Shown piece after piece: positions 1 to 64,000 of a DNA stretch of 64,000 nt; the stretch's first letter is position 1; each line of letters opens with the position of its first letter. Source of the stretch: Nostoc sp. S13 (lineage in GTDB: Bacteria; Cyanobacteriota; Cyanobacteriia; Cyanobacteriales; Nostocaceae); the NCBI RefSeq assembly GCF_029379315.1, contig NZ_JAQYWQ010000019.1, forward strand, positions 1 to 64,000. Direction: 5' to 3'. Under the pieces are notes generated by a model, which saw nothing but the letters and a program-made list of their open reading frames with translations, searched no databases and was not told the DNA's origin. The position numbers and the translations under genes are program-made.

Positions 1-31
1 AAACCTCTCCGTATTCTCTCTTAGTCTTGTT

Positions 32-56
32 CAGAAATCAAATAGGAGTCCTATAG
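32..56. repeat. MITE-like end sequence
   Basis: This 25-base stretch matches 6808-6832 at about 21 of 25 positions (both read roughly AAATCAAAT..GGA....CTATAG). At 6808 the motif forms one end of an element that splits a methyltransferase gene. I see no gene in bases 1-210, which are AT-rich and lie downstream of the glycosyltransferase that ends at 211. It is probably the end of a related element. Confidence 0.4.
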
Positions 57-210
57 CTCTTTGAGATAAGGAGGTATTAATATTCCAATTTTATAACTAT
101 TTAGGAAAAACAATAAACTAAGTAAGAGGAAAATAGTTTTATTTTTTTAAAATATTCTTTTTAAAATATAGGATTGTTTAAAAGAATTATCAAATAAATA
201 GCTAGTAAAT

Positions 211-1422
211 CTATATTTTTGCACTTGAGTTTACAAGATATTCTGGTAAAAGTTTTGTTTCGATAATCGTATGATAAACAGAGGTAAGATTTTGAGCGAT
301 CGCTTCCCAGGAATATTGCTGTTTAACAAGCTGTTTGCCATTCTCGCCTTGCTGTTGCCTCAGATTTGGAGATTTCAGTAATTGGGCGATCGCTTCTGTC
401 AATGTTTCAAGTGTACCCTCAACAACCAACCCGGCTTGGGCATCGGCAACTTCTGGAGAAATTTGAATTCCGGGAGTTATAATCACAGGCAATCCAGCTG
501 CCATTGCCTCAGCGACGGCGATACCGAAATTCTCGGAAAAAGATGGTAAAATAAACATATCTGACCCTTGTAGCAGCAAGTCTTTCTCTTGCCCCACCAC
601 AAGACCAGCAAAGGAAGTTTGATGTGAGATGCCAAGGGATATTGCCAGGTTTTTTAGCTCAGTTTCATATTCTGGTTCTCCTGAACCCGCTACGATTAGG
701 TGAAAATCATAGTTTTGTTTTACAAGACGGCCAAGTGCCTCTAGTAGTAAGTCTGGGCGTTTTTTGTAGTGAAGACGAGAAAGAAACAGTATTATGGGTG
801 TTTCTGTAGAAATGCCGTAGATGTGACGTAGTTGTTGTTTGGCATCGGGTAAAGGGTGAGTGATATTCACCCCAAGAGGTAAAGTGAGGACGGGTGTCTT
901 AACACCGAAGTTACGAATATCTTCTGTTTCACCAGCAGATGTAGAATGAATAATAGCCGCACGATTCAGATTATGATGCTCAATCAGCCAACTATAAACC
1001 TGTTTTTTCAAGTGACTTTGAGCTAGTGCCCAAGGTGACAATTGACCCATTGTGCGAACTAGATACGGGATTCCTTGCCAACGAGCGATCGCCGCAGCAC
1101 AAGTCGGAGCATAGGAAAAAAGATAGTGAGTTTCCACTAGGTTATAATTTCGCATATGCTGCCAAAGCCAAGGTGCTAACTCAGGAGAAAAGATATATTC
1201 TTTGATTCGGTGGGAAACACGCGGGAAAAACCAGATTGGCACTTCTTTATACTCGATACGCTGACGAAGAGGGACATCCAATAAAGTATTTCCATCATCA
1301 TTGGTGGTGACAATCTCAATCTCTGACCCAAGCTGGCGCAGGGCTTTGACCAAGTTTATAACAACTTCAGTCGGTCCGCCCATAGTCAGACTAATGGAGG
1401 GTATGACTTGTAATATTTTCAT
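211..1422 (-). CDS. Glycosyltransferase family 4
   Basis: This 403-residue protein is a GT-B fold sugar transferase that probably adds a sugar from a nucleotide donor during assembly of the surface polysaccharide repeat, on the cytoplasmic side of the membrane. The N-terminal half has the Gly-rich acceptor-side loop (MGGPTEVV, residues 14-21). The C-terminal half has the family signature E297-N-F-G300 followed by E305-A-M-A, where the first Glu contacts the donor sugar. Length is normal for GT4. It is the last gene of a tightly packed minus-strand run starting at 6315, 31 bases after its neighbour. Donor and acceptor cannot be told from sequence. Confidence 0.9.
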   Translation of the reverse strand: MKILQVIPSISLTMGGPTEVVINLVKALRQLGSEIEIVTTNDDGNTLLDVPLRQRIEYKEVPIWFFPRVSHRIKEYIFSPELAPWLWQHMRNYNLVETHYLFSYAPTCAAAIARWQGIPYLVRTMGQLSPWALAQSHLKKQVYSWLIEHHNLNRAAIIHSTSAGETEDIRNFGVKTPVLTLPLGVNITHPLPDAKQQLRHIYGISTETPIILFLSRLHYKKRPDLLLEALGRLVKQNYDFHLIVAGSGEPEYETELKNLAISLGISHQTSFAGLVVGQEKDLLLQGSDMFILPSFSENFGIAVAEAMAAGLPVIITPGIQISPEVADAQAGLVVEGTLETLTEAIAQLLKSPNLRQQQGENGKQLVKQQYSWEAIAQNLTSVYHTIIETKLLPEYLVNSSAKI

Positions 1423-1453
1423 CTATTTTTTAGGTTAAATTTGTTGATCAACT

Positions 1454-2671
1454 TCACCAAGTAGTGGGTAGTAGTTTAGTTTGAATTAACTCAGCCAGAG
1501 TTTGTTGGAACTGTTCAAATCCAAATCTGGCAATCACTTGCTGGCGTAAAAGTTGAGGTTGATAGAGGATGGGGTGAGGATAAGTACCTCGTAAGATTTG
1601 AATCAGTGTTTGGGCGATCGCATTTACATCATCAGGATTCACCAAAACGCCTAACTCGCCATTACAGAGAGCATCAACTGCACCATCTTGATTTCCTGCT
1701 AAAGTTGGTTTGCCACAAGCCACAGCTTCCAAATAGACAATTCCAAATCCCTCTCCTTTACTAGGCATGGCAAAAACATCGCAGAGATTGTAATAGTCAC
1801 AGAGTTCTGAATCCGGTATAAATCCTGCTAATGTTACACAGTCGTGTAAGTTGAATTGAGAAATTAGTTGCTCAATTCGGGAGCGATCGCTTCCTTTGCC
1901 TACTAAAATGTAATGAGCATTGGGAATGGCTAGGCGAATCTTAGGCATTGCTAGTAAGATTTGGTCGTAGCCTTTGTAGCGTTCACTAATGTCTAATCGA
2001 GCTACGGTCAAAATGATTGGCTGTTCAACAGTTAAGCTATGGCGTTCCAGTAGATATTGCGGCTTCGGAGCAATTTGGAAGCGCTGAGTGTCAAAAGTGT
2101 TTGGTAAAACAGAAACTTTGGCTGGATTGAGGTTTTGTTCCTGGAGTAGGCGATCGCGTGTATACTCACTAACTGCAAGAATGCGATCGGCATGAGATAA
2201 AGCAGTTTTTAGTGTCGGGTTTGTGATATTCCAAGCATCCACACCATGAGCAACAGCCCAGTAAGGTATGCCAGTTAGGTATTTTAGCAAGTAGGCAACA
2301 ACTGTGAAATTCACATGAGAGGAGATAATCAAGATAGGGCGTTGCCAAAATCCATGTCCAAAAATCTGACTAGCAAAGGCAAGGGTTCGCAAAGTTTTAT
2401 TCCACTTGCCAGCAAAGTAAAATTGAGTGTTAGTTTTGAAAGAAAAGTTTGGCGTTGTGCAAGTATCGTGTTTCAGAAAAACTTCGTATTTTACTTCAGG
2501 ATATAAACTTTGTAATGCCTCTAAGAGGAATGCCGAATAAACTTGAATTCCACCTTTGAATTCAAAAATATTCGGAAACCATAGATGTAAAAATAATTGA
2601 TTGGCTTTGGGAAAATGGATATTTGGTTTGTTTATTTGTTTGTATTCATTTTCAGAGGTAACTTTGCTCAT
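1454..2671 (-). CDS. Glycosyltransferase family 4
   Basis: A 405-residue retaining GT-B enzyme. It has a Gly-rich loop near residues 38-42 (FKGGIQ) and the C-terminal signature GEGFGIVYLEA near residue 300. Its ATG overlaps the stop of the upstream glycosyltransferase gene by four bases (ATGA), so the two are probably translationally coupled. It likely adds one sugar of the repeat unit whose flippase and polymerase are encoded in the same cluster. Specificity is unknown. Confidence 0.9.
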   Translation of the reverse strand: MSKVTSENEYKQINKPNIHFPKANQLFLHLWFPNIFEFKGGIQVYSAFLLEALQSLYPEVKYEVFLKHDTCTTPNFSFKTNTQFYFAGKWNKTLRTLAFASQIFGHGFWQRPILIISSHVNFTVVAYLLKYLTGIPYWAVAHGVDAWNITNPTLKTALSHADRILAVSEYTRDRLLQEQNLNPAKVSVLPNTFDTQRFQIAPKPQYLLERHSLTVEQPIILTVARLDISERYKGYDQILLAMPKIRLAIPNAHYILVGKGSDRSRIEQLISQFNLHDCVTLAGFIPDSELCDYYNLCDVFAMPSKGEGFGIVYLEAVACGKPTLAGNQDGAVDALCNGELGVLVNPDDVNAIAQTLIQILRGTYPHPILYQPQLLRQQVIARFGFEQFQQTLAELIQTKLLPTTW

Positions 2672-3921
2672 TTTTTGAAAATATTATTGACTTTACTGGT
2701 TAATTTTTGACGATATAGACCCCAATTCAACTGTTCAGCTTTGCGACGAGCGGCTCCTCCCATTTCTGCTAATTCTTGAGGATGGGAGTAGCACCACTCA
2801 AGTTTTTCTTTGAGAGCCTCTGAATCACGAATAGGCACAATAAAGCCTTCTGTCCCATCAGTAAGAATGTCTGGGCCTGCTGTGTGAGTGGTTGTAATCA
2901 CAGGAATGCCACAAGCCATCGCTTCTAGAAGTACCAGTCCAAAACCTTCTACTAAAGAAGGAAACACAAATACATTGGCATTACTGTAGTATTGATTCAG
3001 CCTAGTATGGGGTACTGATGGGATGTAATTAACTCCATGAGGAAGTTGGGAAAGCCAGGTTTCTGGAAATTCGTTGACACCTACCAGTATTAACTCTGAC
3101 TGGGGAAGTTGGAGTTTTTGCCACGCCTTGATCAGGTAATGAACTCCTTTGCGAACACCAACGCGACCGACAAATAAGGCACGAAAGGTTCTATCTAGTT
3201 TGGGTTGGGGTTGAAAATACTCAATCGGTGCGCCGTAAGGGATAACCGTGATTTTGTTAGGACTGACCCCTTCTCTGAGTAAGGATTGTTGGGTAATGGA
3301 AGAGGCGACAAAAATATGGTCTGCCAACGCCACTTCTTGCTCCTTACGTCTCAACTTCCAGTCAGGTTCTCTTACTGCTTGCAGTGATGCAGACAGTGCT
3401 GGGAATCGTTCAGCCTCCTCTTGCTGAATTTCTCGCGCCATGCGGTAGAACATGATAGGCAAGTCGTACAGACATAAAATTCCCTGCTGTTTAGCAACCT
3501 CAAAGGTAGTAGCAGCGCCATCTTCATAAGCATAAACTGCTGCCAGACCCTGGATGTGATGCTTGGCAACATGGCGATCGAGAGAAGCATAAACCCAATC
3601 TATAGGGCCTTGAGAACTGAAGCCAAAACCCCTACTGAGTCCAGTTTTAACCAAAGTCATCCGCATTACTTCACCCCAAGGGTGTGATCGCATCGCTACA
3701 CCATTTGGAGAAATCCAGGTACGCCGCCCTAGTTCATTAGTGATTCTATTGCGAATTTGAGCAGGAAGCAGCTTGAAGTATTGGCTGATACTTCCTTCTG
3801 GGTTATAAGCAATGGTTGTAATCACCTCTTGAAGTAGACCTGCTTCTCCTAATGAGATTGCAGCGTTGCGGGCGAAAGGATTACCTGTAGGATGTATCAG
3901 CGCGATAGGTCTCCGAATCAT
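2668..3921 (-). CDS. Glycosyltransferase family 4
   Basis: A 417-residue GT4 protein. The C-terminal domain has the expected VEGFGLVLLEAMACG signature and an FVGRVGVRKGV segment typical of the start of the donor-binding domain. The first 40 codons overlap the end of the upstream polymerase-like gene (41 bases), showing tight operon packing. The N-terminal half lacks the usual Gly-Gly loop and is more divergent than its neighbours, so the acceptor may be unusual. Role inferred: one transfer step in the same polysaccharide. Confidence 0.88.
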   Translation of the reverse strand: MIRRPIALIHPTGNPFARNAAISLGEAGLLQEVITTIAYNPEGSISQYFKLLPAQIRNRITNELGRRTWISPNGVAMRSHPWGEVMRMTLVKTGLSRGFGFSSQGPIDWVYASLDRHVAKHHIQGLAAVYAYEDGAATTFEVAKQQGILCLYDLPIMFYRMAREIQQEEAERFPALSASLQAVREPDWKLRRKEQEVALADHIFVASSITQQSLLREGVSPNKITVIPYGAPIEYFQPQPKLDRTFRALFVGRVGVRKGVHYLIKAWQKLQLPQSELILVGVNEFPETWLSQLPHGVNYIPSVPHTRLNQYYSNANVFVFPSLVEGFGLVLLEAMACGIPVITTTHTAGPDILTDGTEGFIVPIRDSEALKEKLEWCYSHPQELAEMGGAARRKAEQLNWGLYRQKLTSKVNNIFKK

Positions 3922-5308
3922 TGAAGTATTCCTGTTGTTGTTTCCAGTTTTCTATCTGTTCAAGTCGGGGTAGAAGGAAAATAAATCCTGCCAAGAACCA
4001 GTAGTAGACTAGGAGAGTGTGATTGAACACAATCTGACTGGAAAATTGGATCGCATGAATCAAAAAAGCCGACAGCGCTAGCTGTCGCAACAGAGGTCGC
4101 TTTAATTTCAGGAATGTACGCCACAGTAGATAAATGAGTATGACTCTCAGCAGATACCACAGGAAAAAACCTATAGGACCAATTTCCAAAACTATTCGAC
4201 CCATTTCCGACTCATAGTAGACAGGAATGGTTTCTCTTAGAGGTAAATTTAGAATCTTACGCAATACTGAAGTTGCTGGATGAGTTGCGCCTGGACCATA
4301 ACTATCCAGTCCTTTCAACTTCATAAATTCAAATGGCTCAATGAAGCTTCCCGAAATGCGACCAGATATATCATGATTGGAATTGATGCGGAATAATAAA
4401 GAATTGATAGCAGACTGAAACCAGGTGACAGTTGCAACAGCTACGGTGATTATAGGCACTGTAAACTGTTTTATCAATAGAATGGCTGTTTTCAAATTAG
4501 TTAGTAAGTGTGCACCAAAATAACCAACTAAAAATAGAATTTCAGTGTAAAAAACGCTACGAGAGCCGTTCATGAGCGAGGTGGCAATAATTAGCAGTAA
4601 TTCTGCAATTGTTGCCCAACGCCACCATTGAGATTGCTGAATTGCTAACAGGGGAACTAATAATCCAAAGGAAATAATTGCGTAAACTGAATAGCCAAGA
4701 ATGTAGGAAAAAGTGCCCGTCACACGAACACTGGTGGAATTTCCATCTCCAAAAGTTGCAATATCTTGTTTGATATCTTGGGTATAGACGTTGAGGGGGC
4801 TTAAAGGAGGGCTAAAGAACTGCACTACTGCTAATAGCCCCACTGGAATAACCAACAGCAGGTAGGAGCGCAGAAATTTATATAATTCTTCTTCTGAACG
4901 AAAGAGATTGGGTAACATCCATATTAAAGGAATGTATAACAAGTATCCTCTTATTCCAAAAATGCCAATAATTGGAGAACTCAAGCTGGGATTAAAAACT
5001 TGTAATAGACACCAACCTGTTAATAGCAAAATTACCGAAGCGATAGTTTCAGCTGCCGAATTGCCTTTAACACGAAAAGTTTTTTCAGTAGATGAGAAAA
5101 TGTAATAACGAAGATAAGCACCTATAAGTACAATATCTTTCAAAAAATAAATGAACTGACTGCCTTGGGGTAGAACCCATTTTCGCAAAGCCCCTTCAAT
5201 TACCACTAACACTAGTATAGTTTTTATAGAAGTCCGCCAGTTTTGAACAGAAAGATAGAGAATAAGTAGAATGGCAAAGGGAGCTAAAACTGCAATGTAT
5301 TCTTTCAC
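3881..5308 (-). CDS. O-antigen ligase/polymerase-like membrane protein
   Basis: A 475-residue, very hydrophobic protein with about ten predicted membrane segments and a large extracytoplasmic loop between roughly residues 290 and 375. This is the topology of the Wzy polymerase and WaaL ligase superfamily. In that family such proteins join lipid-linked repeat units or transfer the chain at the periplasmic face. The GTG start overlaps the TGA stop of the upstream gene (GTGA, 5305-5308), which supports the start. With the flippase at 16599-17864 it suggests a Wzx/Wzy-type pathway. Polymerase and ligase cannot be separated by sequence alone. Confidence 0.78.
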   Translation of the reverse strand: MKEYIAVLAPFAILLILYLSVQNWRTSIKTILVLVVIEGALRKWVLPQGSQFIYFLKDIVLIGAYLRYYIFSSTEKTFRVKGNSAAETIASVILLLTGWCLLQVFNPSLSSPIIGIFGIRGYLLYIPLIWMLPNLFRSEEELYKFLRSYLLLVIPVGLLAVVQFFSPPLSPLNVYTQDIKQDIATFGDGNSTSVRVTGTFSYILGYSVYAIISFGLLVPLLAIQQSQWWRWATIAELLLIIATSLMNGSRSVFYTEILFLVGYFGAHLLTNLKTAILLIKQFTVPIITVAVATVTWFQSAINSLLFRINSNHDISGRISGSFIEPFEFMKLKGLDSYGPGATHPATSVLRKILNLPLRETIPVYYESEMGRIVLEIGPIGFFLWYLLRVILIYLLWRTFLKLKRPLLRQLALSAFLIHAIQFSSQIVFNHTLLVYYWFLAGFIFLLPRLEQIENWKQQQEYFNDSETYRADTSYR

Positions 5309-6315
5309 AGAATTGTTGCCTCAATTACTTCTAGATAAGCTTTAGCGACTGCTGATTTCTGATGGCGTAAAAGGTGAGCATGTGAATTGGCTCGGTAGTT
5401 AGCCAGCTGCTCAGGCTTTTTTAATAGATTAAATAGAGTTTGCATTAATGCTTGCACATCTCCATTGGGAAATGTCACACCACAGGAGCCAATGGCATCT
5501 TTTAATCCCCCACCCTCTGAACCAACAATCACACAGCCACAAGCAATTCCTTCTAAGGCGACAATACCAAAGGGTTCATCCCAAATAGATGGAACCACCA
5601 TAATTTGATGACTATTTAATAATTTTACTAACTCAAACTCAATTTTTGCTCCAACAAAATTAACTTGTTCGTAAATTTCTAAATCTTTTGCTTGTTGACA
5701 TAATTTAGATTCTTCGGGTCCACTACCAATAATGGTTAGCTTAGGAGTAAGCGCCATTTTTTTTAGTTCAGCTAATGCCTCTAGTAGTAAATTAGCTCCT
5801 TTATCAGAAACCAACCGTCCTAAAAAAACAAGTTCTTGGCTACGGGAAACTTCTGGTATTTCATAGAAAATATCTTCACGATAAGAATTAGGAATTACAT
5901 TGGATGGTGCTGGGATAGATTTAGCTAAAGCATGACTAGCTGAAATATTAGTTGCAAAATGAGTAACCATGTGTTTGAGATTATTTTGCCAATTCATGCT
6001 GCCATCAGGGGAGCGATACCAAGTTTGGTGGGTTATTACTAAGGGTTTAGGTATGAACATTAATGGCCAAAGCCCCTTCAAGCTCACACAACCTTGAAAA
6101 TAAATATCACACCATTGAGTGAGTTTGAATATTTGTCTTGCCCTGGGTTGTCGAACGACTTCAAAAGGGAATTTTTTTGAGTCTGTTGCTGGTGTTTCTG
6201 ATATTAACTTTACTTCATTTCCTTGATAGGTGAATTCATGAGCTAAAGTAGAAATTATTGTTTCTAATCCACCTATTCTTGGATAAAACAAAGGTGAATA
6301 AATAAGAATTTTCAT
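5305..6315 (-). CDS. Glycosyltransferase family 4
   Basis: A 336-residue, rather short GT4 enzyme. The N terminus reads YSPLFYPRIGGLETII, the classic Gly-Gly loop. The C-terminal signature is DEPFGIVALEGIACG. It is the first gene of a five-gene unit (6315 down to 211) with overlapping ends, so a promoter probably lies in the AT-rich stretch above 6315. The region upstream is occupied by a broken methyltransferase gene. Sugar specificity is unknown. Confidence 0.9.
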   Translation of the reverse strand: MKILIYSPLFYPRIGGLETIISTLAHEFTYQGNEVKLISETPATDSKKFPFEVVRQPRARQIFKLTQWCDIYFQGCVSLKGLWPLMFIPKPLVITHQTWYRSPDGSMNWQNNLKHMVTHFATNISASHALAKSIPAPSNVIPNSYREDIFYEIPEVSRSQELVFLGRLVSDKGANLLLEALAELKKMALTPKLTIIGSGPEESKLCQQAKDLEIYEQVNFVGAKIEFELVKLLNSHQIMVVPSIWDEPFGIVALEGIACGCVIVGSEGGGLKDAIGSCGVTFPNGDVQALMQTLFNLLKKPEQLANYRANSHAHLLRHQKSAVAKAYLEVIEATIL

Positions 6316-6411
6316 AAAAAGTAAAATATTCTATATTATTATGAATTATTTTGCCTTTTGAATCAACATACATAAAGTGTCACCATTTAGTCCATTTGAT
6401 GAAATAAATAA

Positions 6412-7035
6412 TTATAAAATATGAGATATAATCTGTGTATGGCGACGGAAAATGAGAGAACCTGTCGCTGGATAACCCCATTGTTTTACAATTTTGAGAG
6501 AGTAGCGGGGTAATACTCTATGCAAGCAACTTAGTAAGACAGGATAGATATGAGTTTGATCTCCTTTTTCATCAAAGGAAGCTAGTTTGCCAGTGATTAA
6601 AAATTTTAGTCTACAGCTAACTGAATGTATATTTGGAGTAGTTAGTAAAAAATATCCATTATTATCTAAATGTGTAGCTACATATAGGACTGATATTTGA
6701 TTTTTGAAATATACGTAGGGTGCGTTACGCCAAAGGCTAACGCACCACCTCTGATTCCAGGTGCGTTACGCTACGCGATAACACACCCTACATATACTTA
6801 GATTTTTTCACAAATCAAATCGGATTGCTATAGTATAAAATTCGTCCTGGATTTTCTAAATGTTCAATGACTTCAATGACTTCAATGGCAGTAATTAAAC
6901 CAAATTTTCTGTCTCCAAAACCTAAGTTGTCATAATCTCAATTAGCTTGTGAACAAGTCGCTCCTTCTGCACCAAATTGTTTCCTGAAATAGTGCGTTCT
7001 ACAAGTTGTTTTTTTACAATTATCTGTGATGACAT
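6412..7035 (-). pseudogene. Disrupted SAM-dependent methyltransferase
   Basis: Pieces of one class I methyltransferase can be read on the minus strand. Near 6975-6840 a frame gives FGAEGATCSQAN, a stop, then DYDNLGFGDRKFGLITAIEV and EHLENPGRI, which matches the motif II/III region of this fold. The frame resumes at about 6665 with DNNGYFLLTTPNIHS and runs to a TAA at 6412. Between the halves lies a MITE-like insertion (6688-6833). A nine-base tandem duplication (IEVIEV) and an in-frame stop add to the damage. The gene once belonged to the polysaccharide cluster. Confidence 0.75.
6688..6833. mobile_element. MITE-like palindromic insertion
   Basis: About 146 bases with imperfect terminal inverted repeats: the left side reads GATTTTTGAAATATACGTAG and the right side reads, on the other strand, GATTTGTGAAAAAATCTAAG then TATATGTAG. 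The centre holds a second palindromic pair (GGTGCGTTA and TAACGCACC). It carries no coding capacity and sits inside a methyltransferase reading frame, which is direct evidence of insertion. The outer end resembles bases 32-56. Confidence 0.65.
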
Positions 7036-7148
7036 TTTTCTATTCCTAAATAGTCTTGATGCATTTACTGTGTTTTGAATTCTCCTTAGAGAAAACGTAA
7101 ATCTTAAGAGTAAGTAAAAAAAATCTCCTACTTAGCCTTAGTTAAGTA

Positions 7149-8350
7149 TCAACTTGTTATGTATAACTTTTCCAAAGCTTGCACAACAGCCTTTATATTC
7201 TCTTCTGGAGACCAAGATTTCATCCGCTCAGTAGCAGCAATCCCCATTTTCTGCAACCGCTCATAATCGGGAAGGATTTCTTTGAAAATTGTTGCTAACG
7301 CATCTATATCTCCACAGGGATAAACAAATCCATTTTTGCCATGTTGAATCAGATCATGACGTGATCCTACTTGATCGCTCACAACTACAGGACAACCACA
7401 AAGCATTGCTTCATTAACAACTACTCCAAAAGGTTCATAACTTGAAGGTAAAATAAATAAATCAGCAGAGCGATAAATTGAGGGTAGCTGGGACTGATTC
7501 ACAAATCCAATAAACTTGACTCTATCTTTTATTCCTAAAGATTGTGCTTCTAATTCAAGTTTTACTCTAAGAGTTCCGTCACCTGCAAATATAAGATAAC
7601 TATCTTGGATATTAGCTTGACAAAAGGCTTGTAAAACATCTTGAGGACGTTTCCAAGGTTGAAGTTTAGCACAAAATAGCAAAACAGTTGCATTATCGGG
7701 AATATCCCAGTGCTTGCGAACTTTCTTGATCTCCACTTGATTAGCTTGGGATATCCACCAATTATTATCTACAGAAGAAGGAGTTACAGCAATACGTTGT
7801 TCATAAATTCCCAAGCTTAGAACCATTTGCTTACCCAGAGTTGAGGAAACTATAACAGTATCAGCAAGCTTAAATATAGGTGGTAGTAACAATTTCTTTA
7901 ACCAAGTTTTCCACCTTTTTTTTTACGAGGTTCAATTCCACTAGAATCTGTACTAAATAGAAACTTTTTTCCTGTCAGTTTTGTTGCGACTGCTGCAATC
8001 CAAAAGCTGAAATAGCTGTAGCCAGTATAAACAATTACAGCATCAAAATTATCTTTGCTAATCAGCTTCCATAACTCTAAGTTTATTAGTCCAAAAAAAC
8101 TCCCAAGTTTAGGTTTGGGAGAATTATTTTCAACTTCCACCCAAGGATAACCATCTAGTAGTGGTATATCCCAGGCAACTTCTATACCAAACCCTGCATC
8201 AAAACCGGCTTTAACACCTTGTAAACTACAATAAGCTACTTGAATATCCAATTGAGGATGTTTTGCCATGAGCCTGAACAGTGGAGCAGCATACTGCACA
8301 GGATGAGAAGCAACTATTAAAACTCGATATTTATGAACAATTTCACTCAT
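7149..8350 (-). pseudogene. Glycosyltransferase family 4, frameshifted at A9
   Basis: The 150-residue N-terminal part (7898-8350, ATG at 8350, start RVLIVASHPVQYAAPLF) and the C-terminal part (7149-7892, signature SYEPFGVVVNEAMLCG) are the two halves of one GT4 enzyme. They are separated by a frameshift at a run of nine A residues on the coding strand (T9 at 7916-7924). One extra A, or two fewer, would read through as Arg-Lys-Lys-Lys-Arg-Trp-Lys-Thr-Trp-Leu-Lys-Lys into the second half. Both halves are otherwise well preserved, so this may be a recent mutation, a sequencing error, or a gene rescued by transcriptional slippage. Confidence 0.82.
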
Positions 8351-8371
8351 ATATTTTCCAAGATTGCTTGG

Positions 8372-9115
8372 TTAGGCATTGAAGTAAGCAATTATTTCAT
8401 TAGAATTTTGGATATCTTCCCCATAAATTGTTTCTAATCTATAACCAAGGGAATTTAAAAATTGACAACATTGTTGATGGACTTCAATTCCATGAGTAGC
8501 CAACAAAATTGTAGGATGTATCTTACTTAGTATAGACTTAGCTCCAGTAAGAGCTAGCATCTCTGCACCTTCTATATCAATTTTTAGAAAATTTGGCGGT
8601 AAAATTTGTTCTGTATCAATCAATTCATCCAGGGAAACTGTCTTCACTTGTAATTCACCTTGAGATGAAATATGTCCAGTAAACCCGCTTCCATCAAATT
8701 GGATTACACCACTACTATCTGAAACAGCGCTATCAATAACTATTACATTTTCAAGATGATTGAGTCGCAAATGCTGTTTAAGATAGTGTAGGTTTTGAGG
8801 GTGAGGTTCAAAAGCAACTACTTTACCTTGAGAGCCGACTAAAACTGATGCTAAGATTGTATAAAATCCACTATTTGAACCCAAATCATAAACAATACTT
8901 CCTTCTTGAATGATTTGCTGGAAAATAATTTGTTTCTCGTATTCGTAGCTTCCCAACCAAGCACCATGTTGCCCTGACTTTACGATCCACTTTTTGCCTT
9001 TGAGTTTTCCCTGTAAAATAGGCATTACTGTTGTTGCCGGAATAAATTGTAAAAGAATTCTCAAAATCTTACCTAATATTGTTTGATTTGAAATTCCTGA
9101 AAAATTAATAGACAT
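8372..9115 (-). CDS. FkbM family methyltransferase
   Basis: A 247-residue SAM-dependent O-methyltransferase of the FkbM type. The SAM-binding motif is VYDLGSNSGFYTILAS near residues 77-92, followed by an acidic residue after VVAFEPHP. The FkbM hallmark FLKIDIEGAEMLAL lies near residues 155-168. Such enzymes often methylate sugar hydroxyls in polysaccharide clusters. It lies 21 bases upstream of the frameshifted glycosyltransferase on the same strand, which suggests shared transcription. Confidence 0.88.
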   Translation of the reverse strand: MSINFSGISNQTILGKILRILLQFIPATTVMPILQGKLKGKKWIVKSGQHGAWLGSYEYEKQIIFQQIIQEGSIVYDLGSNSGFYTILASVLVGSQGKVVAFEPHPQNLHYLKQHLRLNHLENVIVIDSAVSDSSGVIQFDGSGFTGHISSQGELQVKTVSLDELIDTEQILPPNFLKIDIEGAEMLALTGAKSILSKIHPTILLATHGIEVHQQCCQFLNSLGYRLETIYGEDIQNSNEIIAYFNA

Positions 9116-9185
9116 AATTTTCTGCCCAATAAATTAATATAAAACGAACAAATGCTTCCATCATATAAGTAATTTTTTGTTTCTA

Positions 9186-10310
9186 TTACTGTCGCAACAT
9201 CAAGTTCTCCATGAAAAATTTGGCTTGCACTGGAAGGCTATGGGTTTGATACCATGCATAAGCATTATTTGCGATATCCTGTCCCTGTTTTAAGGTTAAT
9301 TCATTACTATGCCCATCAGCAGACCAGTAATGTTTACCTTTTTCGAGACTATCTATTGGTATTTTGCTAGAAATAGCCATGCAAGGAATTAGTCTATGGG
9401 CGCAGTAAGAAGCAAAAATAGTTGATTTTGCTAAGTATGCAGGGGGAGGGAAGTTTAAAAATCCAGCGATAGAATCCTGTAAAATTTTACTAATTTCTTC
9501 TGCTTCATTCACTCCTCTTTCTATGATAGTAATTCCCTTAATCTTAGAAAGTTCTAAACCTGTTAGTACACCAATATCCAAGATTTCTTTAATATTTAAA
9601 TTTTTGCAGGTTTCTTCTAAGGCTTTGAGGCATTGATTATAGACTTGTAACCTAGCGTTACGGCTACCAAAAACCACTAGTCGCTGAGAGCGCTCTGATA
9701 GAGTTGGCAAGTATTCTGGTTCTCCAATATTGGAAAAAACAGGAAGGCAAGTAATTTCAGTTTGTTTAGTGGGATTCAGTTGATATAAAACTTCGCCATA
9801 ACTTTGTTTACTAGTTATACAGCGATCGCTCATTTGTGCCAAACGTGCGGCTAAATTTTTCTGTAAGGGTGATAACCAAAAAGAGCTAGTCCAAGGGAGT
9901 CCTGAAGCATAGACTTCGTGGAACATCGTAAGGAGTGATCGCTTGGGAAATAAACTTTTCCAACGCTGTAACCCATCGATTAACCAAACAGGACAGCCTC
10001 GTTGAGCATAGCCGTAGCCTACGTAATGTAAAAAAATGCTGGATGAGCGATCACCTGATAATAATTTTAGCAGTGCATCAGGGGAGCGATGTCTACGATC
10101 AGCTACGCCCATGCTAATTTGGCTAACAGGAAAACCTTCAATTTCTGCTGCACCAGTCCATGTGGGATTGCCTACAATAAAATGGGTTTGAATATTGAAA
10201 TCTTTGCGAAGCTGACGAGCTAGGTTGAGGGCATAGTCTCCTACTCCGTCAATTGCCGGAGGCAGTCGAGGTACAATGGAAGTTACATGAGTTAAATAAT
10301 TCACTATCAA
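9186..10310 (-). CDS. Divergent glycosyltransferase-like protein
   Basis: A 374-residue protein. The N terminus (VTSIVPRLPPAIDGVGDYALNLARQL) has the Gly-containing loop and helix typical of the acceptor domain of GT-B enzymes. The C-terminal half has a VVFGSR strand but no clear E-x-F-G...E signature, so donor binding may differ or be weak. Homologues of this style occur in cyanobacterial polysaccharide clusters. The context, between an FkbM methyltransferase and a GT2 enzyme, supports a sugar transferase role, but this is inference. Confidence 0.7.
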   Translation of the reverse strand: MIVNYLTHVTSIVPRLPPAIDGVGDYALNLARQLRKDFNIQTHFIVGNPTWTGAAEIEGFPVSQISMGVADRRHRSPDALLKLLSGDRSSSIFLHYVGYGYAQRGCPVWLIDGLQRWKSLFPKRSLLTMFHEVYASGLPWTSSFWLSPLQKNLAARLAQMSDRCITSKQSYGEVLYQLNPTKQTEITCLPVFSNIGEPEYLPTLSERSQRLVVFGSRNARLQVYNQCLKALEETCKNLNIKEILDIGVLTGLELSKIKGITIIERGVNEAEEISKILQDSIAGFLNFPPPAYLAKSTIFASYCAHRLIPCMAISSKIPIDSLEKGKHYWSADGHSNELTLKQGQDIANNAYAWYQTHSLPVQAKFFMENLMLRQ

Positions 10311-10369
10311 ATGCTATAACTTTAGAGGTTTAAATATGAGTAAAGAGTTAGCAGAAATTCTGCAACGCC

Positions 10370-11359
10370 TTAAAACCTTATTCTTGCTTTCATCTGTCTC
10401 ATTAAATTGAGTGTAGAAGTTGGTATTGTTCTATTTATAAGGGTGTAAGACTTTATGACACTTAATGAAGTTTGGCTAAAAAAGTTAAAATTATTGCAAA
10501 AAAATAACCACATATTGAAAATATCTGATAAAGTTTTCCTGCCTAAATTTTCTTTGACAGCAAGCTCAAAAACTTTCAATTTTAAAGAATATAAATTTAA
10601 AATTTCTTTATCAAATCCATCCAGGTTATTTAATACAGCCTCTATGCTGTTAACACTTCTTTGCATCTTAGTTTCATAAATACTACAATTAGAATCACCA
10701 TCTGAGAAATTGTTTCCATGAATTCTCCAAATAGATAAAGGAGACTCAAGAAAGTATGAATATCCTTGATTCAAGGTAGACATAACAAGGTATTCATCAA
10801 TATACATATCCACTTTTTTTGGTATGGAGAATTTTCTGATAGCCTCTGTACGTCCAGCAAAAGTTGAACCACCTCCAAAAAGAATCCTTCTTCTATAGAA
10901 GAAGGATAATAGCTCTCTACCAGAAACTTTATGTCCAATTATACTTTGAGGAATTAATTCAGGGGCTTTCGTATTGTCATCAACTTTCCAATAAAGTGCA
11001 GGATGGGCTACATGCACAATATCAGGATCGCTTTCAAAAATTTGAACAACTTCTTTAAGTTTATTAGGCAGAAATAGGTCGTCAGCATCTAAATTAAAAA
11101 GATATTTGCCCCTACTATGATCTATTCCTATCTTAGTTGCCCAAGCTTTTCCTGAGTTTTGTTGAAAGATATACTTAACTCGATTTCCGTAAGCAGCGAC
11201 TATTTCGGAAGTGTTATCTTTAGAGCCATCATCAATCACAATGATTTCGAGTTTGTCTTGAGGGAAATCAGAATTAAATACACTGTCAATTGCTGCGCTA
11301 ACATACTTAGCGTAGTTGTATGTAGGTATGATGACACTTATTAATGGATTAGTAATCAT
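10370..11359 (-). CDS. Glycosyltransferase family 2
   Basis: A 329-residue inverting GT-A enzyme. It begins ISVIIPTYNYAKYVSAAIDS, the canonical GT2 start. It continues with IIVIDDGSKDNTSEIV and YLFNLDADDLFLPNKL, giving the DDG and DAD metal and nucleotide-binding motifs. It ends without membrane segments, so it is a soluble transferase and not a synthase. It is the only clear GT2 in the cluster. It lies ten bases below the methyltransferase gene that ends at 11369. Confidence 0.92.
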   Translation of the reverse strand: MITNPLISVIIPTYNYAKYVSAAIDSVFNSDFPQDKLEIIVIDDGSKDNTSEIVAAYGNRVKYIFQQNSGKAWATKIGIDHSRGKYLFNLDADDLFLPNKLKEVVQIFESDPDIVHVAHPALYWKVDDNTKAPELIPQSIIGHKVSGRELLSFFYRRRILFGGGSTFAGRTEAIRKFSIPKKVDMYIDEYLVMSTLNQGYSYFLESPLSIWRIHGNNFSDGDSNCSIYETKMQRSVNSIEAVLNNLDGFDKEILNLYSLKLKVFELAVKENLGRKTLSDIFNMWLFFCNNFNFFSQTSLSVIKSYTLINRTIPTSTLNLMRQMKARIRF

Positions 11360-11368
11360 ATATTTGTT

Positions 11369-12037
11369 CTAGGAAGATTTAGCTACAATAATAAACTGAA
11401 CTCCAAATAACTCAGGCATGACTGCTGATGCTAATTTATCTAAATGCGAAACTAGGGGATTGATAAATGTAAATTTTCTAATTAAAGGCATTGGTAAGTA
11501 GCCATCTGCATAGCGCAAGATTATTTGAAAGCCAGAATTATTGACTAAATCAAAGGCTGTATCCCAATCGAAAAATCGAAAATGGGTTTTATCCATTAGC
11601 CCACCATCAGTGTATTTAAAGTTTCCTTTTAGAAATTCTAAGCGTTGTTTATAATGCAAGGTATTAGGGAGAGCGATAATTAATACACCATGCGGATACA
11701 AACACTCATGAAGTTTTGTTAAAAGTTCTTCAGGTTGGTAGAGATGTTCGAGAATATGGCTGCAAATAATACAGTCAAACTTACCAAGTTTGTAAGGTTC
11801 AAAAGAATTAAGATCCCTTACCAGCACTTGATTAAGATAACTAGCAGCATGGTTAGCTTCTAACTGTGAGTAGGTAATGCCAATTATTTCGCAGTTAATT
11901 TTTGATTTTATTGTCCTACCTAAATCTCCTGTACCACAGCCAATATCAAGTATACGTTGAGCAGTATTGGGAATATATGAAATAACAGACTCATTAACAG
12001 CTTCATACTTCATAAAAATTTTAGATGTTAAATACAT
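11369..12037 (-). CDS. Class I SAM-dependent methyltransferase
   Basis: A 222-residue methyltransferase. Motif I is RILDIGCGTGDLGRTI near residues 28-43; a post-I acidic region and FDCIICSHILEHLYQPEEL follow. YPHGVLIIALPN matches the later strand. This is the Methyltransf_11/23 type. It precedes the GT2 gene and probably modifies the sugar chain or its lipid-linked precursor. The substrate cannot be deduced. Confidence 0.87.
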   Translation of the reverse strand: MYLTSKIFMKYEAVNESVISYIPNTAQRILDIGCGTGDLGRTIKSKINCEIIGITYSQLEANHAASYLNQVLVRDLNSFEPYKLGKFDCIICSHILEHLYQPEELLTKLHECLYPHGVLIIALPNTLHYKQRLEFLKGNFKYTDGGLMDKTHFRFFDWDTAFDLVNNSGFQIILRYADGYLPMPLIRKFTFINPLVSHLDKLASAVMPELFGVQFIIVAKSS

Positions 12038-12097
12038 TATTTTTACTACACTGTATTTCCAGCTTAAAGGAGAGAATTAGAACCTCATTGTGAAAAG

Positions 12098-13186
12098 TCA
12101 ACTAAATATATTCGTTGTATAATTTCTCGCTGTTGTTTCCCAACTACATTTACGATAATAATCATCTACATTTGTATAGCTGCTAATAATATCGGGCATT
12201 AATTGCGGAGGTGGTGGGAATGTCATAAGAGTCTTAAAAAACTCTTGTAAATCAGCTACTCCACCAGCAGGTTTAGCAAAAACAGGCATTCCAGATTCTA
12301 ACATTTCATTCAAAACTAATCCCCATCCTTCAACTTTACTTGTAAATAAACCAGCATCATGGTTAGTAAGTAATGAGTAAAGCTGGTTTCTCTCAAATGA
12401 AGGTAGAATTTTTAGCCTACCCGATTGAATTAATTCAGGTGAAAAATCTTTCTCGGCATTAGTACCACATCCAGCAATTGTAAAAGTATCTTCGGGGTGC
12501 GAAGCTGCTCGTTGAATGATAAAATCAACTAGTTCATGAATACCTTTATGGGTAGTCCAGCGACCAATCCACAGAAACCGAATGCCTTTGCCTTGATTTT
12601 TTTCTCTATTTAGACGTATTTTAGCGAGTTCTATTTGATCAGCTTTTGATAGTGCATTGACATAATAAATTAATTTACTCCTCCACCAAGGAAACCATTT
12701 CTTCATCCATTCAAGTTCTAAACTCCCGAGGCAAAGAATATATTTTGATCTTTGCCAACCTTGCATTAGTAAAAAGACCACTGTTATGAAAAAAAAATAA
12801 TCGAATGGCAGGAGAATAATCTCTTTTAGGCTAATTTCTGGTTTATCCTTTAAATCACATAGCATGTACAAAATTTGAGGCTGAACACTACGAGCTACTA
12901 CTAATTCTGATTGAGCAACCCGTTTGCTGATCAGGTGGGCAGAGGTATCAATTACATCAAATCGCTCCTGGGTAGCAATAAACGCATCTAGCTTTGACTG
13001 CATTAATTGAATACTTTGGAAACCTTGCCACCATCTTCTTAAATTAGGCATGGGATGAGGAGACCACAGAGTAACATCGTGTCCTTGTAACCGTAATGCT
13101 TCTGCTAAATTGATTGCCATTTGACCAGCACCGAATTCAGCAGAAAGTGGTGAATATGTAGCGATTAGTATACGAAGTGATTGCAA
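12098..13186 (-). CDS. Glycosyltransferase family 4
   Basis: A 362-residue GT4-like protein. The N-terminal YSPLSAEFGAGQMAINLAEAL is the acceptor-domain loop. A donor-domain strand reads FLWIGRWTTHKGI, and the C-terminal signature is KVEGWGLVLNEML (Trp replaces the usual Phe between Gly residues). Residues 130-150 are unusually hydrophobic (LLPFDYFFFITVVFLLM), suggesting membrane association. Downstream spacing to the next gene is 60 bases. Confidence 0.87.
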   Translation of the reverse strand: MQSLRILIATYSPLSAEFGAGQMAINLAEALRLQGHDVTLWSPHPMPNLRRWWQGFQSIQLMQSKLDAFIATQERFDVIDTSAHLISKRVAQSELVVARSVQPQILYMLCDLKDKPEISLKEIILLPFDYFFFITVVFLLMQGWQRSKYILCLGSLELEWMKKWFPWWRSKLIYYVNALSKADQIELAKIRLNREKNQGKGIRFLWIGRWTTHKGIHELVDFIIQRAASHPEDTFTIAGCGTNAEKDFSPELIQSGRLKILPSFERNQLYSLLTNHDAGLFTSKVEGWGLVLNEMLESGMPVFAKPAGGVADLQEFFKTLMTFPPPPQLMPDIISSYTNVDDYYRKCSWETTARNYTTNIFS

Positions 13187-13218
13187 TCAAAACTCCTTAT
13201 CTAAAAATTATATACAAA

Positions 13219-14310
13219 CTAATTAGCGTCTTTGTAAATATCTAAATGTCTTTGGACTACCGTTAACCAACTAAGTGGATTTATCCACTCACAACAACGC
13301 ATTTGATATTCTACATATTCTAATGGAGATAAATTAACGATCTGATGCAAAGCAGCAGCGATCGCTTCTCCAGAATTCTGCTGCACAACAAACCCAGTCT
13401 TACCATCATCTACAAACTCATGCATTGCACCAGCATCAGTACAGATGACAGGAGTTCCGCAGGCTTGAGACTCTAATAAAGTAAAACCCATTAATTCTGG
13501 AACTGGAGTGTAGTCTCCATAGCAGGTAGTGTGAACAGATGGTAAAACCGTTACCATCGCTGTGCGATACTCATGTAATAATCGCTGATCATTAGCATCG
13601 TGAACAAATTCTATATTCAGCCCATCTGCTTGCTGTTTAAGGTGTTGGTAGAATTTTTGACTGTAGACTCTTCCAATAATTTTTAGTTTGTAGTCTGAAC
13701 GACTAAGCAGACGGAATGCATCAATTAAATAGTTAATGCCCTTGTGAGGTAAAATTCGACCTACATACAAAATATTATTTTCTTTTTTTAAAGATGCATC
13801 AGGACAAAATTTATCTGTATCAATACCTCCTTTAATCAAAACTGCTTTTTTTTGAAGTTCAACAGGGATAAAATCTAGACCATAACGAGAATAGGCGATC
13901 GCATTTTTATAACTCCTAAATACGGGTAGTTTATGGTTCAATACCAAGCTTCCTCCACCGCCATAGTCAGTAACAAAAACTCGTTTACCAAGCAAACCAG
14001 CTATGAGACAGCCCAAATCAGAAACTAAAGTATGAATATGGTGTATATGTACTATATCAGCGCTGATAATTGAGCGTAGATATTGAAAACTTAATGGATT
14101 TATCTTATTCTCATGAATTAAGTGTTTAACTGGATAGGTTTCGATTTTGAGTTTACCTTGATTATAATTTCTAGGCACTGAAGAAAAACTTACAAGAGTA
14201 GTATCTACAAAATTCGCCATCCAAGTAGCTAATTCTGTGGGATATCTCTCTCCACCACCAATGATTGACGACTCATCAAAGTAAGTTGGGGTAATGTGAA
14301 TAACTTTCAT
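13219..14310 (-). CDS. Glycosyltransferase family 4
   Basis: A 363-residue enzyme with a strong acceptor-site loop (SSIIGGGERYPTELATWM), a donor-domain strand ILYVGRILPHKGINYL, and the signature MGFTLLESQACGTPVIC, in which Leu-Leu-Glu-Ser replaces the common Leu-Glu-Ala. It follows the small methyltransferase by 15 bases and precedes another GT4 gene by 32, so the group is likely co-transcribed. Sugar specificity is unknown. Confidence 0.9.
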   Translation of the reverse strand: MKVIHITPTYFDESSIIGGGERYPTELATWMANFVDTTLVSFSSVPRNYNQGKLKIETYPVKHLIHENKINPLSFQYLRSIISADIVHIHHIHTLVSDLGCLIAGLLGKRVFVTDYGGGGSLVLNHKLPVFRSYKNAIAYSRYGLDFIPVELQKKAVLIKGGIDTDKFCPDASLKKENNILYVGRILPHKGINYLIDAFRLLSRSDYKLKIIGRVYSQKFYQHLKQQADGLNIEFVHDANDQRLLHEYRTAMVTVLPSVHTTCYGDYTPVPELMGFTLLESQACGTPVICTDAGAMHEFVDDGKTGFVVQQNSGEAIAAALHQIVNLSPLEYVEYQMRCCEWINPLSWLTVVQRHLDIYKDAN

Positions 14311-14325
14311 ACTATTAAAATTAAC

Positions 14326-14847
14326 TTATTTGATACTCTCTAATTCAAAGTAGAGATACCAAGCTGGAAAAATCCAAGCCCATCTTTGTTCGTAATTTAT
14401 GGGATACTTGTTAGCTAATCTACTGATAATCGATCGATTAATCCTACCTCCTTGAAATTGTATATGACGATATTTAATCTGATATCTAGCTTTTGAGTAG
14501 TAGGACAAAGTATGGTCATCAAGAAAATAATCGAAAGAACAATAACTCAAATGCCATTTATGAGTTGGATCTATATATGAATTTGCACACGAAAAATGAG
14601 GTGTAGTGATTTTCAAAATTCCGTTTGGTGTTAAAATTCTATGAAATTCTTCCAAGACTATCGGAATAGCATCTAAGTGTTCTATTACATCAAAACACTC
14701 AATTTCAGAAAAGCTGGAATTTTCAAAGGGATATGGCACTTTATTTAAATCCCAAATCACATCAGTCTCAACTTGAGAAGATAGATCTAGTCTGACTAGA
14801 TTTATCTCACTAACTCGATGACCACAGCCTACTGCTAATTTTTTCAT
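14326..14847 (-). CDS. Small SAM-dependent methyltransferase
   Basis: A short (173-residue) class I methyltransferase. Motif I is reduced to KLAVGCGHR at the very N terminus, followed by VRLDLSS. The central FSEIECFDVIEHLDAIPIVL and FHRILTPNGILKITTPH match the Methyltransf_11 core. The protein starts directly at the first strand, so it lacks the usual N-terminal helix. It sits 15 bases below the start of the next transferase gene and is part of the same run. Confidence 0.82.
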   Translation of the reverse strand: MKKLAVGCGHRVSEINLVRLDLSSQVETDVIWDLNKVPYPFENSSFSEIECFDVIEHLDAIPIVLEEFHRILTPNGILKITTPHFSCANSYIDPTHKWHLSYCSFDYFLDDHTLSYYSKARYQIKYRHIQFQGGRINRSIISRLANKYPINYEQRWAWIFPAWYLYFELESIK

Positions 14848-14862
14848 ATTTCCAACATTAAA

Positions 14863-15750
14863 CTAAAATTTACCTCTAAGATATCTCCAAGTTACTATAT
14901 TAGTTTCAAACCATGACATATATTGAGATGTACCAGCAAAATGTAGAAAATAGTTATTGATGAAGGCACTAGATAAGCAATATCTAGTAATATTTCTAGC
15001 TGGTCTTTGAGAGTGACCTCTTGTTAGCCTTTTCCATGTTCTAAGTATTTTATTTTCCGGAGTTGGCGAAGGTAATAAAAAAGGGTAATCCCTTAGCATA
15101 CATTCAATCCATAGCCTATTAAATTTGCAATCTAGCCAATGTAATAATCCAGCTGTCACTAATTCATACGACAAACTTTCCATCTCATAGTGCTGACCCA
15201 CATGATTTTCATAGGTGTAATAAGTATATTTCAAAATTTCATGATGGTAGTTAGGAGATAAAACCATTACACCAGTTTGAACTACACAATCAAATACTGG
15301 AGTAAATTTAGATATTGAATAGAATTCTTTAGCAGTTCGGAATGACCATTTCCAAAACTCTACAGATCTATCCACTAAAAGTTCCTTCCTCCCAAATTCT
15401 CCAGAAAAAGCCTCACATAGTGGACCAATAAACATATCTACAGCACCGACCTTATCTTCTGGAACGTTAGAAACCACACAAGGAGAATTAGGATTAATCA
15501 GAATATCTGAATCTATCCAGACAACTTGGGTGTATTTTTTAACTCTTTCATCACCTAAAATTAGGCATTTTTGCCAAGCAGGAGAGCGGGATTGGGCACG
15601 AGGAGAATCATCTAAAGGTGTATCAATACAAATTATATCGTAACCATGATTTATAGCATACTTACTCCAATTTTCAGCACATAATTTCTGCCATCTTTTA
15701 AAATAATGTTTACCAATAGCTAGAGTAACAATCGCTTTTGTATTTTTCAT
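14863..15750 (-). CDS. GT-A type glycosyltransferase (GMA12/MNN10-like)
   Basis: A 295-residue protein starting KAIVTLAIGKHYFKRW, with a metal-binding DxD motif in VVWIDSDILINP near residues 74-85. Segments GVMVLSPNYHHEIL and the later Glu-rich part fit the nucleotide-diphospho-sugar transferase fold of galactosyl/mannosyl transferases (GT34-like or related families). Family assignment is tentative, because only the DxD block is diagnostic. It is flanked by two methyltransferase genes on the same strand. Confidence 0.7.
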   Translation of the reverse strand: MKNTKAIVTLAIGKHYFKRWQKLCAENWSKYAINHGYDIICIDTPLDDSPRAQSRSPAWQKCLILGDERVKKYTQVVWIDSDILINPNSPCVVSNVPEDKVGAVDMFIGPLCEAFSGEFGRKELLVDRSVEFWKWSFRTAKEFYSISKFTPVFDCVVQTGVMVLSPNYHHEILKYTYYTYENHVGQHYEMESLSYELVTAGLLHWLDCKFNRLWIECMLRDYPFLLPSPTPENKILRTWKRLTRGHSQRPARNITRYCLSSAFINNYFLHFAGTSQYMSWFETNIVTWRYLRGKF

Positions 15751-15792
15751 ATTTTTATTTAAAATTTTATTTTTTATATTTTTTTAATGAAA

Positions 15793-16533
15793 CTATATAA
15801 CCAATCTACGTTTAATACCTTTAACAATTCTACTTGCTTCTTTTTGAAGATGTTGACTAAAGAAACGATACTGTGGATATTTATATTTAGTATTTATAAA
15901 TTGACGCAATTCTTGGTAAATATTTTCAGAATCGTCAATTCTGTTTTCAGAAAAACTGAATTCTTTTTCCCAGAATATAAATAAAATTCTTTTGTCTGGT
16001 GTGATTTTCTTAAGAAATGATTGCGGAAACGATAATTCAAAGTCACTATGGATTATGTGATATTTCATAGTAAATTGCACATGATGATCGGTGATATCCA
16101 CTAACCATCTATGATGACACAGACCGACCATATTATCTGATTCTAATCCCCGGCAAGATTCTATTAATCTTGATGGAACTTCTATATACCCACGTTTTGA
16201 AACTCTAATCAATTCAGAGCATACATATAGCGGATCTCTAATATCTTCCAGCGTATGAGAACATATAGAAAAATCAAAAAATTTATCTTCAAAAGGCCAG
16301 GGTTCTCGATCACAAAAATCTCTTTGTACCCAAGTCTCTTTGTTAAAATATTCTTTTTCTCCTCCTTGAGATTTTGGCATTCCGATTTTCTCGTAACAGC
16401 CTCTAGTTTCGTAACATCCAGCATCAATCACCCAATTAGCACGGTTAAATGGGCAAGCCCAGCCGCCTACATCAAGCACAAGATCATTAGCGTTTATTTT
16501 TGATAAAACCTTTTCGACATTTTCAGGAAACAT
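15793..16533 (-). CDS. SAM-dependent methyltransferase
   Basis: A 246-residue protein with a recognisable motif I (LVLDVGGWACPFNRANWVID, residues 18-37) and FDFSICSHTLEDIRDPLYV, the methyltransferase domain core. Between them lies a Cys/Gly-rich insertion (CYETRGCYEKIG) not usual in the fold. It is the fourth intact methyltransferase of the cluster and lies directly downstream of the flippase gene. It likely acts on the saccharide. Confidence in the family is good; the substrate is unknown. Confidence 0.8.
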   Translation of the reverse strand: MFPENVEKVLSKINANDLVLDVGGWACPFNRANWVIDAGCYETRGCYEKIGMPKSQGGEKEYFNKETWVQRDFCDREPWPFEDKFFDFSICSHTLEDIRDPLYVCSELIRVSKRGYIEVPSRLIESCRGLESDNMVGLCHHRWLVDITDHHVQFTMKYHIIHSDFELSFPQSFLKKITPDKRILFIFWEKEFSFSENRIDDSENIYQELRQFINTKYKYPQYRFFSQHLQKEASRIVKGIKRRLVI

Positions 16534-16598
16534 TTAATCGCCTTCCTTGAGTTAATTTGGTATTTTATACAAAATGTATTTTCATGAGTCTGTTATGT

Positions 16599-17864
16599 TT
16601 AAGTAGTCTTATAAGTATTTAAACCTCTATATGTCAGTATTCCATTGACTAAAAAGGGAGAAATATTTGATAACAAACTCAACAAAATAATTCCTTTAAC
16701 TGTTGATATATCTAAAAATATGAGTAAAATAACTTGCAAAGCTAATCTCATGGGTATTTCAACCCAAATATACTCAACCCACGCCTTGGAAAGATTGAGA
16801 GAACACATTATCCCTACAAAAGAATTTACTACTGCTAAAAGAGCCATCAGTACTAATTCATTTTTAAGGTGGTTATACTTTTCTCCAAGAATCCAAAGTA
16901 GTTCGCTGGAAAATATTCCTGCAAAACAAATTATTAACATACCGATCAAGAAAAACATACCTAATATTTGAAAGTAACGCTTTCTTAAAATTATCGATGA
17001 CTGACAGCGAGAAAAACTTGGCAAAATAATTGCATTCATCACAGAATTAATTAAGGCGAAAACAATGCTTATTCGTCCTAAAGCTCCTATCTCTGCTATA
17101 CTTTTGGTATTACCGAATATACTAATAAGAAAAATATTTAATTGTCCTTGAAAACAAAAAAAAATAGTAGAGGGCAGTGTATTTTTAATTGTTTTTATGA
17201 TAAATTTTTTATCTTCATTATTGACAGATAACTCGGTATCAATGTTTTCGCTAACCCATCCCCCTAAAACAAACCATTGTAACCCTGATGCAAGAGAGCT
17301 AGATGCAATCGCTACTCCGGCATTCAATAAAGTTAAGTAACCTAAACCTAAAAATATGAGCCGGAAGAATGCTGAGATTAAATCTAGTTTCTGAATCCTA
17401 CTAATTTGAGAACGTAAGCGAGGTACTACTATTAAAACATCAGCAGTTAACTGAAAATTTAGTCCTACTAAAATTACAATAAATATCAAAAATGCATAAG
17501 TTAATGAAGCACCATTATGAATTAACATCCAAATTAAAATGGGTGCAACTACAGGAACTGAAATAGCTGCTAAATAATATCGCAAACGCATTGCAGTATT
17601 TATTAACTGACCAAAACGGTAGCGATCTTGCCAAACCTTTCCTCCAATTGCAGATAGACTTATACCAACACCTATATCAGCCAGTGAATTCATTGTTGAC
17701 TGCATTGTATTAGCAATAGTGAAGTAAGCATATTGTTGTTGATCTAGTGTGCGAACTAATAAAATTCCGCTTACTACACTTAAAGCTTGAACTAGAATTT
17801 GAATAGAAAGGAATTTGCCAATTATTTTAAGCCGGTGGACAAAATTAGGCCATAAACTTTTCAT
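16599..17864 (-). CDS. Wzx-type polysaccharide flippase
   Basis: A 421-residue integral membrane protein with about twelve hydrophobic segments and the start typical of the polysaccharide biosynthesis/MATE-like exporter family (LVQALSVVSGILLVRTLDQQ). Members flip undecaprenyl-linked repeat units across the inner membrane. Together with the polymerase-like protein at 3881-5308 it indicates Wzx/Wzy assembly. It is at the upstream end of the methyltransferase and transferase run, and 65 bases separate it from the next gene. Confidence 0.85.
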   Translation of the reverse strand: MKSLWPNFVHRLKIIGKFLSIQILVQALSVVSGILLVRTLDQQQYAYFTIANTMQSTMNSLADIGVGISLSAIGGKVWQDRYRFGQLINTAMRLRYYLAAISVPVVAPILIWMLIHNGASLTYAFLIFIVILVGLNFQLTADVLIVVPRLRSQISRIQKLDLISAFFRLIFLGLGYLTLLNAGVAIASSSLASGLQWFVLGGWVSENIDTELSVNNEDKKFIIKTIKNTLPSTIFFCFQGQLNIFLISIFGNTKSIAEIGALGRISIVFALINSVMNAIILPSFSRCQSSIILRKRYFQILGMFFLIGMLIICFAGIFSSELLWILGEKYNHLKNELVLMALLAVVNSFVGIMCSLNLSKAWVEYIWVEIPMRLALQVILLIFLDISTVKGIILLSLLSNISPFLVNGILTYRGLNTYKTT

Positions 17865-17884
17865 TGTACTGACTTAGCTAATCT

Positions 17885-18086
17885 GGCTTTAACCATAATT
17901 TACACAATATCCTGCATCTTGTATTTTGCATGCCATCCCAACTTGTCCTTCGCCTTAGATGGATTACCTCTACCCACCGCCAAATCTGTAGGTTGCAGCA
18001 GGCTATTATCTATCACAACATGATCACGCCAATCTAAATCTACAGAGGCAAATGCTGCTACTACAAATTCCTCTAAAAGAAATCTT
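17885..18086 (-). pseudogene. Duplicated 3' fragment of gmd
   Basis: The minus strand encodes LEEFVVAAFASVDLDWRDH, then a stretch matching the C-terminal 60 or so residues of the complete gmd at 19360-20319 with only a few changes. It has an in-frame stop before the end (IV-stop-IMVKARLAKS) and no 5' part. The identity to the intact copy is visible at DNA level too (for example TGCAGCAGGCTATTATCTATCACAACATG). It must come from a partial duplication; the copy and its parent flank the Uma2 gene at 18319-19221. Confidence 0.85.
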
Positions 18087-18236
18087 GCTCATAGAGAGAT
18101 GATTGAGACATGATATCTTTGTCAAGCTTACTATGCTTACTACTTATCTTTTATAAGAGCGATCGCCTATTTATCTAGTAAGCGATCGCAGTGTGATACA
18201 CTACGACAACCAGAACATTTGCCTTTCACTTAAAAG

Positions 18237-18300
18237 CGTAGGCGTTCGCGTAGCGTTCCGCAGGAAAGCCCGCCGTTCGCGTAGCGTCTCGTAGAGAAGG
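18237..18300. repeat. Dispersed GC-rich repeat
   Basis: The phrase TTCGCGTAGCGT occurs twice here, with CTCGTAGAGAAGG. Related versions lie at about 22765-22810, 22900-22950, 46075-46130, 46285-46350, 48985-49005 and 49090-49112. It is a family of small palindrome-rich repeats between genes, with no coding capacity. Confidence 0.6.
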
Positions 18301-18318
18301 CATCGCCTGCCAATCAAG

Positions 18319-19221
18319 TTACAAATCATCTGGATCAACACCGAGCGATCGCAATCTTTGTGCTAATCGTTCTGCCCGTTGACTCTCCTGTTCTGCCCGT
18401 TGACTTTCCTGTTCTGCCCGTTGACTCTCCTGTTCTGCCCGTTGACTTTCCTGTTCTGCTCGTTCCTCTGGTGTGGCAATCCAATTACCTGAAGCATCGT
18501 ACCAACGCAGCCATAAACCTTCTGTTTGCTGATAACTCCCGCTCCATACCCCTAACCTTAATTCCAGTTCTCTTAACCAAAACTTTTGTTCTGGAACTTC
18601 TACTGCTTGATATCGTGTTGCGGTTAATTGAAACACTCGCAATTGATTTTGATAGCGGTCATACACGATATAGTAAGGAATTCGCAAACTCTGTTCATAC
18701 ACCAGCCATTTTGTTCGGGACTTGTTGGCATCCCTGAATGTTTGTCCTAAATCTTCGGCTTCTGTACCGGGTGAAAGTAATTCAACTACTAAAAATGGGG
18801 CGATTCCCTCTTACCAAACAACATAGCTCAGGCGCATATCTTGTTGTTGTTGGGCAGGAGATACACCTAATACCAAAAACCAGTCCGGTCTTTTGTGCCA
18901 CAATCGATTGCGGGCATCGTAATACAGATTTAAATCTGTGCCAATAAACATTTCCCCAGTTGGGTAATTTGGGGGTTTACAGGTTTCGCGTAATAATTGG
19001 GGTTGGAAGTCGTGAAATTCGTCCGGCAAACCAGACCCCTGTGGGTCTTCACTAGGAAGATCATACATTGTCGGCATGGTTTCTCTTGGTGGACGAGGAT
19101 GCATCTGTTCCGGTAAGTTCATATCCTCTGGATCTTCACTGGGCAGATCATACATTGTCGGCAGGACTTGGTTGGGGGATAAGGGTGGGTCTGTTTGGTA
19201 CATAGCTTCCTTTTTCACCAC
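18319..19221 (-). pseudogene. Uma2 (DUF820) family protein with in-frame stop
   Basis: One continuous 301-codon frame is interrupted by a single TAA at 18808-18810, between DMRLSYVVW and EGIAPFLVVELLSPGTE. All Uma2-like landmarks are present: YDARNRLWHKRPDWFLVLGV, VVELLSPGTEAEDL, YEQSLRIPYYIVYD. The family is thought to have a PD-(D/E)xK nuclease fold and is hugely expanded in cyanobacteria. The N terminus has a duplicated PTMYDLPSEDP segment. The C terminus has four copies of a seven-residue RAEQESQ unit, encoded by 21-base tandem repeats. Reverting the stop to CAA or GAA would restore the protein, so the mutation appears recent. Confidence 0.85.
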
Positions 19222-19359
19222 AATTAGCTAAAGTTATTCCTATTTCTGCTGATGCCTCCCGACGAGCAGCTTACTACTTGTATTTTATAAGAGCGATCGC
19301 CCCGTTCCAAGCATTGCGATCGCTTGCCTTCGCGATGCTCCTTCGCATTTATCAATGAT

Positions 19360-20319
19360 TTAGGATTGCGATCGTTTAGCCTCCACCATCATTTGCACCA
19401 CCTGCTTCATCTTGTATTTTGCCTGCCATCCTAGCTTATCCTTCGCTTTAACTGGATTACCTCTACCCACTGCTAAATCCGTAGGTCGCAGCAGGCTATT
19501 ATCTATCACAACATGGTGACGCCAATCTAAATTCACAGATGCAAATGCTGCTGCGACAAACTCCTCTAATGAACTGCTCTCTCCCGTAGCAATTACATAA
19601 TCATCCGGCTGTTCCTGTTGCAGCATCAAATACATCGCCTCCACATATTCCGGTGCCCAACCCCAGTCACGCAGAATCTGCATATTTCCTAAATAAAGCT
19701 GCTCCGTGCTACCTTGAGCAATGCGACAAGCAGCCGCAACAATCTTTTGAGTCACAAATCTTTCTGGTCGCAAGGGAGATTCATGATTAAATAGAATCCC
19801 AGAACAGGCAAACAAACCATAAGCTTCCCGGTAGTTAGCAACTTCCCAAAAAGCAGCAGCTTTAGCCACAGCATAGGGGCTTCTGGGGCGGAATGGCGTT
19901 GTTTCATCAGCAGCAGTGTGGCCAGTATCCCCAAAACATTCACTAGAACCAGCATTATAGAGTTTGATTGGCACACCTAAAAAGCGAATAGCTTCTAATA
20001 AATTCAGAGTACCAGTAGTGATACTTTCTAAAGTTTCTACTGGTTGTTCAAAAGACAAACCAACTGAACTTTGTCCTGCCAAATTGTAGATTTCATCTGG
20101 CTGGATTTTTGTCAGCACTTGCAATACACTCCGAAAGTCATTCAGAGCCATTGACTCTAACTTCACCTGGTCACGGATAGCTAAGTAAACCAAATTTCGG
20201 AAAGAGGAAATCTGAGCATCTCGCGAACTACCACAGACGGTATAGCCTTGATTAAGAAGTAACTGTGCCAGGTAAGCTCCATCCTGACCGGATATTCCAC
20301 AAATGAGAGCTTTTTTCAT
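19360..20319 (-). CDS. gmd: GDP-mannose 4,6-dehydratase
   Basis: A 319-residue extended short-chain dehydrogenase. It has the NAD(P) fingerprint G8-x-x-G11-x-x-G14 and the catalytic GSSECFG near residues 124-130 plus Y149-x-x-x-K153. It converts GDP-mannose to GDP-4-keto-6-deoxymannose, the precursor of GDP-fucose and related deoxy sugars. It is slightly shorter than typical Gmd (about 340-370), so a related GDP-deoxyhexose enzyme is possible. It sits between two damaged genes: an ABC-2 permease stub upstream and the Uma2 pseudogene downstream. The GDP-mannose donor could come from manC at 61567-62631. Confidence 0.85.
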   Translation of the reverse strand: MKKALICGISGQDGAYLAQLLLNQGYTVCGSSRDAQISSFRNLVYLAIRDQVKLESMALNDFRSVLQVLTKIQPDEIYNLAGQSSVGLSFEQPVETLESITTGTLNLLEAIRFLGVPIKLYNAGSSECFGDTGHTAADETTPFRPRSPYAVAKAAAFWEVANYREAYGLFACSGILFNHESPLRPERFVTQKIVAAACRIAQGSTEQLYLGNMQILRDWGWAPEYVEAMYLMLQQEQPDDYVIATGESSSLEEFVAAAFASVNLDWRHHVVIDNSLLRPTDLAVGRGNPVKAKDKLGWQAKYKMKQVVQMMVEAKRSQS

Positions 20320-20323
20320 TAGC

Positions 20324-20593
20324 TTATTTTAGAGGATGTTTTAAAAGTATTGGGCAAATATAATTCCTTCCCAATTGTCCAAACACAATTGTAAAAACTA
20401 CTATAGTCAAAAACGGACGAATCAGTGCCCAAGCAATGCCGATCACAGTTTGCTTATACCGCACTAAAATATCACGCCAAGCAAGAAAATAGAATAATTC
20501 TCTATATCGCCATATATCTTTCCAATACTGCTGGTGTGTGTGTCCAGCTTCAATCACTAACTCCTGTTGAGAGACAATTTTTGGAGCACTCAT
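20324..20593 (-). pseudogene. Truncated ABC-2 type polysaccharide permease
   Basis: About 90 codons from ATG 20593. The segment YWKDIWRYRELFYFLAWRDILVRYKQTVIG followed by AWALIRPFLTIVVFTIVFGQLG is the conserved N terminus of Wzm/RfbA-type permeases. After this the reading departs (NYICPILLKHPLK) and stops, so at least 170 residues of the protein are missing. No ATP-binding partner lies nearby. It is a relic of an ABC-dependent export system, ending four bases before gmd begins. Confidence 0.8.
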
Positions 20594-20637
20594 AATTATT
20601 GATTGAAGATTAATATACAAAATGGCAATAATAACAC

Positions 20638-21087
20638 TTAACTCACAAACTGGAAACCTTTAAGACCTTGATAACCAATATGTCTGGCACTCTTACGCGT
20701 AAACTCCCCAACAGAAGGGTTCCCCAGAGCATCAATCACTCCGCTTACTTGCTGCCATAGTTCTTGTGGTGCTACCGAAATTTCATAACTACGATCGCTA
20801 CACTTGTGAATATGATACCAAGTTGTTTGCTGACACTCCTCACACCAAAAAGCTTCTAACCATTCTCCTTCTATAGGCACTGCGGTTTGGTTAGCTACTA
20901 ACATCAACGCATTCCGCCGACTTATGCCTCGTTCCTGTAATTGACCTGCTTGGTCAGCAAACATTTTATATTTCTGACTGACGCTATCGAGATAGCAGCT
21001 ATGAATCGGGCAATAAATAGCCCGTCGCTGGGAACGCTTCCGATTTCGGTCACACCTTTTCTGCAATTTCACCTCCTGTATACACAA
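20638..21087 (-). CDS. Conserved hypothetical zinc-ribbon-like protein
   Basis: A 149-residue protein with paired cysteines (YCPIHSCYLDS near residues 25-35 and FWCEECQQTTWYHIHKC near 80-96) that could coordinate zinc. The N terminus is strongly basic (KLQKRCDRNRKRSQRR), suggesting nucleic-acid contact. I do not recognise a named family. It lies between the permease stub and a glycosyltransferase gene and may not belong functionally to the polysaccharide cluster. Confidence 0.6.
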   Translation of the reverse strand: MCIQEVKLQKRCDRNRKRSQRRAIYCPIHSCYLDSVSQKYKMFADQAGQLQERGISRRNALMLVANQTAVPIEGEWLEAFWCEECQQTTWYHIHKCSDRSYEISVAPQELWQQVSGVIDALGNPSVGEFTRKSARHIGYQGLKGFQFVS

Positions 21088-21194
21088 AAACTATGAGCAA
21101 GGAAGGCTATGTTGGAGGGACTGAGATCAATAAGACCATCGAAGCCCAACTCCTAAAAAAATAGTGCGAAAATATTCAATTGATTCCAATATAC

Positions 21195-22601
21195 TTACTT
21201 TAAATCGCTTTGATATCTGGCTATTATCTCATCAGACAATAGTGCCTGTTCCAAAATATGTAAGTATTGTTGAGAGATAACTTTCGGTGTAAAGTGCGAC
21301 GATCGCAAATACTGGCGACCTGCTTTGCCCATCTGCTCTCCTATTTGTGGATCTCGATTCAGAAAGCGAATAAATTGCGCTAGACCTTGACTATCTCCAT
21401 TATCAAATGTCCCACCACAGTTGGCTTCAGCCATTAGTTCTCTCAGATATGAAGTCTGTGAGCAAATTACTGCTATTGGTCGCCCAGAGGCTAAAGCTGA
21501 ATAAAATTTGCTGGGAACAACTAAACCCTCTGTAGTTGCATCCACACTCACTAGTGATAGATCGCAAGCTGTTAAAGAGTAGGGTAACACTTGCTGATCT
21601 TGATAAGGTAAAAACGTAAAATTGTTCAGCCCTAATCGATTTACTTCTGTGATTAATTCTTCGCGTTTGACACCACCACCAATGCAGACAAACTGAATTG
21701 GCTCATTTTGTAGTTGCTTTGCAGCTTCTAAAATAGTGTCGATGTCATGGCAGCGACCCATATTGCCAGAATAGAGTACGGTAAATTTGTTAACTAAATT
21801 ATACTTCCAAGCAAACCAGTTTTCTCGCTTGACAATCGGCATGATTGCTTCAGGGTTAGCCCAATTGTGAATTATAGAAATCTTATCAGCTACTTCGGGA
21901 CAATGCGCTAATACCTGTTCTTTCATCACTGGACTAAGTACTATAATCCCCTTGGCTTTTAGCCAAACCTGTTTGTTGATCCCATGCCACAAGCGTACTA
22001 GCAAGTGACCCTTGGGAATTACGCCTAGTGCGATCGCAATATCAGGGTATAGATCGTAGAGTACACACACATAGGGCAATCGGAACAATAAATAAGCCAG
22101 ATATCCTATAACTGGCAAAAATGGGGGAGCTGTAGTTAGTAATAATATATTGTTGCGACGCCAAGCTCTCAGCAGATAGAGCATAGCACGTAAAGTATAT
22201 AGTACTCCATTAATAGCTTTACCACGAATTCTTCCCGTCCAGATTTGGGCTGTGCGCGATCGCTGAATTCTGATTTGGTCAGCCCATTCAACTGCTGAGG
22301 CCGTATGAGAGCTAAACGCATATCCTGGCTGACTTGTAAAAACTTCAACCTCCACCCCTTGCTTCCCTAACTGTTTCACTAATTCTTCAATCAACTGCCC
22401 TGTAGCAGCATAATCTGGGGGAAAAAATTGGGTCAGCACAGATAATTTAATTGATTTTTTAGTTTTTACAGAAGGTTTATTCTTTGCATCTAACTCAGGA
22501 GAAATCGATGGCAATAATTGTTGATTAATCCATTCATTAAGTTCATTAAGTCTCATCAGCTGTGCTCCTAGTCTAGAGTAGAAAAATGCTTGTTTATTCA
22601 T
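21195..22601 (-). CDS. Glycosyltransferase family 4 (WcaI-like)
   Basis: A 468-residue transferase with an N-terminal extension of about 50 residues before the GT-B core (LSVLTQFFPPDYAATGQLIEELV). The start is of the colanic-acid WcaI type. The donor domain contains LYSGNMGRCHDI and the C-terminal PSKFYSALASGRPIAVI. Segments around residues 125-175 (LLRAWRRNNILLLTT, VIGYLAYLLFRLP) are membrane-facing, as in WcaI homologues. It is the first minus-strand gene of the locus, facing the Wzc-like gene across a 1-kb intergenic region that probably contains both promoters. Confidence 0.87.
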   Translation of the reverse strand: MNKQAFFYSRLGAQLMRLNELNEWINQQLLPSISPELDAKNKPSVKTKKSIKLSVLTQFFPPDYAATGQLIEELVKQLGKQGVEVEVFTSQPGYAFSSHTASAVEWADQIRIQRSRTAQIWTGRIRGKAINGVLYTLRAMLYLLRAWRRNNILLLTTAPPFLPVIGYLAYLLFRLPYVCVLYDLYPDIAIALGVIPKGHLLVRLWHGINKQVWLKAKGIIVLSPVMKEQVLAHCPEVADKISIIHNWANPEAIMPIVKRENWFAWKYNLVNKFTVLYSGNMGRCHDIDTILEAAKQLQNEPIQFVCIGGGVKREELITEVNRLGLNNFTFLPYQDQQVLPYSLTACDLSLVSVDATTEGLVVPSKFYSALASGRPIAVICSQTSYLRELMAEANCGGTFDNGDSQGLAQFIRFLNRDPQIGEQMGKAGRQYLRSSHFTPKVISQQYLHILEQALLSDEIIARYQSDLK

Positions 22602-22810
22602 TCAATGTTTGAAAGGTTCAAGCAACATATTAAAGTCTCCCTGAGCGGAACGAGTTAAAGCAAAAAGCCTAATCTCTCTTAGGACTGAGATGCTTTCCCA
22701 ACAATGAATAAAGGCATTTGTCGTTAGAAGAAAGCTCTGAATTTTGTACGACTAGCGGATAACGCCACGCAAAGCGAGTTCGCATTCGCGCAGCGTCTTG
22801 TAGAGAGCTT

Positions 22811-22985
22811 CTGAATAAAGGGGTTTAAAACCCTCACTAAATCTGCATATTTAGTGGTCAACAATAAAGTGGCGGGTTTGAATCCCCCACTGATAGCGCT
22901 ACGCTTTCTCGTGTCCGCGTTCGCTTTTAGCGTCTCGTAGAGAGCGTCTTCATTTTGACTCCTGACTTTTGAATTCTTCTTGGAA
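22811..22985 (+). repeat. Two-hairpin dispersed element, copy A
   Basis: The element starts GAATAAAGGGGTTTAAAACCC. Hairpin 1 is CACTAAATCTGCATATTTAGTG and hairpin 2 is GTGGCGGGTTTGAATCCCCCAC, and the element ends near TGAATTCTTCTT. Copy B at 32712-32825 (opposite strand) has the same order of parts. Copy A contains an extra GC-rich palindromic insert. Hairpin 2 resembles a tRNA T-arm, but no tRNA is present. Confidence 0.6.
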
Positions 22986-23116
22986 CACTACGCACTCTGG
23001 GGCAAGGCTTTTCTACGAAAACCTACTTAAACTAGAACAATAATGATACAGAACTAACTCGTCGAACATCCTTAAAGAGATTTAAAGATATCATCATTGA
23101 GTTTGATTTTTTACAT

Positions 23117-23130
23117 GTAACATCTGTTAC
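23117..23130. promoter_or_regulatory. NtcA-box-like palindrome
   Basis: The sequence GTAACATCTGTTAC fits the NtcA consensus GTA-N8-TAC. It lies about 520 bases upstream of the Wzc-like gene. A loose -10-like TTATGA occurs 23 bases downstream of the box. With only six fixed bases the motif is expected by chance roughly once in 4 kb, so the call is weak. Confidence 0.3.
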
Positions 23131-23648
23131 GCCCCACCTTATCATGTTTCAATTATGAAGACCAAAACCTCATCAAAACTTTATATTTAAAAAGACATTC
23201 TAGCAAAGTTTTTATAAAATCAAGCTTATCAGTACTTATGTACTGCAAAAATTTACTAGTATTTATAACGAAAATAGGGCGTTTCAGGCTTTTATCAATC
23301 ATCCTTTGATAAGTCGCCGAGGCATAGCCCAACGCTGTTATCGCTGAAAAAGCGTCGAAAAATCAAGTTTTAATAGCTGAAGCTCCTATGAGATATTTTG
23401 TATTTTTTGTCAATGCTTGAGTTCTATTGTTATACTTTGAGCAAGCAGATATTAACTCAGTATTTGTAGTTATGCTTTTTACTTTCTTTATTAGGTACTA
23501 GACTCAAGAAAAATCTCAGCTTTCATTAAAGAGAATATTTATTTAATATTTTTTTGTATATATTATTACTTATAATCGAGATGCCTAACTGAAAGTTTCA
23601 AAAGCCTTTTTACTGCTCCTGTTCAGTGCATTACCAACTATTAAACAC

Positions 23649-25823
23649 ATGATAGAGAATTATCCTTCTCAAAATTCAAGTTCTAATGGCAGTCATAACT
23701 CAGTGCCTCCATTTCCTCAAAATCAACCTGTTCGCTGGGCTGAAGAACAAGAAGACGAATGGAGCTTTCAAGAATTTATAAGTATTTTACGGCGACGATC
23801 GCTACTCATGACAAGTGTAACGATTGCTTTGATGACACTTGTGGTGATTAACTTGGTGGTAAACGAGAAGTCCCCAGAATATGAAGGCAGTTTTCAACTA
23901 TTGGTAGAACCTGTAAATGATGACCCCAAAGTTGTTGATGTTGTCAAAGACTTGAACTCACAAAAGTCTAGTCTAGATTATGAAAGCCAAATTCAGGTTC
24001 TTAAGAGTCCTGAACTGATGAAAAGCACTCTTAAACAGTTGCAAGTTTACTATCCAGAAATCAACTATTATTCTCTTATAGAATCTCTGAAGATTAATCG
24101 GTTACAAGAAACTAAGATTATAGAAGTTCGTTATAAAAGTAGCAATTTAAAGCAGACTCAAGTTGTATTAGAGCGAATAGCAGATAATTATTTAGACTAT
24201 AGTCAACTAAGGAGGCAAACCAAGTTACACCAGGGGCTTCAGTTTGTTGAAAAACAACTGCCGTTTATACAAAATCGGGTCGATCAGATCCAAAAAGAAT
24301 TGCAGCTTTTTCGACAAAAGTACAATTTTAATGACCCAGAAACCCAAATAACGCAAATTGCTTTACAAACTGTTGAATTATCTCGACAAAAACAAGTAAT
24401 TGATCTACAGTTAGCCCAAGTTCGTGCTAATTTTGCTATCCTACAAGGAAAAAATGGAGCAACAACAATACTGAATAATGCTCCTTTATATCAACAGTTG
24501 ATTACTCAAATACGCCTATTTGATGTTCAGATTGCTACAGAATCAACTCGTTTGCAAGAAGAGAATCCCAGCATCCAAATATTGAAAGAGAAACGAGCTA
24601 GTCTTTTACCTTTGCTACGTCAAGAGTCAGAGCGATTATTAAGTGTAAAGTTTGCCGAAGTAGCGACACAGTTTCAGAACTTAGAAGTACAAAGCCAAGA
24701 ACTCGCCAAAATAGAACAGAAATTTGCACAACGACGTAAGCAATTGCCAATTTTAACACGGCAGTATACTGAATTACAGCGCAAATTACAAATTGCTACT
24801 GAAAGTTTAAATCGGTTTCTATCAACCCATGAAAATCTCCAAATTGAAATATCCCAATCGGATATTGGCTGGCAATTACTTCAAAGACCAACTACTCCAG
24901 ATATTCCTATTGATCCTTTTTCTACCCAACGCAATTTTATACTGGGATTTGTTGCAAGCATCCTCGCAGCAATTGGTATTGTCTTACTTGTAGAAAAGCT
25001 AGATAATACTTACCATACTATTGATGAACTGAAAAAAAAGCTCAAACAACCATTATTAGGAAATATTCCTTTTGAAAAGCAAGTTAAAACTAAGAATAAC
25101 CGCACTTTTAATGAAAAAACTTCCTTAGTAAATATCCAAAATTCTTCTTCTCAGAGAATTGCTAAATTGGCTGTTTTACCAGATCAAGAGTATAGTAACT
25201 CTTCTACCAACTTTTCAGAAGCCCTACGGGTACTTTATACGAATATTCAATTACTCAGTTCCGATCGCCCGATTCGCTCCATAGTTATTAGTTCAGCTAT
25301 GACTGGTGATGGTAAGTCTACGGTTGCCCTCCATCTAGCTCAAATAGCTACAGCAATGGGGCAACGAGTCCTACTTGTAGATGCTGATCTTCGTAAACCC
25401 ACAATTCACCAGCTATCAGATTTAAATAATTTATGGGGATTAAGTAATTTAATTTCTACAAACTTGCCAGTGGGAGAAGTAATCCGACAACTGCCTTCCA
25501 TGAACCAATTATCTGTAATCACTTCTGGCCCGATACCACCCGATCCCACAAAGTTGCTTTCATCTCAAAAAATGAAACAACTAATGACAGATTTACATAA
25601 CAGTTTTGACTTAGTGATTTATGATGTCCCTCCTTTGGTGGGATTAGCGGATGCTAGCCTGATAGTACCCCACACTGATGGGCTTTTGATAGTAGTCAGG
25701 ATTCAAAAAACAAATTCCTCGATGCTAAAAACAGCTTTAGATAACCTGAAAATTTCTCGGTTGAATATATTAGGCATAGTTGGTAATGGTCAGAAAAGTA
25801 CGAGCAATAGTTATTATTATTAG
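23649..25823 (+). CDS. Wzc-like polysaccharide co-polymerase/tyrosine kinase
   Basis: A 724-residue inner-membrane protein. A cytoplasmic tail precedes a first membrane segment near residues 52-74. A Wzz domain and a long Gln-rich coiled coil (about 190-410) follow in the periplasm. The second membrane segment (FILGFVASILAAIGIVLLV) is near 430-448. The C-terminal BY-kinase domain has Walker A (SSAMTGDGKSTVALHLA, about 552-568), Walker A' (VLLVDADLRKP) and Walker B (VIYDVPPLVGLADA). The tail ends in three Tyr (SNSYYY), a very short version of the autophosphorylation cluster. It would control chain length and export of the polymer made by the minus-strand cluster. Confidence 0.92.
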   Translation: MIENYPSQNSSSNGSHNSVPPFPQNQPVRWAEEQEDEWSFQEFISILRRRSLLMTSVTIALMTLVVINLVVNEKSPEYEGSFQLLVEPVNDDPKVVDVVKDLNSQKSSLDYESQIQVLKSPELMKSTLKQLQVYYPEINYYSLIESLKINRLQETKIIEVRYKSSNLKQTQVVLERIADNYLDYSQLRRQTKLHQGLQFVEKQLPFIQNRVDQIQKELQLFRQKYNFNDPETQITQIALQTVELSRQKQVIDLQLAQVRANFAILQGKNGATTILNNAPLYQQLITQIRLFDVQIATESTRLQEENPSIQILKEKRASLLPLLRQESERLLSVKFAEVATQFQNLEVQSQELAKIEQKFAQRRKQLPILTRQYTELQRKLQIATESLNRFLSTHENLQIEISQSDIGWQLLQRPTTPDIPIDPFSTQRNFILGFVASILAAIGIVLLVEKLDNTYHTIDELKKKLKQPLLGNIPFEKQVKTKNNRTFNEKTSLVNIQNSSSQRIAKLAVLPDQEYSNSSTNFSEALRVLYTNIQLLSSDRPIRSIVISSAMTGDGKSTVALHLAQIATAMGQRVLLVDADLRKPTIHQLSDLNNLWGLSNLISTNLPVGEVIRQLPSMNQLSVITSGPIPPDPTKLLSSQKMKQLMTDLHNSFDLVIYDVPPLVGLADASLIVPHTDGLLIVVRIQKTNSSMLKTALDNLKISRLNILGIVGNGQKSTSNSYYY

Positions 25824-25930
25824 GAAATAAAGAGTCGTGTCAGCACTATCACTAGCTAGCTACAACCAAAAGTGCGCTCGCTCTCAGTTGGCATCACTTC
25901 ATGTCGCCTGTTTAGACTAAACCTTTGTCG

Positions 25931-26095
25931 ATGATGGAGAAACTGAACATGAATCAACCAATTAGTCAGTTGCGATCGCCAGGACACTTGTCAAGTGAAA
26001 ATTTGGTTGTTATAGTCAAAACTTTACGTTATACAGAAAACATCTTCGCGATTGCAAACCAGATTGCAAGGATCAGCATTAAGAATCTGCAATAA
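25931..26095 (+). CDS. Possible small protein of 54 residues
   Basis: An ATG at 25931 opens a frame ending at 26095 (MMEKLNMNQPISQLRSPGHL to the C-terminal KNLQ). The frame has plausible composition, but I recognise no family and no clear ribosome binding site. It lies in the 411-base gap between the Wzc-like gene and the HEPN-like gene. The rest of this gap shows nothing I can name with confidence. Confidence 0.25.
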   Translation: MMEKLNMNQPISQLRSPGHLSSENLVVIVKTLRYTENIFAIANQIARISIKNLQ

Positions 26096-26234
26096 CCCAA
26101 GCTTATGCCTTCACAATTTCCATATGAGTTGTTAAAAGAGCAGGGATTAAATTAAGTTTGGTTTGATTTGGTTTCTTAGCCATTGACGAAATGCTCTCAG
26201 CGTTGGACTTCTACCTAAAGTTCGGCTCGAAGTT

Positions 26235-26681
26235 ATGGTAACGCAGACTAAAGTACAGAAAGAAATGTTCAAACCTACAACTAAACTTTTAGACGCTTAT
26301 GCACAATTACCTTGGTTAATACCTCAAGATAAACGTAGTTTTGGAGACTTTATAGATCATTTATACTTTACTTTTTATGAGTCAGCAGGAAAAGATAACT
26401 TACGCTTTTTAACTAAACACGGTGGTGTACTAGATGAAAATTTAGATGGTGATTTTATTTGGTGTATCAAGCATTTAAGAAATAAGTGGCTACGTCATGA
26501 TGCAGATCATGGAAAAGAAACAGATATCAGAAAATCTTGGAAAGATTTGTCAGACAAATTCAAATGGCTTGGTCTAAACCATACACCTATTAAAGAAGAA
26601 CACTTTCGTAAACTACATCGCTCTTTGTTAAAAGAAGCAGAGTCTTTTCTAGAAAAAATTTTAGAAAAATTGATCCCGTAG
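26235..26681 (+). CDS. HEPN-like hypothetical protein
   Basis: A 148-residue, all-helical-looking protein. The segment IKHLRNKWLRHDADHG contains R82-N83-x4-H88, which fits the R-x(4-6)-H motif of HEPN ribonucleases found in toxin-antitoxin and defence systems. The rest is charged and rich in Lys/Phe/Leu helices. The next gene, 14 bases downstream, is a ribbon-helix-helix antitoxin. The family call rests on one motif plus context; it could be a small uncharacterised cyanobacterial protein. Confidence 0.5.
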   Translation: MVTQTKVQKEMFKPTTKLLDAYAQLPWLIPQDKRSFGDFIDHLYFTFYESAGKDNLRFLTKHGGVLDENLDGDFIWCIKHLRNKWLRHDADHGKETDIRKSWKDLSDKFKWLGLNHTPIKEEHFRKLHRSLLKEAESFLEKILEKLIP

Positions 26682-26695
26682 AACCCCGCCTTTAT

Positions 26696-26923
26696 ATGGA
26701 ACCACGTAAAGAGCATCTGATAAAAGCGATCACCCAACAAGGGGGTGTAAGTGAAGCAAAAATTATTCGCCAAGCTATTGACCTTCATCTTGGTGAAATA
26801 ACTGCACCTCAAACCAATCTTGCAATGTGGGAAGCCGAAAGAGAATTTATTGAGCAAATTAAAACTCGACCTGCTCAACTTGGAGGTCGGGACTGGCAGC
26901 GTAAAGACCTCTATGAACGGTAG
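26696..26923 (+). CDS. Ribbon-helix-helix (CopG-like) antitoxin
   Basis: A 75-residue protein. GVSEAKIIRQAIDLHL is a typical ribbon-helix-helix core. The C-terminal AMWEAEREFIEQIKTRP and GGRDWQRKDLYER form the tail often found in cyanobacterial antitoxins whose partner is a PIN-domain VapC toxin. In such proteins the N-terminal domain binds the operator and the tail wraps the toxin. The start is uncertain: the same frame runs upstream of the ATG (EPRLYMEPRKEH) without another obvious start codon. Its toxin partner downstream is reduced to a stub. Confidence 0.75.
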   Translation: MEPRKEHLIKAITQQGGVSEAKIIRQAIDLHLGEITAPQTNLAMWEAEREFIEQIKTRPAQLGGRDWQRKDLYER

Positions 26924-26951
26924 AGTTTTACAAATCCTTATTATAGATTGA
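26913..26951 (+). pseudogene. VapC-like toxin stub
   Basis: An ATG overlapping the end of the antitoxin gene (ATGAACGG) encodes only MNGRVLQILIID before a stop. The overlap position and the MN-x-RVL...I-ID pattern match the usual start of PIN-domain VapC toxins (RVLxDTNxLID). The remaining 120 or so residues are absent. The match is short, so this is a suggestive remnant. Confidence 0.4.
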
Positions 26952-26954
26952 AAA

Positions 26955-26987
26955 AGATCCCCGACTTCTTAAAAAAGTCGGGGATCT
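26955..26987. terminator. Strong hairpin between convergent genes
   Basis: AGATCCCCGACTT pairs with AAGTCGGGGATCT around a seven-base loop. The hairpin lies between the antitoxin gene (plus) and the EF-G-like gene (minus), both of which end here. It can act as a bidirectional terminator. The same stem sequence is common as an intergenic repeat in Nostoc-type genomes. Confidence 0.6.
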
Positions 26988-27009
26988 GAGCCTTGAAGCG
27001 ATCGCAAAA

Positions 27010-29058
27010 TTACTTGCCGTTACCGTTACCACCAGTACCATTGCTGTGAATGACGCGTTCGGCGAGTTTTTCTGGTACTTCCTGGAGATGGTCATATTCC
27101 CAGTGGAAGGAACCAACGCCGAGAGTAAGCGATCGCAGCTCTACAATAAAGTTTTGCATCTCTGCTTGTGGCAAGTATGCAGAAACATTATCCCAGCCTT
27201 GCCAATCGTTTTTACCTTCATAGCCTAAAATTTGCCCCCGTCTACCACTCAACAGTTGCAGCACTTTCGAGGTAAATTCGCTAGGTGTGGTAACATCCAC
27301 CCGCAGAATTGGTTCTAACAGCGTAGGTTCCGCTTGGGGTATCCCCGTTTGCATTGCCAATCGGGCAGCTTGCTTAAAGGCTTGTTCGGAACTATCAACG
27401 TTGTGATACGAACCATTAGTTAGAGTTACCGCCAAATCCACTATTGGGAAGCCCAAAGGCCCATGTGTCAGAAATTCCCGCACGCCCATTTCTACACCAG
27501 GAATGTACTGTTTGGGAATCACGCCGCCGACAATAGTTTCATTAAAGTTAAAGCCTGTACCGCGTGGTAAAGGTTTAATTTCGAGAAAAACATCACCAAA
27601 CTGCCCATGACCACCGCTTTGGTGCTTGTAGCGCCCATGAACTGAAGCCACCGTTTTGCGGATGGTTTCTTTGTAAGGCACTTGCGGCAAGTGCGTTGTC
27701 ATTGGCAAGTTATATTTGCGGCGCAGTCTGTCGAGGGTGACTTGTAAATGAATCTCGCCTTGACCCCAAAGAATTACTTCGTGAGTATCGCCGTGTTGTT
27801 CCCAAGCAAGTGAGGAGTCTTCTTCTAATAGCTTGGTCATGGCACTGCTGAGTTTAACTTCATCGTTGCGCTTTTCTGGTGTAATAGCGAGGGCATACAC
27901 AGGTTCCAAGTGTACAGCTTTAGGTAATTCTATCGCCGACTGCTGTTCTATAGAGATTGTATCGCCTGTTTTGATTCCTTCTAAACGGCTCAATGCGACA
28001 ATTTCACCAGCACTAACTTGGTTAACGAACTGCTGTTGTTGTCCCATGAGGCGGTAAATTCCACCAGTACGAATGCCATTGAGGACAATACCATCAGTTA
28101 ATTTGCCCCGCCAAACACGCACGAGAGAGAGTTTGCCACCTTGAGGAGTGTAGTAAGTTTTTAATACCTGCGCTAGAGGTGTATCACCTTTGATGTTTTT
28201 TAAGCGACGTTCTGCTGTGGTTTCTGGTTCGGGGGCTTCCCGTAACAAGGCTTCTAATAGAGGTCTAACACCATAATCTTGTTCTGCAACACCAAAGAAA
28301 ACGGGGACTACCAAATCTGCCCCTAATTCGATTTTTAAATCTTTGAGGATTTCTTCTTGAGGTGGTTCGATATCTTCTAAAAGTTCTTCGAGTAAATGGT
28401 CATCAAAATTTGCTAAGGCTTCGAGCATTTCTGCCCGTGCTGTATGTTCTTCTTCTTTTAAACTTTCGGGGAAGGGAATAGGGTCAGCAGGTGCGCCTGG
28501 ATGATATTGATATGCCTGTTCGCTCACCATATCAATAAAGCCGGTGAGTTGTTCCCCGTTCATGATCGGATATTGATGCGCTACTAAAGGACGGCTAGAT
28601 ACTGCTTTGAGGGCGTGCAACGTTTCCAAAACGTGAATATTTGCCCGATCCATTTTGTTGACAAAGACCAAGTGGGGAATTTCCCAATCGTCTAGGAATT
28701 TAAATAGAGGGGCAAGGGTGAGGACTCGTTCGCGTATGGGTTCGGAAACTACAATTGCTGCATCCACTCCGATTAAAGCATTGTAGGTTTCTTGGGCAAA
28801 TTCTACACTTCCCGGACAGTCAATAAAAGTGAAGCGAATGCCGTTATACTCAGTGCTAGCGGCGCTGACTTCTACACTCATGTGGCGATCGCGCGACTCA
28901 GCAGCACTATCTCCCACTGTATTGTTGTCCTTAACACTCCCTTTGCGGGAAATTGTCCCTGTGACAAATAACAAGCTTTCTAGTAAAGTGGTTTTTCCAC
29001 TTAAATAAGGCCCGACAATTGCAACATTCCGCGAACCTGATTTTACTTTTTCGTTCAT
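27010..29058 (-). CDS. Elongation factor G-like GTPase paralogue
   Basis: A 682-residue five-domain translational GTPase. The P-loop is G16-P-Y-L-S-G-K-T23. Switch II reads D80-C-P-G-S84 and the G4 motif is N134-K-M-D137. Domain IV and V segments (SGGHGQFGDVFLEIKPL, PILRVDVTTPSEF) follow. Canonical EF-G has D-T-P-G-H, whose His activates hydrolysis; here it is Ser. The P-loop also lacks the usual HID(A)GKTT pattern. This suggests a specialised paralogue rather than the main fusA translocase. It is monocistronic, with a 281-base gap to the divergent TPR gene. Confidence 0.85.
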   Translation of the reverse strand: MNEKVKSGSRNVAIVGPYLSGKTTLLESLLFVTGTISRKGSVKDNNTVGDSAAESRDRHMSVEVSAASTEYNGIRFTFIDCPGSVEFAQETYNALIGVDAAIVVSEPIRERVLTLAPLFKFLDDWEIPHLVFVNKMDRANIHVLETLHALKAVSSRPLVAHQYPIMNGEQLTGFIDMVSEQAYQYHPGAPADPIPFPESLKEEEHTARAEMLEALANFDDHLLEELLEDIEPPQEEILKDLKIELGADLVVPVFFGVAEQDYGVRPLLEALLREAPEPETTAERRLKNIKGDTPLAQVLKTYYTPQGGKLSLVRVWRGKLTDGIVLNGIRTGGIYRLMGQQQQFVNQVSAGEIVALSRLEGIKTGDTISIEQQSAIELPKAVHLEPVYALAITPEKRNDEVKLSSAMTKLLEEDSSLAWEQHGDTHEVILWGQGEIHLQVTLDRLRRKYNLPMTTHLPQVPYKETIRKTVASVHGRYKHQSGGHGQFGDVFLEIKPLPRGTGFNFNETIVGGVIPKQYIPGVEMGVREFLTHGPLGFPIVDLAVTLTNGSYHNVDSSEQAFKQAARLAMQTGIPQAEPTLLEPILRVDVTTPSEFTSKVLQLLSGRRGQILGYEGKNDWQGWDNVSAYLPQAEMQNFIVELRSLTLGVGSFHWEYDHLQEVPEKLAERVIHSNGTGGNGNGK

Positions 29059-29339
29059 AAAACCCCCCTTGCGGTAAGTGATTTATAACCGCATTATTCT
29101 GCTGTATATATCAGGGATAAAAAATGGTTCTCTGGAGTCAACAGTTCGGCTTCTCGTAGAGAAGCCGAAGGGTCAAAATTACCCCTTCTTTAATTTGTCA
29201 TTATCCTCCCTTTAATCGAAACTTAAAAAAATTGTAGCCTGTCGTAAGATTTAGCTTAAGAAAAGTTAACTATCACAAACTTTCATGCCAAATAAAAAAT
29301 TTTTGTAAAAAAGTCCTGATGAAGTAAATTTAACTGAAA

Positions 29340-30284
29340 GTGTTGCGAGTCAGAAAATCAATGGGATTATCATTCTCTAAATTTCGCATAGCAGGGTTAG
29401 TAAGTTTGACTTTGTTGGTTTTGAGTATTTCCTCGCCCTCTCTTTCTCTATCTCCTCCTGTTGCCTCAAAGCTGGCACAATCTAATGCTAAAACTGCCAT
29501 AGACTGGTTAAACCAAGGTTTACAGGCAATTCAGGCGGGAAAAGTACAAGATGCGATCGCCGCCTTTAAAAAAGCAACTCAATTAGATCCGACATTAGCA
29601 CCAGCGCACTATAATTTAGGGCTAGCTTACCGACAAACGGGAAAATTACAACCCTCTGCGGACGCATTTTATCGAGCAACGCAAGCCGATCCTAAATTTG
29701 CTCCAGCTTTTGCTAATTTAGGTGGTGCGTTGTTAGAAGGCAATAATTTACAGTTAGCTAACGATTATTTGCGACGAGCGTTGGAACTCGATCCCAAACT
29801 AGGATTTGCCCACTATAACTTGGGGTTGGTACTAGAACAGCAACGAGATTGTGAGCGAGCGATCGCATCTTTTAAAAAAGCCATAGAATATAGCAAAAAT
29901 GCACCAGAACCGCCTTATCATATGGGGATATGTTATCTCCAACAAGGTAAAGTAGATCAAGCAAAAGATGCCTTTCGTAAAGCAGTAAAAATTAATCAGA
30001 AATATCCAGAAGCTTACTATAATCTTGGTTCAATTTGGTTTAGCCAACACAAATTAGAAGAGGCATTAGAGGCTTTTAGAAAATCCGCAGAAGCTAACTC
30101 GAACTATCCCAACGCTTATTATGGTGCAGGGTTAGTTTTTATGCAGTTACAGCAATATGGAAATGCAGTACAAGTATTCCAATTTGCTAGAGATTTATAC
30201 AATGCTCAGGGGAATCCCCAGTGGGTGAAAAATACCGAGCAATTGTTGCAACAAGCACAAAATTTAAATTACCAACCTCGCTGA
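29340..30284 (+). CDS. TPR-repeat protein, exported
   Basis: A 314-residue protein with a signal peptide (FRIAGLVSLTLLVLSISSPS) and about six consecutive tetratricopeptide repeats from residue 55 on, for example AIAAFKKATQLDPTLAPAHY and ASFKKAIEYSKNAPEPPYHM. Such proteins are scaffolds for complexes in the periplasm or thylakoid lumen. The GTG at 29340 gives the longest product; an ATG at 29361 (MGLSF) gives a shorter leader that still works as a signal. No partner can be named. Confidence 0.85.
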   Translation: MLRVRKSMGLSFSKFRIAGLVSLTLLVLSISSPSLSLSPPVASKLAQSNAKTAIDWLNQGLQAIQAGKVQDAIAAFKKATQLDPTLAPAHYNLGLAYRQTGKLQPSADAFYRATQADPKFAPAFANLGGALLEGNNLQLANDYLRRALELDPKLGFAHYNLGLVLEQQRDCERAIASFKKAIEYSKNAPEPPYHMGICYLQQGKVDQAKDAFRKAVKINQKYPEAYYNLGSIWFSQHKLEEALEAFRKSAEANSNYPNAYYGAGLVFMQLQQYGNAVQVFQFARDLYNAQGNPQWVKNTEQLLQQAQNLNYQPR

Positions 30285-30373
30285 GGCGCAAAAGCTTAAT
30301 ATTGCATAACATAAAACTATTGGGTTGACTCGCTGGTGTTGTCTTAACTTGTCCCGATTGGAATAAAACGTAC

Positions 30374-30922
30374 ATGCAAAAGCGCCTGAAGAGTCGATTT
30401 TTATTTAGCGATCGCTGGCTTGATCGACACTCAATTGTTCGTAACATGGAGGCCTTCCAAGACTTAATTGTGATTGTCTTGTGTTTGGCTTTGTTTGCCG
30501 TCATGCTGATGCAATTGTGGGGGTTATTTGTCGCCATTACGCAGCAGCTGGATTATAAACATGTGACTGCAAAAATCCTATTTGTGTTGATTTTAGTCGA
30601 GTTATTTCGACTGTTAATGGTCTACTTGCAAGAACATAGTATCTCTGTGGGAGTGGCAGTTGAGGTAACAATTGTATCTCTACTGCGAGAAGTAGTAGTC
30701 CAAGGAGCGCTAGAAATTTCTTGGGTTAATACAGCTGCAATTTGTGGTTTGTTATTTGTTTTGGGTGGACTACTTGTAGTGTGTGCTAAGACGCCACACA
30801 TGGATTGTATGAGCGCTAACACTAAGTTGTGCCCAATTGTGTATAGAGGAGATAGGGAACGGCAAAATGAGTTGGAATTACAGTATTCACGTCAATGTGA
30901 TGAGAATCAACCGCTTGGATAA
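30374..30922 (+). CDS. PsiE-like membrane protein
   Basis: A 182-residue protein with four hydrophobic segments between residues 30 and 140 and the PsiE family landmarks VELFRLLMVYLQEHSISV and VEVTIVSLLREVVV. PsiE is induced by phosphate starvation in Escherichia coli, though its job is unknown. The C-terminal 40 residues are charged and cytoplasmic. It follows the TPR gene by 89 bases on the same strand. The Cys-containing tail (MDCMSANTKLCP) is not part of the family core. Confidence 0.75.
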   Translation: MQKRLKSRFLFSDRWLDRHSIVRNMEAFQDLIVIVLCLALFAVMLMQLWGLFVAITQQLDYKHVTAKILFVLILVELFRLLMVYLQEHSISVGVAVEVTIVSLLREVVVQGALEISWVNTAAICGLLFVLGGLLVVCAKTPHMDCMSANTKLCPIVYRGDRERQNELELQYSRQCDENQPLG

Positions 30923-31173
30923 ACTTCTATGAAATTAGGGAGTGGGGAAGGTGGGGCCTTATCTGGGGAGAAGGAGTTGAAAGAGCCATATCGGTTTCTT
31001 TGAGGGCTGTCAAGCCAAAAGTATTAGTACCTAACTTAACCTCACAAGGTACGCTCACCCGAACATAGGCATGAATGGGTTGTTTGGCTGCTGCCAGAGA
31101 GCATCGCCACTCAAGTTAATTTCCTTCAAATTTGCCTATCTCAGTGCGGATAGCACATCTTTCAATCACTCGT

Positions 31174-31596
31174 TCAAGATTGAAGTTGCTGCATCAGACC
31201 TGCCGCGTCAGAAACAGACCAATGCTCGGCGATTTTGCCATCTTGAATCCGATCAATTCGAATCACCGATGTAGAGATGCTTTTGCCTGTTGGAGAGATA
31301 CCATAGAATGCGCCGCTGTGCTTGCCTTTGCTTGTGATATATGTAACAACCCGATTGCCCTCCGCAACCTGTTGCATGATCTCAATCACAATATCGGGGA
31401 AAGCGGAGAAAAAATCATCAAAGAACGAATCATGATAGACCCTAAGCGCATCAAGACCGCGATTATCTGATCCTGGCATTGCGTGGTTGATACAATCCTC
31501 TGTCCAGAAATCCTTTAGAGCAGTGAGATTTTGACCGTTCCAAACCACTTGAAGAAAGTTCTGGATAATTTGCTTGTTTTTATCAGCGTCAGTCAT
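31174..31596 (-). CDS. SnoaL-like (NTF2-fold) ester cyclase-type protein
   Basis: A 140-residue protein of the SnoaL-like family: IIQNFLQVVWNGQNLTALKDFW, HDSFFDDFFSAFPDIVIEI, and the closing DRIQDGKIAEHWSVSDAAGLM are the usual blocks. The cone-shaped fold binds small hydrophobic compounds; most bacterial members have no known substrate. Base composition is somewhat richer in GC than the neighbourhood. A LysR-type regulator remnant lies directly upstream in the opposite direction, suggesting a former regulator-target pair. The 251 bases between PsiE and this gene show nothing I can assign. Confidence 0.85.
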   Translation of the reverse strand: MTDADKNKQIIQNFLQVVWNGQNLTALKDFWTEDCINHAMPGSDNRGLDALRVYHDSFFDDFFSAFPDIVIEIMQQVAEGNRVVTYITSKGKHSGAFYGISPTGKSISTSVIRIDRIQDGKIAEHWSVSDAAGLMQQLQS

Positions 31597-31648
31597 CAGC
31601 TTTCTCCAGAGAGTGGTTTTTCATTGGATAGTATACAACTAGCAAGAA

Positions 31649-31837
31649 GTGCATCTAACTGAAGCAGGCGAAGTATTTTTAGAGCGATCTTACCTGGTAT
31701 TAGCGCAACTCGAACAGGCAATCAAAGTGACACAACGGATAGGGCGAGGTGAGGTTGGACGGTTGGTGATCGGGTTTGTCTTTTTCAACTTGGCACGGAA
31801 GAGGACACAATGGGAATCAAATCGTGATGATACGTGA
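31649..31837 (+). pseudogene. LysR-type regulator remnant
   Basis: About 45 residues of the end of a LysR DNA-binding domain and its linker helix remain (HLTEAGEVFLERSYLVLAQL, then RIGRGEVGRLVIGFV). The helix-turn-helix is missing upstream and the effector domain missing downstream; the reading continues into unrelated sequence and stops. The region 31838-32197 after it holds no recognisable gene. Confidence 0.7.
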
Positions 31838-32197
31838 TCACAGAGAATTTTAGCCATATTCAATCCGTATCATATCGTTGCCAACTTTCCTTTTTACTCA
31901 CCCCCTTTTGACTCACCTTTAGATTTACTTTATAAATAGCCTCTCAACAGCTGTCTCTTCTCTTTCGATAATTAATTTAACGATCGCAACTTGAAGTAAT
32001 TTCTCTGCCGGATCTAATTGATCAAATTAGCTGTATCTCTTGCTGTGCGAGAATCTTGGCTCGACCGTACCGATTGATTTTCATTGTCAGACTGTAGACT
32101 CTGTATTATAGGCTACACCTTAACTGTCTTAATTGTCCTTGCGTCTTTGTCAAGATTTTGAGATATTAGATTGAAAAAGCAATTCAGATATAAACTC

Positions 32198-32431
32198 ATG
32201 GCAACCGAGCAAGAGCTTCAATCTCTTTTTAATAAATTAGATGGCGATCAAGACGGCAAAGTCTCCATTAATGATCTTTTTTTAAGTCCTGGCTTAAGTG
32301 CAATCATCACATCAGAAACGAATACCACTAGTCCCCAGGAGTTACTAGTACAGTATGATTCAGACAAAGACGGTAATATTACCTTTGAAGAGTTAAAGAA
32401 AGCGGTTGACAAAGCAAATAATTTAAACTAG
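32198..32431 (+). CDS. cse: Two EF-hand calcium-binding protein (CSE-like)
   Basis: A 77-residue acidic protein with two canonical EF-hand loops: D15-G-D-Q-D-G-K-V-S-I-N-D26 and D54-S-D-K-D-G-N-I-T-F-E-E65, both with the correct ligand positions. Size and layout fit CSE, the calcium sensor EF-hand protein described in filamentous cyanobacteria. The ATG at 32198 is preferred over an upstream in-frame TTG (32171) because the longer leader is not conserved in style. A good terminator follows. The symbol is given by resemblance. Confidence 0.75.
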   Translation: MATEQELQSLFNKLDGDQDGKVSINDLFLSPGLSAIITSETNTTSPQELLVQYDSDKDGNITFEELKKAVDKANNLN

Positions 32432-32475
32432 CAGTCAAAAAATCAAAGTCACCTCCGCCCCCCATAACCCTACGT

Positions 32476-32518
32476 AAACCCTGCTATTTCAACACTGTGT
32501 TGACCGATAGCAGGGTTT
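32476..32518 (+). terminator. Rho-independent terminator of the EF-hand gene
   Basis: AAACCCTGCTAT pairs with ATAGCAGGGTTT around a 19-base loop, followed by TTATAAG. It begins 45 bases after the EF-hand stop codon. Confidence 0.7.
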
Positions 32519-32534
32519 TATAAGTTATTGGATA

Positions 32535-32645
32535 TCAGTCATTAAACATTAGCCTCTTAATCTCTCCCAATAATTCATCATCAAATATTTGATCAGATAG
32601 TTCGTCTTTTTTCAGGTGTTGCCACTCCAATTCAATCGGGTTCAT
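32535..32645 (-). pseudogene. IS630-type transposase C-terminal remnant
   Basis: The minus strand encodes MNPIELEWQHLKKDEL and then a short tail ending at 32535. The NPIE-x-x-W-x-x-L motif is the conserved third acidic block of DDE transposases of the IS630/Tc1 group. The rest of the transposase is gone. It lies between the EF-hand terminator and the repeat-rich stretch before metF. Confidence 0.7.
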
Positions 32646-32711
32646 TTCAAAGCAATATTTGCGTCTGATTCGGCGTTAAAAAAAGCAGATGGTTGCTTCC
32701 ATCTGCTTTAT

Positions 32712-32825
32712 TGAAGAAGAATTCAGAATTCAGAATACATTCGTCAGAATGCAATCAGTGGGAGATTCAGACCCACCACTGATTGAAGACCACCAAATTT
32801 AAAATTTGGTGGGGGTGCAAAAACG
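32712..32825 (-). repeat. Two-hairpin dispersed element, copy B
   Basis: Read on the minus strand it begins GAATAAACGGCGTTT, then hairpin 1 (CACCAAATTTTAAATTTGGTG), hairpin 2 (CAGTGGTGGGTCTGAATCTCCCACTG) and an end near TGAATTCTTCTT. Parts and order match copy A at 22811-22985. The right end contains two AATTCTG units, linking it to the heptanucleotide repeats at 35320 and 53519. Confidence 0.6.
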
Positions 32826-32919
32826 CCGTTTATTCATCCACCGGTGGCACAAAATACCCAAGTGAATTCTGGCGACTGACACCTTTATTCTGTTTAATAA
32901 AAAAAATCCATCATTTCGT

Positions 32920-33858
32920 TTACTTGGATACCAACTGATTAACTGGAGCAATCCCAGCTAAATCCAAAATTGATGCGATCGCATCTTCACGCTTCACCGC
33001 CATCATATGCACACCCTGACATAATTGCCGCGCTATTTGCACTTGCTCGGCGGCAATTTTTATCCCTTCCTCAAAAGGGTCTTTGGCTTTTGCCAATCTA
33101 TCAATAATATGTTGGGGAATATTTACACCCGGAACACATCTATTAATAAACTGGGCATTTTTTGCCGATTTCAACAGAAAAATTCCTGCCAAAATCGGTT
33201 TTTTATAGCCAGCGGCAATCGTATCCATAAACTTTTCTAGCAGGTCAAAATCGGTAATCAACTGACTTTGAAAAAACTGCGCTCCGGCTTCGATTTTACG
33301 TTCAAATCGACTTTGCAAACCCGACCAACTTTTACATTGCGGATCTACTGCTGCACCAACAAATAAATCTAGCGCTCCATCAGTCAAAGGTTTATCGTTG
33401 CAATCAACGCCTTGATTCATCTTCCGAATCAGTTGCAGCAGTCGCACAGCTTCCAAATCAAATACTGCTTTGGCATCTGGATGATCGCCTGCTTTTACTG
33501 AGTCGCCAGTCAAAGCTAAAATGTTATGTATGCCCAAACCATGAGCGCCCATCAAATCAGCTTGTAAACCAATGCGATTGCGATCGCGGCAAGCAACTTG
33601 ACAAATCGGTTCTATGCCGTTTTGTGACAAAATTACCGATGCCATTAACGAAGACATCCGTAAGACTGCGCGGCTACCATCAGTAACATTGACAGCATGA
33701 ACCCTTCCCTTAAGGGTCGCCGCCATTTGAATCATGTGGGCTGGATCTCCTCCTTTCGGAGGTGCTACCTCGGCGGTAACTAGAAATTCACCTGCTTGTA
33801 CAGCTCTCTTAAAGGCTGTCGGGCTATGGGTGTAATGCATAAAATTAAGAATTTCCAT
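32920..33858 (-). CDS. metF: Methylenetetrahydrofolate reductase
   Basis: A 312-residue TIM-barrel flavoenzyme that reduces 5,10-methylenetetrahydrofolate to 5-methyltetrahydrofolate for methionine synthesis. The early Glu of FLVTAEVAPPKG is the catalytic acid region, and HNILALTGDSVKAGDH plus DLFVGAAVDPQ fit the folate and FAD sites. Length is near that of the bacterial enzyme (about 295). The ATG at 33858 gives MEILNFMHYTHS; a second ATG six codons later is an equally good start. It is followed by a gap of 39 bases from trpS upstream. Confidence 0.85.
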   Translation of the reverse strand: MEILNFMHYTHSPTAFKRAVQAGEFLVTAEVAPPKGGDPAHMIQMAATLKGRVHAVNVTDGSRAVLRMSSLMASVILSQNGIEPICQVACRDRNRIGLQADLMGAHGLGIHNILALTGDSVKAGDHPDAKAVFDLEAVRLLQLIRKMNQGVDCNDKPLTDGALDLFVGAAVDPQCKSWSGLQSRFERKIEAGAQFFQSQLITDFDLLEKFMDTIAAGYKKPILAGIFLLKSAKNAQFINRCVPGVNIPQHIIDRLAKAKDPFEEGIKIAAEQVQIARQLCQGVHMMAVKREDAIASILDLAGIAPVNQLVSK

Positions 33859-33897
33859 TTCTTAAATGGTATAGCAAATCACACCTTAAGGGAAAAC

Positions 33898-34917
33898 TTA
33901 TAGAGGAAGAGAGTAGCCGAAAGCAGTTTTTACTTGTGATAAAGTTTGATTTGCGATCGCTGTTGCTTTCTCCCTTCCATCCCGTAACACAGACTCCAAA
34001 TAGGCTTTGTCTGCCGTTATCGCCTGATATTTTTCTTGAATTGGTTTCAGGGACTCAATAATTGTGTCTGTCAACAATGGCTTGAATTGTCCCCAGCCCA
34101 TATCCTGACATTCAGCCGCTACATCTTCCTTTGTTTTACCAGAAAGCAATGTATACACCGTTAACAAATTATTACACTCTGGACGCGCGGGATCGTCGAA
34201 AGTCAGCCCACGAATCGGATCGGTTTTACAACGCTTAATCTTGTATTTAATCTGTTCTGGTGAATCTAGCAAACTGATCCGGCTTAACTCTGAAGGATCG
34301 GATTTTGACATTTTGCGTGTACCGTCCGCCAAACTCATTACCCTTGCCCCTTCCTTACGAATCAAAGGGTCTGGTAACTTCAAAACTGGTTGATCTGGTT
34401 TACCAAATTGGTGATTCAACCGAGCTGCAATATCCCGTGTCAATTCCAAGTGTTGCTTTTGGTCTTCACCCACTGGCACTTTATCCGCTTGGTAAAGCAA
34501 AATATCAGCTGCCATCAGCACAGGGTAATCCAACAACCCTGCACTGACATTTTCTCCCTGCTTGACGGCCTTTTCCTTGAACTGAATCATGTCTTGCAGC
34601 CAGTTTAGAGGCGTAATGCAGTTAAGCAACCAGGTGAGTTCACTGTGGGCCGAAACGTGGGATTGTACAAAGATGGTGGAGTGATTTAAATCAAGACCAC
34701 AAGCTAGATACAGAGCAACAAGAGTGTAGGTATCAGCTGCTAACTGTGTTGGATCGTGTGGCACTGTAATCGCGTGCAAATCAGCCACAAAAAGGTAATT
34801 TTCGTATTCGCTCTGACCTTCTACCCAGTTGCGAATGGCTCCCAAATAGTTACCTAGATGGTAATTGCCGGTTGGTTGAACTCCAGAAAGAACACGTTGC
34901 TTGCCCATAAATTTCAA
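33898..34917 (-). CDS. trpS: Tryptophanyl-tRNA synthetase
   Basis: A 339-residue class I synthetase that charges tRNA-Trp. The HIGH-type motif is GNYHLGNYLG near residues 17-26 and the KMSKS motif is RKMSKSDPSE. Other family blocks include YLFVADLHAITVPHDP and LLYQADKVPVGEDQ. It lies upstream of metF on the same strand with 39 bases between them, so they may share a transcript. Confidence 0.95.
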   Translation of the reverse strand: MKFMGKQRVLSGVQPTGNYHLGNYLGAIRNWVEGQSEYENYLFVADLHAITVPHDPTQLAADTYTLVALYLACGLDLNHSTIFVQSHVSAHSELTWLLNCITPLNWLQDMIQFKEKAVKQGENVSAGLLDYPVLMAADILLYQADKVPVGEDQKQHLELTRDIAARLNHQFGKPDQPVLKLPDPLIRKEGARVMSLADGTRKMSKSDPSELSRISLLDSPEQIKYKIKRCKTDPIRGLTFDDPARPECNNLLTVYTLLSGKTKEDVAAECQDMGWGQFKPLLTDTIIESLKPIQEKYQAITADKAYLESVLRDGREKATAIANQTLSQVKTAFGYSLPL

Positions 34918-34993
34918 CTTAGTTATCTCAAATCCGCCCTTGTAAAATGGCGATGTCTGGCGACAAGTCGCTTGCGCCTACGCAAAACTCATT

Positions 34994-35132
34994 AGACTTA
35001 TCCACAAATAAACCTCAAAATAGCTGAAACCCTTACATAGCTGGCTTTTTAGCTTATATAAAACAGGAACCTCTAAAACCCTCTCCAGAGCTAGGTTTCA
35101 GCCAAATAAAGTTCTCATTTCCGGATAAGTCT
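34994..35132. mobile_element. MITE-like element with 10-bp perfect terminal repeats
   Basis: The ends are AGACTTATCC and GGATAAGTCT, perfect inverted repeats. Similarity continues inward (ACAAATAAAC against GGAAATGAGA). The element is 139 bases, non-coding, and has an internal GAAACC/GGTTTC pair. It lies downstream of the desaturase gene and upstream of trpS. The terminal repeats suggest mobilisation by an unlinked transposase. Confidence 0.55.
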
Positions 35133-35220
35133 ATTTAATTTTGACACTTTCCAGTGCAACTCGCCGTTTAAATATTGGAGTTGACTCTCACTGTTGCTAA
35201 AGCAACGGTGAAAGTCAAAC

Positions 35221-35402
35221 CTACAGCAGATTTCAACGGAAGTGAAGTACACAACGATTCGTCCCAAAGCGAGGTATAAAACCTCTTTTACTTCTGTTAG
35301 CCCAGCAGAGCGTAGCCCATTCTGAATTCTGGATTCTGGATTCTGAATTCTGGATTCTGGATTCTGAATTCTGAATTCTGAATTCTGAATTCTGGATTCT
35401 GC
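35221..35402 (+). repeat. Dispersed element with heptanucleotide tandem repeats
   Basis: The first part (CTACAGCAGATTTCAACGGA through CGTAGCCCATTCTG) is homologous to the reverse strand of 53519-53690. From about 35320 it continues as some eleven tandem units of ATTCTGA or ATTCTGG. Apparent reading frames across it are low-complexity and repeat-driven. Confidence 0.7.
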
Positions 35403-35457
35403 TGTATCTTTGTGCAATCTCTTGGTGAGCAGTGCTTCCAAGATGATGGCAATCAAT

Positions 35458-36558
35458 TTAGATAATTTTGTAGTTCTCGATGATAGCGCAAGGAACAGAC
35501 TTTTCTCCCGACCAATCGGTAAAGGTATCTTCATTTTTGTAATGCCTTGGCGTTTGCATAAGCAAGTGCCAAGCATCTTTGGCATCTAATAAATTTAAAC
35601 GTTCAGGATAGTGGATCTTTAATAATTCTTGCACTAAGGGATAATAGTCAGAGTTTATTCCTGGAAAAATATGATGTTCTGTATGATAAGAAAAATTTAA
35701 ATGCAATTTGTCAAATATTTGAGGAACACGCAGGGAAATACTATTAATGAGTGGATCGTTGACGCTTGTCATCTGACAAAGCATGTGGTTTGTATAGACG
35801 TAAAATATTGCTCCAGCGTAACCAATCCCAATAGGGAGAAAGTAACTCAACACGATTTTTAGGAAATTAAATTGTAAATATACCAAGATACTCAAATGAA
35901 TTATCACAATTACAAAAAGTTCACCTGCGATTAACCAACGCTCTTTAGTTTTGACTGTAAAGGCAGCAGGAACAAAATTCACAGATTCACGATTAAACAA
36001 TAGCACAGAGGCCAAATTGCGAAGATTATGTGTTCCCCATGCGGTTGCCATTCCCACTATTAAACTAATGGGATTAACCTCCGCCGAAGGTACGCATACA
36101 TTTTGAATCCATTTACCCCAAGTTTTCGGCTGCTTGTATAAGTAATTGCGATCAGGATCTGCTAAGGAATTAGTTTTATTATGATGTTGTCGATTATGTA
36201 CTGCTTTCCATAATGTGGGTGGCATCCACAACATCGCTAGCCCTAGCAAGCTAGTAATTCTGACTATATGGGAGTTTCTAATTACGCTACCGTGCATCAG
36301 ATCATGAGAGCTAAATAGCAACACGATAATACTATTGCCCATCACTATAGCTAAAGGCAAATAAAGCCATAAAAGATATAAATTCCAACGATCTAGATAA
36401 GATGCGATCGCCCAGCCTAGAATCAAAATTGCCCAATTAATTAATAGAATCACTAATTTACTTGGATCGGGGAGAAATACTTCCGCAGGCAGTAAGGGAC
36501 GCAATGTTTTTGCATACTCTGCTTGGCGAATTAACTTTTTGGCGTTACCAACTTCCAT
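35458..36558 (-). CDS. Membrane fatty acid desaturase
   Basis: A 366-residue di-iron membrane desaturase. The three histidine boxes are H85-D-L-M-H89, H121-N-R-Q-H-H126 and H292-T-E-H-H296. Hydrophobic segments near residues 33-55, 62-84, 100-115 and 215-260 place the boxes on the cytoplasmic side. It introduces double bonds or hydroxyls into acyl chains or related lipids; the exact position is not readable. It is divergent from a CFA-synthase-like methyltransferase, with 130 bases between start codons, so both may act on the same lipid. Confidence 0.87.
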   Translation of the reverse strand: MEVGNAKKLIRQAEYAKTLRPLLPAEVFLPDPSKLVILLINWAILILGWAIASYLDRWNLYLLWLYLPLAIVMGNSIIVLLFSSHDLMHGSVIRNSHIVRITSLLGLAMLWMPPTLWKAVHNRQHHNKTNSLADPDRNYLYKQPKTWGKWIQNVCVPSAEVNPISLIVGMATAWGTHNLRNLASVLLFNRESVNFVPAAFTVKTKERWLIAGELFVIVIIHLSILVYLQFNFLKIVLSYFLPIGIGYAGAIFYVYTNHMLCQMTSVNDPLINSISLRVPQIFDKLHLNFSYHTEHHIFPGINSDYYPLVQELLKIHYPERLNLLDAKDAWHLLMQTPRHYKNEDTFTDWSGEKSVPCAIIENYKII

Positions 36559-36688
36559 AAATCTTATTGAACTTTATTTAAGTTTTATTACAATGAATAG
36601 GTTCAAAAATTAATTTTTACCCTATTTTTGCTATTGTTTACTATTGCATAGTATAACGGAATATTGAAAGTGAATTAGGAGTTTAAAC

Positions 36689-37822
36689 ATGGTTTCTCTC
36701 GATACACTACAGTCTTTAGAAAAGTATATACCTTTAGTAGGAGATATGAATATTAAAACCCCACTAGCATATACAGCAACGCGTGGGGCGGTAGAGGTAG
36801 TCAACACAATACAAATGGCGGTAGCCGAGGCTTATATTAATGGGTTAGAAGTTCCCGACTCAGTACTAGAGTCTCTATTTGATACTTGTATGCCTGTATT
36901 TTTTAAGTATTTTCCTGCTCTTTTAGCACCTTATGAATGGGTATTAAAAGAAACTGATCATCTTGCTGAAGGCCCACGGGATCTGATGAAAATTCAGTAT
37001 GATTTGCCTCAAGGGATGCTGAATAAGATGTTGGGTGACGGGAAACTCATTTATCCTAAATACAGCATGGGATTGTGGGAAAAAGGGGCATTAAACCTTG
37101 AACAATCTCAGATAGATATGATCGATGATGTGATTCAGAAGTTAGACATTAAAGATGGAGACAATATCTTAGACTTTGGCTGTGGTTGGGGATGTGTGCC
37201 AAATTACATTCTTTCCAAATTCCCCAATGTCAGGTTTACAGGGCTGAATTTGAGCCACGAGCAATGTGAATATATGCGCCAGAAGATGCAAGATCCTGAA
37301 AGCAACCTCAGTTCAGGTCGATTCACGCTGTATGAAGGAGACTTAAATAATGCAACATTTGAGACAAAATTTGATAAAATCCTTTCGATTGGTGTTTTAT
37401 GTCATGTTGGTAATTTAACTAACTGTTTTCAAAAATTAGCTACTTTGCTGAAAGATAATGGCAAGGTTTTTATTCATATCATTACAGTTCGTACCCCTAA
37501 TAATATATCCAGCGCTTTCACGCACAAATACATTTTTCCCCACGGGAGGTATTGGAACTACAATGCAGTTCCTAGCCGGAATCAAGACCTCAAAACGATT
37601 GAAAGATGGTATCTGAACGGTTCCAATTACTCTAAAACATTTGCCAGATGGCTAGATAATTTTGACAAAAATCAGGTAATAATCAAAGACTTGAATTATG
37701 GCATGGATTATGCCAAGTTTCGCCGGATATGGAGATTTTATTTAATCTGGTTTGTTCGGAATTTCGCTAGTTGCGATGGTGAATACAATGGGAACGGTCA
37801 GTACTTAATGGTTCATGCTTAA
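36689..37822 (+). CDS. CFA-synthase-like SAM methyltransferase
   Basis: A 377-residue class I methyltransferase. Motif I is NILDFGCGWGCVPNYIL near residues 149-165, followed by FTGLNLSHEQCEYMR, the hallmark of the cyclopropane fatty acid synthase and coclaurine N-methyltransferase family. The N-terminal 130 residues form the helical domain of that family. AGGAG at 36677-36681 precedes the ATG. The divergent desaturase makes lipid methylation or N-methylation a reasonable guess. The catalytic Cys/Glu pattern of true CFA synthase could not be confirmed. Confidence 0.82.
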   Translation: MVSLDTLQSLEKYIPLVGDMNIKTPLAYTATRGAVEVVNTIQMAVAEAYINGLEVPDSVLESLFDTCMPVFFKYFPALLAPYEWVLKETDHLAEGPRDLMKIQYDLPQGMLNKMLGDGKLIYPKYSMGLWEKGALNLEQSQIDMIDDVIQKLDIKDGDNILDFGCGWGCVPNYILSKFPNVRFTGLNLSHEQCEYMRQKMQDPESNLSSGRFTLYEGDLNNATFETKFDKILSIGVLCHVGNLTNCFQKLATLLKDNGKVFIHIITVRTPNNISSAFTHKYIFPHGRYWNYNAVPSRNQDLKTIERWYLNGSNYSKTFARWLDNFDKNQVIIKDLNYGMDYAKFRRIWRFYLIWFVRNFASCDGEYNGNGQYLMVHA

Positions 37823-37886
37823 TGGAGTAAGAGTAGCAGCTTAGGCGTAGCCAGTCGTAGACATCGCCTTCCAGAAACCGCATTTA

Positions 37887-38054
37887 TTGTATGATTACTT
37901 ACTAGCATTGAGTTTAGATGAACACTTCTTCAGCTTCCGTGATGAAGTGAAGGCGCAATTAGAGACACAACTAGAAACATTGAAGCAACAGCAGCAGTAC
38001 AGGAGACAGAAAAAGCAAGTTATCAATTGTCGCCTGTTAGTTGATTTTGGATAG
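37887..38054 (+). pseudogene. Possible small-gene remnant
   Basis: A frame of 56 codons from TTG 37887 reads LYDYLLALSLDEHFFSFRD, then an amphipathic Gln-rich helix (ETLKQQQQYRRQKKQ) and a stop at 38054. It has no ATG and no clear ribosome binding site. It looks like the tail of a longer lost gene, but I cannot name a family. The rest of 37823-38164 holds a GC-rich dispersed repeat near 37845-37870. Confidence 0.25.
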
Positions 38055-38164
38055 TAGAGACAAAATTAATCCTGTCTCTACTCCAAACTCATGATTTTTA
38101 TAGTTACTCTAGCCGTTTGCAATTGAGTTAACCATAATTATTTAGCTAAACTCTTAAATTCGAT

Positions 38165-39031
38165 TTACCTTTCTGCTAAACCTACTTCTCCTCCAATTAG
38201 CCCCAGAAATCCTGTTCCAAAGTGCTGAATCTCCAAAAGACTTGCTTCCTCCGGTGAGGTTTTGTAAATTTGGAATGTCTTCATAATTCCCAAAGTGGCA
38301 GCACTTTCTAGAGGCCCAACAAAGCTAATATCTCTGTCGAGAAAATAAGTTTGATTAGCCCAATAAGCCATCTGATTTGCATTTAAAAAGTAGCAGCCGG
38401 CGTGAGGATTGAGGGCACGACAAAAGGTAATTGGTGTATTCAGAATTGTACCCTTGAGTTCCTGTTTTTCCTGCACATTTTGAAAGGGAGCAGTTACTCG
38501 CAACGCCAAATCTCCATCAATGTAAGCTTTGTGAACCAAACCGTAGGGGGAGACTTCATAACGATGTGGCTGGAGCAAGTTTAAGTCACCAGCTTGTTGA
38601 GTAAACCAATTTAATTTTATAAAAAACCAAGGGTCATGAATAATTAGATCATCTTCAAGAAAGCAGTAGTAATCATATTGACCAACACAACTTTGTAGAA
38701 CAGCTTGGCACTCAAACCCCAAAAGTAGAGGTTCTACATCAGTAGAATAATGTTTATATAAATAGGATGGTAAGGGAAGCTGATTTAGAAGATGATTATC
38801 TTTGGTTGTACAAATAACAATATCTAGTTCGTGAGACTGCGGCTGGTTAGCAGTGAAAGCTAGTCGTTCAGCAATATTGATGATACTTTGAGATTTGCCA
38901 AATAATTGATGTAAGCCGGTAAGGCTTTTAGTTAACGCCTCCAAGCGTGGTTGCGAGTCTTTGCGTTGGGAAGCATGACGAGCCTCACTGCTAGGTTTGA
39001 AAAAATGGGCAATGGTAAAAATAATTCGCAT
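38165..39031 (-). CDS. Putative GT-A glycosyltransferase
   Basis: A 288-residue protein. The core YDYYCFLEDDLIIHDPWFF carries the acidic DxD-like motif of GT-A sugar transferases, and NPHAGCYFLNANQMAYW resembles the later acceptor segment. The N-terminal 60 residues are basic and not typical. It follows a GT4 gene by 75 bases on the same strand; the two are likely co-transcribed and act on one glycan. No precise family is recognised. Confidence 0.65.
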   Translation of the reverse strand: MRIIFTIAHFFKPSSEARHASQRKDSQPRLEALTKSLTGLHQLFGKSQSIINIAERLAFTANQPQSHELDIVICTTKDNHLLNQLPLPSYLYKHYSTDVEPLLLGFECQAVLQSCVGQYDYYCFLEDDLIIHDPWFFIKLNWFTQQAGDLNLLQPHRYEVSPYGLVHKAYIDGDLALRVTAPFQNVQEKQELKGTILNTPITFCRALNPHAGCYFLNANQMAYWANQTYFLDRDISFVGPLESAATLGIMKTFQIYKTSPEEASLLEIQHFGTGFLGLIGGEVGLAER

Positions 39032-39060
39032 TTTAAATATCGCTTTTCTATTTGTCTGTC

Positions 39061-39101
39061 ATTAGTCATTTGTCCTTTGTTGGTTGTAACTAATGACTAA
39101 T
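39061..39101. repeat. Palindromic ATTAGTCATT repeat
   Basis: ATTAGTCATT at 39061 pairs with AATGACTAAT at 39092. Similar ATTAGTCAT repeats occur at 59830-59932. It lies between two co-directional glycosyltransferase genes. Confidence 0.5.
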
Positions 39102-39106
39102 CTCAT

Positions 39107-40366
39107 TTAATTTCTACCAAATCCTTTAGACTGGGGGCGCTTTTTCAAACTATCAGAACCTTTACCAGCGAACATCCATTGCAAATGCTGTGGTAACAGT
39201 TTTGCCAAATCATAACGCTTGATAATTGTCTCTCGCGCATTCGCACGTATTGCGTTCATCTCCTGAGGATGATTCAGCGCCTCTTCAACCCTATTAGCAA
39301 TATTTCGAGGAGAAAAGAAATCTACCAGCAGTCCATTCACCCCATCCTGTATGACCTCCAATACTGGTGGAGTTTTAGAAGCTACTAATAAACATGCTGC
39401 TGCCATTACTTCTAACATTGACCAGGATAAAACAAAAGGACGGGTTAAATAAATATGAGCAGAAGAAGCTTGCAAAACCTGAAGGTACTCATTGTAAGGA
39501 AGCCTATTTGTAAAGTGCAGCCTCGATAAATCCAAAGATAATTTTTCTAGCATTAATTGTTTATAAGTTTGACCATCGGGGAGATTCTTCCCATAAGCAA
39601 CCCTATCTTCTCCCACAACTACCACATGGCACTTAGGTCTGCGCTGCTGAATTAGCGCCACCGTTTCCATAAACTGCGGAAAACCTCTATAAGGTTCCAT
39701 CCCCCGTCCCACATAAGTTACTAATTCTTCCACATGGGAAAGGTCAAGATTTATTCTTGGTAAAACTAACTTTGCGCCTGGTTTGGGAACAAAAAATTTG
39801 GTATCAACTCCATCATGAATTACAGTGAGTTTGCTATGATATTCTTTAGGAAACTGCTGCCGTTGCCAATTCGTCGGACAAAGACCGCGATCGCAACTAT
39901 ATAAATCAGTCAAAATCGGCGCATTTTTCACGCGGATGCGGCATTCATCATCAGCATTCAGTGGTTCATTAGGATCAAAATCTGCATCCGAACCATGAGC
40001 GTGGTAAAACCACTCGAAATAACACAATAATTCGGCTTTGGGGAAAACATCTTTCATAAATAAAGTTGGCCCCCAACCAGAATGACCATAAACTATATCA
40101 GGAACGAAACCCTCAGCTTTTAATTTTTCTGCCACGCGATAGACAGCCTGCGCGGTGAGAACAGCATTTTCTAGGTTGCGAACGTAATGGTGGGTTTGGG
40201 GAGCAGCTTCACGAGAAGGAGTGTAAATAGCCTTATAAACGCCAGGTATTTCCCCTTCACGACGATTTGTCCCAAAGACGACTTTGTAATTCTTATCCTT
40301 GCCTAAAACTGTCGCTAGGTTGCGAAATTGCGAGGGAAAATTGGGATGTAAAAATAAAATTTGCAT
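39107..40366 (-). CDS. Glycosyltransferase family 4
   Basis: A 419-residue GT4 enzyme. It starts QILFLHPNFPSQFRNLATVL, has a donor-domain strand LVTYVGRGMEPYRGFPQFM, and the C-terminal WSMLEVMAAACLLVAS where the usual first Glu/Gly block is replaced by LSWSMLE. This subgroup is common in cyanobacteria and is often encoded away from main polysaccharide loci. It is the first gene of a two-gene unit with the following putative GT-A protein. Confidence 0.85.
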   Translation of the reverse strand: MQILFLHPNFPSQFRNLATVLGKDKNYKVVFGTNRREGEIPGVYKAIYTPSREAAPQTHHYVRNLENAVLTAQAVYRVAEKLKAEGFVPDIVYGHSGWGPTLFMKDVFPKAELLCYFEWFYHAHGSDADFDPNEPLNADDECRIRVKNAPILTDLYSCDRGLCPTNWQRQQFPKEYHSKLTVIHDGVDTKFFVPKPGAKLVLPRINLDLSHVEELVTYVGRGMEPYRGFPQFMETVALIQQRRPKCHVVVVGEDRVAYGKNLPDGQTYKQLMLEKLSLDLSRLHFTNRLPYNEYLQVLQASSAHIYLTRPFVLSWSMLEVMAAACLLVASKTPPVLEVIQDGVNGLLVDFFSPRNIANRVEEALNHPQEMNAIRANARETIIKRYDLAKLLPQHLQWMFAGKGSDSLKKRPQSKGFGRN

Positions 40367-40511
40367 CGGAATAATCTTGATTAACTTATTGCCAGATAAA
40401 ATAAATTAAGACAAGTCTCTTAAGATTATAAGATTATTTACCCTAATTTTTTGCAAGTAAATTTAGATGAATCGTTGCCGTGAAATGGGAAAATAATCGC
40501 AAATTCGTGTT

Positions 40512-41252
40512 ATGACCATGAAATTTATTGGCATTGATTTAGGCTGGAAATCGCAACCAAGTGGACTATGCTGCTTAGAATGGATAGATGGACAACTGCA
40601 ACTACTTGATCTAGACCGCAAAGAAGCCATTGCAGACATCCTTACCTGGCTCGATCAGAGCGTACAACCTGACGAACCAGCCATCATTGCCGTAGATGCA
40701 CCTACCCTCATACCCAACGCCACTGGGAGTCGCCTCGCCGACAAACTCAGTCACAAGTACTTTGGCAAATATCATGCGGGATGCTACCCAGCTAATCAAA
40801 ACCTACCCTTCGCCGATCGCACCATCAACTTTGGCTTAGAATTAGAATCACGCGGTTTTGCACACGCACCCACCATTGAACCGCAAAAACTCAACAGATA
40901 TCAAATAGAAGTCTTTCCCCACCCAGCAATCGTTAACCTATTCAACTTAGAACGCATCCTTAAATACAAAAAAGGACGCCTCAATGAGCGCCGCCTAGAA
41001 CTAATCAAACTCCAAAATTATATTATTGATATCCTCCCCTCTTTCTCTCCTCCTCTGCGTTCTCTGCACCTCTGCGGTTCGTTCCTTTGGGAAATCCCCA
41101 CCACAGGCGCAGCCCTCAAAGCAACCGAAGATAAACTAGATAGCTTAATTTGCGCTTATGTTGCTGCATACTGGTGGTATTGGGGAGAACAACGTAATTT
41201 AGTATTAGGCGATGGCATCACTGGCTACATCATCATTCCCCAAAGAATTTGA
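40512..41252 (+). CDS. DUF429 family protein
   Basis: A 246-residue DUF429 protein: FIGIDLGWKSQPSGLC at the N terminus and AIIAVDAPTLIP, EVFPHPAIVNLF and DKLDSLICAYVAAYWWYWG later are the family blocks. The fold is related to RNase H-like/actin-like nucleases, but function is unknown. Residues about 177-192 (SFSPPLRSLHLCGSF) are encoded by a pyrimidine-rich stretch (41041-41085) that looks like an in-frame inserted repeat (CTCTGCGTTCTCTGCACCTC). The frame remains open through it. Confidence 0.85.
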   Translation: MTMKFIGIDLGWKSQPSGLCCLEWIDGQLQLLDLDRKEAIADILTWLDQSVQPDEPAIIAVDAPTLIPNATGSRLADKLSHKYFGKYHAGCYPANQNLPFADRTINFGLELESRGFAHAPTIEPQKLNRYQIEVFPHPAIVNLFNLERILKYKKGRLNERRLELIKLQNYIIDILPSFSPPLRSLHLCGSFLWEIPTTGAALKATEDKLDSLICAYVAAYWWYWGEQRNLVLGDGITGYIIIPQRI

Positions 41253-41512
41253 GCAAAGGCTTCACGTATGCTGCTTTATAGTCCTTGCTGATGCTAAAAA
41301 TAGCATTCCGTAAACCGTATCGCTTGTAATTGACCCAGTGTTAGTAGTTGTTTTTTACCAAACTTTAGATAAAAGAGAGTTCAGACATCAATTCACCCTC
41401 GTAAATTGACGAAGGTATTATAACAGTTTTTACCCTTTCTTCACCCTTTACCTGAATATGCTACATTCCATTAGGAGAAAGAAATGCCTACTCAAACCAC
41501 GAAGGAATTGGG

Positions 41513-42583
41513 ATGAATACTCCAGTCGCGATCATCGGTGCAGGGCTCGGTGGGTTGATGCTCGCCCGAGTCCTCCACGTTCACGGTATCGCAGCGACGA
41601 TCTATGAAGCGGAAGCCTCGGCTAACACACGCACGCAAGGGGGCTTGCTTGATATCCACGAATATAACGGACAGCTCGCACTCAAGGCAGCAGGACTTTT
41701 CGATAAGTTCCTCGAGATTATCCAGGCTGGCGCTGATGCAAAGCGGGTAGTGGACAAGGACGGTAACATCCTGCTTGATAAACAAGATAATAGCAACAGC
41801 GGTCGGCCTGAGGTAGATCGAGGAGACCTCCGCCGGATTTTGATCAACTCCCTTCCTGCCGACACAATTCGCTGGGGACACAAGCTGACAGCAGTGTCTT
41901 CGCTCGGCGACGGGCGGCATACCTTGACCTTCGCTGACGGTCGAGCGGTGACTACCGGCATCCTCGTGGGTGCTGACGGCGCTTGGTCAAGGGTTCGTCC
42001 ACTTCTTTCCGAGGCTAAGCCCGCCTATGTCGGTACCTCATTCATCGAGACGCGTCTTTTCGACGGCGACACCCGCCACAAGGCCAGCGCGGAAGCGATT
42101 GGCGGTGGCACGCTGATGGCGGTCGCGCCCGGTAAAGGCATCTTGACGCACCGCTATGCCAATGGAACCCTGCACACGTACGTGGCGCTCAACAAACCGG
42201 AGGACTGGATTACCCGCATCGATTTCTCCGACTCGGTGACTGCTATGGCACGCGTTGCCGAAGAATTCGACGGCTGGGCTCCGGAGCTGACAGCGCTTAT
42301 CATCGACGGTGAGACGGACCCTGTGCCTCGCCCTATTTACGCGCTCCCGATCGAGCACAGATGGGATCGTTTAGCTGGGGTGACACTGCTCGGCGATGCA
42401 GCGCACCTGATGTCGCCGTTCGCTGGCGAAGGAGCCAACCTTGCCATGTACCTAAATAATCCCAGAATTCCAGATTTACTACCGTATTTACTTAGATATT
42501 TTTGCTTCAAGATGCATCTTTGCATATTCTTCACATTATTTCTGATAAATTTACCTAAAAATATTTTCTTTGTGTACTATTAG
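41513..42583 (+). pseudogene. TetX-like FAD monooxygenase, 3' truncated
   Basis: The first 314 residues are a clean class A flavoprotein monooxygenase of the TetX-like group: [17 protein letters not shown] binds [14 protein letters not shown] is the DG motif, and [21 protein letters not shown] is the GD motif. After codon 314 (about 42455) similarity ends abruptly; the next 42 codons are AT-rich and random-looking. At least 50 C-terminal residues are missing. The conserved part is far richer in GC than its surroundings, with foreign codon use, indicating transfer. Activity is unlikely without the C-terminal helix. Confidence 0.82.
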
Positions 42584-42993
42584 TCTTTTGATAGTCAATC
42601 TTATACCAATTCAATTAATGATTGCAACACATCCTTGGGTAACGAGGCAATGAATCGCATCTCTACAAATGGTCTATTTGTCGCATTCTTTTTTCAAATT
42701 GGTATTACTGAAGGCTATTACAGATTGGTATAACATTTATAAACTAAGAAATCCGCGAGCGCAGACATTAGTATTTATGGCTGCAAAGCGCAGATCAATC
42801 AAAGCTTAAGAAGCTGACTTTTTTAAAAAGTAAAAAGATAATCCCCATAAATAAATTTAGAGGCTTCAAATCATTTTCTTTTTCTTTCTTTTGCATTGTT
42901 CAGTGATTATTCCAGTCAAATCACATTTACCTTATAATTACTCATAATTCTAGCAATAATTATTTTTTAGGCGTGACTGCATCACACAATAAA

Positions 42994-43024
42994 AGGCGTT
43001 GCTAAACTTAAATCAGCAACGCCT
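42994..43024 (-). terminator. Terminator of glgP
   Basis: AGGCGTTGCT pairs with AGCAACGCCT around an 11-base loop. On the minus strand it is followed by TTTTATTG, 33 bases after the glgP stop codon. The rest of 42584-43056 is AT-rich with no gene seen. Confidence 0.75.
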
Positions 43025-43056
43025 AATCTTGAGTATTCAATAACTACTCAGCATTC

Positions 43057-45639
43057 TTATTCTGCCCAAGCAATTAACCTTGGTTCATAAGGATTAGCTA
43101 GGTATTGATTTTTCGGTAATACACGCAAAGACAAGCCTTGCAAACCAGAAGCGGTATAGGTGATATTACCTGTGTAAATACTCAATTTCTGTCCATCCTC
43201 GCCTTGGTATTCCATCACCACTGGCATAGCATCGACAATCTCACCATTGGCATCGATCGCACCTTGATATAGCTCCACCTGCACATCATCATTCGTCAAA
43301 GTTGCTAAGTCAACCTTGGCTTTGACAGCAACGGTTTGGTTAACCTCAATGTCCGCAGCTGCCGATACGTCAATATCTTTGATTCTGATGTTGAACCAGT
43401 GTTCGCCCAGTTTTTCTTTCCAAGCAGCTAGTTCTTTAGCTGGGGCATAGTTATCAACAGTCAGGGTATGATAGCGATCGCTGGCTGGGAAATAAGCTCG
43501 CTCGCCATATTCTCCTACCATCCGCGCTGTATTAAAGAACGGACAATTCAACCGAATTGCATCCTTCATTTTGGCAACCCACGGACGGGGTAAACCATCA
43601 CTATCCCGATGTTCATAAAATAGCGGTACAACTTCCTTTTCTAACAACTCGTAGAGAGCATTTGCTTCTACTTCATCTTGGTAGTCAGGATCGTCGTAAT
43701 TCTCTCCATGTCCAATTGCCCAGCCCGTGCGGACATAATCAGCTTCATCCCACCAGCCATCTAGTACACTTAAATTCGGCAATCCATTCATTGCTGCTTT
43801 CATGCCACTGGTACCAGAGGCTTCCCGTGGACGACGCGGTGTGTTTAACCAGATATCGCAACCCGCAACCATCAACCGGGAGATGTAAATGTCGTAATTG
43901 GGAACAAACACTACCTGTTTTTCTAAATGTTGTTCGCGGATAAAGTGATTGATATCGCGGATGAGTTCTTTACCGGGAATATCCTTGGGATGTGCTTTAC
44001 CAGCAATCACGAATTGCACTTTCCGGTCTTTGTTAGCCAGTAAAAGCCCCTTAATGCGATCCAAATCACGCATCCAAAGCGTGGCGCGTTTATAGGTGGC
44101 AAAGCGACGAGCAAAGCCAATGGTGAAAGCATAAGGATCTAAAACTTCTTGGGCCTGGATAATTTCTGAGGCGGAAGCACCGCGATCGCGCAAATGTTTG
44201 ACCAAATGCTCCCGCACATACAAAATCATATCTAAGCGACAGCGTTCGTGATTACGCCACAATTCTTCATCGGGTATGGCATCCATCCGCTCCCACAATG
44301 GGCTATCTGGTGCTGCTGATGACCAGTTTGGCCCCAAGTAGCGATCGTACAATTCTTGAGTCGATTTCGCAACACAACTCCGAGCATGGACACCGTTGGT
44401 AATTGCGGCGATCGGCACTTCCTCTACTGGCACCTTTTTCCACAAGCCCTGGAACATTTGCCGCGACACCACACCATGCAGTTGGGCGACACCGTTAGAA
44501 AATGTTGCCATCTTCAGCGCCAGCACCGCCATACTGAAAGGCCCAGATAAATCGCCTGTATTCTCGCGCCCCAGTCCTAAAAATTGCTCTTTGGGCAACC
44601 CAAATATCTCTGCATAGTACCCCAAGTAGTACAACATTTTGTCGGGAGCAAACAAGTCAATCCCTGCTGGTACTGGTGTGTGGGTGGTAAAGATATTGCT
44701 AGAAGCCACCACCTGTTTAGCTTGGGCATAATTGAGTCCCTCTTCCTGAATCAGCAAGCGGATGCGCTCTAAGGCAGAGAAGGCGGCGTGACCTTCATTC
44801 ATATGGTAGGCAGTGACTTTCAGCCCCAAAGCTTTGAGCATTTGCACACCACCGATCCCCAGCATGATTTCCTGGTGGATACGCATATCGATATCGCCAC
44901 CGTACAGTTGATCTGTGATGTCGTGGTCGTAAACATTGTTGGGTTCAATGTTGGTGTCCATCAAATATAGAGGCACCGTTCCTACCTGTACGCGCCAAAC
45001 TCTGGCATACACTTTGCGTCCTGGATAATTTACCGCAATCTGTAGTTCTGAACCATCGGGATTACGCTCTAGATGCAAGGGCATATTGTAGAAATCATTG
45101 CTCAGATAGCGTTCCTGCTGCCAGCCATCGGCATTGAGATACTGAGCAAAGTAACCTTGCTGGTACAGTAAACCTACACCTACAAGTGGTAGCCCCAAGT
45201 CACTGGCAGATTTGAGGTGATCCCCCGCCAGAACGCCCAAGCCTCCAGAATAGACGGGCAAACAATCTACAAGTCCAAATTCAGCCGAAAAATAGGCGTA
45301 GCATTCTTTTGGTTTCTGCTCCCGTTGTTTCTGATACCATGTGCGCTCTTGCAAATAATCTTCTAACTGACGGTCAGCTCGATCCATTTGCGCTAGAAAG
45401 CCTTCATCTTCGACAACTTCCAGAAGCCGCAATTGAGAGATAGTACCCAACATTAACACCGGATTATGATGGCTAGACTCCCACAGGTCGGAGTCTAAGC
45501 GACGAAATAAATCTTTAGTGTCAACGTTCCAATCCCAGTGCAAGTTCTGTGCTAGCCGCCGCAGTGGTTCGAGTCGCGGTGGTAGTGAAGGGGATACGTT
45601 AAATGTACGAATTGGCTGCATAGGTTGGCAAAACTCCAA
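43057..45639 (-). CDS. glgP: Alpha-glucan (glycogen) phosphorylase
   Basis: An 860-residue PLP-dependent enzyme that releases glucose-1-phosphate from glycogen. The N-terminal DUF3417-type segment (LEPLRRLAQNLHWDWN) marks the alternative, archaeal/bacterial form. The PLP-binding region is SGTSGMKAAMNGLPN, with the Lys in SGMK. YSGGLGVLAGDHLKSASDLG and HMNEGHAAF are further conserved blocks. It is monocistronic, with its own terminator. Confidence 0.92.
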   Translation of the reverse strand: MEFCQPMQPIRTFNVSPSLPPRLEPLRRLAQNLHWDWNVDTKDLFRRLDSDLWESSHHNPVLMLGTISQLRLLEVVEDEGFLAQMDRADRQLEDYLQERTWYQKQREQKPKECYAYFSAEFGLVDCLPVYSGGLGVLAGDHLKSASDLGLPLVGVGLLYQQGYFAQYLNADGWQQERYLSNDFYNMPLHLERNPDGSELQIAVNYPGRKVYARVWRVQVGTVPLYLMDTNIEPNNVYDHDITDQLYGGDIDMRIHQEIMLGIGGVQMLKALGLKVTAYHMNEGHAAFSALERIRLLIQEEGLNYAQAKQVVASSNIFTTHTPVPAGIDLFAPDKMLYYLGYYAEIFGLPKEQFLGLGRENTGDLSGPFSMAVLALKMATFSNGVAQLHGVVSRQMFQGLWKKVPVEEVPIAAITNGVHARSCVAKSTQELYDRYLGPNWSSAAPDSPLWERMDAIPDEELWRNHERCRLDMILYVREHLVKHLRDRGASASEIIQAQEVLDPYAFTIGFARRFATYKRATLWMRDLDRIKGLLLANKDRKVQFVIAGKAHPKDIPGKELIRDINHFIREQHLEKQVVFVPNYDIYISRLMVAGCDIWLNTPRRPREASGTSGMKAAMNGLPNLSVLDGWWDEADYVRTGWAIGHGENYDDPDYQDEVEANALYELLEKEVVPLFYEHRDSDGLPRPWVAKMKDAIRLNCPFFNTARMVGEYGERAYFPASDRYHTLTVDNYAPAKELAAWKEKLGEHWFNIRIKDIDVSAAADIEVNQTVAVKAKVDLATLTNDDVQVELYQGAIDANGEIVDAMPVVMEYQGEDGQKLSIYTGNITYTASGLQGLSLRVLPKNQYLANPYEPRLIAWAE

Positions 45640-46450
45640 GTTTAGCTATGGTTATTGTTTACTCTCTTTACCAATGTTGCCAATTCTTTATACTCTAGTT
45701 TGTGAAAAAGCGATGACTTTGTTAAGCATTGAGAATTATTTTTAACCTCGTTGCTAAAGTTTACACCAAGGTGTTTCTAATTCTATGCCTTACCCTCAGC
45801 CATATACTTGGTATATTAAGATTTAATCATTTACTGGCATATATCACTTAAAAAAATATAATCTTGAATAAAATAATTTATATTTATTTTAGTATTGATT
45901 CCGGGGATCAATTCTAAGGTCTTAGCTGAGGGTGCAAATTCCTCATACCTGTGTTCAGGAAAGTTAAATTTTTAATTATTTCTTAATAAAATTACGCTGT
46001 CAAAGAAGCACTTTGAGAGCAAAGACTTACATGACTATTTGATTAAGGTTCGCTTAAAGTGATGCCTCAACGATCGCGTTCGCGTAACGTCTGTCTGCGA
46101 ACGTAGAGAAGCGGTAGCGAGTCATTGAGCGTCACAGCCCGTTGTAGAGACTGGCTTAAATCGGCTTATTGTGAAAACTGTACCAAGCAGTTAACCAGGA
46201 AAAGCGATGCCTGCGGTGGTCACTGAGCTTGTTCTTCGGCAGCTGTTACAGCGATCTTGCCGAACTGCTAAGGGTAACACCTGCCCTGAGCTTTGCCGTA
46301 CGCTTCCCTACGGGACGCCAGAGGCGAACGGGAAGCAAGCTACGCGCAGCGTCTCCAAGACTTGGGTCGGAGTGCGGGCTACGCCTACACTAACTACTTG
46401 GTATTAAATATCGATACTAAAACAGGACAATAACTAACGAAGGTGTTATT
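45640..46450. other. Repeat-rich intergenic region
   Basis: Bases 45640-46050 are AT-rich without a gene. Bases 46060-46400 are a cluster of GC-rich dispersed repeats (CGTTCGCGTAACGTC, CGTACGCTTCCCTACGGGACGCC, GCTACGCGCAGCGTCTC). The open frame at 46207-46407 is made of these repeats and is not credible as a gene. Confidence 0.6.
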
Positions 46451-46774
46451 TTATGCACCTAATGAAGGCTGATCTTTAGTATTTTTTGTCATCGTCAGAG
46501 CTACAGCTGCTGCATAAGCAATCTCCGCTGCCATTTGATAAGCAAGTTTGATACTCGATGAAGCTTCCTTGGCTTTCGGAGAGAGGGAAGCTTTTTTTCG
46601 GCGCGACTCTTGTTTGATATCACCTGCTACAATAGCTCGTTGTAAAATTATCCAGGCATCTAGGTCTTCTGAGTCATAATTACTTTGAAGCTGCGATCGC
46701 AGTTTATCTTCGGCTGCAACACTCAGATAGCCAGTAGTTAGAGCTTGTTGCACTATTTTTTTAATTAAAGCCAT
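46451..46774 (-). CDS. Conserved hypothetical cyanobacterial protein
   Basis: A 107-residue protein from the ATG at 46774 (MALIKKIVQQALTTGYLSV); four more codons upstream are possible. A helical N-terminal half (EDKLRSQLQSNYDSEDLDAW) is followed by a basic linker and an Ala-rich C-terminal helix. Short proteins starting this way occur widely in filamentous cyanobacteria, but I know no function. It is isolated between two long non-coding regions. Confidence 0.6.
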   Translation of the reverse strand: MALIKKIVQQALTTGYLSVAAEDKLRSQLQSNYDSEDLDAWIILQRAIVAGDIKQESRRKKASLSPKAKEASSSIKLAYQMAAEIAYAAAVALTMTKNTKDQPSLGA

Positions 46775-46786
46775 AATTTGAACCAA

Positions 46787-48179
46787 GTATGTGAGTTAAA
46801 ACCGATACCTCAATTGGGGTGTGTGATCTGATTTTGTGGACTTCTGCTGGAAACTAAGCTACGTTTTAGCTCTCTTTGAATAGAATTTATAATAAGTAGT
46901 GTTAAGAACGCATCACCCGCTTGGCTCACCCGAATGGGTGATTTACAAATTTATAGCAAGAATGCCAATTAACCGCTTACAGGATTTTTCAACTCCCCAT
47001 CCTCAATGGATTTTATCTAAGTGTATAAAATTATTTGAGGGTAGCGACCGCTCCAGTAAAAAAGTTAACTGATTTCCCCCATTCTCATCAACAAATAGCC
47101 TGGAAATCAACTTATTTCTTAAGAGTGTTCCACTAAAAATAAAATGTGTTATCGTTAAAAACAATTGTTATTAAAAACCATTCATCTAATTATAAACGTG
47201 AATTGGTTAGTCTGTAAATCATCCGTGTGCAACATGATTGGAGCAGCATACTCTAGAAATTCGTTGCAAGAAAGCCGTCATAGCAGTCGGGGAAGCGCTT
47301 ACTTGTTTGCACCGATGGTTAACTTCAATGTGATGGCTGATGTGGGAGATAATCCACCCTAATTGGGTTTTATTTGGGCAAAAATACCCAGAAAAATCCC
47401 ACAATAATTACATTGTCATGCTAGGCAGAAATTTTATCTAAATCTTTGAAATAGTCTAGTCAAATGTATTTTTTGTTGCAAAATAGCTTGTGGAACTGAG
47501 TTGTTTCAAAAGACTAAAACCGCTTGAGAGAAAGTAGGCTCAAAGCAAACAACATCCCTAGTTGCTTTAGGAGTGCTGTTAGCGGATAGCTAGGGTTTAG
47601 TCCGTGCTGAGGAAGAAGTAATAAGTAAGAAGTAGTACTTATGAATATTCCCACTCTCAGCCCAGGCACTTGCTACTCGGAACTGATTTGATGCTGAGTG
47701 CAATTATTGATTGTTTTTTTTGACTCAGCACTGTTTCGGTAACAAGCTTTGCAAATTTGCCGGATAGCTAAAACAGTAGCTTATCTAAAGCAGCAAATTT
47801 TCCCATCAGACAACTTAATAGTCTGAGTTTTGACTTTGCAATCCACTGAAATTGTTTTGTTAATTTAGCTAGTGCAAAAGCAGCCAAATTTTTACGTACC
47901 TATGGTAAAAAAGCTTCTACTAGCGACTTAACGCAATTTTGTATATCAATTGAGTGATTCTACACACCTAAGTTCAAGAATTGCTCACATAGTCAAAGCC
48001 AGACTCTGGTTTTTCAAATGTTGGAAAACCATCTAAAAATATGGGGAAAATTTGATAATACTGCCAATATACTTCTGTGTCAATGAATACTAACGCTGTT
48101 GGTATTGGCAGAAGATTCGGATACAGCCAAAACAACTTTCAAGACTGTCAACAACAATTGATTGAAGAGATATGTAGCC
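46787..48179. other. 1.4-kb non-coding region
   Basis: No convincing gene on either strand. It contains a TCACCC/GGGTGA hairpin near 46912-46945 and a TGCTGAGT/ACTCAGCA hairpin at 47692-47730 whose loop contains a run of eight T. A degraded frame occurs around 47230-47360. A regulatory RNA or a long leader of the acyltransferase gene is possible. The sequence alone does not decide. Confidence 0.4.
47692..47730. other. Hairpin in non-coding region
   Basis: TGCTGAGT pairs with ACTCAGCA; the loop is 23 bases and T-rich. It could be the 3' end of a small RNA or a relic repeat. Confidence 0.3.
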
Positions 48180-48881
48180 ATGCCTAACGAGCAAAATCTT
48201 TCAAAATTGCAGCGCGTGCAAGAACTTTTAGTAACTACTGTATTAGGAGATATTCCGACACTTCTTCTAGGGTCAAAGTTGCGTAACTTGGGATATCGTA
48301 GTATTTTTGCCCAGATAGGCAGCCCAGTGTATATTCAAAATGGTGTTGAATTTAACGGAACTTCTTGTATTGAGATAGGCAGTGGAGTCTATATTTTCAA
48401 GGGTGTGCGGATGGATGCTAGAGGACACAAAAACAATAGAATTCATCTCGGAAATAGAGTCGCTATTGAGCGTAATGTTGATATAGGGTGTTTGGAAGAT
48501 ACGTATATACATATTGATGAAGACACCTTCATTGCTCCCAACGTATCTATTGAGGGGCCAGGAAACATTAAAATTGGTAAACACTGCTTGATTGCTGCCT
48601 ACTCAGGGATATATGCCAATAATCATAATTTTGCCGATCCGATGGAGCCGATTAAATACCAAGGTGTTACTCGCAAGGGAATTGTGATTGAGGATGATTG
48701 TTGGCTGGGACATGGAGTAACAGTATTAGATGGCGTTACTATCGGCAAAGGCAGTGTTATTGGTGCGGGAGCAGTTGTGAATAGAGATATTCCTCCTTTC
48801 TCCGTTGCTGTAGGCATACCTGCACGAGTAATCAAAAACCGAATTGGTAAAGACCTAGCAAAAGTTCAAACTGAGAAATAG
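48180..48881 (+). CDS. Hexapeptide-repeat acyltransferase
   Basis: A 233-residue left-handed beta-helix protein of the maltose/galactoside O-acetyltransferase type. Hexapeptide repeats run from about residue 60 ([48 protein letters not shown]) and the trimer loop His lies in NNHNFADP. It probably O-acetylates a sugar or antibiotic-like acceptor. The ATG at 48180 is preferred to the upstream in-frame TTG at 48162. It is directly followed by a heptanucleotide repeat block. Confidence 0.85.
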
Positions 48882-48884
48882 GGT

Positions 48885-48961
48885 ATTGGGCATTGGGCAT
48901 TGGACATTGGGCATTGGGCATTGGGCATTGGGCATTGGGCATTGGGCATTAGGCATTGGGC
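48885..48961. repeat. Heptanucleotide tandem repeat (STRR type)
   Basis: Eleven tandem units of ATTGGGC, two of them variant (ATTGGAC, ATTAGGC), start four bases after the acyltransferase stop codon. Two more units appear at about 49007-49020. Heptanucleotide STRR sequences are known in heterocystous cyanobacteria. The open frames over it are artefacts. The rest of 48962-49318 holds GC-rich dispersed repeats and the psbI leader. Confidence 0.85.
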
Positions 48962-49318
48962 ACTTGTACTGAGCTTTGTCGTTGGCGCAGCCTCTCGTAG
49001 AGAAGTATTGGGCATTGGGCACTTGTACTGACTTGTACTGAGCGGCATCGAAGTAGCGTTGCCGTAAAGCCTGCGGCATAGCTACGCTTAGGGCGCAGCC
49101 TCTGGTAGAGAGGTATTGGGTATAATAACTATCCTCTGTAAACTGTAACCTTTCCCTTTTTTTAAGAAACTTTTGCCGTTAGTCAACGTCACAAGAGCAA
49201 ACGTCCCCAGAGTTCTCTAAAAAAGGACGAGATTTGGGTAATATAAAGGAGCTATCTTTTCTGCATGGCAGATCCTCAAAGAAAAGCTCTTTTCGTCTTA
49301 CCCGTTGGAGATATTTCT

Positions 49319-49435
49319 ATGCTGACTTTAAAAATCGCTGTTTATATTGTTGTTGCCTTCTTCGTCACTATCTTCGTCTTCGGATTTTTGTCGAACGATC
49401 CTGCTCGTAACCCTGGCCGTCGGGACTTAGAGTAA
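49319..49435 (+). CDS. psbI: Photosystem II reaction centre protein I
   Basis: A 38-residue single-span membrane protein: [19 protein letters not shown] followed by [19 protein letters not shown]. This matches PsbI nearly residue for residue along its whole length. PsbI lies next to D1 in photosystem II and helps assemble and stabilise the reaction centre. The membrane span covers residues 5-24. GGAG at 49307-49310 is placed well before the ATG. It is too short for many gene finders. Confidence 0.95.
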
Positions 49436-49631
49436 AAGAGCGATAAATCATCCGCGACTTTGGAAGGCGGAAGATACTAAACGCCACGGAAACTTACTAA
49501 ACTTTCGCCTAGTAAGTTTCCTCCTCCAAGTGGGTTGCTCCAGGTAGCAGAAGGCGACAGTCGGAAGGCAAAATGTATATCTATCCTTCCTTCCGTCATT
49601 TGGCTGTTTGTTAGCCCGATTTTGCTCAAAT

Positions 49632-52319
49632 ATGCTTCATCCAGTTCTGCCACCCGATCCGCCTCCTATTCTCGAATCTTTACAACCTGTAAATCCCGCC
49701 TCATCTGCTAGTCATACAAAGTTTCTTTCAGGTGTAGATACTGGAATACACGAAAAGACAGACAAATCCAAGCAGCCCAAGAATTTGGCTCAGTTGGTAA
49801 TTGCGGGTAACACCAAGAGTGATCCGCCATTGCCACCTTTGCTCAACTCAACTCAGGATGACTTGGTAGTTGCCAAAACTTCCTCTGTACCTCATTCACC
49901 AGAAACCTTACCACTTGAATTTTCCCCCCTCACCGTTTCTAGGAATGCTGGACTTTTGGGGCAGTCTGTGGTAGTTGGTTATCCCATGCAAGAGGTTGCA
50001 GCCCCTAATCGCCATAAGACCAGTGAAACTCAAAACCCTTATGCAGCGCGAATTGGGGTAGAGGGTGAGAAACTTCCCCCATTCTCCCTGCTTCCTGCTC
50101 CTCAGCCTCCGCTAGACGTTGCTCCAAGTGTCACAAACACTGACAAGTTAGTTGAGTCGAAGGCGGAAATTTTAGCCCAGAAGTTAACCCAACAAAAACA
50201 GCAAAGTGATATTACTACACAACAGTCTCCAGGAGGAGGCAATATCGCTGTATCTGCTGCTGATCTTGCACCGAGTTCTCAATCAGTACAAAATTTTATA
50301 AAATTTAAGTCTCGCAACCCGACAAACCAATTCTGGGCACCCATCACTGTAGAATTCAAGTCCCAAACCCAACAAATTCAAGCAGCAACGCCTACACCAC
50401 AGGTTAATACCACTAATCAGCCACAAGGTCAACCATCTGGTACAACTGCGCCAGCTAGCACGCCACCAGCCAGACCGAGAATTGTGGAAGTTACTTCCGA
50501 TCGGCAAGAGTATGACGAGCAACGGCGAATTGTTACAGCCGTAGGTAATGTAGTTGTGCGATTTGATGGGGCGGTGGTGGATGCCGATCGCCTGCAAGTC
50601 AATTTGGACAACTTGATCGCTGCGGGGGAAGGCAATGTCACTTTAACACGGGGTGATCAGATACTGCATGGACAACGCTTTACCTATAACTTTGTTCAAG
50701 ATAGTGGAGAACTGGAAAATGGTAGAGGAGAAATTTACGTACCCTCAGCACAAACAGATTTTGCTTTTTCACCCACGGATGTAGCTGGTGGAGTCTCAAA
50801 ACGTCCGCCAAGCGATCGCATTAGAGCTAATCAGCCCCTTTCAGGTGTGAGCAGCCCTGGAGGAATTGATGTGACATTTGGTGGTCAGGCAGGCGCTACC
50901 AACATACCAGCACCGAAATCAGGGGGTGTAGTCAATCGGCTCAGGTTTGAAGCTGAACACATTGACTTTTATCCGCAAGGCTGGCAAGCAAGCGATGTCC
51001 GCATCACCAATGATCCTTTTTCGCCCCCAGAACTAGAATTACGCGCAAATAAAGTAACTCTAACGCGAGAGAAACCCTTGGTAGACCGCATCAGGACACA
51101 GGGACAGCGTTTGGTATTGGATCAAACATTGTCCTTACCAATTCCGGTGGATGAGCATACTATTGACCGCCGAGAGCGGGACGTTACACCTGCAATAGTC
51201 TCTCCCGGCTATGATGGAACTGATCGGGGTGGTTTCTATGTTGAGCGTGGCTTTCCAGTGATCAATACAGACCAGACTAGTTGGACGATCACGCCCCAGT
51301 TATTAGTACAGAGAGCTGTGCAAGAAGGCGCGGGTGATTTAGGCGCACTATTTGCAGTGAAGACGAAGATAAATTCCGTTTTGAGTCCACGGACAACATT
51401 TCAGGGAACTGGGCAGTTAACCAGTTTTGACTTGAGCCAGGTGGAAAACAATTTGCGGGCGAATTTTGCGTTGCGCCAGACATTAGGCGATCGCCTTCCC
51501 TACATCTTTAATCTGCAATATAACTACCGCGATCGCCTCTACAATGGTAGCCTCGGCTTTCAAACTGTCCAGAGCAGTTTTGGCGGCATTATTACCTCTC
51601 CGGTGATTCCTCTAGGAAAAAGTGGCATCAACCTCACCTATCAGGCTAGTGCTCAATATATCGATGCCAACACCGATCGCCAAGACTTACTAAAACCGCA
51701 GCGTGAAAACGATCGCATCTCACTAGGTCGTTTACAAGCCAGCGCTACCCTCAGTCGTGGACTGTTACTCTGGCAAGGAAAACCATTACCACCCACTGCC
51801 AGTGAGGGATTACGATACACGGCTAGACCTGTAGTTCCTTACTTGCTAGCGATCGCTAGCCTCACAGGCACTAGCAGTTATTACAGCAATGGTGATAACC
51901 AAAGCATTTTAACTGGCACAATTGGCTTACAAGGTCAAATTGGTCATTTTTCTCGACCTTTTTTCGACTATACCGCCTTTAATATTAGTTATTCCCAAGG
52001 CTTAAATAGCGGATTATCACCCTTTTTGTTTGATCGCTCCGTTGATAACAAAGTGTTGAGCGGTGGGATATCACAGCAAATCTACGGCCCTTTTCGCTTA
52101 GGCTTCCAAACATCTGTTAACTTGGATACTGGTATACAAACTAGCACTGACTACATTTTGGAATATAGCCGTCGCACGTATGGCATCACCTTGCGTTACA
52201 ATCCGGTGCTGGAGTTAGGTGGCTTCAGCATCAGAATTAGTGATTTTAACTGGGGTGGCGGTACTGATCCATTTTCTGATGTTAAGCCAGTAGTAAATGG
52301 CGTGCAACAGGATAATTAG
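49632..52319 (+). CDS. LptD-like outer-membrane protein (DUF3769)
   Basis: An 895-residue protein. The first 280 residues are Pro/Gln-rich and low in complexity. Residues about 285-380 form an OstA/LptA-like domain (RIVTAVGNVVVRFDGAVVDA, GEGNVTLTRGDQILHGQRFTY). The C-terminal 500 residues are a DUF3769 beta-barrel with alternating aromatic strands. This is the cyanobacterial counterpart of LptD, which inserts lipopolysaccharide into the outer membrane. The ATG at 49632 is preferred; an in-frame TTG is at 49608. No classical signal peptide is obvious, so the true start may differ. Confidence 0.82.
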   Translation: MLHPVLPPDPPPILESLQPVNPASSASHTKFLSGVDTGIHEKTDKSKQPKNLAQLVIAGNTKSDPPLPPLLNSTQDDLVVAKTSSVPHSPETLPLEFSPLTVSRNAGLLGQSVVVGYPMQEVAAPNRHKTSETQNPYAARIGVEGEKLPPFSLLPAPQPPLDVAPSVTNTDKLVESKAEILAQKLTQQKQQSDITTQQSPGGGNIAVSAADLAPSSQSVQNFIKFKSRNPTNQFWAPITVEFKSQTQQIQAATPTPQVNTTNQPQGQPSGTTAPASTPPARPRIVEVTSDRQEYDEQRRIVTAVGNVVVRFDGAVVDADRLQVNLDNLIAAGEGNVTLTRGDQILHGQRFTYNFVQDSGELENGRGEIYVPSAQTDFAFSPTDVAGGVSKRPPSDRIRANQPLSGVSSPGGIDVTFGGQAGATNIPAPKSGGVVNRLRFEAEHIDFYPQGWQASDVRITNDPFSPPELELRANKVTLTREKPLVDRIRTQGQRLVLDQTLSLPIPVDEHTIDRRERDVTPAIVSPGYDGTDRGGFYVERGFPVINTDQTSWTITPQLLVQRAVQEGAGDLGALFAVKTKINSVLSPRTTFQGTGQLTSFDLSQVENNLRANFALRQTLGDRLPYIFNLQYNYRDRLYNGSLGFQTVQSSFGGIITSPVIPLGKSGINLTYQASAQYIDANTDRQDLLKPQRENDRISLGRLQASATLSRGLLLWQGKPLPPTASEGLRYTARPVVPYLLAIASLTGTSSYYSNGDNQSILTGTIGLQGQIGHFSRPFFDYTAFNISYSQGLNSGLSPFLFDRSVDNKVLSGGISQQIYGPFRLGFQTSVNLDTGIQTSTDYILEYSRRTYGITLRYNPVLELGGFSIRISDFNWGGGTDPFSDVKPVVNGVQQDN

Positions 52320-52329
52320 TCAACAGTTA

Positions 52330-52635
52330 TCAGTGATCAAAGGAATCACTCTCTCGCCTGGGAAACTTCACCGCCCTAGCTTCCGAATAAGTTGATGCAC
52401 CATCAGGTATTCTCAGCTTGGCATAGTCGCCGCTTAGTTGAACACTTGACGGTGGTTGGTGTAGGATTGCACAGCATCTTTGCACTGCGGTTTGGTACTC
52501 TCGCCATTGCTTACGGATTGCAATACTTGCAGCATCGTTACCTAAGTCTGAAAATCTTAGCCCGGCTCGAATCAGCCAAGATTCCACGTCAGTTGTTTCA
52601 CCAAGTATTTCTGGAATGGGATTAATCTTTTGCAT
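52330..52635 (-). CDS. Hypothetical protein
   Basis: A 101-residue protein, mostly helical (VESWLIRAGLRFSDLGNDAA, RKQWREYQTAVQRCCAIL), with a basic C-terminal tail. It faces the LptD-like gene, whose stop codon is only ten bases away. I recognise no family. Coding potential is fair: sensible amino-acid composition and an ATG, but no independent support. Confidence 0.45.
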   Translation of the reverse strand: MQKINPIPEILGETTDVESWLIRAGLRFSDLGNDAASIAIRKQWREYQTAVQRCCAILHQPPSSVQLSGDYAKLRIPDGASTYSEARAVKFPRRESDSFDH

Positions 52636-52739
52636 GAGTAATATATTTTACGCATATTCAAAACTGGTTATTTAACTTTAAGAAAAACTATTGATAATAG
52701 CCAATATGATTGTTTATCAAAATTATAAATTAAAATGAT

Positions 52740-52783
52740 TAAAAAAAATGCGTCATATCTGAGTATCCATACTCAGATATGAC
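52740..52783 (-). terminator. Perfect 15-bp hairpin with T-tract
   Basis: GTCATATCTGAGTAT and ATACTCAGATATGAC are perfect inverted repeats with two bases between. On the minus strand the hairpin is followed by GCATTTTTTTT. It lies 75 bases downstream of the beta-barrel gene's stop codon and is its likely terminator. Confidence 0.8.
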
Positions 52784-52858
52784 AGAAGGAATTACGATTA
52801 CGGCTGGCAAAAATCATTGCTTTAGCTTACGAATAAGCTTTCTTCTAGCTCGTAATCA

Positions 52859-53371
52859 CTAGAAGCGATAGCCTAATCCGGCTTGGAAGCTGAGGGCATC
52901 AGCATCACTATTTCTGTAGGCGTCAATGCCCCATTTCGTATCGCCATAGGCAATGACATTGTTGCTAACTTCTGATTCAATACCAAGGGTAAGTACAGGT
53001 GCATTCTGATTACCCAATGGGGTTTTTTGACCTTCATCAGTTACAAAAGAATAACCACCACCGAAGTAAACATTAGTATTTTTGGCGATGGGCGCATCGT
53101 AAGTCACTATGGGCATAATTGCGGCAGCATCACCACCATACAGCACAGAACCCCGCACTGAAAGAGGTGTTTTGGGAACCGCATAACGTCCTTGGATATT
53201 GCCGCCAACTTGTGCTTCATCGTTTCCTTGTCCGCCACTGGTTGCACCAACTGCAATCCCAGCACCGATGTAATTGCTGTTTGTACCGGCTGTTTGAGCA
53301 GAAGCAATTCCCGCCGAAAGGACAATGGAAGCAACAGCAAGGAAAGAGGCAGCTAATTTTGTAAGTTTCAT
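52859..53371 (-). CDS. Small outer-membrane beta-barrel protein
   Basis: A 170-residue exported protein. The ATG at 53371 follows GAGAAG by a proper distance and gives a clean signal peptide (KLAASFLAVASIVLSAGIASA, cut after ASA-Q). The mature part has alternating polar and apolar strands (YIGAGIAVGAT, NVYFGGGYSFV, FQAGLGYRF) and ends in Phe, the outer-membrane insertion signal. It is probably an eight-strand barrel of unknown role. A strong terminator follows. Confidence 0.8.
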   Translation of the reverse strand: MKLTKLAASFLAVASIVLSAGIASAQTAGTNSNYIGAGIAVGATSGGQGNDEAQVGGNIQGRYAVPKTPLSVRGSVLYGGDAAAIMPIVTYDAPIAKNTNVYFGGGYSFVTDEGQKTPLGNQNAPVLTLGIESEVSNNVIAYGDTKWGIDAYRNSDADALSFQAGLGYRF

Positions 53372-53518
53372 AGGATTCTTCTCACCAGAGTTAAATAAAA
53401 TCAATGTTCTCTAGTACCAGAATCTCTTTTTTTACAAAATGTAACCTCGCACATTTGGTTCACCCTACTGGCTGAATTATTGTTCACCCACTTGGGTGTA
53501 CCAACTGAAATATTTATA

Positions 53519-53690
53519 GCAGAATTCAGAATTCAGAATTCAGAATTCAGAATTCAGGAGCTGGAGACGCTCTGCGGCTTGGCGTCAGAATGGGCTACGC
53601 CCCGCTCCGCTAACAGAAGTAAAATACGCTTTATACCAAGGTTTGAGACGAATCTTTATTTACTTCACCTTCCTTGAAATCTGCTGTAAA
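53519..53690 (-). repeat. Dispersed element, second copy
   Basis: On the minus strand it reads TTACAGCAGATTTCAAGGAA and continues with similarity to 35221-35320. It then has about five AATTCTG-type heptanucleotide units near 53519-53560. The two copies are in opposite orientation. Confidence 0.7.
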
Positions 53691-53696
53691 TGAGAG

Positions 53697-55301
53697 TTAT
53701 TTCTTCAAAAAGCGCTGACGCAAACGAGATATAAATATATTCACTTCGGGTATTTTCATTAATGAAGCGATCGCAGCAAACACCGCAATCCCCACAAAGC
53801 CACATACACACAACTGCAACACCAGAATCAGTAAACCTTCTTTACCTAAGAATTGCTGAAAAGCCACCAATGTCCCATAGCTTGCTACCCCAGCTACCAA
53901 GCTACCCGCAGTCAAACCTAAAATCGGCACACTCCACTCACGCCAAGGTAAACCATTAAGTTTGCGATCGAGCAACCATAACAGCATTAACATTGAGCTG
54001 CAATTTACACCCACTGTTGCTAACACCAAACCGGGAGCGCCAAAAGGTTTAACAAAAAACCAATCTAATAAGATGTTGAGCAAAATATTAAAAATACTGA
54101 TGCGAAAAGGTGTCTGTCCATCGCCTAAAGCATAGAACACCCGCACCAATACATCACGTCCTAAATAGACAAACATCCCAATTCCATAAGCGACTAACAA
54201 TGATGAAACTAGCTGTGTGGCTTCTGGCTTGAAAGCACCGCGCTCATATACCACCTGCACAATAGGTACTGATAGCGCTACCATCAGCGCCCCTAGCGGT
54301 AGCATGGTGAAGGCAGTGAGTAACAGTCCTTGGCGAATCCGTAATTTTAGCTCTGGCCAATTTTCGGGGCTGGCAAGTTTGGCAAATATCGGTAATAGGG
54401 GCAGTAAAATTATATTAGAAATAATCCCTAAGGGAGTTTGTACTAATAGATTCGCATAGTTAAATCCTGCCGCAGCACCAGGGATAGGACTGGCAAAATA
54501 AAGGTCAGTGGCAACATTAATTGGCATCATTCCAGAGGAAACTGTTGCCGGAGTCATGATTTTAATTACTTCTTGAACGCCTGGGGATTTAAACTCAAAC
54601 CGCAGGCGTAATGTGCCTAATCCTAACCGCCACTGGACAATTAGCTGCACTAACCACTGGAGAACGGCTCCTGCCAAGGTTCCCCAAGCTAACACCATTC
54701 CACCGATTAAAGCGTACTCCGGTTTAATAATGTCTTTGCCCAGTTGCATAGCCAAGATAGCAAGACCGGCAACAACGGTAATACTGGATAATAAAGGACT
54801 AATGGAGAGTAACCAATATTGATTGGCTGTATTGAGAGTACCAAAGCCAATGCCAATTAATCCGGCAAATAAAGCCATAGGAGCCATAATCTGGAGTTGT
54901 TGAATGGCGATCGCTCTGGTTGTCGCCTCCAAACCATGACCAACGAAATCAATGATCGCATCCGCAAATAAAACTTGAGCAATTGTCACCAACAACAGCG
55001 ATCCAGCCACCAGCGTTGTCACGGTTTCCACTAGGGGAGCCGCTTCTTCTCGCCGACGCTTGGCTAAAACACTAACAATCGCACTGTGTAATGGCCCATT
55101 TACGCCACCGAGTAATATTAATAGAAAGCCAGGGATAATATAGGCATAACTATAGGCGGTGGCAGCAGCACCAACACCAAAAGCGGCAGCGATCGCTTGC
55201 TGCCGCACTAAACCGAAGATTTTACTAATTAATGTGGCTGCGGCAACAATGCCAGCAATTCCAGCGAAAGAACGAGAGGGTTTTTGGTCTTGTTGTGTCA
55301 C
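53697..55301 (-). CDS. murJ: Lipid II flippase MurJ
   Basis: A 534-residue integral membrane protein with about fourteen hydrophobic segments, the MurJ/MviN start (IVAAATLISKIFGLVRQQAIA) and loop RRREEAAPLVETV. It flips undecaprenyl-linked peptidoglycan precursor to the periplasm. Length is normal. The long C-terminal segments are complete. The 65 bases downstream are repeat. The gene is alone on its strand. Confidence 0.92.
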   Translation of the reverse strand: MTQQDQKPSRSFAGIAGIVAAATLISKIFGLVRQQAIAAAFGVGAAATAYSYAYIIPGFLLILLGGVNGPLHSAIVSVLAKRRREEAAPLVETVTTLVAGSLLLVTIAQVLFADAIIDFVGHGLEATTRAIAIQQLQIMAPMALFAGLIGIGFGTLNTANQYWLLSISPLLSSITVVAGLAILAMQLGKDIIKPEYALIGGMVLAWGTLAGAVLQWLVQLIVQWRLGLGTLRLRFEFKSPGVQEVIKIMTPATVSSGMMPINVATDLYFASPIPGAAAGFNYANLLVQTPLGIISNIILLPLLPIFAKLASPENWPELKLRIRQGLLLTAFTMLPLGALMVALSVPIVQVVYERGAFKPEATQLVSSLLVAYGIGMFVYLGRDVLVRVFYALGDGQTPFRISIFNILLNILLDWFFVKPFGAPGLVLATVGVNCSSMLMLLWLLDRKLNGLPWREWSVPILGLTAGSLVAGVASYGTLVAFQQFLGKEGLLILVLQLCVCGFVGIAVFAAIASLMKIPEVNIFISRLRQRFLKK

Positions 55302-55409
55302 GAATAATACCCGACAACTCTTGCAGAGTGCATATTTTAAAACATTTAACCTGAAATTCCGCAGTCTGTCAGGTAAATTTTGACAAATTAGTTATTAGTT
55401 TTTAGTCTC

Positions 55410-55485
55410 CATAGCAATCATTTTAAGTGCGATGCCTAGTTTGGGCTACGCCTACGCTCAAAATAAAATTCCTGAGATTGCTATG
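55410..55485. mobile_element. 76-bp MITE-like element
   Basis: CATAGCAATC and GATTGCTATG are perfect ten-base inverted ends. The interior has GATGCCTAGTTTGGGCTACG, part of the GC-rich dispersed repeats. The end sequence resembles the GGATTGCTATAG end of the element at 6688-6833. The rest of the 55302-55729 gap shows no gene. Confidence 0.5.
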
Positions 55486-55729
55486 ATACAGCGAATTGAG
55501 GGTTAGTTCGATCACGATTCAATTAATCATCTCCTCTGTGTGTAGAAGCCAAAATTATTTTTTAACCCATTACGAGGATAAATCAAGAAAGGGGAACTAT
55601 AACAATAACCATCTTCTAGGAAATAGTTGAACACTGTCAAAATTTGCAGTTTGTCATATTTTTGACACGTTTAACTTTATGAAGTTTGGTACGAATAGCC
55701 CTTGTATAAAAACGACATAATCCACAGCA

Positions 55730-58700
55730 ATGGAACTCAATTCAAATTTCACGGAAAATCAACTTCTCTTGTCAAGCGCTCAACTTCAAGAGCAACTAGA
55801 GCAACAAAAGGCTCTGGCGAGTGTAATTGTGCGAATTCGGGAGTCTCTTGACTTAGAAACAATTTTTCAAACGACCGTTACCCAAGTGCGTCAGTTGCTA
55901 AATGCTGACCGTGTAGCAGTCTTCCAGTTTGACGTGGAAAAAGATTGGGAAGGAGAATTTGTTTGTGAGGATGTTGCAGCTGGCTGGGACTTAGCAATGA
56001 CAGTAAAAGTTTACGATCACTGCTTTGGAAAACAATTTGCTGCCAGTTATCAACAAGGTCAAGTGCAAGCAGTAGCAGATATTTACAAGGCGGGACTGAG
56101 TGATTGTCATCTGGCAATTTTGAGTAAATTTCAGGTACAGGCCAACCTTATTGTCCCTCTATCGCGGCAGAAAGAACTGTGGGGATTGCTTTGCATTCAT
56201 CAGTGCAGTGAGGCTCGTGACTGGAAAGAATCGGAAATTGAGTTTATTCGTCAAATTGCTGACCATCTTTCCATTGCAATTCAACAAGCGAAGCATCTTC
56301 ATGAAGTCCAATTGCAAGCCACAAAATTGGCTCAAGCAGTTCAACGCGACCAAGTAATAGCTCAGATTGTTGATGAAATTCGTTCACCCATTGATATTGA
56401 AACCATCTTTAAAACCACAACTCAAGAAATACGCAAGCTGCTGCAAGCTGATCGAGTTGCCATCTTTAGCTTCAATCCAGATTGGAGTGGTAACTTTGTT
56501 GCTGAATCATTTGCGCCAGGCTGGACTCCCTTAGTTGGCTTTCAGCCTGCGATCAGTGATACTTATTTACAAAACACGCAAGGTGGACGTTACGTTGACA
56601 ACCAGACATTTACAGCTAATGACATTTATCAAGCCGGATTAACAAAGTGCCATATAACCCTGTTAGAGCAATTCCAGGCAAAATCCTTTGCAACTGCCCC
56701 CATTCTCCAAGGAGATCAACTTTGGGGAGTCATCGCTGCCTACCAAAATGCCTCACCCAGACAGTGGCAATCTTATGAAGTCGAATCACTGACCAAAATC
56801 GGCACACAAATTGGTTTAGCACTGCGACACTATAAGTTGCTGGCATACGCTCAGTACCAAGCAGAGCAACAAAAGACATTAACTAGCGTGATTACTCGAA
56901 TTCGGGAGTCCCTAGATTTAGATACAATCTTCCAAACGACTGTCACCGAGGTACGACAAATGCTGCAAGCAGACAGAGTGACAGTCGTTCGTTTTGACCC
57001 TCAAAAAGATTGGGAAGGAGAATTTATTTCTGAGGATGTTGTACCTGAATGTAACTCGGTAATAACAGAAAAAGTTTATGATTATTGCTTTGGTGAAAAC
57101 TTTGCGACCCTTTACGCACAAGGTCGAATAAATGCGATCACTGACATTTATCAACAAAACTTTTCACGTTGCTACGTCCAAATCCTAGAGAAATTTCAAG
57201 TGCGTGCAAATATGGTCGCGCCTCTATTAAAAAAAGGCGAACTTTGGGGATTGCTGTGTATTCACCAATGTAACGCTCCTCGTGACTGGCAACCCTCTGA
57301 AATTGAATTTACCAGTCAAATAGCCCAGCAATTGGGAGTCGCATTAAAACAGGATTCTTATTTAAAGCAAGTTCAAATGCAGGTTGTCCAGTTAGCAGAA
57401 GCCACCGAACGGGAGAAATCAATGGAACGACAAGAACTGCTGGCTGCAACTATTGATAAAATCCGCCAGTCACTCGATATTAAAACTATTTTTAGAACCA
57501 CTACTCAAGCTGTGCGAGAGTTGCTGGAAGTGGAGCGAGTTGCAATCTACCGCTTCAACCCGGATTGGAGCGGTAAATTTGTAGCAGATTCCTTTAAAGA
57601 TGGTTGGAAACCTCTTGCACAAGCCCAACCAATGATTAGAGAGAGTTTTGAAGAGACAGACGACGATAACGAACTTCCGCGTAACGAAACCTTTGTTCCG
57701 ATTCGGGAAGGTGAAAAACTATGGGGATTATTAGTTGCTTATCAAAATTCCCAACCGCGTTATTGGAAAGAGGAAGAAATTAATTTACTGGCTCAAGTAG
57801 GGGTGCAATTTGGAATTGCAATTCAGCAAGCGGAATTACTCGAACAAACTAAACGTCAAACCTTAGAACTTACTCAAGCTCTGCAAGAATTAAAACAAAC
57901 TCAGACTCGGTTAATTCAGGGTGAAAAAATGGCATGTTTAGGACAACTACTTGCTGGAGTCGCGCATGAAATCAACAATCCTATCAGTTTTATTTTTGGC
58001 AATCTTACCCATTTAAATGAATATACTCAAGAATTGCTAAATGTAGTGAAACTTTACCGTCAAAACTCCTCCCTGTTGCCAACTGTCCAACAGCAAATTG
58101 ACAAGACTGATTTGGACTTTATCATCGAAGATTTACCCAAAACCCTTGAGTCAATGAAAGTAGGAACAGAGCGTATTTGTGAGATTGTGCTATCACTGCG
58201 TAACTTTTCTCGTACAGATGAGGTGGAATTGAAGCCAGTAGACATTCATGAAGGATTGGATAGTACTTTGCTAATCTTAGGGCATCGCCTCAAAAATAAT
58301 AATAAACGCCCAGCTATTGAGATTGTTAAAGAATATGCTACTTTACCTTTGCTCGAATGCTATCCCGCGCAATTAAATCAAGTGTTTATGAATCTTTTGA
58401 GTAACAGTATTGATGCATTAGAGGAGAAGCTTAAAATTATACAGCAAAGGTATTTGGAGTTATCCCAAATGTGTCCGAGAATACCGTTGACTATCTGGAT
58501 TAGTACCCAAGCCGTTAATAACCAGATTGTAATTAAAATAGCTGATAATGGTCTGGGGATTCCAGAAGAGGTGCGATCGCACATTTTTGACCCCTTCTTC
58601 ACTACCAAAGCACCAGGTAAAGGTACAGGGTTAGGATTATCTATCAGTTATCAAATAGTGGTTGAAAAACATCATGGTCAGATTAAATGTTTCTCTAAAC

Positions 58701-58747
58701 CAGGAGAAGGAACAGAGTTTTTAATTGAAATCCCCAGCAGTAATTAA
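55730..58747 (+). CDS. Four-GAF sensor histidine kinase, cyanobacteriochrome-like
   Basis: A 1005-residue soluble kinase. Four GAF domains span about residues 30-190, 210-370, 380-545 and 570-705. A short coiled coil and a histidine kinase core follow: H746 in [10 protein letters not shown]-box [13 protein letters not shown]1 [12 protein letters not shown]2 [21 protein letters not shown]1 has D96-H-C-F99 and C126-H; GAF3 has D451-Y-C-F454 and C481-Y. Each Cys pair is 28 residues apart, as in DXCF cyanobacteriochromes. GAF2 has C307-H but no DXCF; GAF4 lacks the Cys segment. Bilin-based light sensing is therefore likely. No receiver domain or response regulator is adjacent. Confidence 0.88.
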
Positions 58748-58861
58748 AGGTAACTAGTTTTCGGCAATTCTCAGTCAATCTTAACTAGGAGAGCCAGGAT
58801 AAGCAGAGATTTCCTCCGTTCCCTGAAGGCATCATAATTGCCATTGCGTTACGCCTATAAC

Positions 58862-59036
58862 CTAAACACCAGCATTAATAACTTGGTTAGCAGTCAGCTT
58901 CAGTTCAGGGAATGTGGGAATTTCAATAATTTGTTCTCCCCTATAGACTGCTTCATCGTAAAAACCTTCAACCAAAGTTAGAACTGTTACCCGCTTATCT
59001 ATTGCTTTGCCATTTTGGTCAAAGTCCGAATAGGCT
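58862..59036 (-). pseudogene. Uma2 (DUF820) C-terminal remnant
   Basis: The minus strand encodes VTVLTLVEGFYDEAVYRGEQ, then IIEIPTFPELKLTANQVINAGV and a stop at 58862. This is the usual end of an Uma2-family protein. The upstream part (about 130 residues) is missing, cut near a stop codon at 59036. The rest of 58748-59314 is AT-rich with no gene seen. Confidence 0.75.
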
Positions 59037-59314
59037 CACAATTAAGTTGTGTGACAGGTATAATTATGAAAATAGTATACAAGTAAATTATCCCTACTTG
59101 TCCAAAAAATAACCCAATAAATCAAAGCAACTTCGGTTGAATAGTAAAGTTAAGTTGATTTTGTGTTTGCTCATGAATTTTTATATTTTTACCTCTGAGC
59201 AAATACCAAAATAAAATCAAATTTGTAATTAATAATATATAGTTTAATAAAAAAGCTTTATTTTCCATTTTTTGAGTAAAATGTCTCTGTTTTGAAGCTC
59301 AACGCTGAGATTTT

Positions 59315-59821
59315 TTACCTACAACCCAAACTATCTCGTGTTGACACATCTGTAACCGGATTTACGCCATCGGCTCTTTCACACAATAGTGATACTTGAT
59401 AGCGGTCAATTAATGCATCGGTAAAATCAGCACCAGTGATATCAGCATCGTAAAAACGGCTGCTCGTCAAAGTGGCTTCTGTAAAAATGACATTTTTCAG
59501 GTTAGCACTATCCATAGTCACGCGATCGACTAAAGCGCCGCTCAAGTTCGCACCTTCCAGATTTGCCTTTAATAAAATTCCCTTAGTCAGAATTGCATTG
59601 CTTAAATTCGCCCCTTGGAAATTCGCTCCCCGCATTTCTGCTGCGACAAAAGTCACACCTGCCAAATCAGCATGAGAAAAGTCACGATTTTCTAAATTTA
59701 TATTGTTGTAATTGATTGTGTTGATTTGAGCAAAAGCCGGTTTGGGATTAAGTATTATCCACAAAAATGCTAGTATCAAAATCGCAATCAAACCAAAAAA
59801 GCGCACTAAAATCTTTTTCAT
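59315..59821 (-). CDS. Exported pentapeptide-repeat protein
   Basis: A 168-residue protein with a signal segment ([17 protein letters not shown], ending AFA-Q) and about fifteen A(D/N)LxX pentapeptide units between residues 45 and 140 ([30 protein letters not shown]). The repeats form a right-handed quadrilateral beta-helix. The last 25 residues carry two Cys ([13 protein letters not shown]) that could form a disulfide. The layout is that of thylakoid-lumen pentapeptide proteins. Function is unknown. Confidence 0.82.
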
Positions 59822-59859
59822 AACTTTATTATTAGTCCTTTGTCATTAGTCCTCTCTTA

Positions 59860-59897
59860 CAAAGTTCTGAGCGGAGGTTTCCTCCGCTCAGACTTTG
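59860..59897. repeat. Long REP-like hairpin
   Basis: CAAAG-T-TCTGAGCGGAGG pairs with CCTCCGCTCAGACTTTG around a three-base loop: 17 pairs with one bulge. ATTAGTCAT palindromes flank it. There is no T-tract, so it is probably a dispersed repeat rather than a simple terminator between the LCP gene and the pentapeptide gene. Confidence 0.6.
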
Positions 59898-59933
59898 CGC
59901 TTTGTCATTAGTCATTTGACTAATGACTAATGA

Positions 59934-61469
59934 CTATTTCCAATCTTTACCAATACGGATTGTGAGATCAGATTCTAAATCACCGATCGCCGACACTTCT
60001 ATTTGACCCAAGCCTAAGACTTTTTGCAAATCAACTCCAACTCGTCGGTTGCCTTTTTGGACAACAATCTGAGTTTGACGTTGGGTATCTGGCCAATCAG
60101 GCACTTTGTAAATATTAGTAAAGCCTTTTTGTTTGAGATAAGCAATAACTTTTTCAGTTAGCTGAGGTTGATTGGAAGCATTTTGAATAGCAATTTTGAG
60201 GTTAGGAACCCGGCGCATATCTGGCTTAAGACCAGGTACATTTACCCCAACATAATCATTCAACAGGCTCTGTTGTCCGGTCATGTTCAGCCAATAGCTA
60301 TCAGGGTCTTTGCTAAAACGGCTAAACGTACCAGGCAACATGGTCATTTGGAAATTATCCCGATCCAAGTTGAGTCCGAAGTTTACCAACGCCATCATTT
60401 CTTCCATCTTCAGGTTGGTATCAAAGTATTTTCGCATCAAGCGAGTTAATTGAGGCAATCTGGGTAAGATGGTAGGACTATTGAGGCGTTGCAACAATGC
60501 CGCTATTAGTGCTTGCTGACGCTGCACTCTCGGCAAATCTCCCAAACCTGGTTCGCGGAATCGGACAAACTGTTCTGCTTGTTCGCCGTTGAGGGTTTGC
60601 CAGCCACTGACTAAATTAATCGACAGCCGACTGCTGGAGTCTTTATATTCCATTGATTGGGGAACAAAGACCTCTACTCCGCCTAACTGATCGACTAACT
60701 GCCGTAAGCCGCTAGTAGAAATGCGGATGTAGCGATCAATTGGGGCATTGTTTAAGGTACGGCTAACCACCCGTGCTGCCAAGACTGGGCCGCCTTTGGC
60801 ATTGGCATCAGATACCTTAGTTAATCCCTTTTCTCCCTTTTCGGGGATGGCGATCATTGTATCTCTGGGAATGGAAAGCACCCTGACAGATTTTTCACTA
60901 GGATTGAGACGTACCAGCAGCATGGAGTCGCTTTTCCCAGCAAAGCTTTCTGGTGAACCATCAACAGTACCACTGACTGGTTCAATCCCCATAATTAAAA
61001 TATTCATCGGTCGTGAAAGCTGATACTGGGAGAGTTTGCTCCATAACTCCCCTGGTAGTGGTATTTTTACCTCGTCTTTGGCAGTACTTCCTAAATCTTC
61101 ATCTGTTCGATCTAGATTGCTCCACAACGGAGTCCAAAGCGCTAAAGTTGATACCAGTAACCCAGATAAGATGATGCCGATGACAACCGTCATGATCCAT
61201 AACAGCCATCGAGGCATGGTCAAGCCCAGTCTCTCATAAAGCTGATTAGGAATTGCACCCACTGATTCGACGACGCTACGGTTCGGATTCGCTGGCTGGT
61301 TTAGTTCTACCTCCTCTTCCTCTGAATTGGCTACTGGTACAGGTGTTACTTGATTTTCCGTTCGTTGAAGTTGCGGCGATCGCACCTCATTTTCAAATGC
61401 TACTTGTTTAGATGTAACTGGATTTTCCGACCATTCGATTTGTTTTATCACAATTATTTCCCCACTCAA
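59934..61469 (-). CDS. LytR-CpsA-Psr (LCP) family protein
   Basis: A 511-residue membrane protein. About 90 cytoplasmic residues precede one membrane span (WIMTVVIGIILSGLLVSTLAL). The LCP domain follows: MNILIMGIEPVSG, KSDSMLLVRLNPSEKSVRVLSIPRDTM, and FVRFREPGLGDLPRVQRQQ. A C-terminal LytR_C-type domain covers the last 95 residues. LCP proteins move glycopolymers from the lipid carrier to peptidoglycan. The TTG at 61469 gives the longest form; a GTG at 61451 is an alternative. It is divergent from manC with fewer than 100 bases between them. Confidence 0.87.
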   Translation of the reverse strand: MSGEIIVIKQIEWSENPVTSKQVAFENEVRSPQLQRTENQVTPVPVANSEEEEVELNQPANPNRSVVESVGAIPNQLYERLGLTMPRWLLWIMTVVIGIILSGLLVSTLALWTPLWSNLDRTDEDLGSTAKDEVKIPLPGELWSKLSQYQLSRPMNILIMGIEPVSGTVDGSPESFAGKSDSMLLVRLNPSEKSVRVLSIPRDTMIAIPEKGEKGLTKVSDANAKGGPVLAARVVSRTLNNAPIDRYIRISTSGLRQLVDQLGGVEVFVPQSMEYKDSSSRLSINLVSGWQTLNGEQAEQFVRFREPGLGDLPRVQRQQALIAALLQRLNSPTILPRLPQLTRLMRKYFDTNLKMEEMMALVNFGLNLDRDNFQMTMLPGTFSRFSKDPDSYWLNMTGQQSLLNDYVGVNVPGLKPDMRRVPNLKIAIQNASNQPQLTEKVIAYLKQKGFTNIYKVPDWPDTQRQTQIVVQKGNRRVGVDLQKVLGLGQIEVSAIGDLESDLTIRIGKDWK

Positions 61470-61566
61470 CCACTCCCTAAAAGTATGTTAATCCAAGCTA
61501 CAAATATTGCCAGTGGAAAAGCTCACTGTAAACTTGTAATGTTCTTCGGTAAGCGTGTATGACAAC

Positions 61567-62631
61567 ATGAATACTTTATTGTTCCCCGTAATCCTTGCTG
61601 GTGGTAAAGGTGAACGTTTTTGGCCCCTAAGTCGCAAAGACCGACCCAAGCAATTTTTAAGTCTTGATGGTAGCTCTAGAAGTTTATTACAAGCAACCGC
61701 CGATCGATTGATAGAACTCGGTGGCGGGTGGGATTTCTTGTGGGTCATAACTTCTAGTCAGATAGCTGAAGGCGTACGACAACAATTACCTGATCTACCA
61801 GTTGAAAACTTACTGATCGAGTCGGAAGGAAGAGACACTGCCGCAGCCGTTGCCTGGACAAGTTTAGAAATCAAACGGCGTTATGGAGAAGACGCTGTTA
61901 TTGGCTTTTTCCCTGCTGACCACTGGATTGCTGATCAAAAGACGTTTGCACACACATTAAGCGCGGCTACACAACTGGCAGCAAGCACAGCAGCGATCGT
62001 TACACTGGGGATCAAGCCTACTTTTCCATCAACCGGTTATGGCTACATTGAACAAGGTGAAAAAATAGGTAACTTTAATGAATTGCCAGCCTATCACGTC
62101 AACCGTTTTACAGAAAAGCCCAACCGTGAAACAGCAGAAACTTTTTTATCTACGGGACGCTTTAGCTGGAATAGTGGCATGTTCGTTTTTCGGGCAGGGG
62201 TTGTTCTCAAGGAACTACATACCCATGCTCCAGAAATTATCGAACCTTTAGAACAACATGGCCCTGATATCTATCCCCAGTTGCCTAAGAAGAGTATAGA
62301 CTATGCGCTAATGGAAAAGACAACTTTAGCATACGTTTTGCCAGTTGATTTTGGTTGGGATGATTTAGGAGATTGGAATGCGATCGAACGCTTACTGAAG
62401 ACAGAAGAGACTCCGAATGTGGAACTTGCTACTCACGTAGGGTTGGATACGCAGGGTGCGATTATTTATGCCTCAAATCCAGAAGACGTAGTTGTTACTA
62501 TTGGTTTAGAGGACGTGGTGATTGTGCGCGATCGCAATGTCACCCTCGTTGTCAAAAAAGAACGTACCCAGGAAATCAAGCAGATCCTCAAAATTCTCCA
62601 AAGCGATTCCCGATTTACCCACCTGCTATAA
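61567..62631 (+). CDS. manC: Mannose-1-phosphate guanylyltransferase
   Basis: A 354-residue nucleotidyltransferase that makes GDP-mannose from mannose-1-phosphate and GTP. It has the pyrophosphorylase signature LAGGKGERFWPLSRKDRPKQFL at the N terminus, FFPADHWI, a FTEKPNRE motif, and FSWNSGMFVF. The isomerase (type II) domain of some ManC proteins is absent. The ATG at 61567 is preferred; a GTG at 61555 is in frame. It supplies the substrate of Gmd (19360-20319) and of mannosyl transferases. Confidence 0.9.
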   Translation: MNTLLFPVILAGGKGERFWPLSRKDRPKQFLSLDGSSRSLLQATADRLIELGGGWDFLWVITSSQIAEGVRQQLPDLPVENLLIESEGRDTAAAVAWTSLEIKRRYGEDAVIGFFPADHWIADQKTFAHTLSAATQLAASTAAIVTLGIKPTFPSTGYGYIEQGEKIGNFNELPAYHVNRFTEKPNRETAETFLSTGRFSWNSGMFVFRAGVVLKELHTHAPEIIEPLEQHGPDIYPQLPKKSIDYALMEKTTLAYVLPVDFGWDDLGDWNAIERLLKTEETPNVELATHVGLDTQGAIIYASNPEDVVVTIGLEDVVIVRDRNVTLVVKKERTQEIKQILKILQSDSRFTHLL

Positions 62632-62683
62632 AAGTTAAAACCCTTGGCAGAGGCGAAAAAGCCTATTTATCCATTATAACTTG

Positions 62684-62708
62684 ACTGTCTGTTATTCTAT
62701 CTGACAGT
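62684..62708 (+). promoter_or_regulatory. Hairpin abutting yidD start
   Basis: ACTGTC pairs with GACAGT (loop TGTTATTCTATCT), ending one base before the ATG at 62710. It would cover the place where a ribosome binding site should be. It may end the manC transcript or limit translation, or show that the real start is the ATG at 62746. Confidence 0.35.
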
Positions 62709-62709
62709 T

Positions 62710-63006
62710 ATGGACATTATTAGCTTTGAGCCTCTCGCCAAGACAATGGCAATCGAGTCTATTACTGCCTATCAAAAATATATTTCTCCGTCCAAAGGAT
62801 TTTGTTGCCCCCATCGCTTATTACACGGCGGGGATTCCTGCTCTAATTACGTCAAACGGATGCTGAACGAACAGAAGCTGCACCAAGCCGTACAATCATC
62901 CATAAAAAGATTTCAAGAATGTGCGGCAGCTAGCAACACTTTAACAAGCATCAAAACTAAAGCCGATTTCCGTTGTATTGTCATCCCCTGCTGCTTACCT
63001 CTTTAA
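62710..63006 (+). CDS. yidD: Membrane protein insertion efficiency factor YidD
   Basis: A 98-residue YidD protein. YQKYISPSKGFCCPHRLLHGGDSCSNYV is the family core (two membrane-proximal Cys clusters), followed by RFQEC and IPCCLPL. YidD helps YidC insert proteins into the inner membrane. The start at 62710 gives 12 residues more than most homologues; an ATG at 62746 (MAIESITAYQ) matches their length better. Confidence 0.85.
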   Translation: MDIISFEPLAKTMAIESITAYQKYISPSKGFCCPHRLLHGGDSCSNYVKRMLNEQKLHQAVQSSIKRFQECAAASNTLTSIKTKADFRCIVIPCCLPL

Positions 63007-63038
63007 ACTTTTCTGCTTCTTTGCAGTTCTTTACAAAA

Positions 63039-64000
63039 ATGTTCCTCACCCAAACTGTTCCCCGTCAACGAGAAATTCTTGAAGTATTCCTTCGCAATGG
63101 CTGGGACTATATGCGAAGGCTACTTACTGGTGGCAAAGCTGATGAACCGCAGCTACCTACACCTGCGGTTTTAAAAAATATCCTGGTAGACTTGGGCCCA
63201 GTTTACGTCAAACTTGGTCAGCTACTCTCCACCCGTCCAGATTTACTGAGCGCCGCCTACATTGAGGAACTGTCAACCCTACAAGACGAAGTACCGCCAG
63301 TTCCTTGGTCAGAGATAGAAATAGTCCTCCGCAAAGAATTAAAACATTCACTAGCAGAAACCTTCAGCACAATTAACCCTATACCCGTAGCGGCAGGATC
63401 AATTGCTCAGACGCATCGCGCTACACTAGCAGACGGTCGAGAAGTCGCTCTGAAAGTCCAACGTCCGGGAATTGATATTACTATTGCCCAAGATATTGCC
63501 TTAATTCAAGGTATTGCCGATTTAGTGGCGCGTACTGAGTTTGGGCAAACCTACGAAATCAAATCTACCGCCGAAGAATTTACCAAAGCTCTAGAAGCTG
63601 AATTAGATTTTAAACGGGAAGCGGGTTTTACAGACCAACTGCGGCGCAACTTATCTAAAAGTCGTTGGTTTGATCCGACACAAATAGTGGTTGCAGAAAT
63701 TAACTGGGAATTGACCACAGAGAAATTACTGGTGATGGAATGGCTGGATGGCGTGCCGTTCCTGGCGGCGGATTTGAACAGCAACACCAATGGTAAAGAC
63801 CCTGCTGTACAGCGTAAAGAAATAACTACTTTGTTATTTCGGGTATTTTTTCAGCAATTATATATTGATGGCTTTTTTCACGCTGATCCCCATCCAGGAA
63901 ACTTGTTTTATCTCAAAGATGGTCGTGTTGCCCTCTTAGACTGTGGCATGGTGGGAAGACTTGATCCCCGTACACAGCAGATATTGACAGAAATGTTGTT
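63039..64000 (+). CDS. ABC1/UbiB-family atypical kinase, partial
   Basis: The gene runs off the window after about 320 codons. Starting at the ATG 63039, it has the family's KxGQ motif (VKLGQLLSTRPDLL), an Ala-rich loop (PVAAGSIAQTHRA), the ATP-site Lys (VALKVQRPG), ELDFKREA, FFHADPHPGN, and DCGMVGRLD. The family are ancient protein-kinase-like ATPases linked to quinone and isoprenoid lipid metabolism; in cyanobacteria and plastids they are tied to thylakoid lipids. About half of a typical 560-residue member is visible. Confidence 0.9.
   Translation, partial: MFLTQTVPRQREILEVFLRNGWDYMRRLLTGGKADEPQLPTPAVLKNILVDLGPVYVKLGQLLSTRPDLLSAAYIEELSTLQDEVPPVPWSEIEIVLRKELKHSLAETFSTINPIPVAAGSIAQTHRATLADGREVALKVQRPGIDITIAQDIALIQGIADLVARTEFGQTYEIKSTAEEFTKALEAELDFKREAGFTDQLRRNLSKSRWFDPTQIVVAEINWELTTEKLLVMEWLDGVPFLAADLNSNTNGKDPAVQRKEITTLLFRVFFQQLYIDGFFHADPHPGNLFYLKDGRVALLDCGMVGRLDPRTQQILTEML

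Follow-up and report, generated by a model that had tools for sequence, protein, structure and literature searches.

How many bilin chromophores could a single soluble kinase of Nostoc sp. S13 carry, and which kinds of light would it report? The question is raised by P0001, a gene in the window analysed here (64,000 nucleotides of contig NZ_JAQYWQ010000019.1), which the original prediction had read as a kinase with several GAF domains, two of them cyanobacteriochrome domains of the DXCF class. Our main reading, to which we give a probability of about three in four, is that P0001 is a soluble multi-chromophore cyanobacteriochrome histidine kinase. Multi-GAF cyanobacteriochrome kinases are already a known kind of protein, and P0001 is another member.

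Domain layout and genomic setting of P0001

Pfam recognized four GAF stretches, HisKA and HATPase_c in P0001 (Table 1). The HATPase_c match reached 82.3 bits and the HisKA match was weak (22.4 bits vs a Pfam cut-off of 26.9), with H746 present in 20/20 aligned rows covering its position. The histidine kinase that had been predicted is supported by a phospho-acceptor histidine and an ATPase domain, with HisKA below cut-off. No PHY domain follows the GAF domains, i.e. at E <= 0.001 Pfam gave only GAF families, HisKA and HATPase_c, and of the 71 NCBIfam families matched, none among the 25 matches listed reached its curated cut-off. Since the highest 19-residue Kyte-Doolittle mean is only 1.18, no membrane span is suggested, which agrees with the soluble protein originally proposed; a membrane receptor was ruled out for want of a hydrophobic span. 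The joints between the domains measure 60, 53, 66 and 68 residues; a heptad register rule was considered, the first two being one heptad apart, but the others do not fit and no rule is claimed.

Table 1. Features of P0001 (window coordinates; aa, residues of the protein)
Feature	Coordinates	Strand	Basis
P0001 CDS, four-GAF histidine kinase, 1005 aa, ATG start	55730..58747	+	ORF, Pfam
GAF1 (aa 27-190), cyanobacteriochrome domain of the DXCF clade	55808..56299	+	Pfam, alignment, tree, models
GAF1 D96-H-C98-F99, DXCF motif with second Cys	56015..56026	+	alignment, conservation
GAF1 C126-H127, canonical bilin Cys	56105..56110	+	alignment, conservation
GAF1 C155, lineage-marking third Cys, at the position of AnPixJg2 A350 / TePixJ I551 (numbers by count)	56192..56194	+	
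GAF2 (aa 207-372), XRG-clade GAF	56348..56845	+	alignment, tree
GAF2 I275-S-D277-T-Y-L280, WXDXXL with Ile for Trp	56552..56569	+	alignment, conservation
GAF2 C307-H308, canonical bilin Cys	56648..56653	+	PDB match, conservation
GAF3 (aa 382-545), cyanobacteriochrome domain of the DXCF clade	56873..57364	+	Pfam, tree, models
GAF3 D451-Y-C453-F454, DXCF motif with second Cys	57080..57091	+	alignment, conservation
GAF3 C481-Y482, canonical bilin Cys, Tyr replacing His	57170..57175	+	alignment, conservation
GAF3 C510, third Cys, equivalent of C155	57257..57259	+	alignment
GAF4 (aa 568-706), XRG-like, without the block bearing the canonical Cys	57431..57847	+	alignment, tree
HisKA-like stretch (aa 738-791), phospho-acceptor H746	57941..58102	+	Pfam, conservation
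HATPase_c domain (aa 879-1003)	58364..58738	+	Pfam

A Pfam scan of seven neighbouring ORFs between 49608 and 62631 found MurJ, pentapeptide repeats, LytR-CpsA-Psr (LCP), nucleotidyl transferase, an OMP beta-barrel and DUF3769, as well as a 101-aa ORF without a match. From position 52000 on, the window holds 15 ORFs of at least 80 aa, and of the seven outside the scan, six overlap with larger genes and the last lies at 62710-63006. None of the seven ORFs scanned looked like a response regulator; the gene for the partner regulator of the kinase probably lies elsewhere. The DUF3769 protein (49608-52319, 903 aa) gave a strong match to that family (669.6 bits), together with weak LptD_N and LptC matches.

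The genome itself contains two heme oxygenase and three bilin reductase (Fe_bilin_red, PF05996) matches over cut-off, and bilin precursors are therefore expected. These genes speak against a reading in which the GAF domains are bilin-free in the cell and their cysteines sense a small molecule or the redox state; GAF is a general ligand-binding fold, but cyanobacteriochromes head the PDB matches by both sequence and fold, with phytochromes next, and we regard this reading as highly improbable.

Two other proteins of the same genome carry DXCF domains. One, on contig C208 (L116), has four GAFs, of which three carry DPCF and Cys-His, and among the Pfam matches listed only GAF families exceeded their cut-offs; several DXCF domains per protein are thus not peculiar to P0001. 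The other, on contig C238 (L112/L136), is a kinase-like paralogue; one of its GAFs (DHCF, Cys-His) shares 59 % identity with GAF1, and others resemble the XRG (extended red/green) type.

The DXCF domains GAF1 and GAF3

In the ORF translation, the residues on which the DXCF reading had been built are all in place, i.e. D96-H97-C98-F99 with C126-H127 in GAF1 and D451-Y452-C453-F454 with C481-Y482 in GAF3, and in both domains the two cysteines lie 28 residues apart. A chance motif was ruled out by shuffling the protein: only 42 of 100,000 shuffles contained at least one D-x-C-F plus a Cys 28 residues after its own Cys, and the real protein has two. Nevertheless, the spacing says little by itself, since AnPixJg2 shows the same distance with His where the second Cys would be, and it is the homologous placement that decides.

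This placement was obtained by aligning the domains to characterized cyanobacteriochromes, as the original prediction had advised. C98/C126 of GAF1 and C453/C481 of GAF3 align on C494/C522 of TePixJ, with no gap between the blocks running from the DXCF motif to the canonical Cys, and the AlphaFold models of both domains superpose on 4glq, 6oap and 3w2z (register by count from the range ends). Judged from the alignment, both pairs thus occupy the pocket positions of TePixJ, and the models retain this register rather than moving the cysteines out of the bilin pocket.

TePixJ, a blue/green DXCF cyanobacteriochrome of Thermosynechococcus (PDB 3vv4/4glq/6p58), resembles GAF1 and GAF3 in fold and register, with 41 and 35 % identity, respectively. 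Its Asp492, Cys494, Phe495 and Cys522 are matched by both domains and its His523 by GAF1, while GAF3 has Tyr at the latter position; Ile551 is Cys in both, and there is a two-residue insertion upstream of the motif. The output also differs, being a chemotaxis protein in TePixJ and a kinase in P0001. By sequence, the top PDB match of both domains was a dual-sensor histidine kinase (6oap/6oaq/6ob8), which we take to be PPHK and which was also among the top matches by fold; here the GAF sits within a histidine kinase as in P0001, but its motif is DQYF instead of DXCF and it therefore lacks the second Cys.

The phylogenetic relationship was estimated from 80 rows, i.e. 69 domains from loci L031-L110 and 11 seeds, the domains of L001-L030 being omitted as close copies. 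GAF1 and GAF3 fall inside a clade of 33 rows (support 100/97), of which 31 have DXCF, the others being GAF1 of L035 (HHYF) and one L045 domain (DRCV). Clustering in a clade that is nearly all DXCF agrees with the class originally assigned to them; the possibility that they are XRG domains with a regained second Cys was ruled out by this separate, supported clade. TePixJ, on a long branch, and three further rows with DXCF (L048, L049 and L051) belong to neither the DXCF nor the XRG clade. Since no DXCF domain other than TePixJ in the alignments and the tree has known photochemistry, the colour of GAF1 and GAF3 is predicted from a distant model. No lineage with a measured photocycle was found for them, and the 80 loci include no sequence of Nostoc punctiforme PCC 73102; DXCF domains were reportedly the subject of Rockwell 2012 and Rockwell 2015.

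Our survey of 164 near-complete GAF domains from ORFs of 110 loci, many rows being orthologues, contained 96 with DXCF. In 50 of these the residue after the canonical Cys is His, in 39 it is Tyr and in three another residue; four lack the Cys. Within P0001, His stands beside the canonical Cys in GAF1 (H127) and GAF2 (H308), and GAF3 has Tyr (Y482) as do 39/96 DXCF rows, many of them orthologues.

A third cysteine, C155 in GAF1 and C510 in GAF3, lies in an LLCIHQC block in the alignment column of AnPixJg2 A350 and TePixJ I551 (numbers counted along the chains, A350 being reached by counting 61 from the AnPixJg2 Trp). Cys occupies this column in 93/96 DXCF rows vs 6/68 other rows (29/32 vs 4/37 for the named loci alone). 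The exceptions L048, L049 and L051 fall outside the clade of GAF1 and GAF3, so that all 33 of its rows have the third Cys; this pocket-side residue marks the clade.

To follow these residues among close relatives, we compared the 24 proteins with four GAFs, P0001 included, four of which are partial and two of which (L014 and L032) may come from one strain, with positions counted among rows having a letter. In GAF1, C98 and F99 are kept in 23/23, Asp at position 96 in 21/23 (Asn in the other two), C126 in 22/23 and H127 in 19/23 (another residue in four). The sole loss of C126 is a Tyr in L018, a gene whose frame is broken close to where the kinase begins. In GAF3, D451, C453, F454, C481 and Y482 are each found in 23/23. 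Median dN/dS values relative to P0001 were 0.25 for GAF1, 0.30 for GAF2, 0.175 for GAF3, 0.10 for GAF4 and 0.17 for the kinase, the comparison taking in 15 of the other 19 four-GAF proteins of full length and omitting L012, L037 and the two that have an insertion (L011 and L013). All five domains tested are thus under constraint, GAF4 the most.

The same figures bear on whether GAF3 is the only working two-Cys photosensor, with GAF1 binding bilin poorly or singly and mainly supporting the array. The GAF1 motif is the loosest of the set, varying at positions 96, 97, 126 and 127, that of GAF3 varies solely at 452 (in 1/23), and the median dN/dS is higher for GAF1; on the other hand, GAF1 of P0001 has every motif residue, its two cysteines are almost invariably kept and its dN/dS is well below 1. 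Besides, binding may survive without the His, because the solved cyanobacteriochrome RcaE (8k9o) has Cys-Leu at the canonical Cys-His place. We consider it unlikely that GAF3 works alone, and our main reading keeps both domains as photosensors.

Typical DXCF domains make phycoviolobilin from phycocyanobilin, and their second Cys is bonded to C10 in the blue-absorbing dark state until photoconversion breaks the bond, as described in PMC11284453 and PMC6955287. In P0001, phycocyanobilin would attach to C126, C307 and C481; in the dark, C98 in GAF1, and probably C453 in GAF3, would add to C10 of the bilin and cause blue absorption, and light would flip C15=C16, the second bond breaking to leave a green- to orange-absorbing state. 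GAF1, with Cys-His, probably converts its bilin to phycoviolobilin. Cys-Tyr may favour phycocyanobilin, and GAF3 may keep it, the bilin being less certain here than for GAF1.

Alternatively, GAF1 and GAF3 could bind bilin without a reversible second-Cys bond and undergo green/teal or orange/green instead of blue/green cycles. There are precedents in PMC11284453, where the DXCF domain AM1_6305g1 forms phycoviolobilin without its second Cys and Trp-less XRG domains cycle green/teal without a second bond, and C155 and C510 could interfere from the D-ring side. Yet with the second Cys and Phe in 23/23 relatives, and Asp in 21/23 (GAF1) and 23/23 (GAF3), so strong a retention would make an idle second Cys hard to explain, and such cycles seem to us rather doubtful.

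GAF2 and GAF4

The best match of GAF2 was NpR6012g4 (E 7.8e-56, 51 % identity). With this domain and AnPixJg2 (48 %), both red/green members of the XRG group (PDB 6bhn and 3w2z), it shares the Cys-His pair as well as the Asp and Leu of WXDXXL (D277 and L280), with Ile (I275) in place of the Trp. The canonical C307-H308 expected in this domain is present and kept in 24/24 four-GAF proteins; none of the 24 has Trp at the motif position, 22 having an aligned Ile, and L011 and L013 carry a seven-residue insertion just ahead of DTYL. Since WXDXXL was not found, i.e. the motif reads I275-S-D-T-Y-L, we call GAF2 an XRG-clade domain and not a typical red/green cyanobacteriochrome. In the tree, GAF2 and GAF4 belong to an XRG clade of 32 rows that includes AnPixJg2, NpR6012g4 and Slr1393g3 (support 100/99), GAF4 being flagged as a long branch.

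With Ile replacing the motif Trp, a typical red/green cycle is not to be assumed for GAF2, whose tuning positions are Ile, Thr and Ala. According to PMC11284453, there are XRG domains in which Cys takes the place of this Trp, such as the CXDXXL domains MBD0393953g and WP_106260381g2, which, compared by published motif, share the missing Trp as well as Thr and Ala with GAF2 but have Cys where it has Ile. The same source describes two Trp-less XRG GAFs with Cys/Thr/Ala that bind phycocyanobilin and have yellow- or orange-absorbing dark states, and two with Val and Ile that form phycoviolobilin and are green/teal. Our literature search for IXDXXL found no paper carrying the motif. By analogy, GAF2 should bind phycocyanobilin, with its dark state blue-shifted from red towards yellow or orange in the absence of the Trp.

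In GAF4, the alignment shows that the whole block with the canonical-Cys helix is absent. A decaying relic is not favoured, considering that its median dN/dS is the lowest. Up to three bilins are expected on P0001, as had been predicted, because GAF1-GAF3 hold a canonical Cys and GAF4 is without the Cys-helix block. The conformations of the three sensors would then travel along the helices joining the GAF domains, through GAF4, and set the autophosphorylation of H746.

Four-GAF and five-GAF forms of the kinase

Homologues of P0001 at E <= 1e-150 occur in 28 of the 59 genomes searched, its own included, i.e. in 28/35 of the same genus and 0/24 of other families; further named relatives come from Dendronalium (L037, four GAFs), Plectonema (L034, five) and Richelia (L035, five). 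The four-GAF L031 is 92 % identical to P0001, and the C-terminal stretch of L032 is identical to that of G020. Five-GAF relatives such as L033 (Nostoc sp. ATCC 43529) agree with P0001 in domain types and kinase, and carry one further DXCF GAF, which has DHCF and Cys-His and lies behind GAF2, ahead of the Cys-Tyr GAF. Among the five-GAF relatives at a greater distance, individual domains lack their Cys or motif: GAF2 of L034 has Ser-His and GAF1 of L035 has HHYF with Cys-Asp.

L033 also occupies the same locus as P0001, sharing the MurJ, pentapeptide and LCP neighbours with the four-GAF L031 and L032. The neighbourhood differs in other relatives: L037 shares just MurJ and an OMP-like flanking ORF, and L034 and L035 share none of the flanks.

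In a midpoint-rooted tree built from the C-terminal part common to all, the 20 four-GAF proteins group together (90/77). Adjoining them are eight proteins of the genus that have five GAFs (99/97), and the five-GAF proteins of Plectonema and Richelia branch outside; in the GAF tree, the extra GAFs of L033, L034 and L035 cluster (95/74). The simplest reading is that the line of four-GAF proteins has lost one DXCF unit. What argues against a single loss is that GAF2 of the four-GAF L037 clusters with that of the five-GAF L033 (97/92), so that recombination or two losses are possible. The joint ahead of the Cys-Tyr GAF in L034 has 53 residues, equal to the GAF2-GAF3 joint of P0001.

A bolder proposal, which we hold to be quite unlikely, is a three-colour kinase with at least one undescribed photocycle, in which an Ile-type XRG GAF2 is combined with DXCF GAFs whose D-ring-facing C155 and C510 are chemically active, e.g. 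by attachment-site switching or thiol-redox control. If this were true, Nostoc strains would have their colour integration retuned relative to one another as whole GAF units are lost or gained at one fixed locus.

What P0001 adds to the known kind is slight, i.e. the natural four/five-GAF pair, the third Cys and a GAF2 of the Ile type. The last two, the Cys being clade-wide, are concrete sites at which spectral tuning could be tested. To our knowledge, cyanobacterial photobiology has yet to settle how a kinase with several photosensors merges them into a single output. Because nature provides a four-GAF and a five-GAF version of this kinase at one locus, differing by one DXCF unit, sensor integration is testable by comparing close orthologues.
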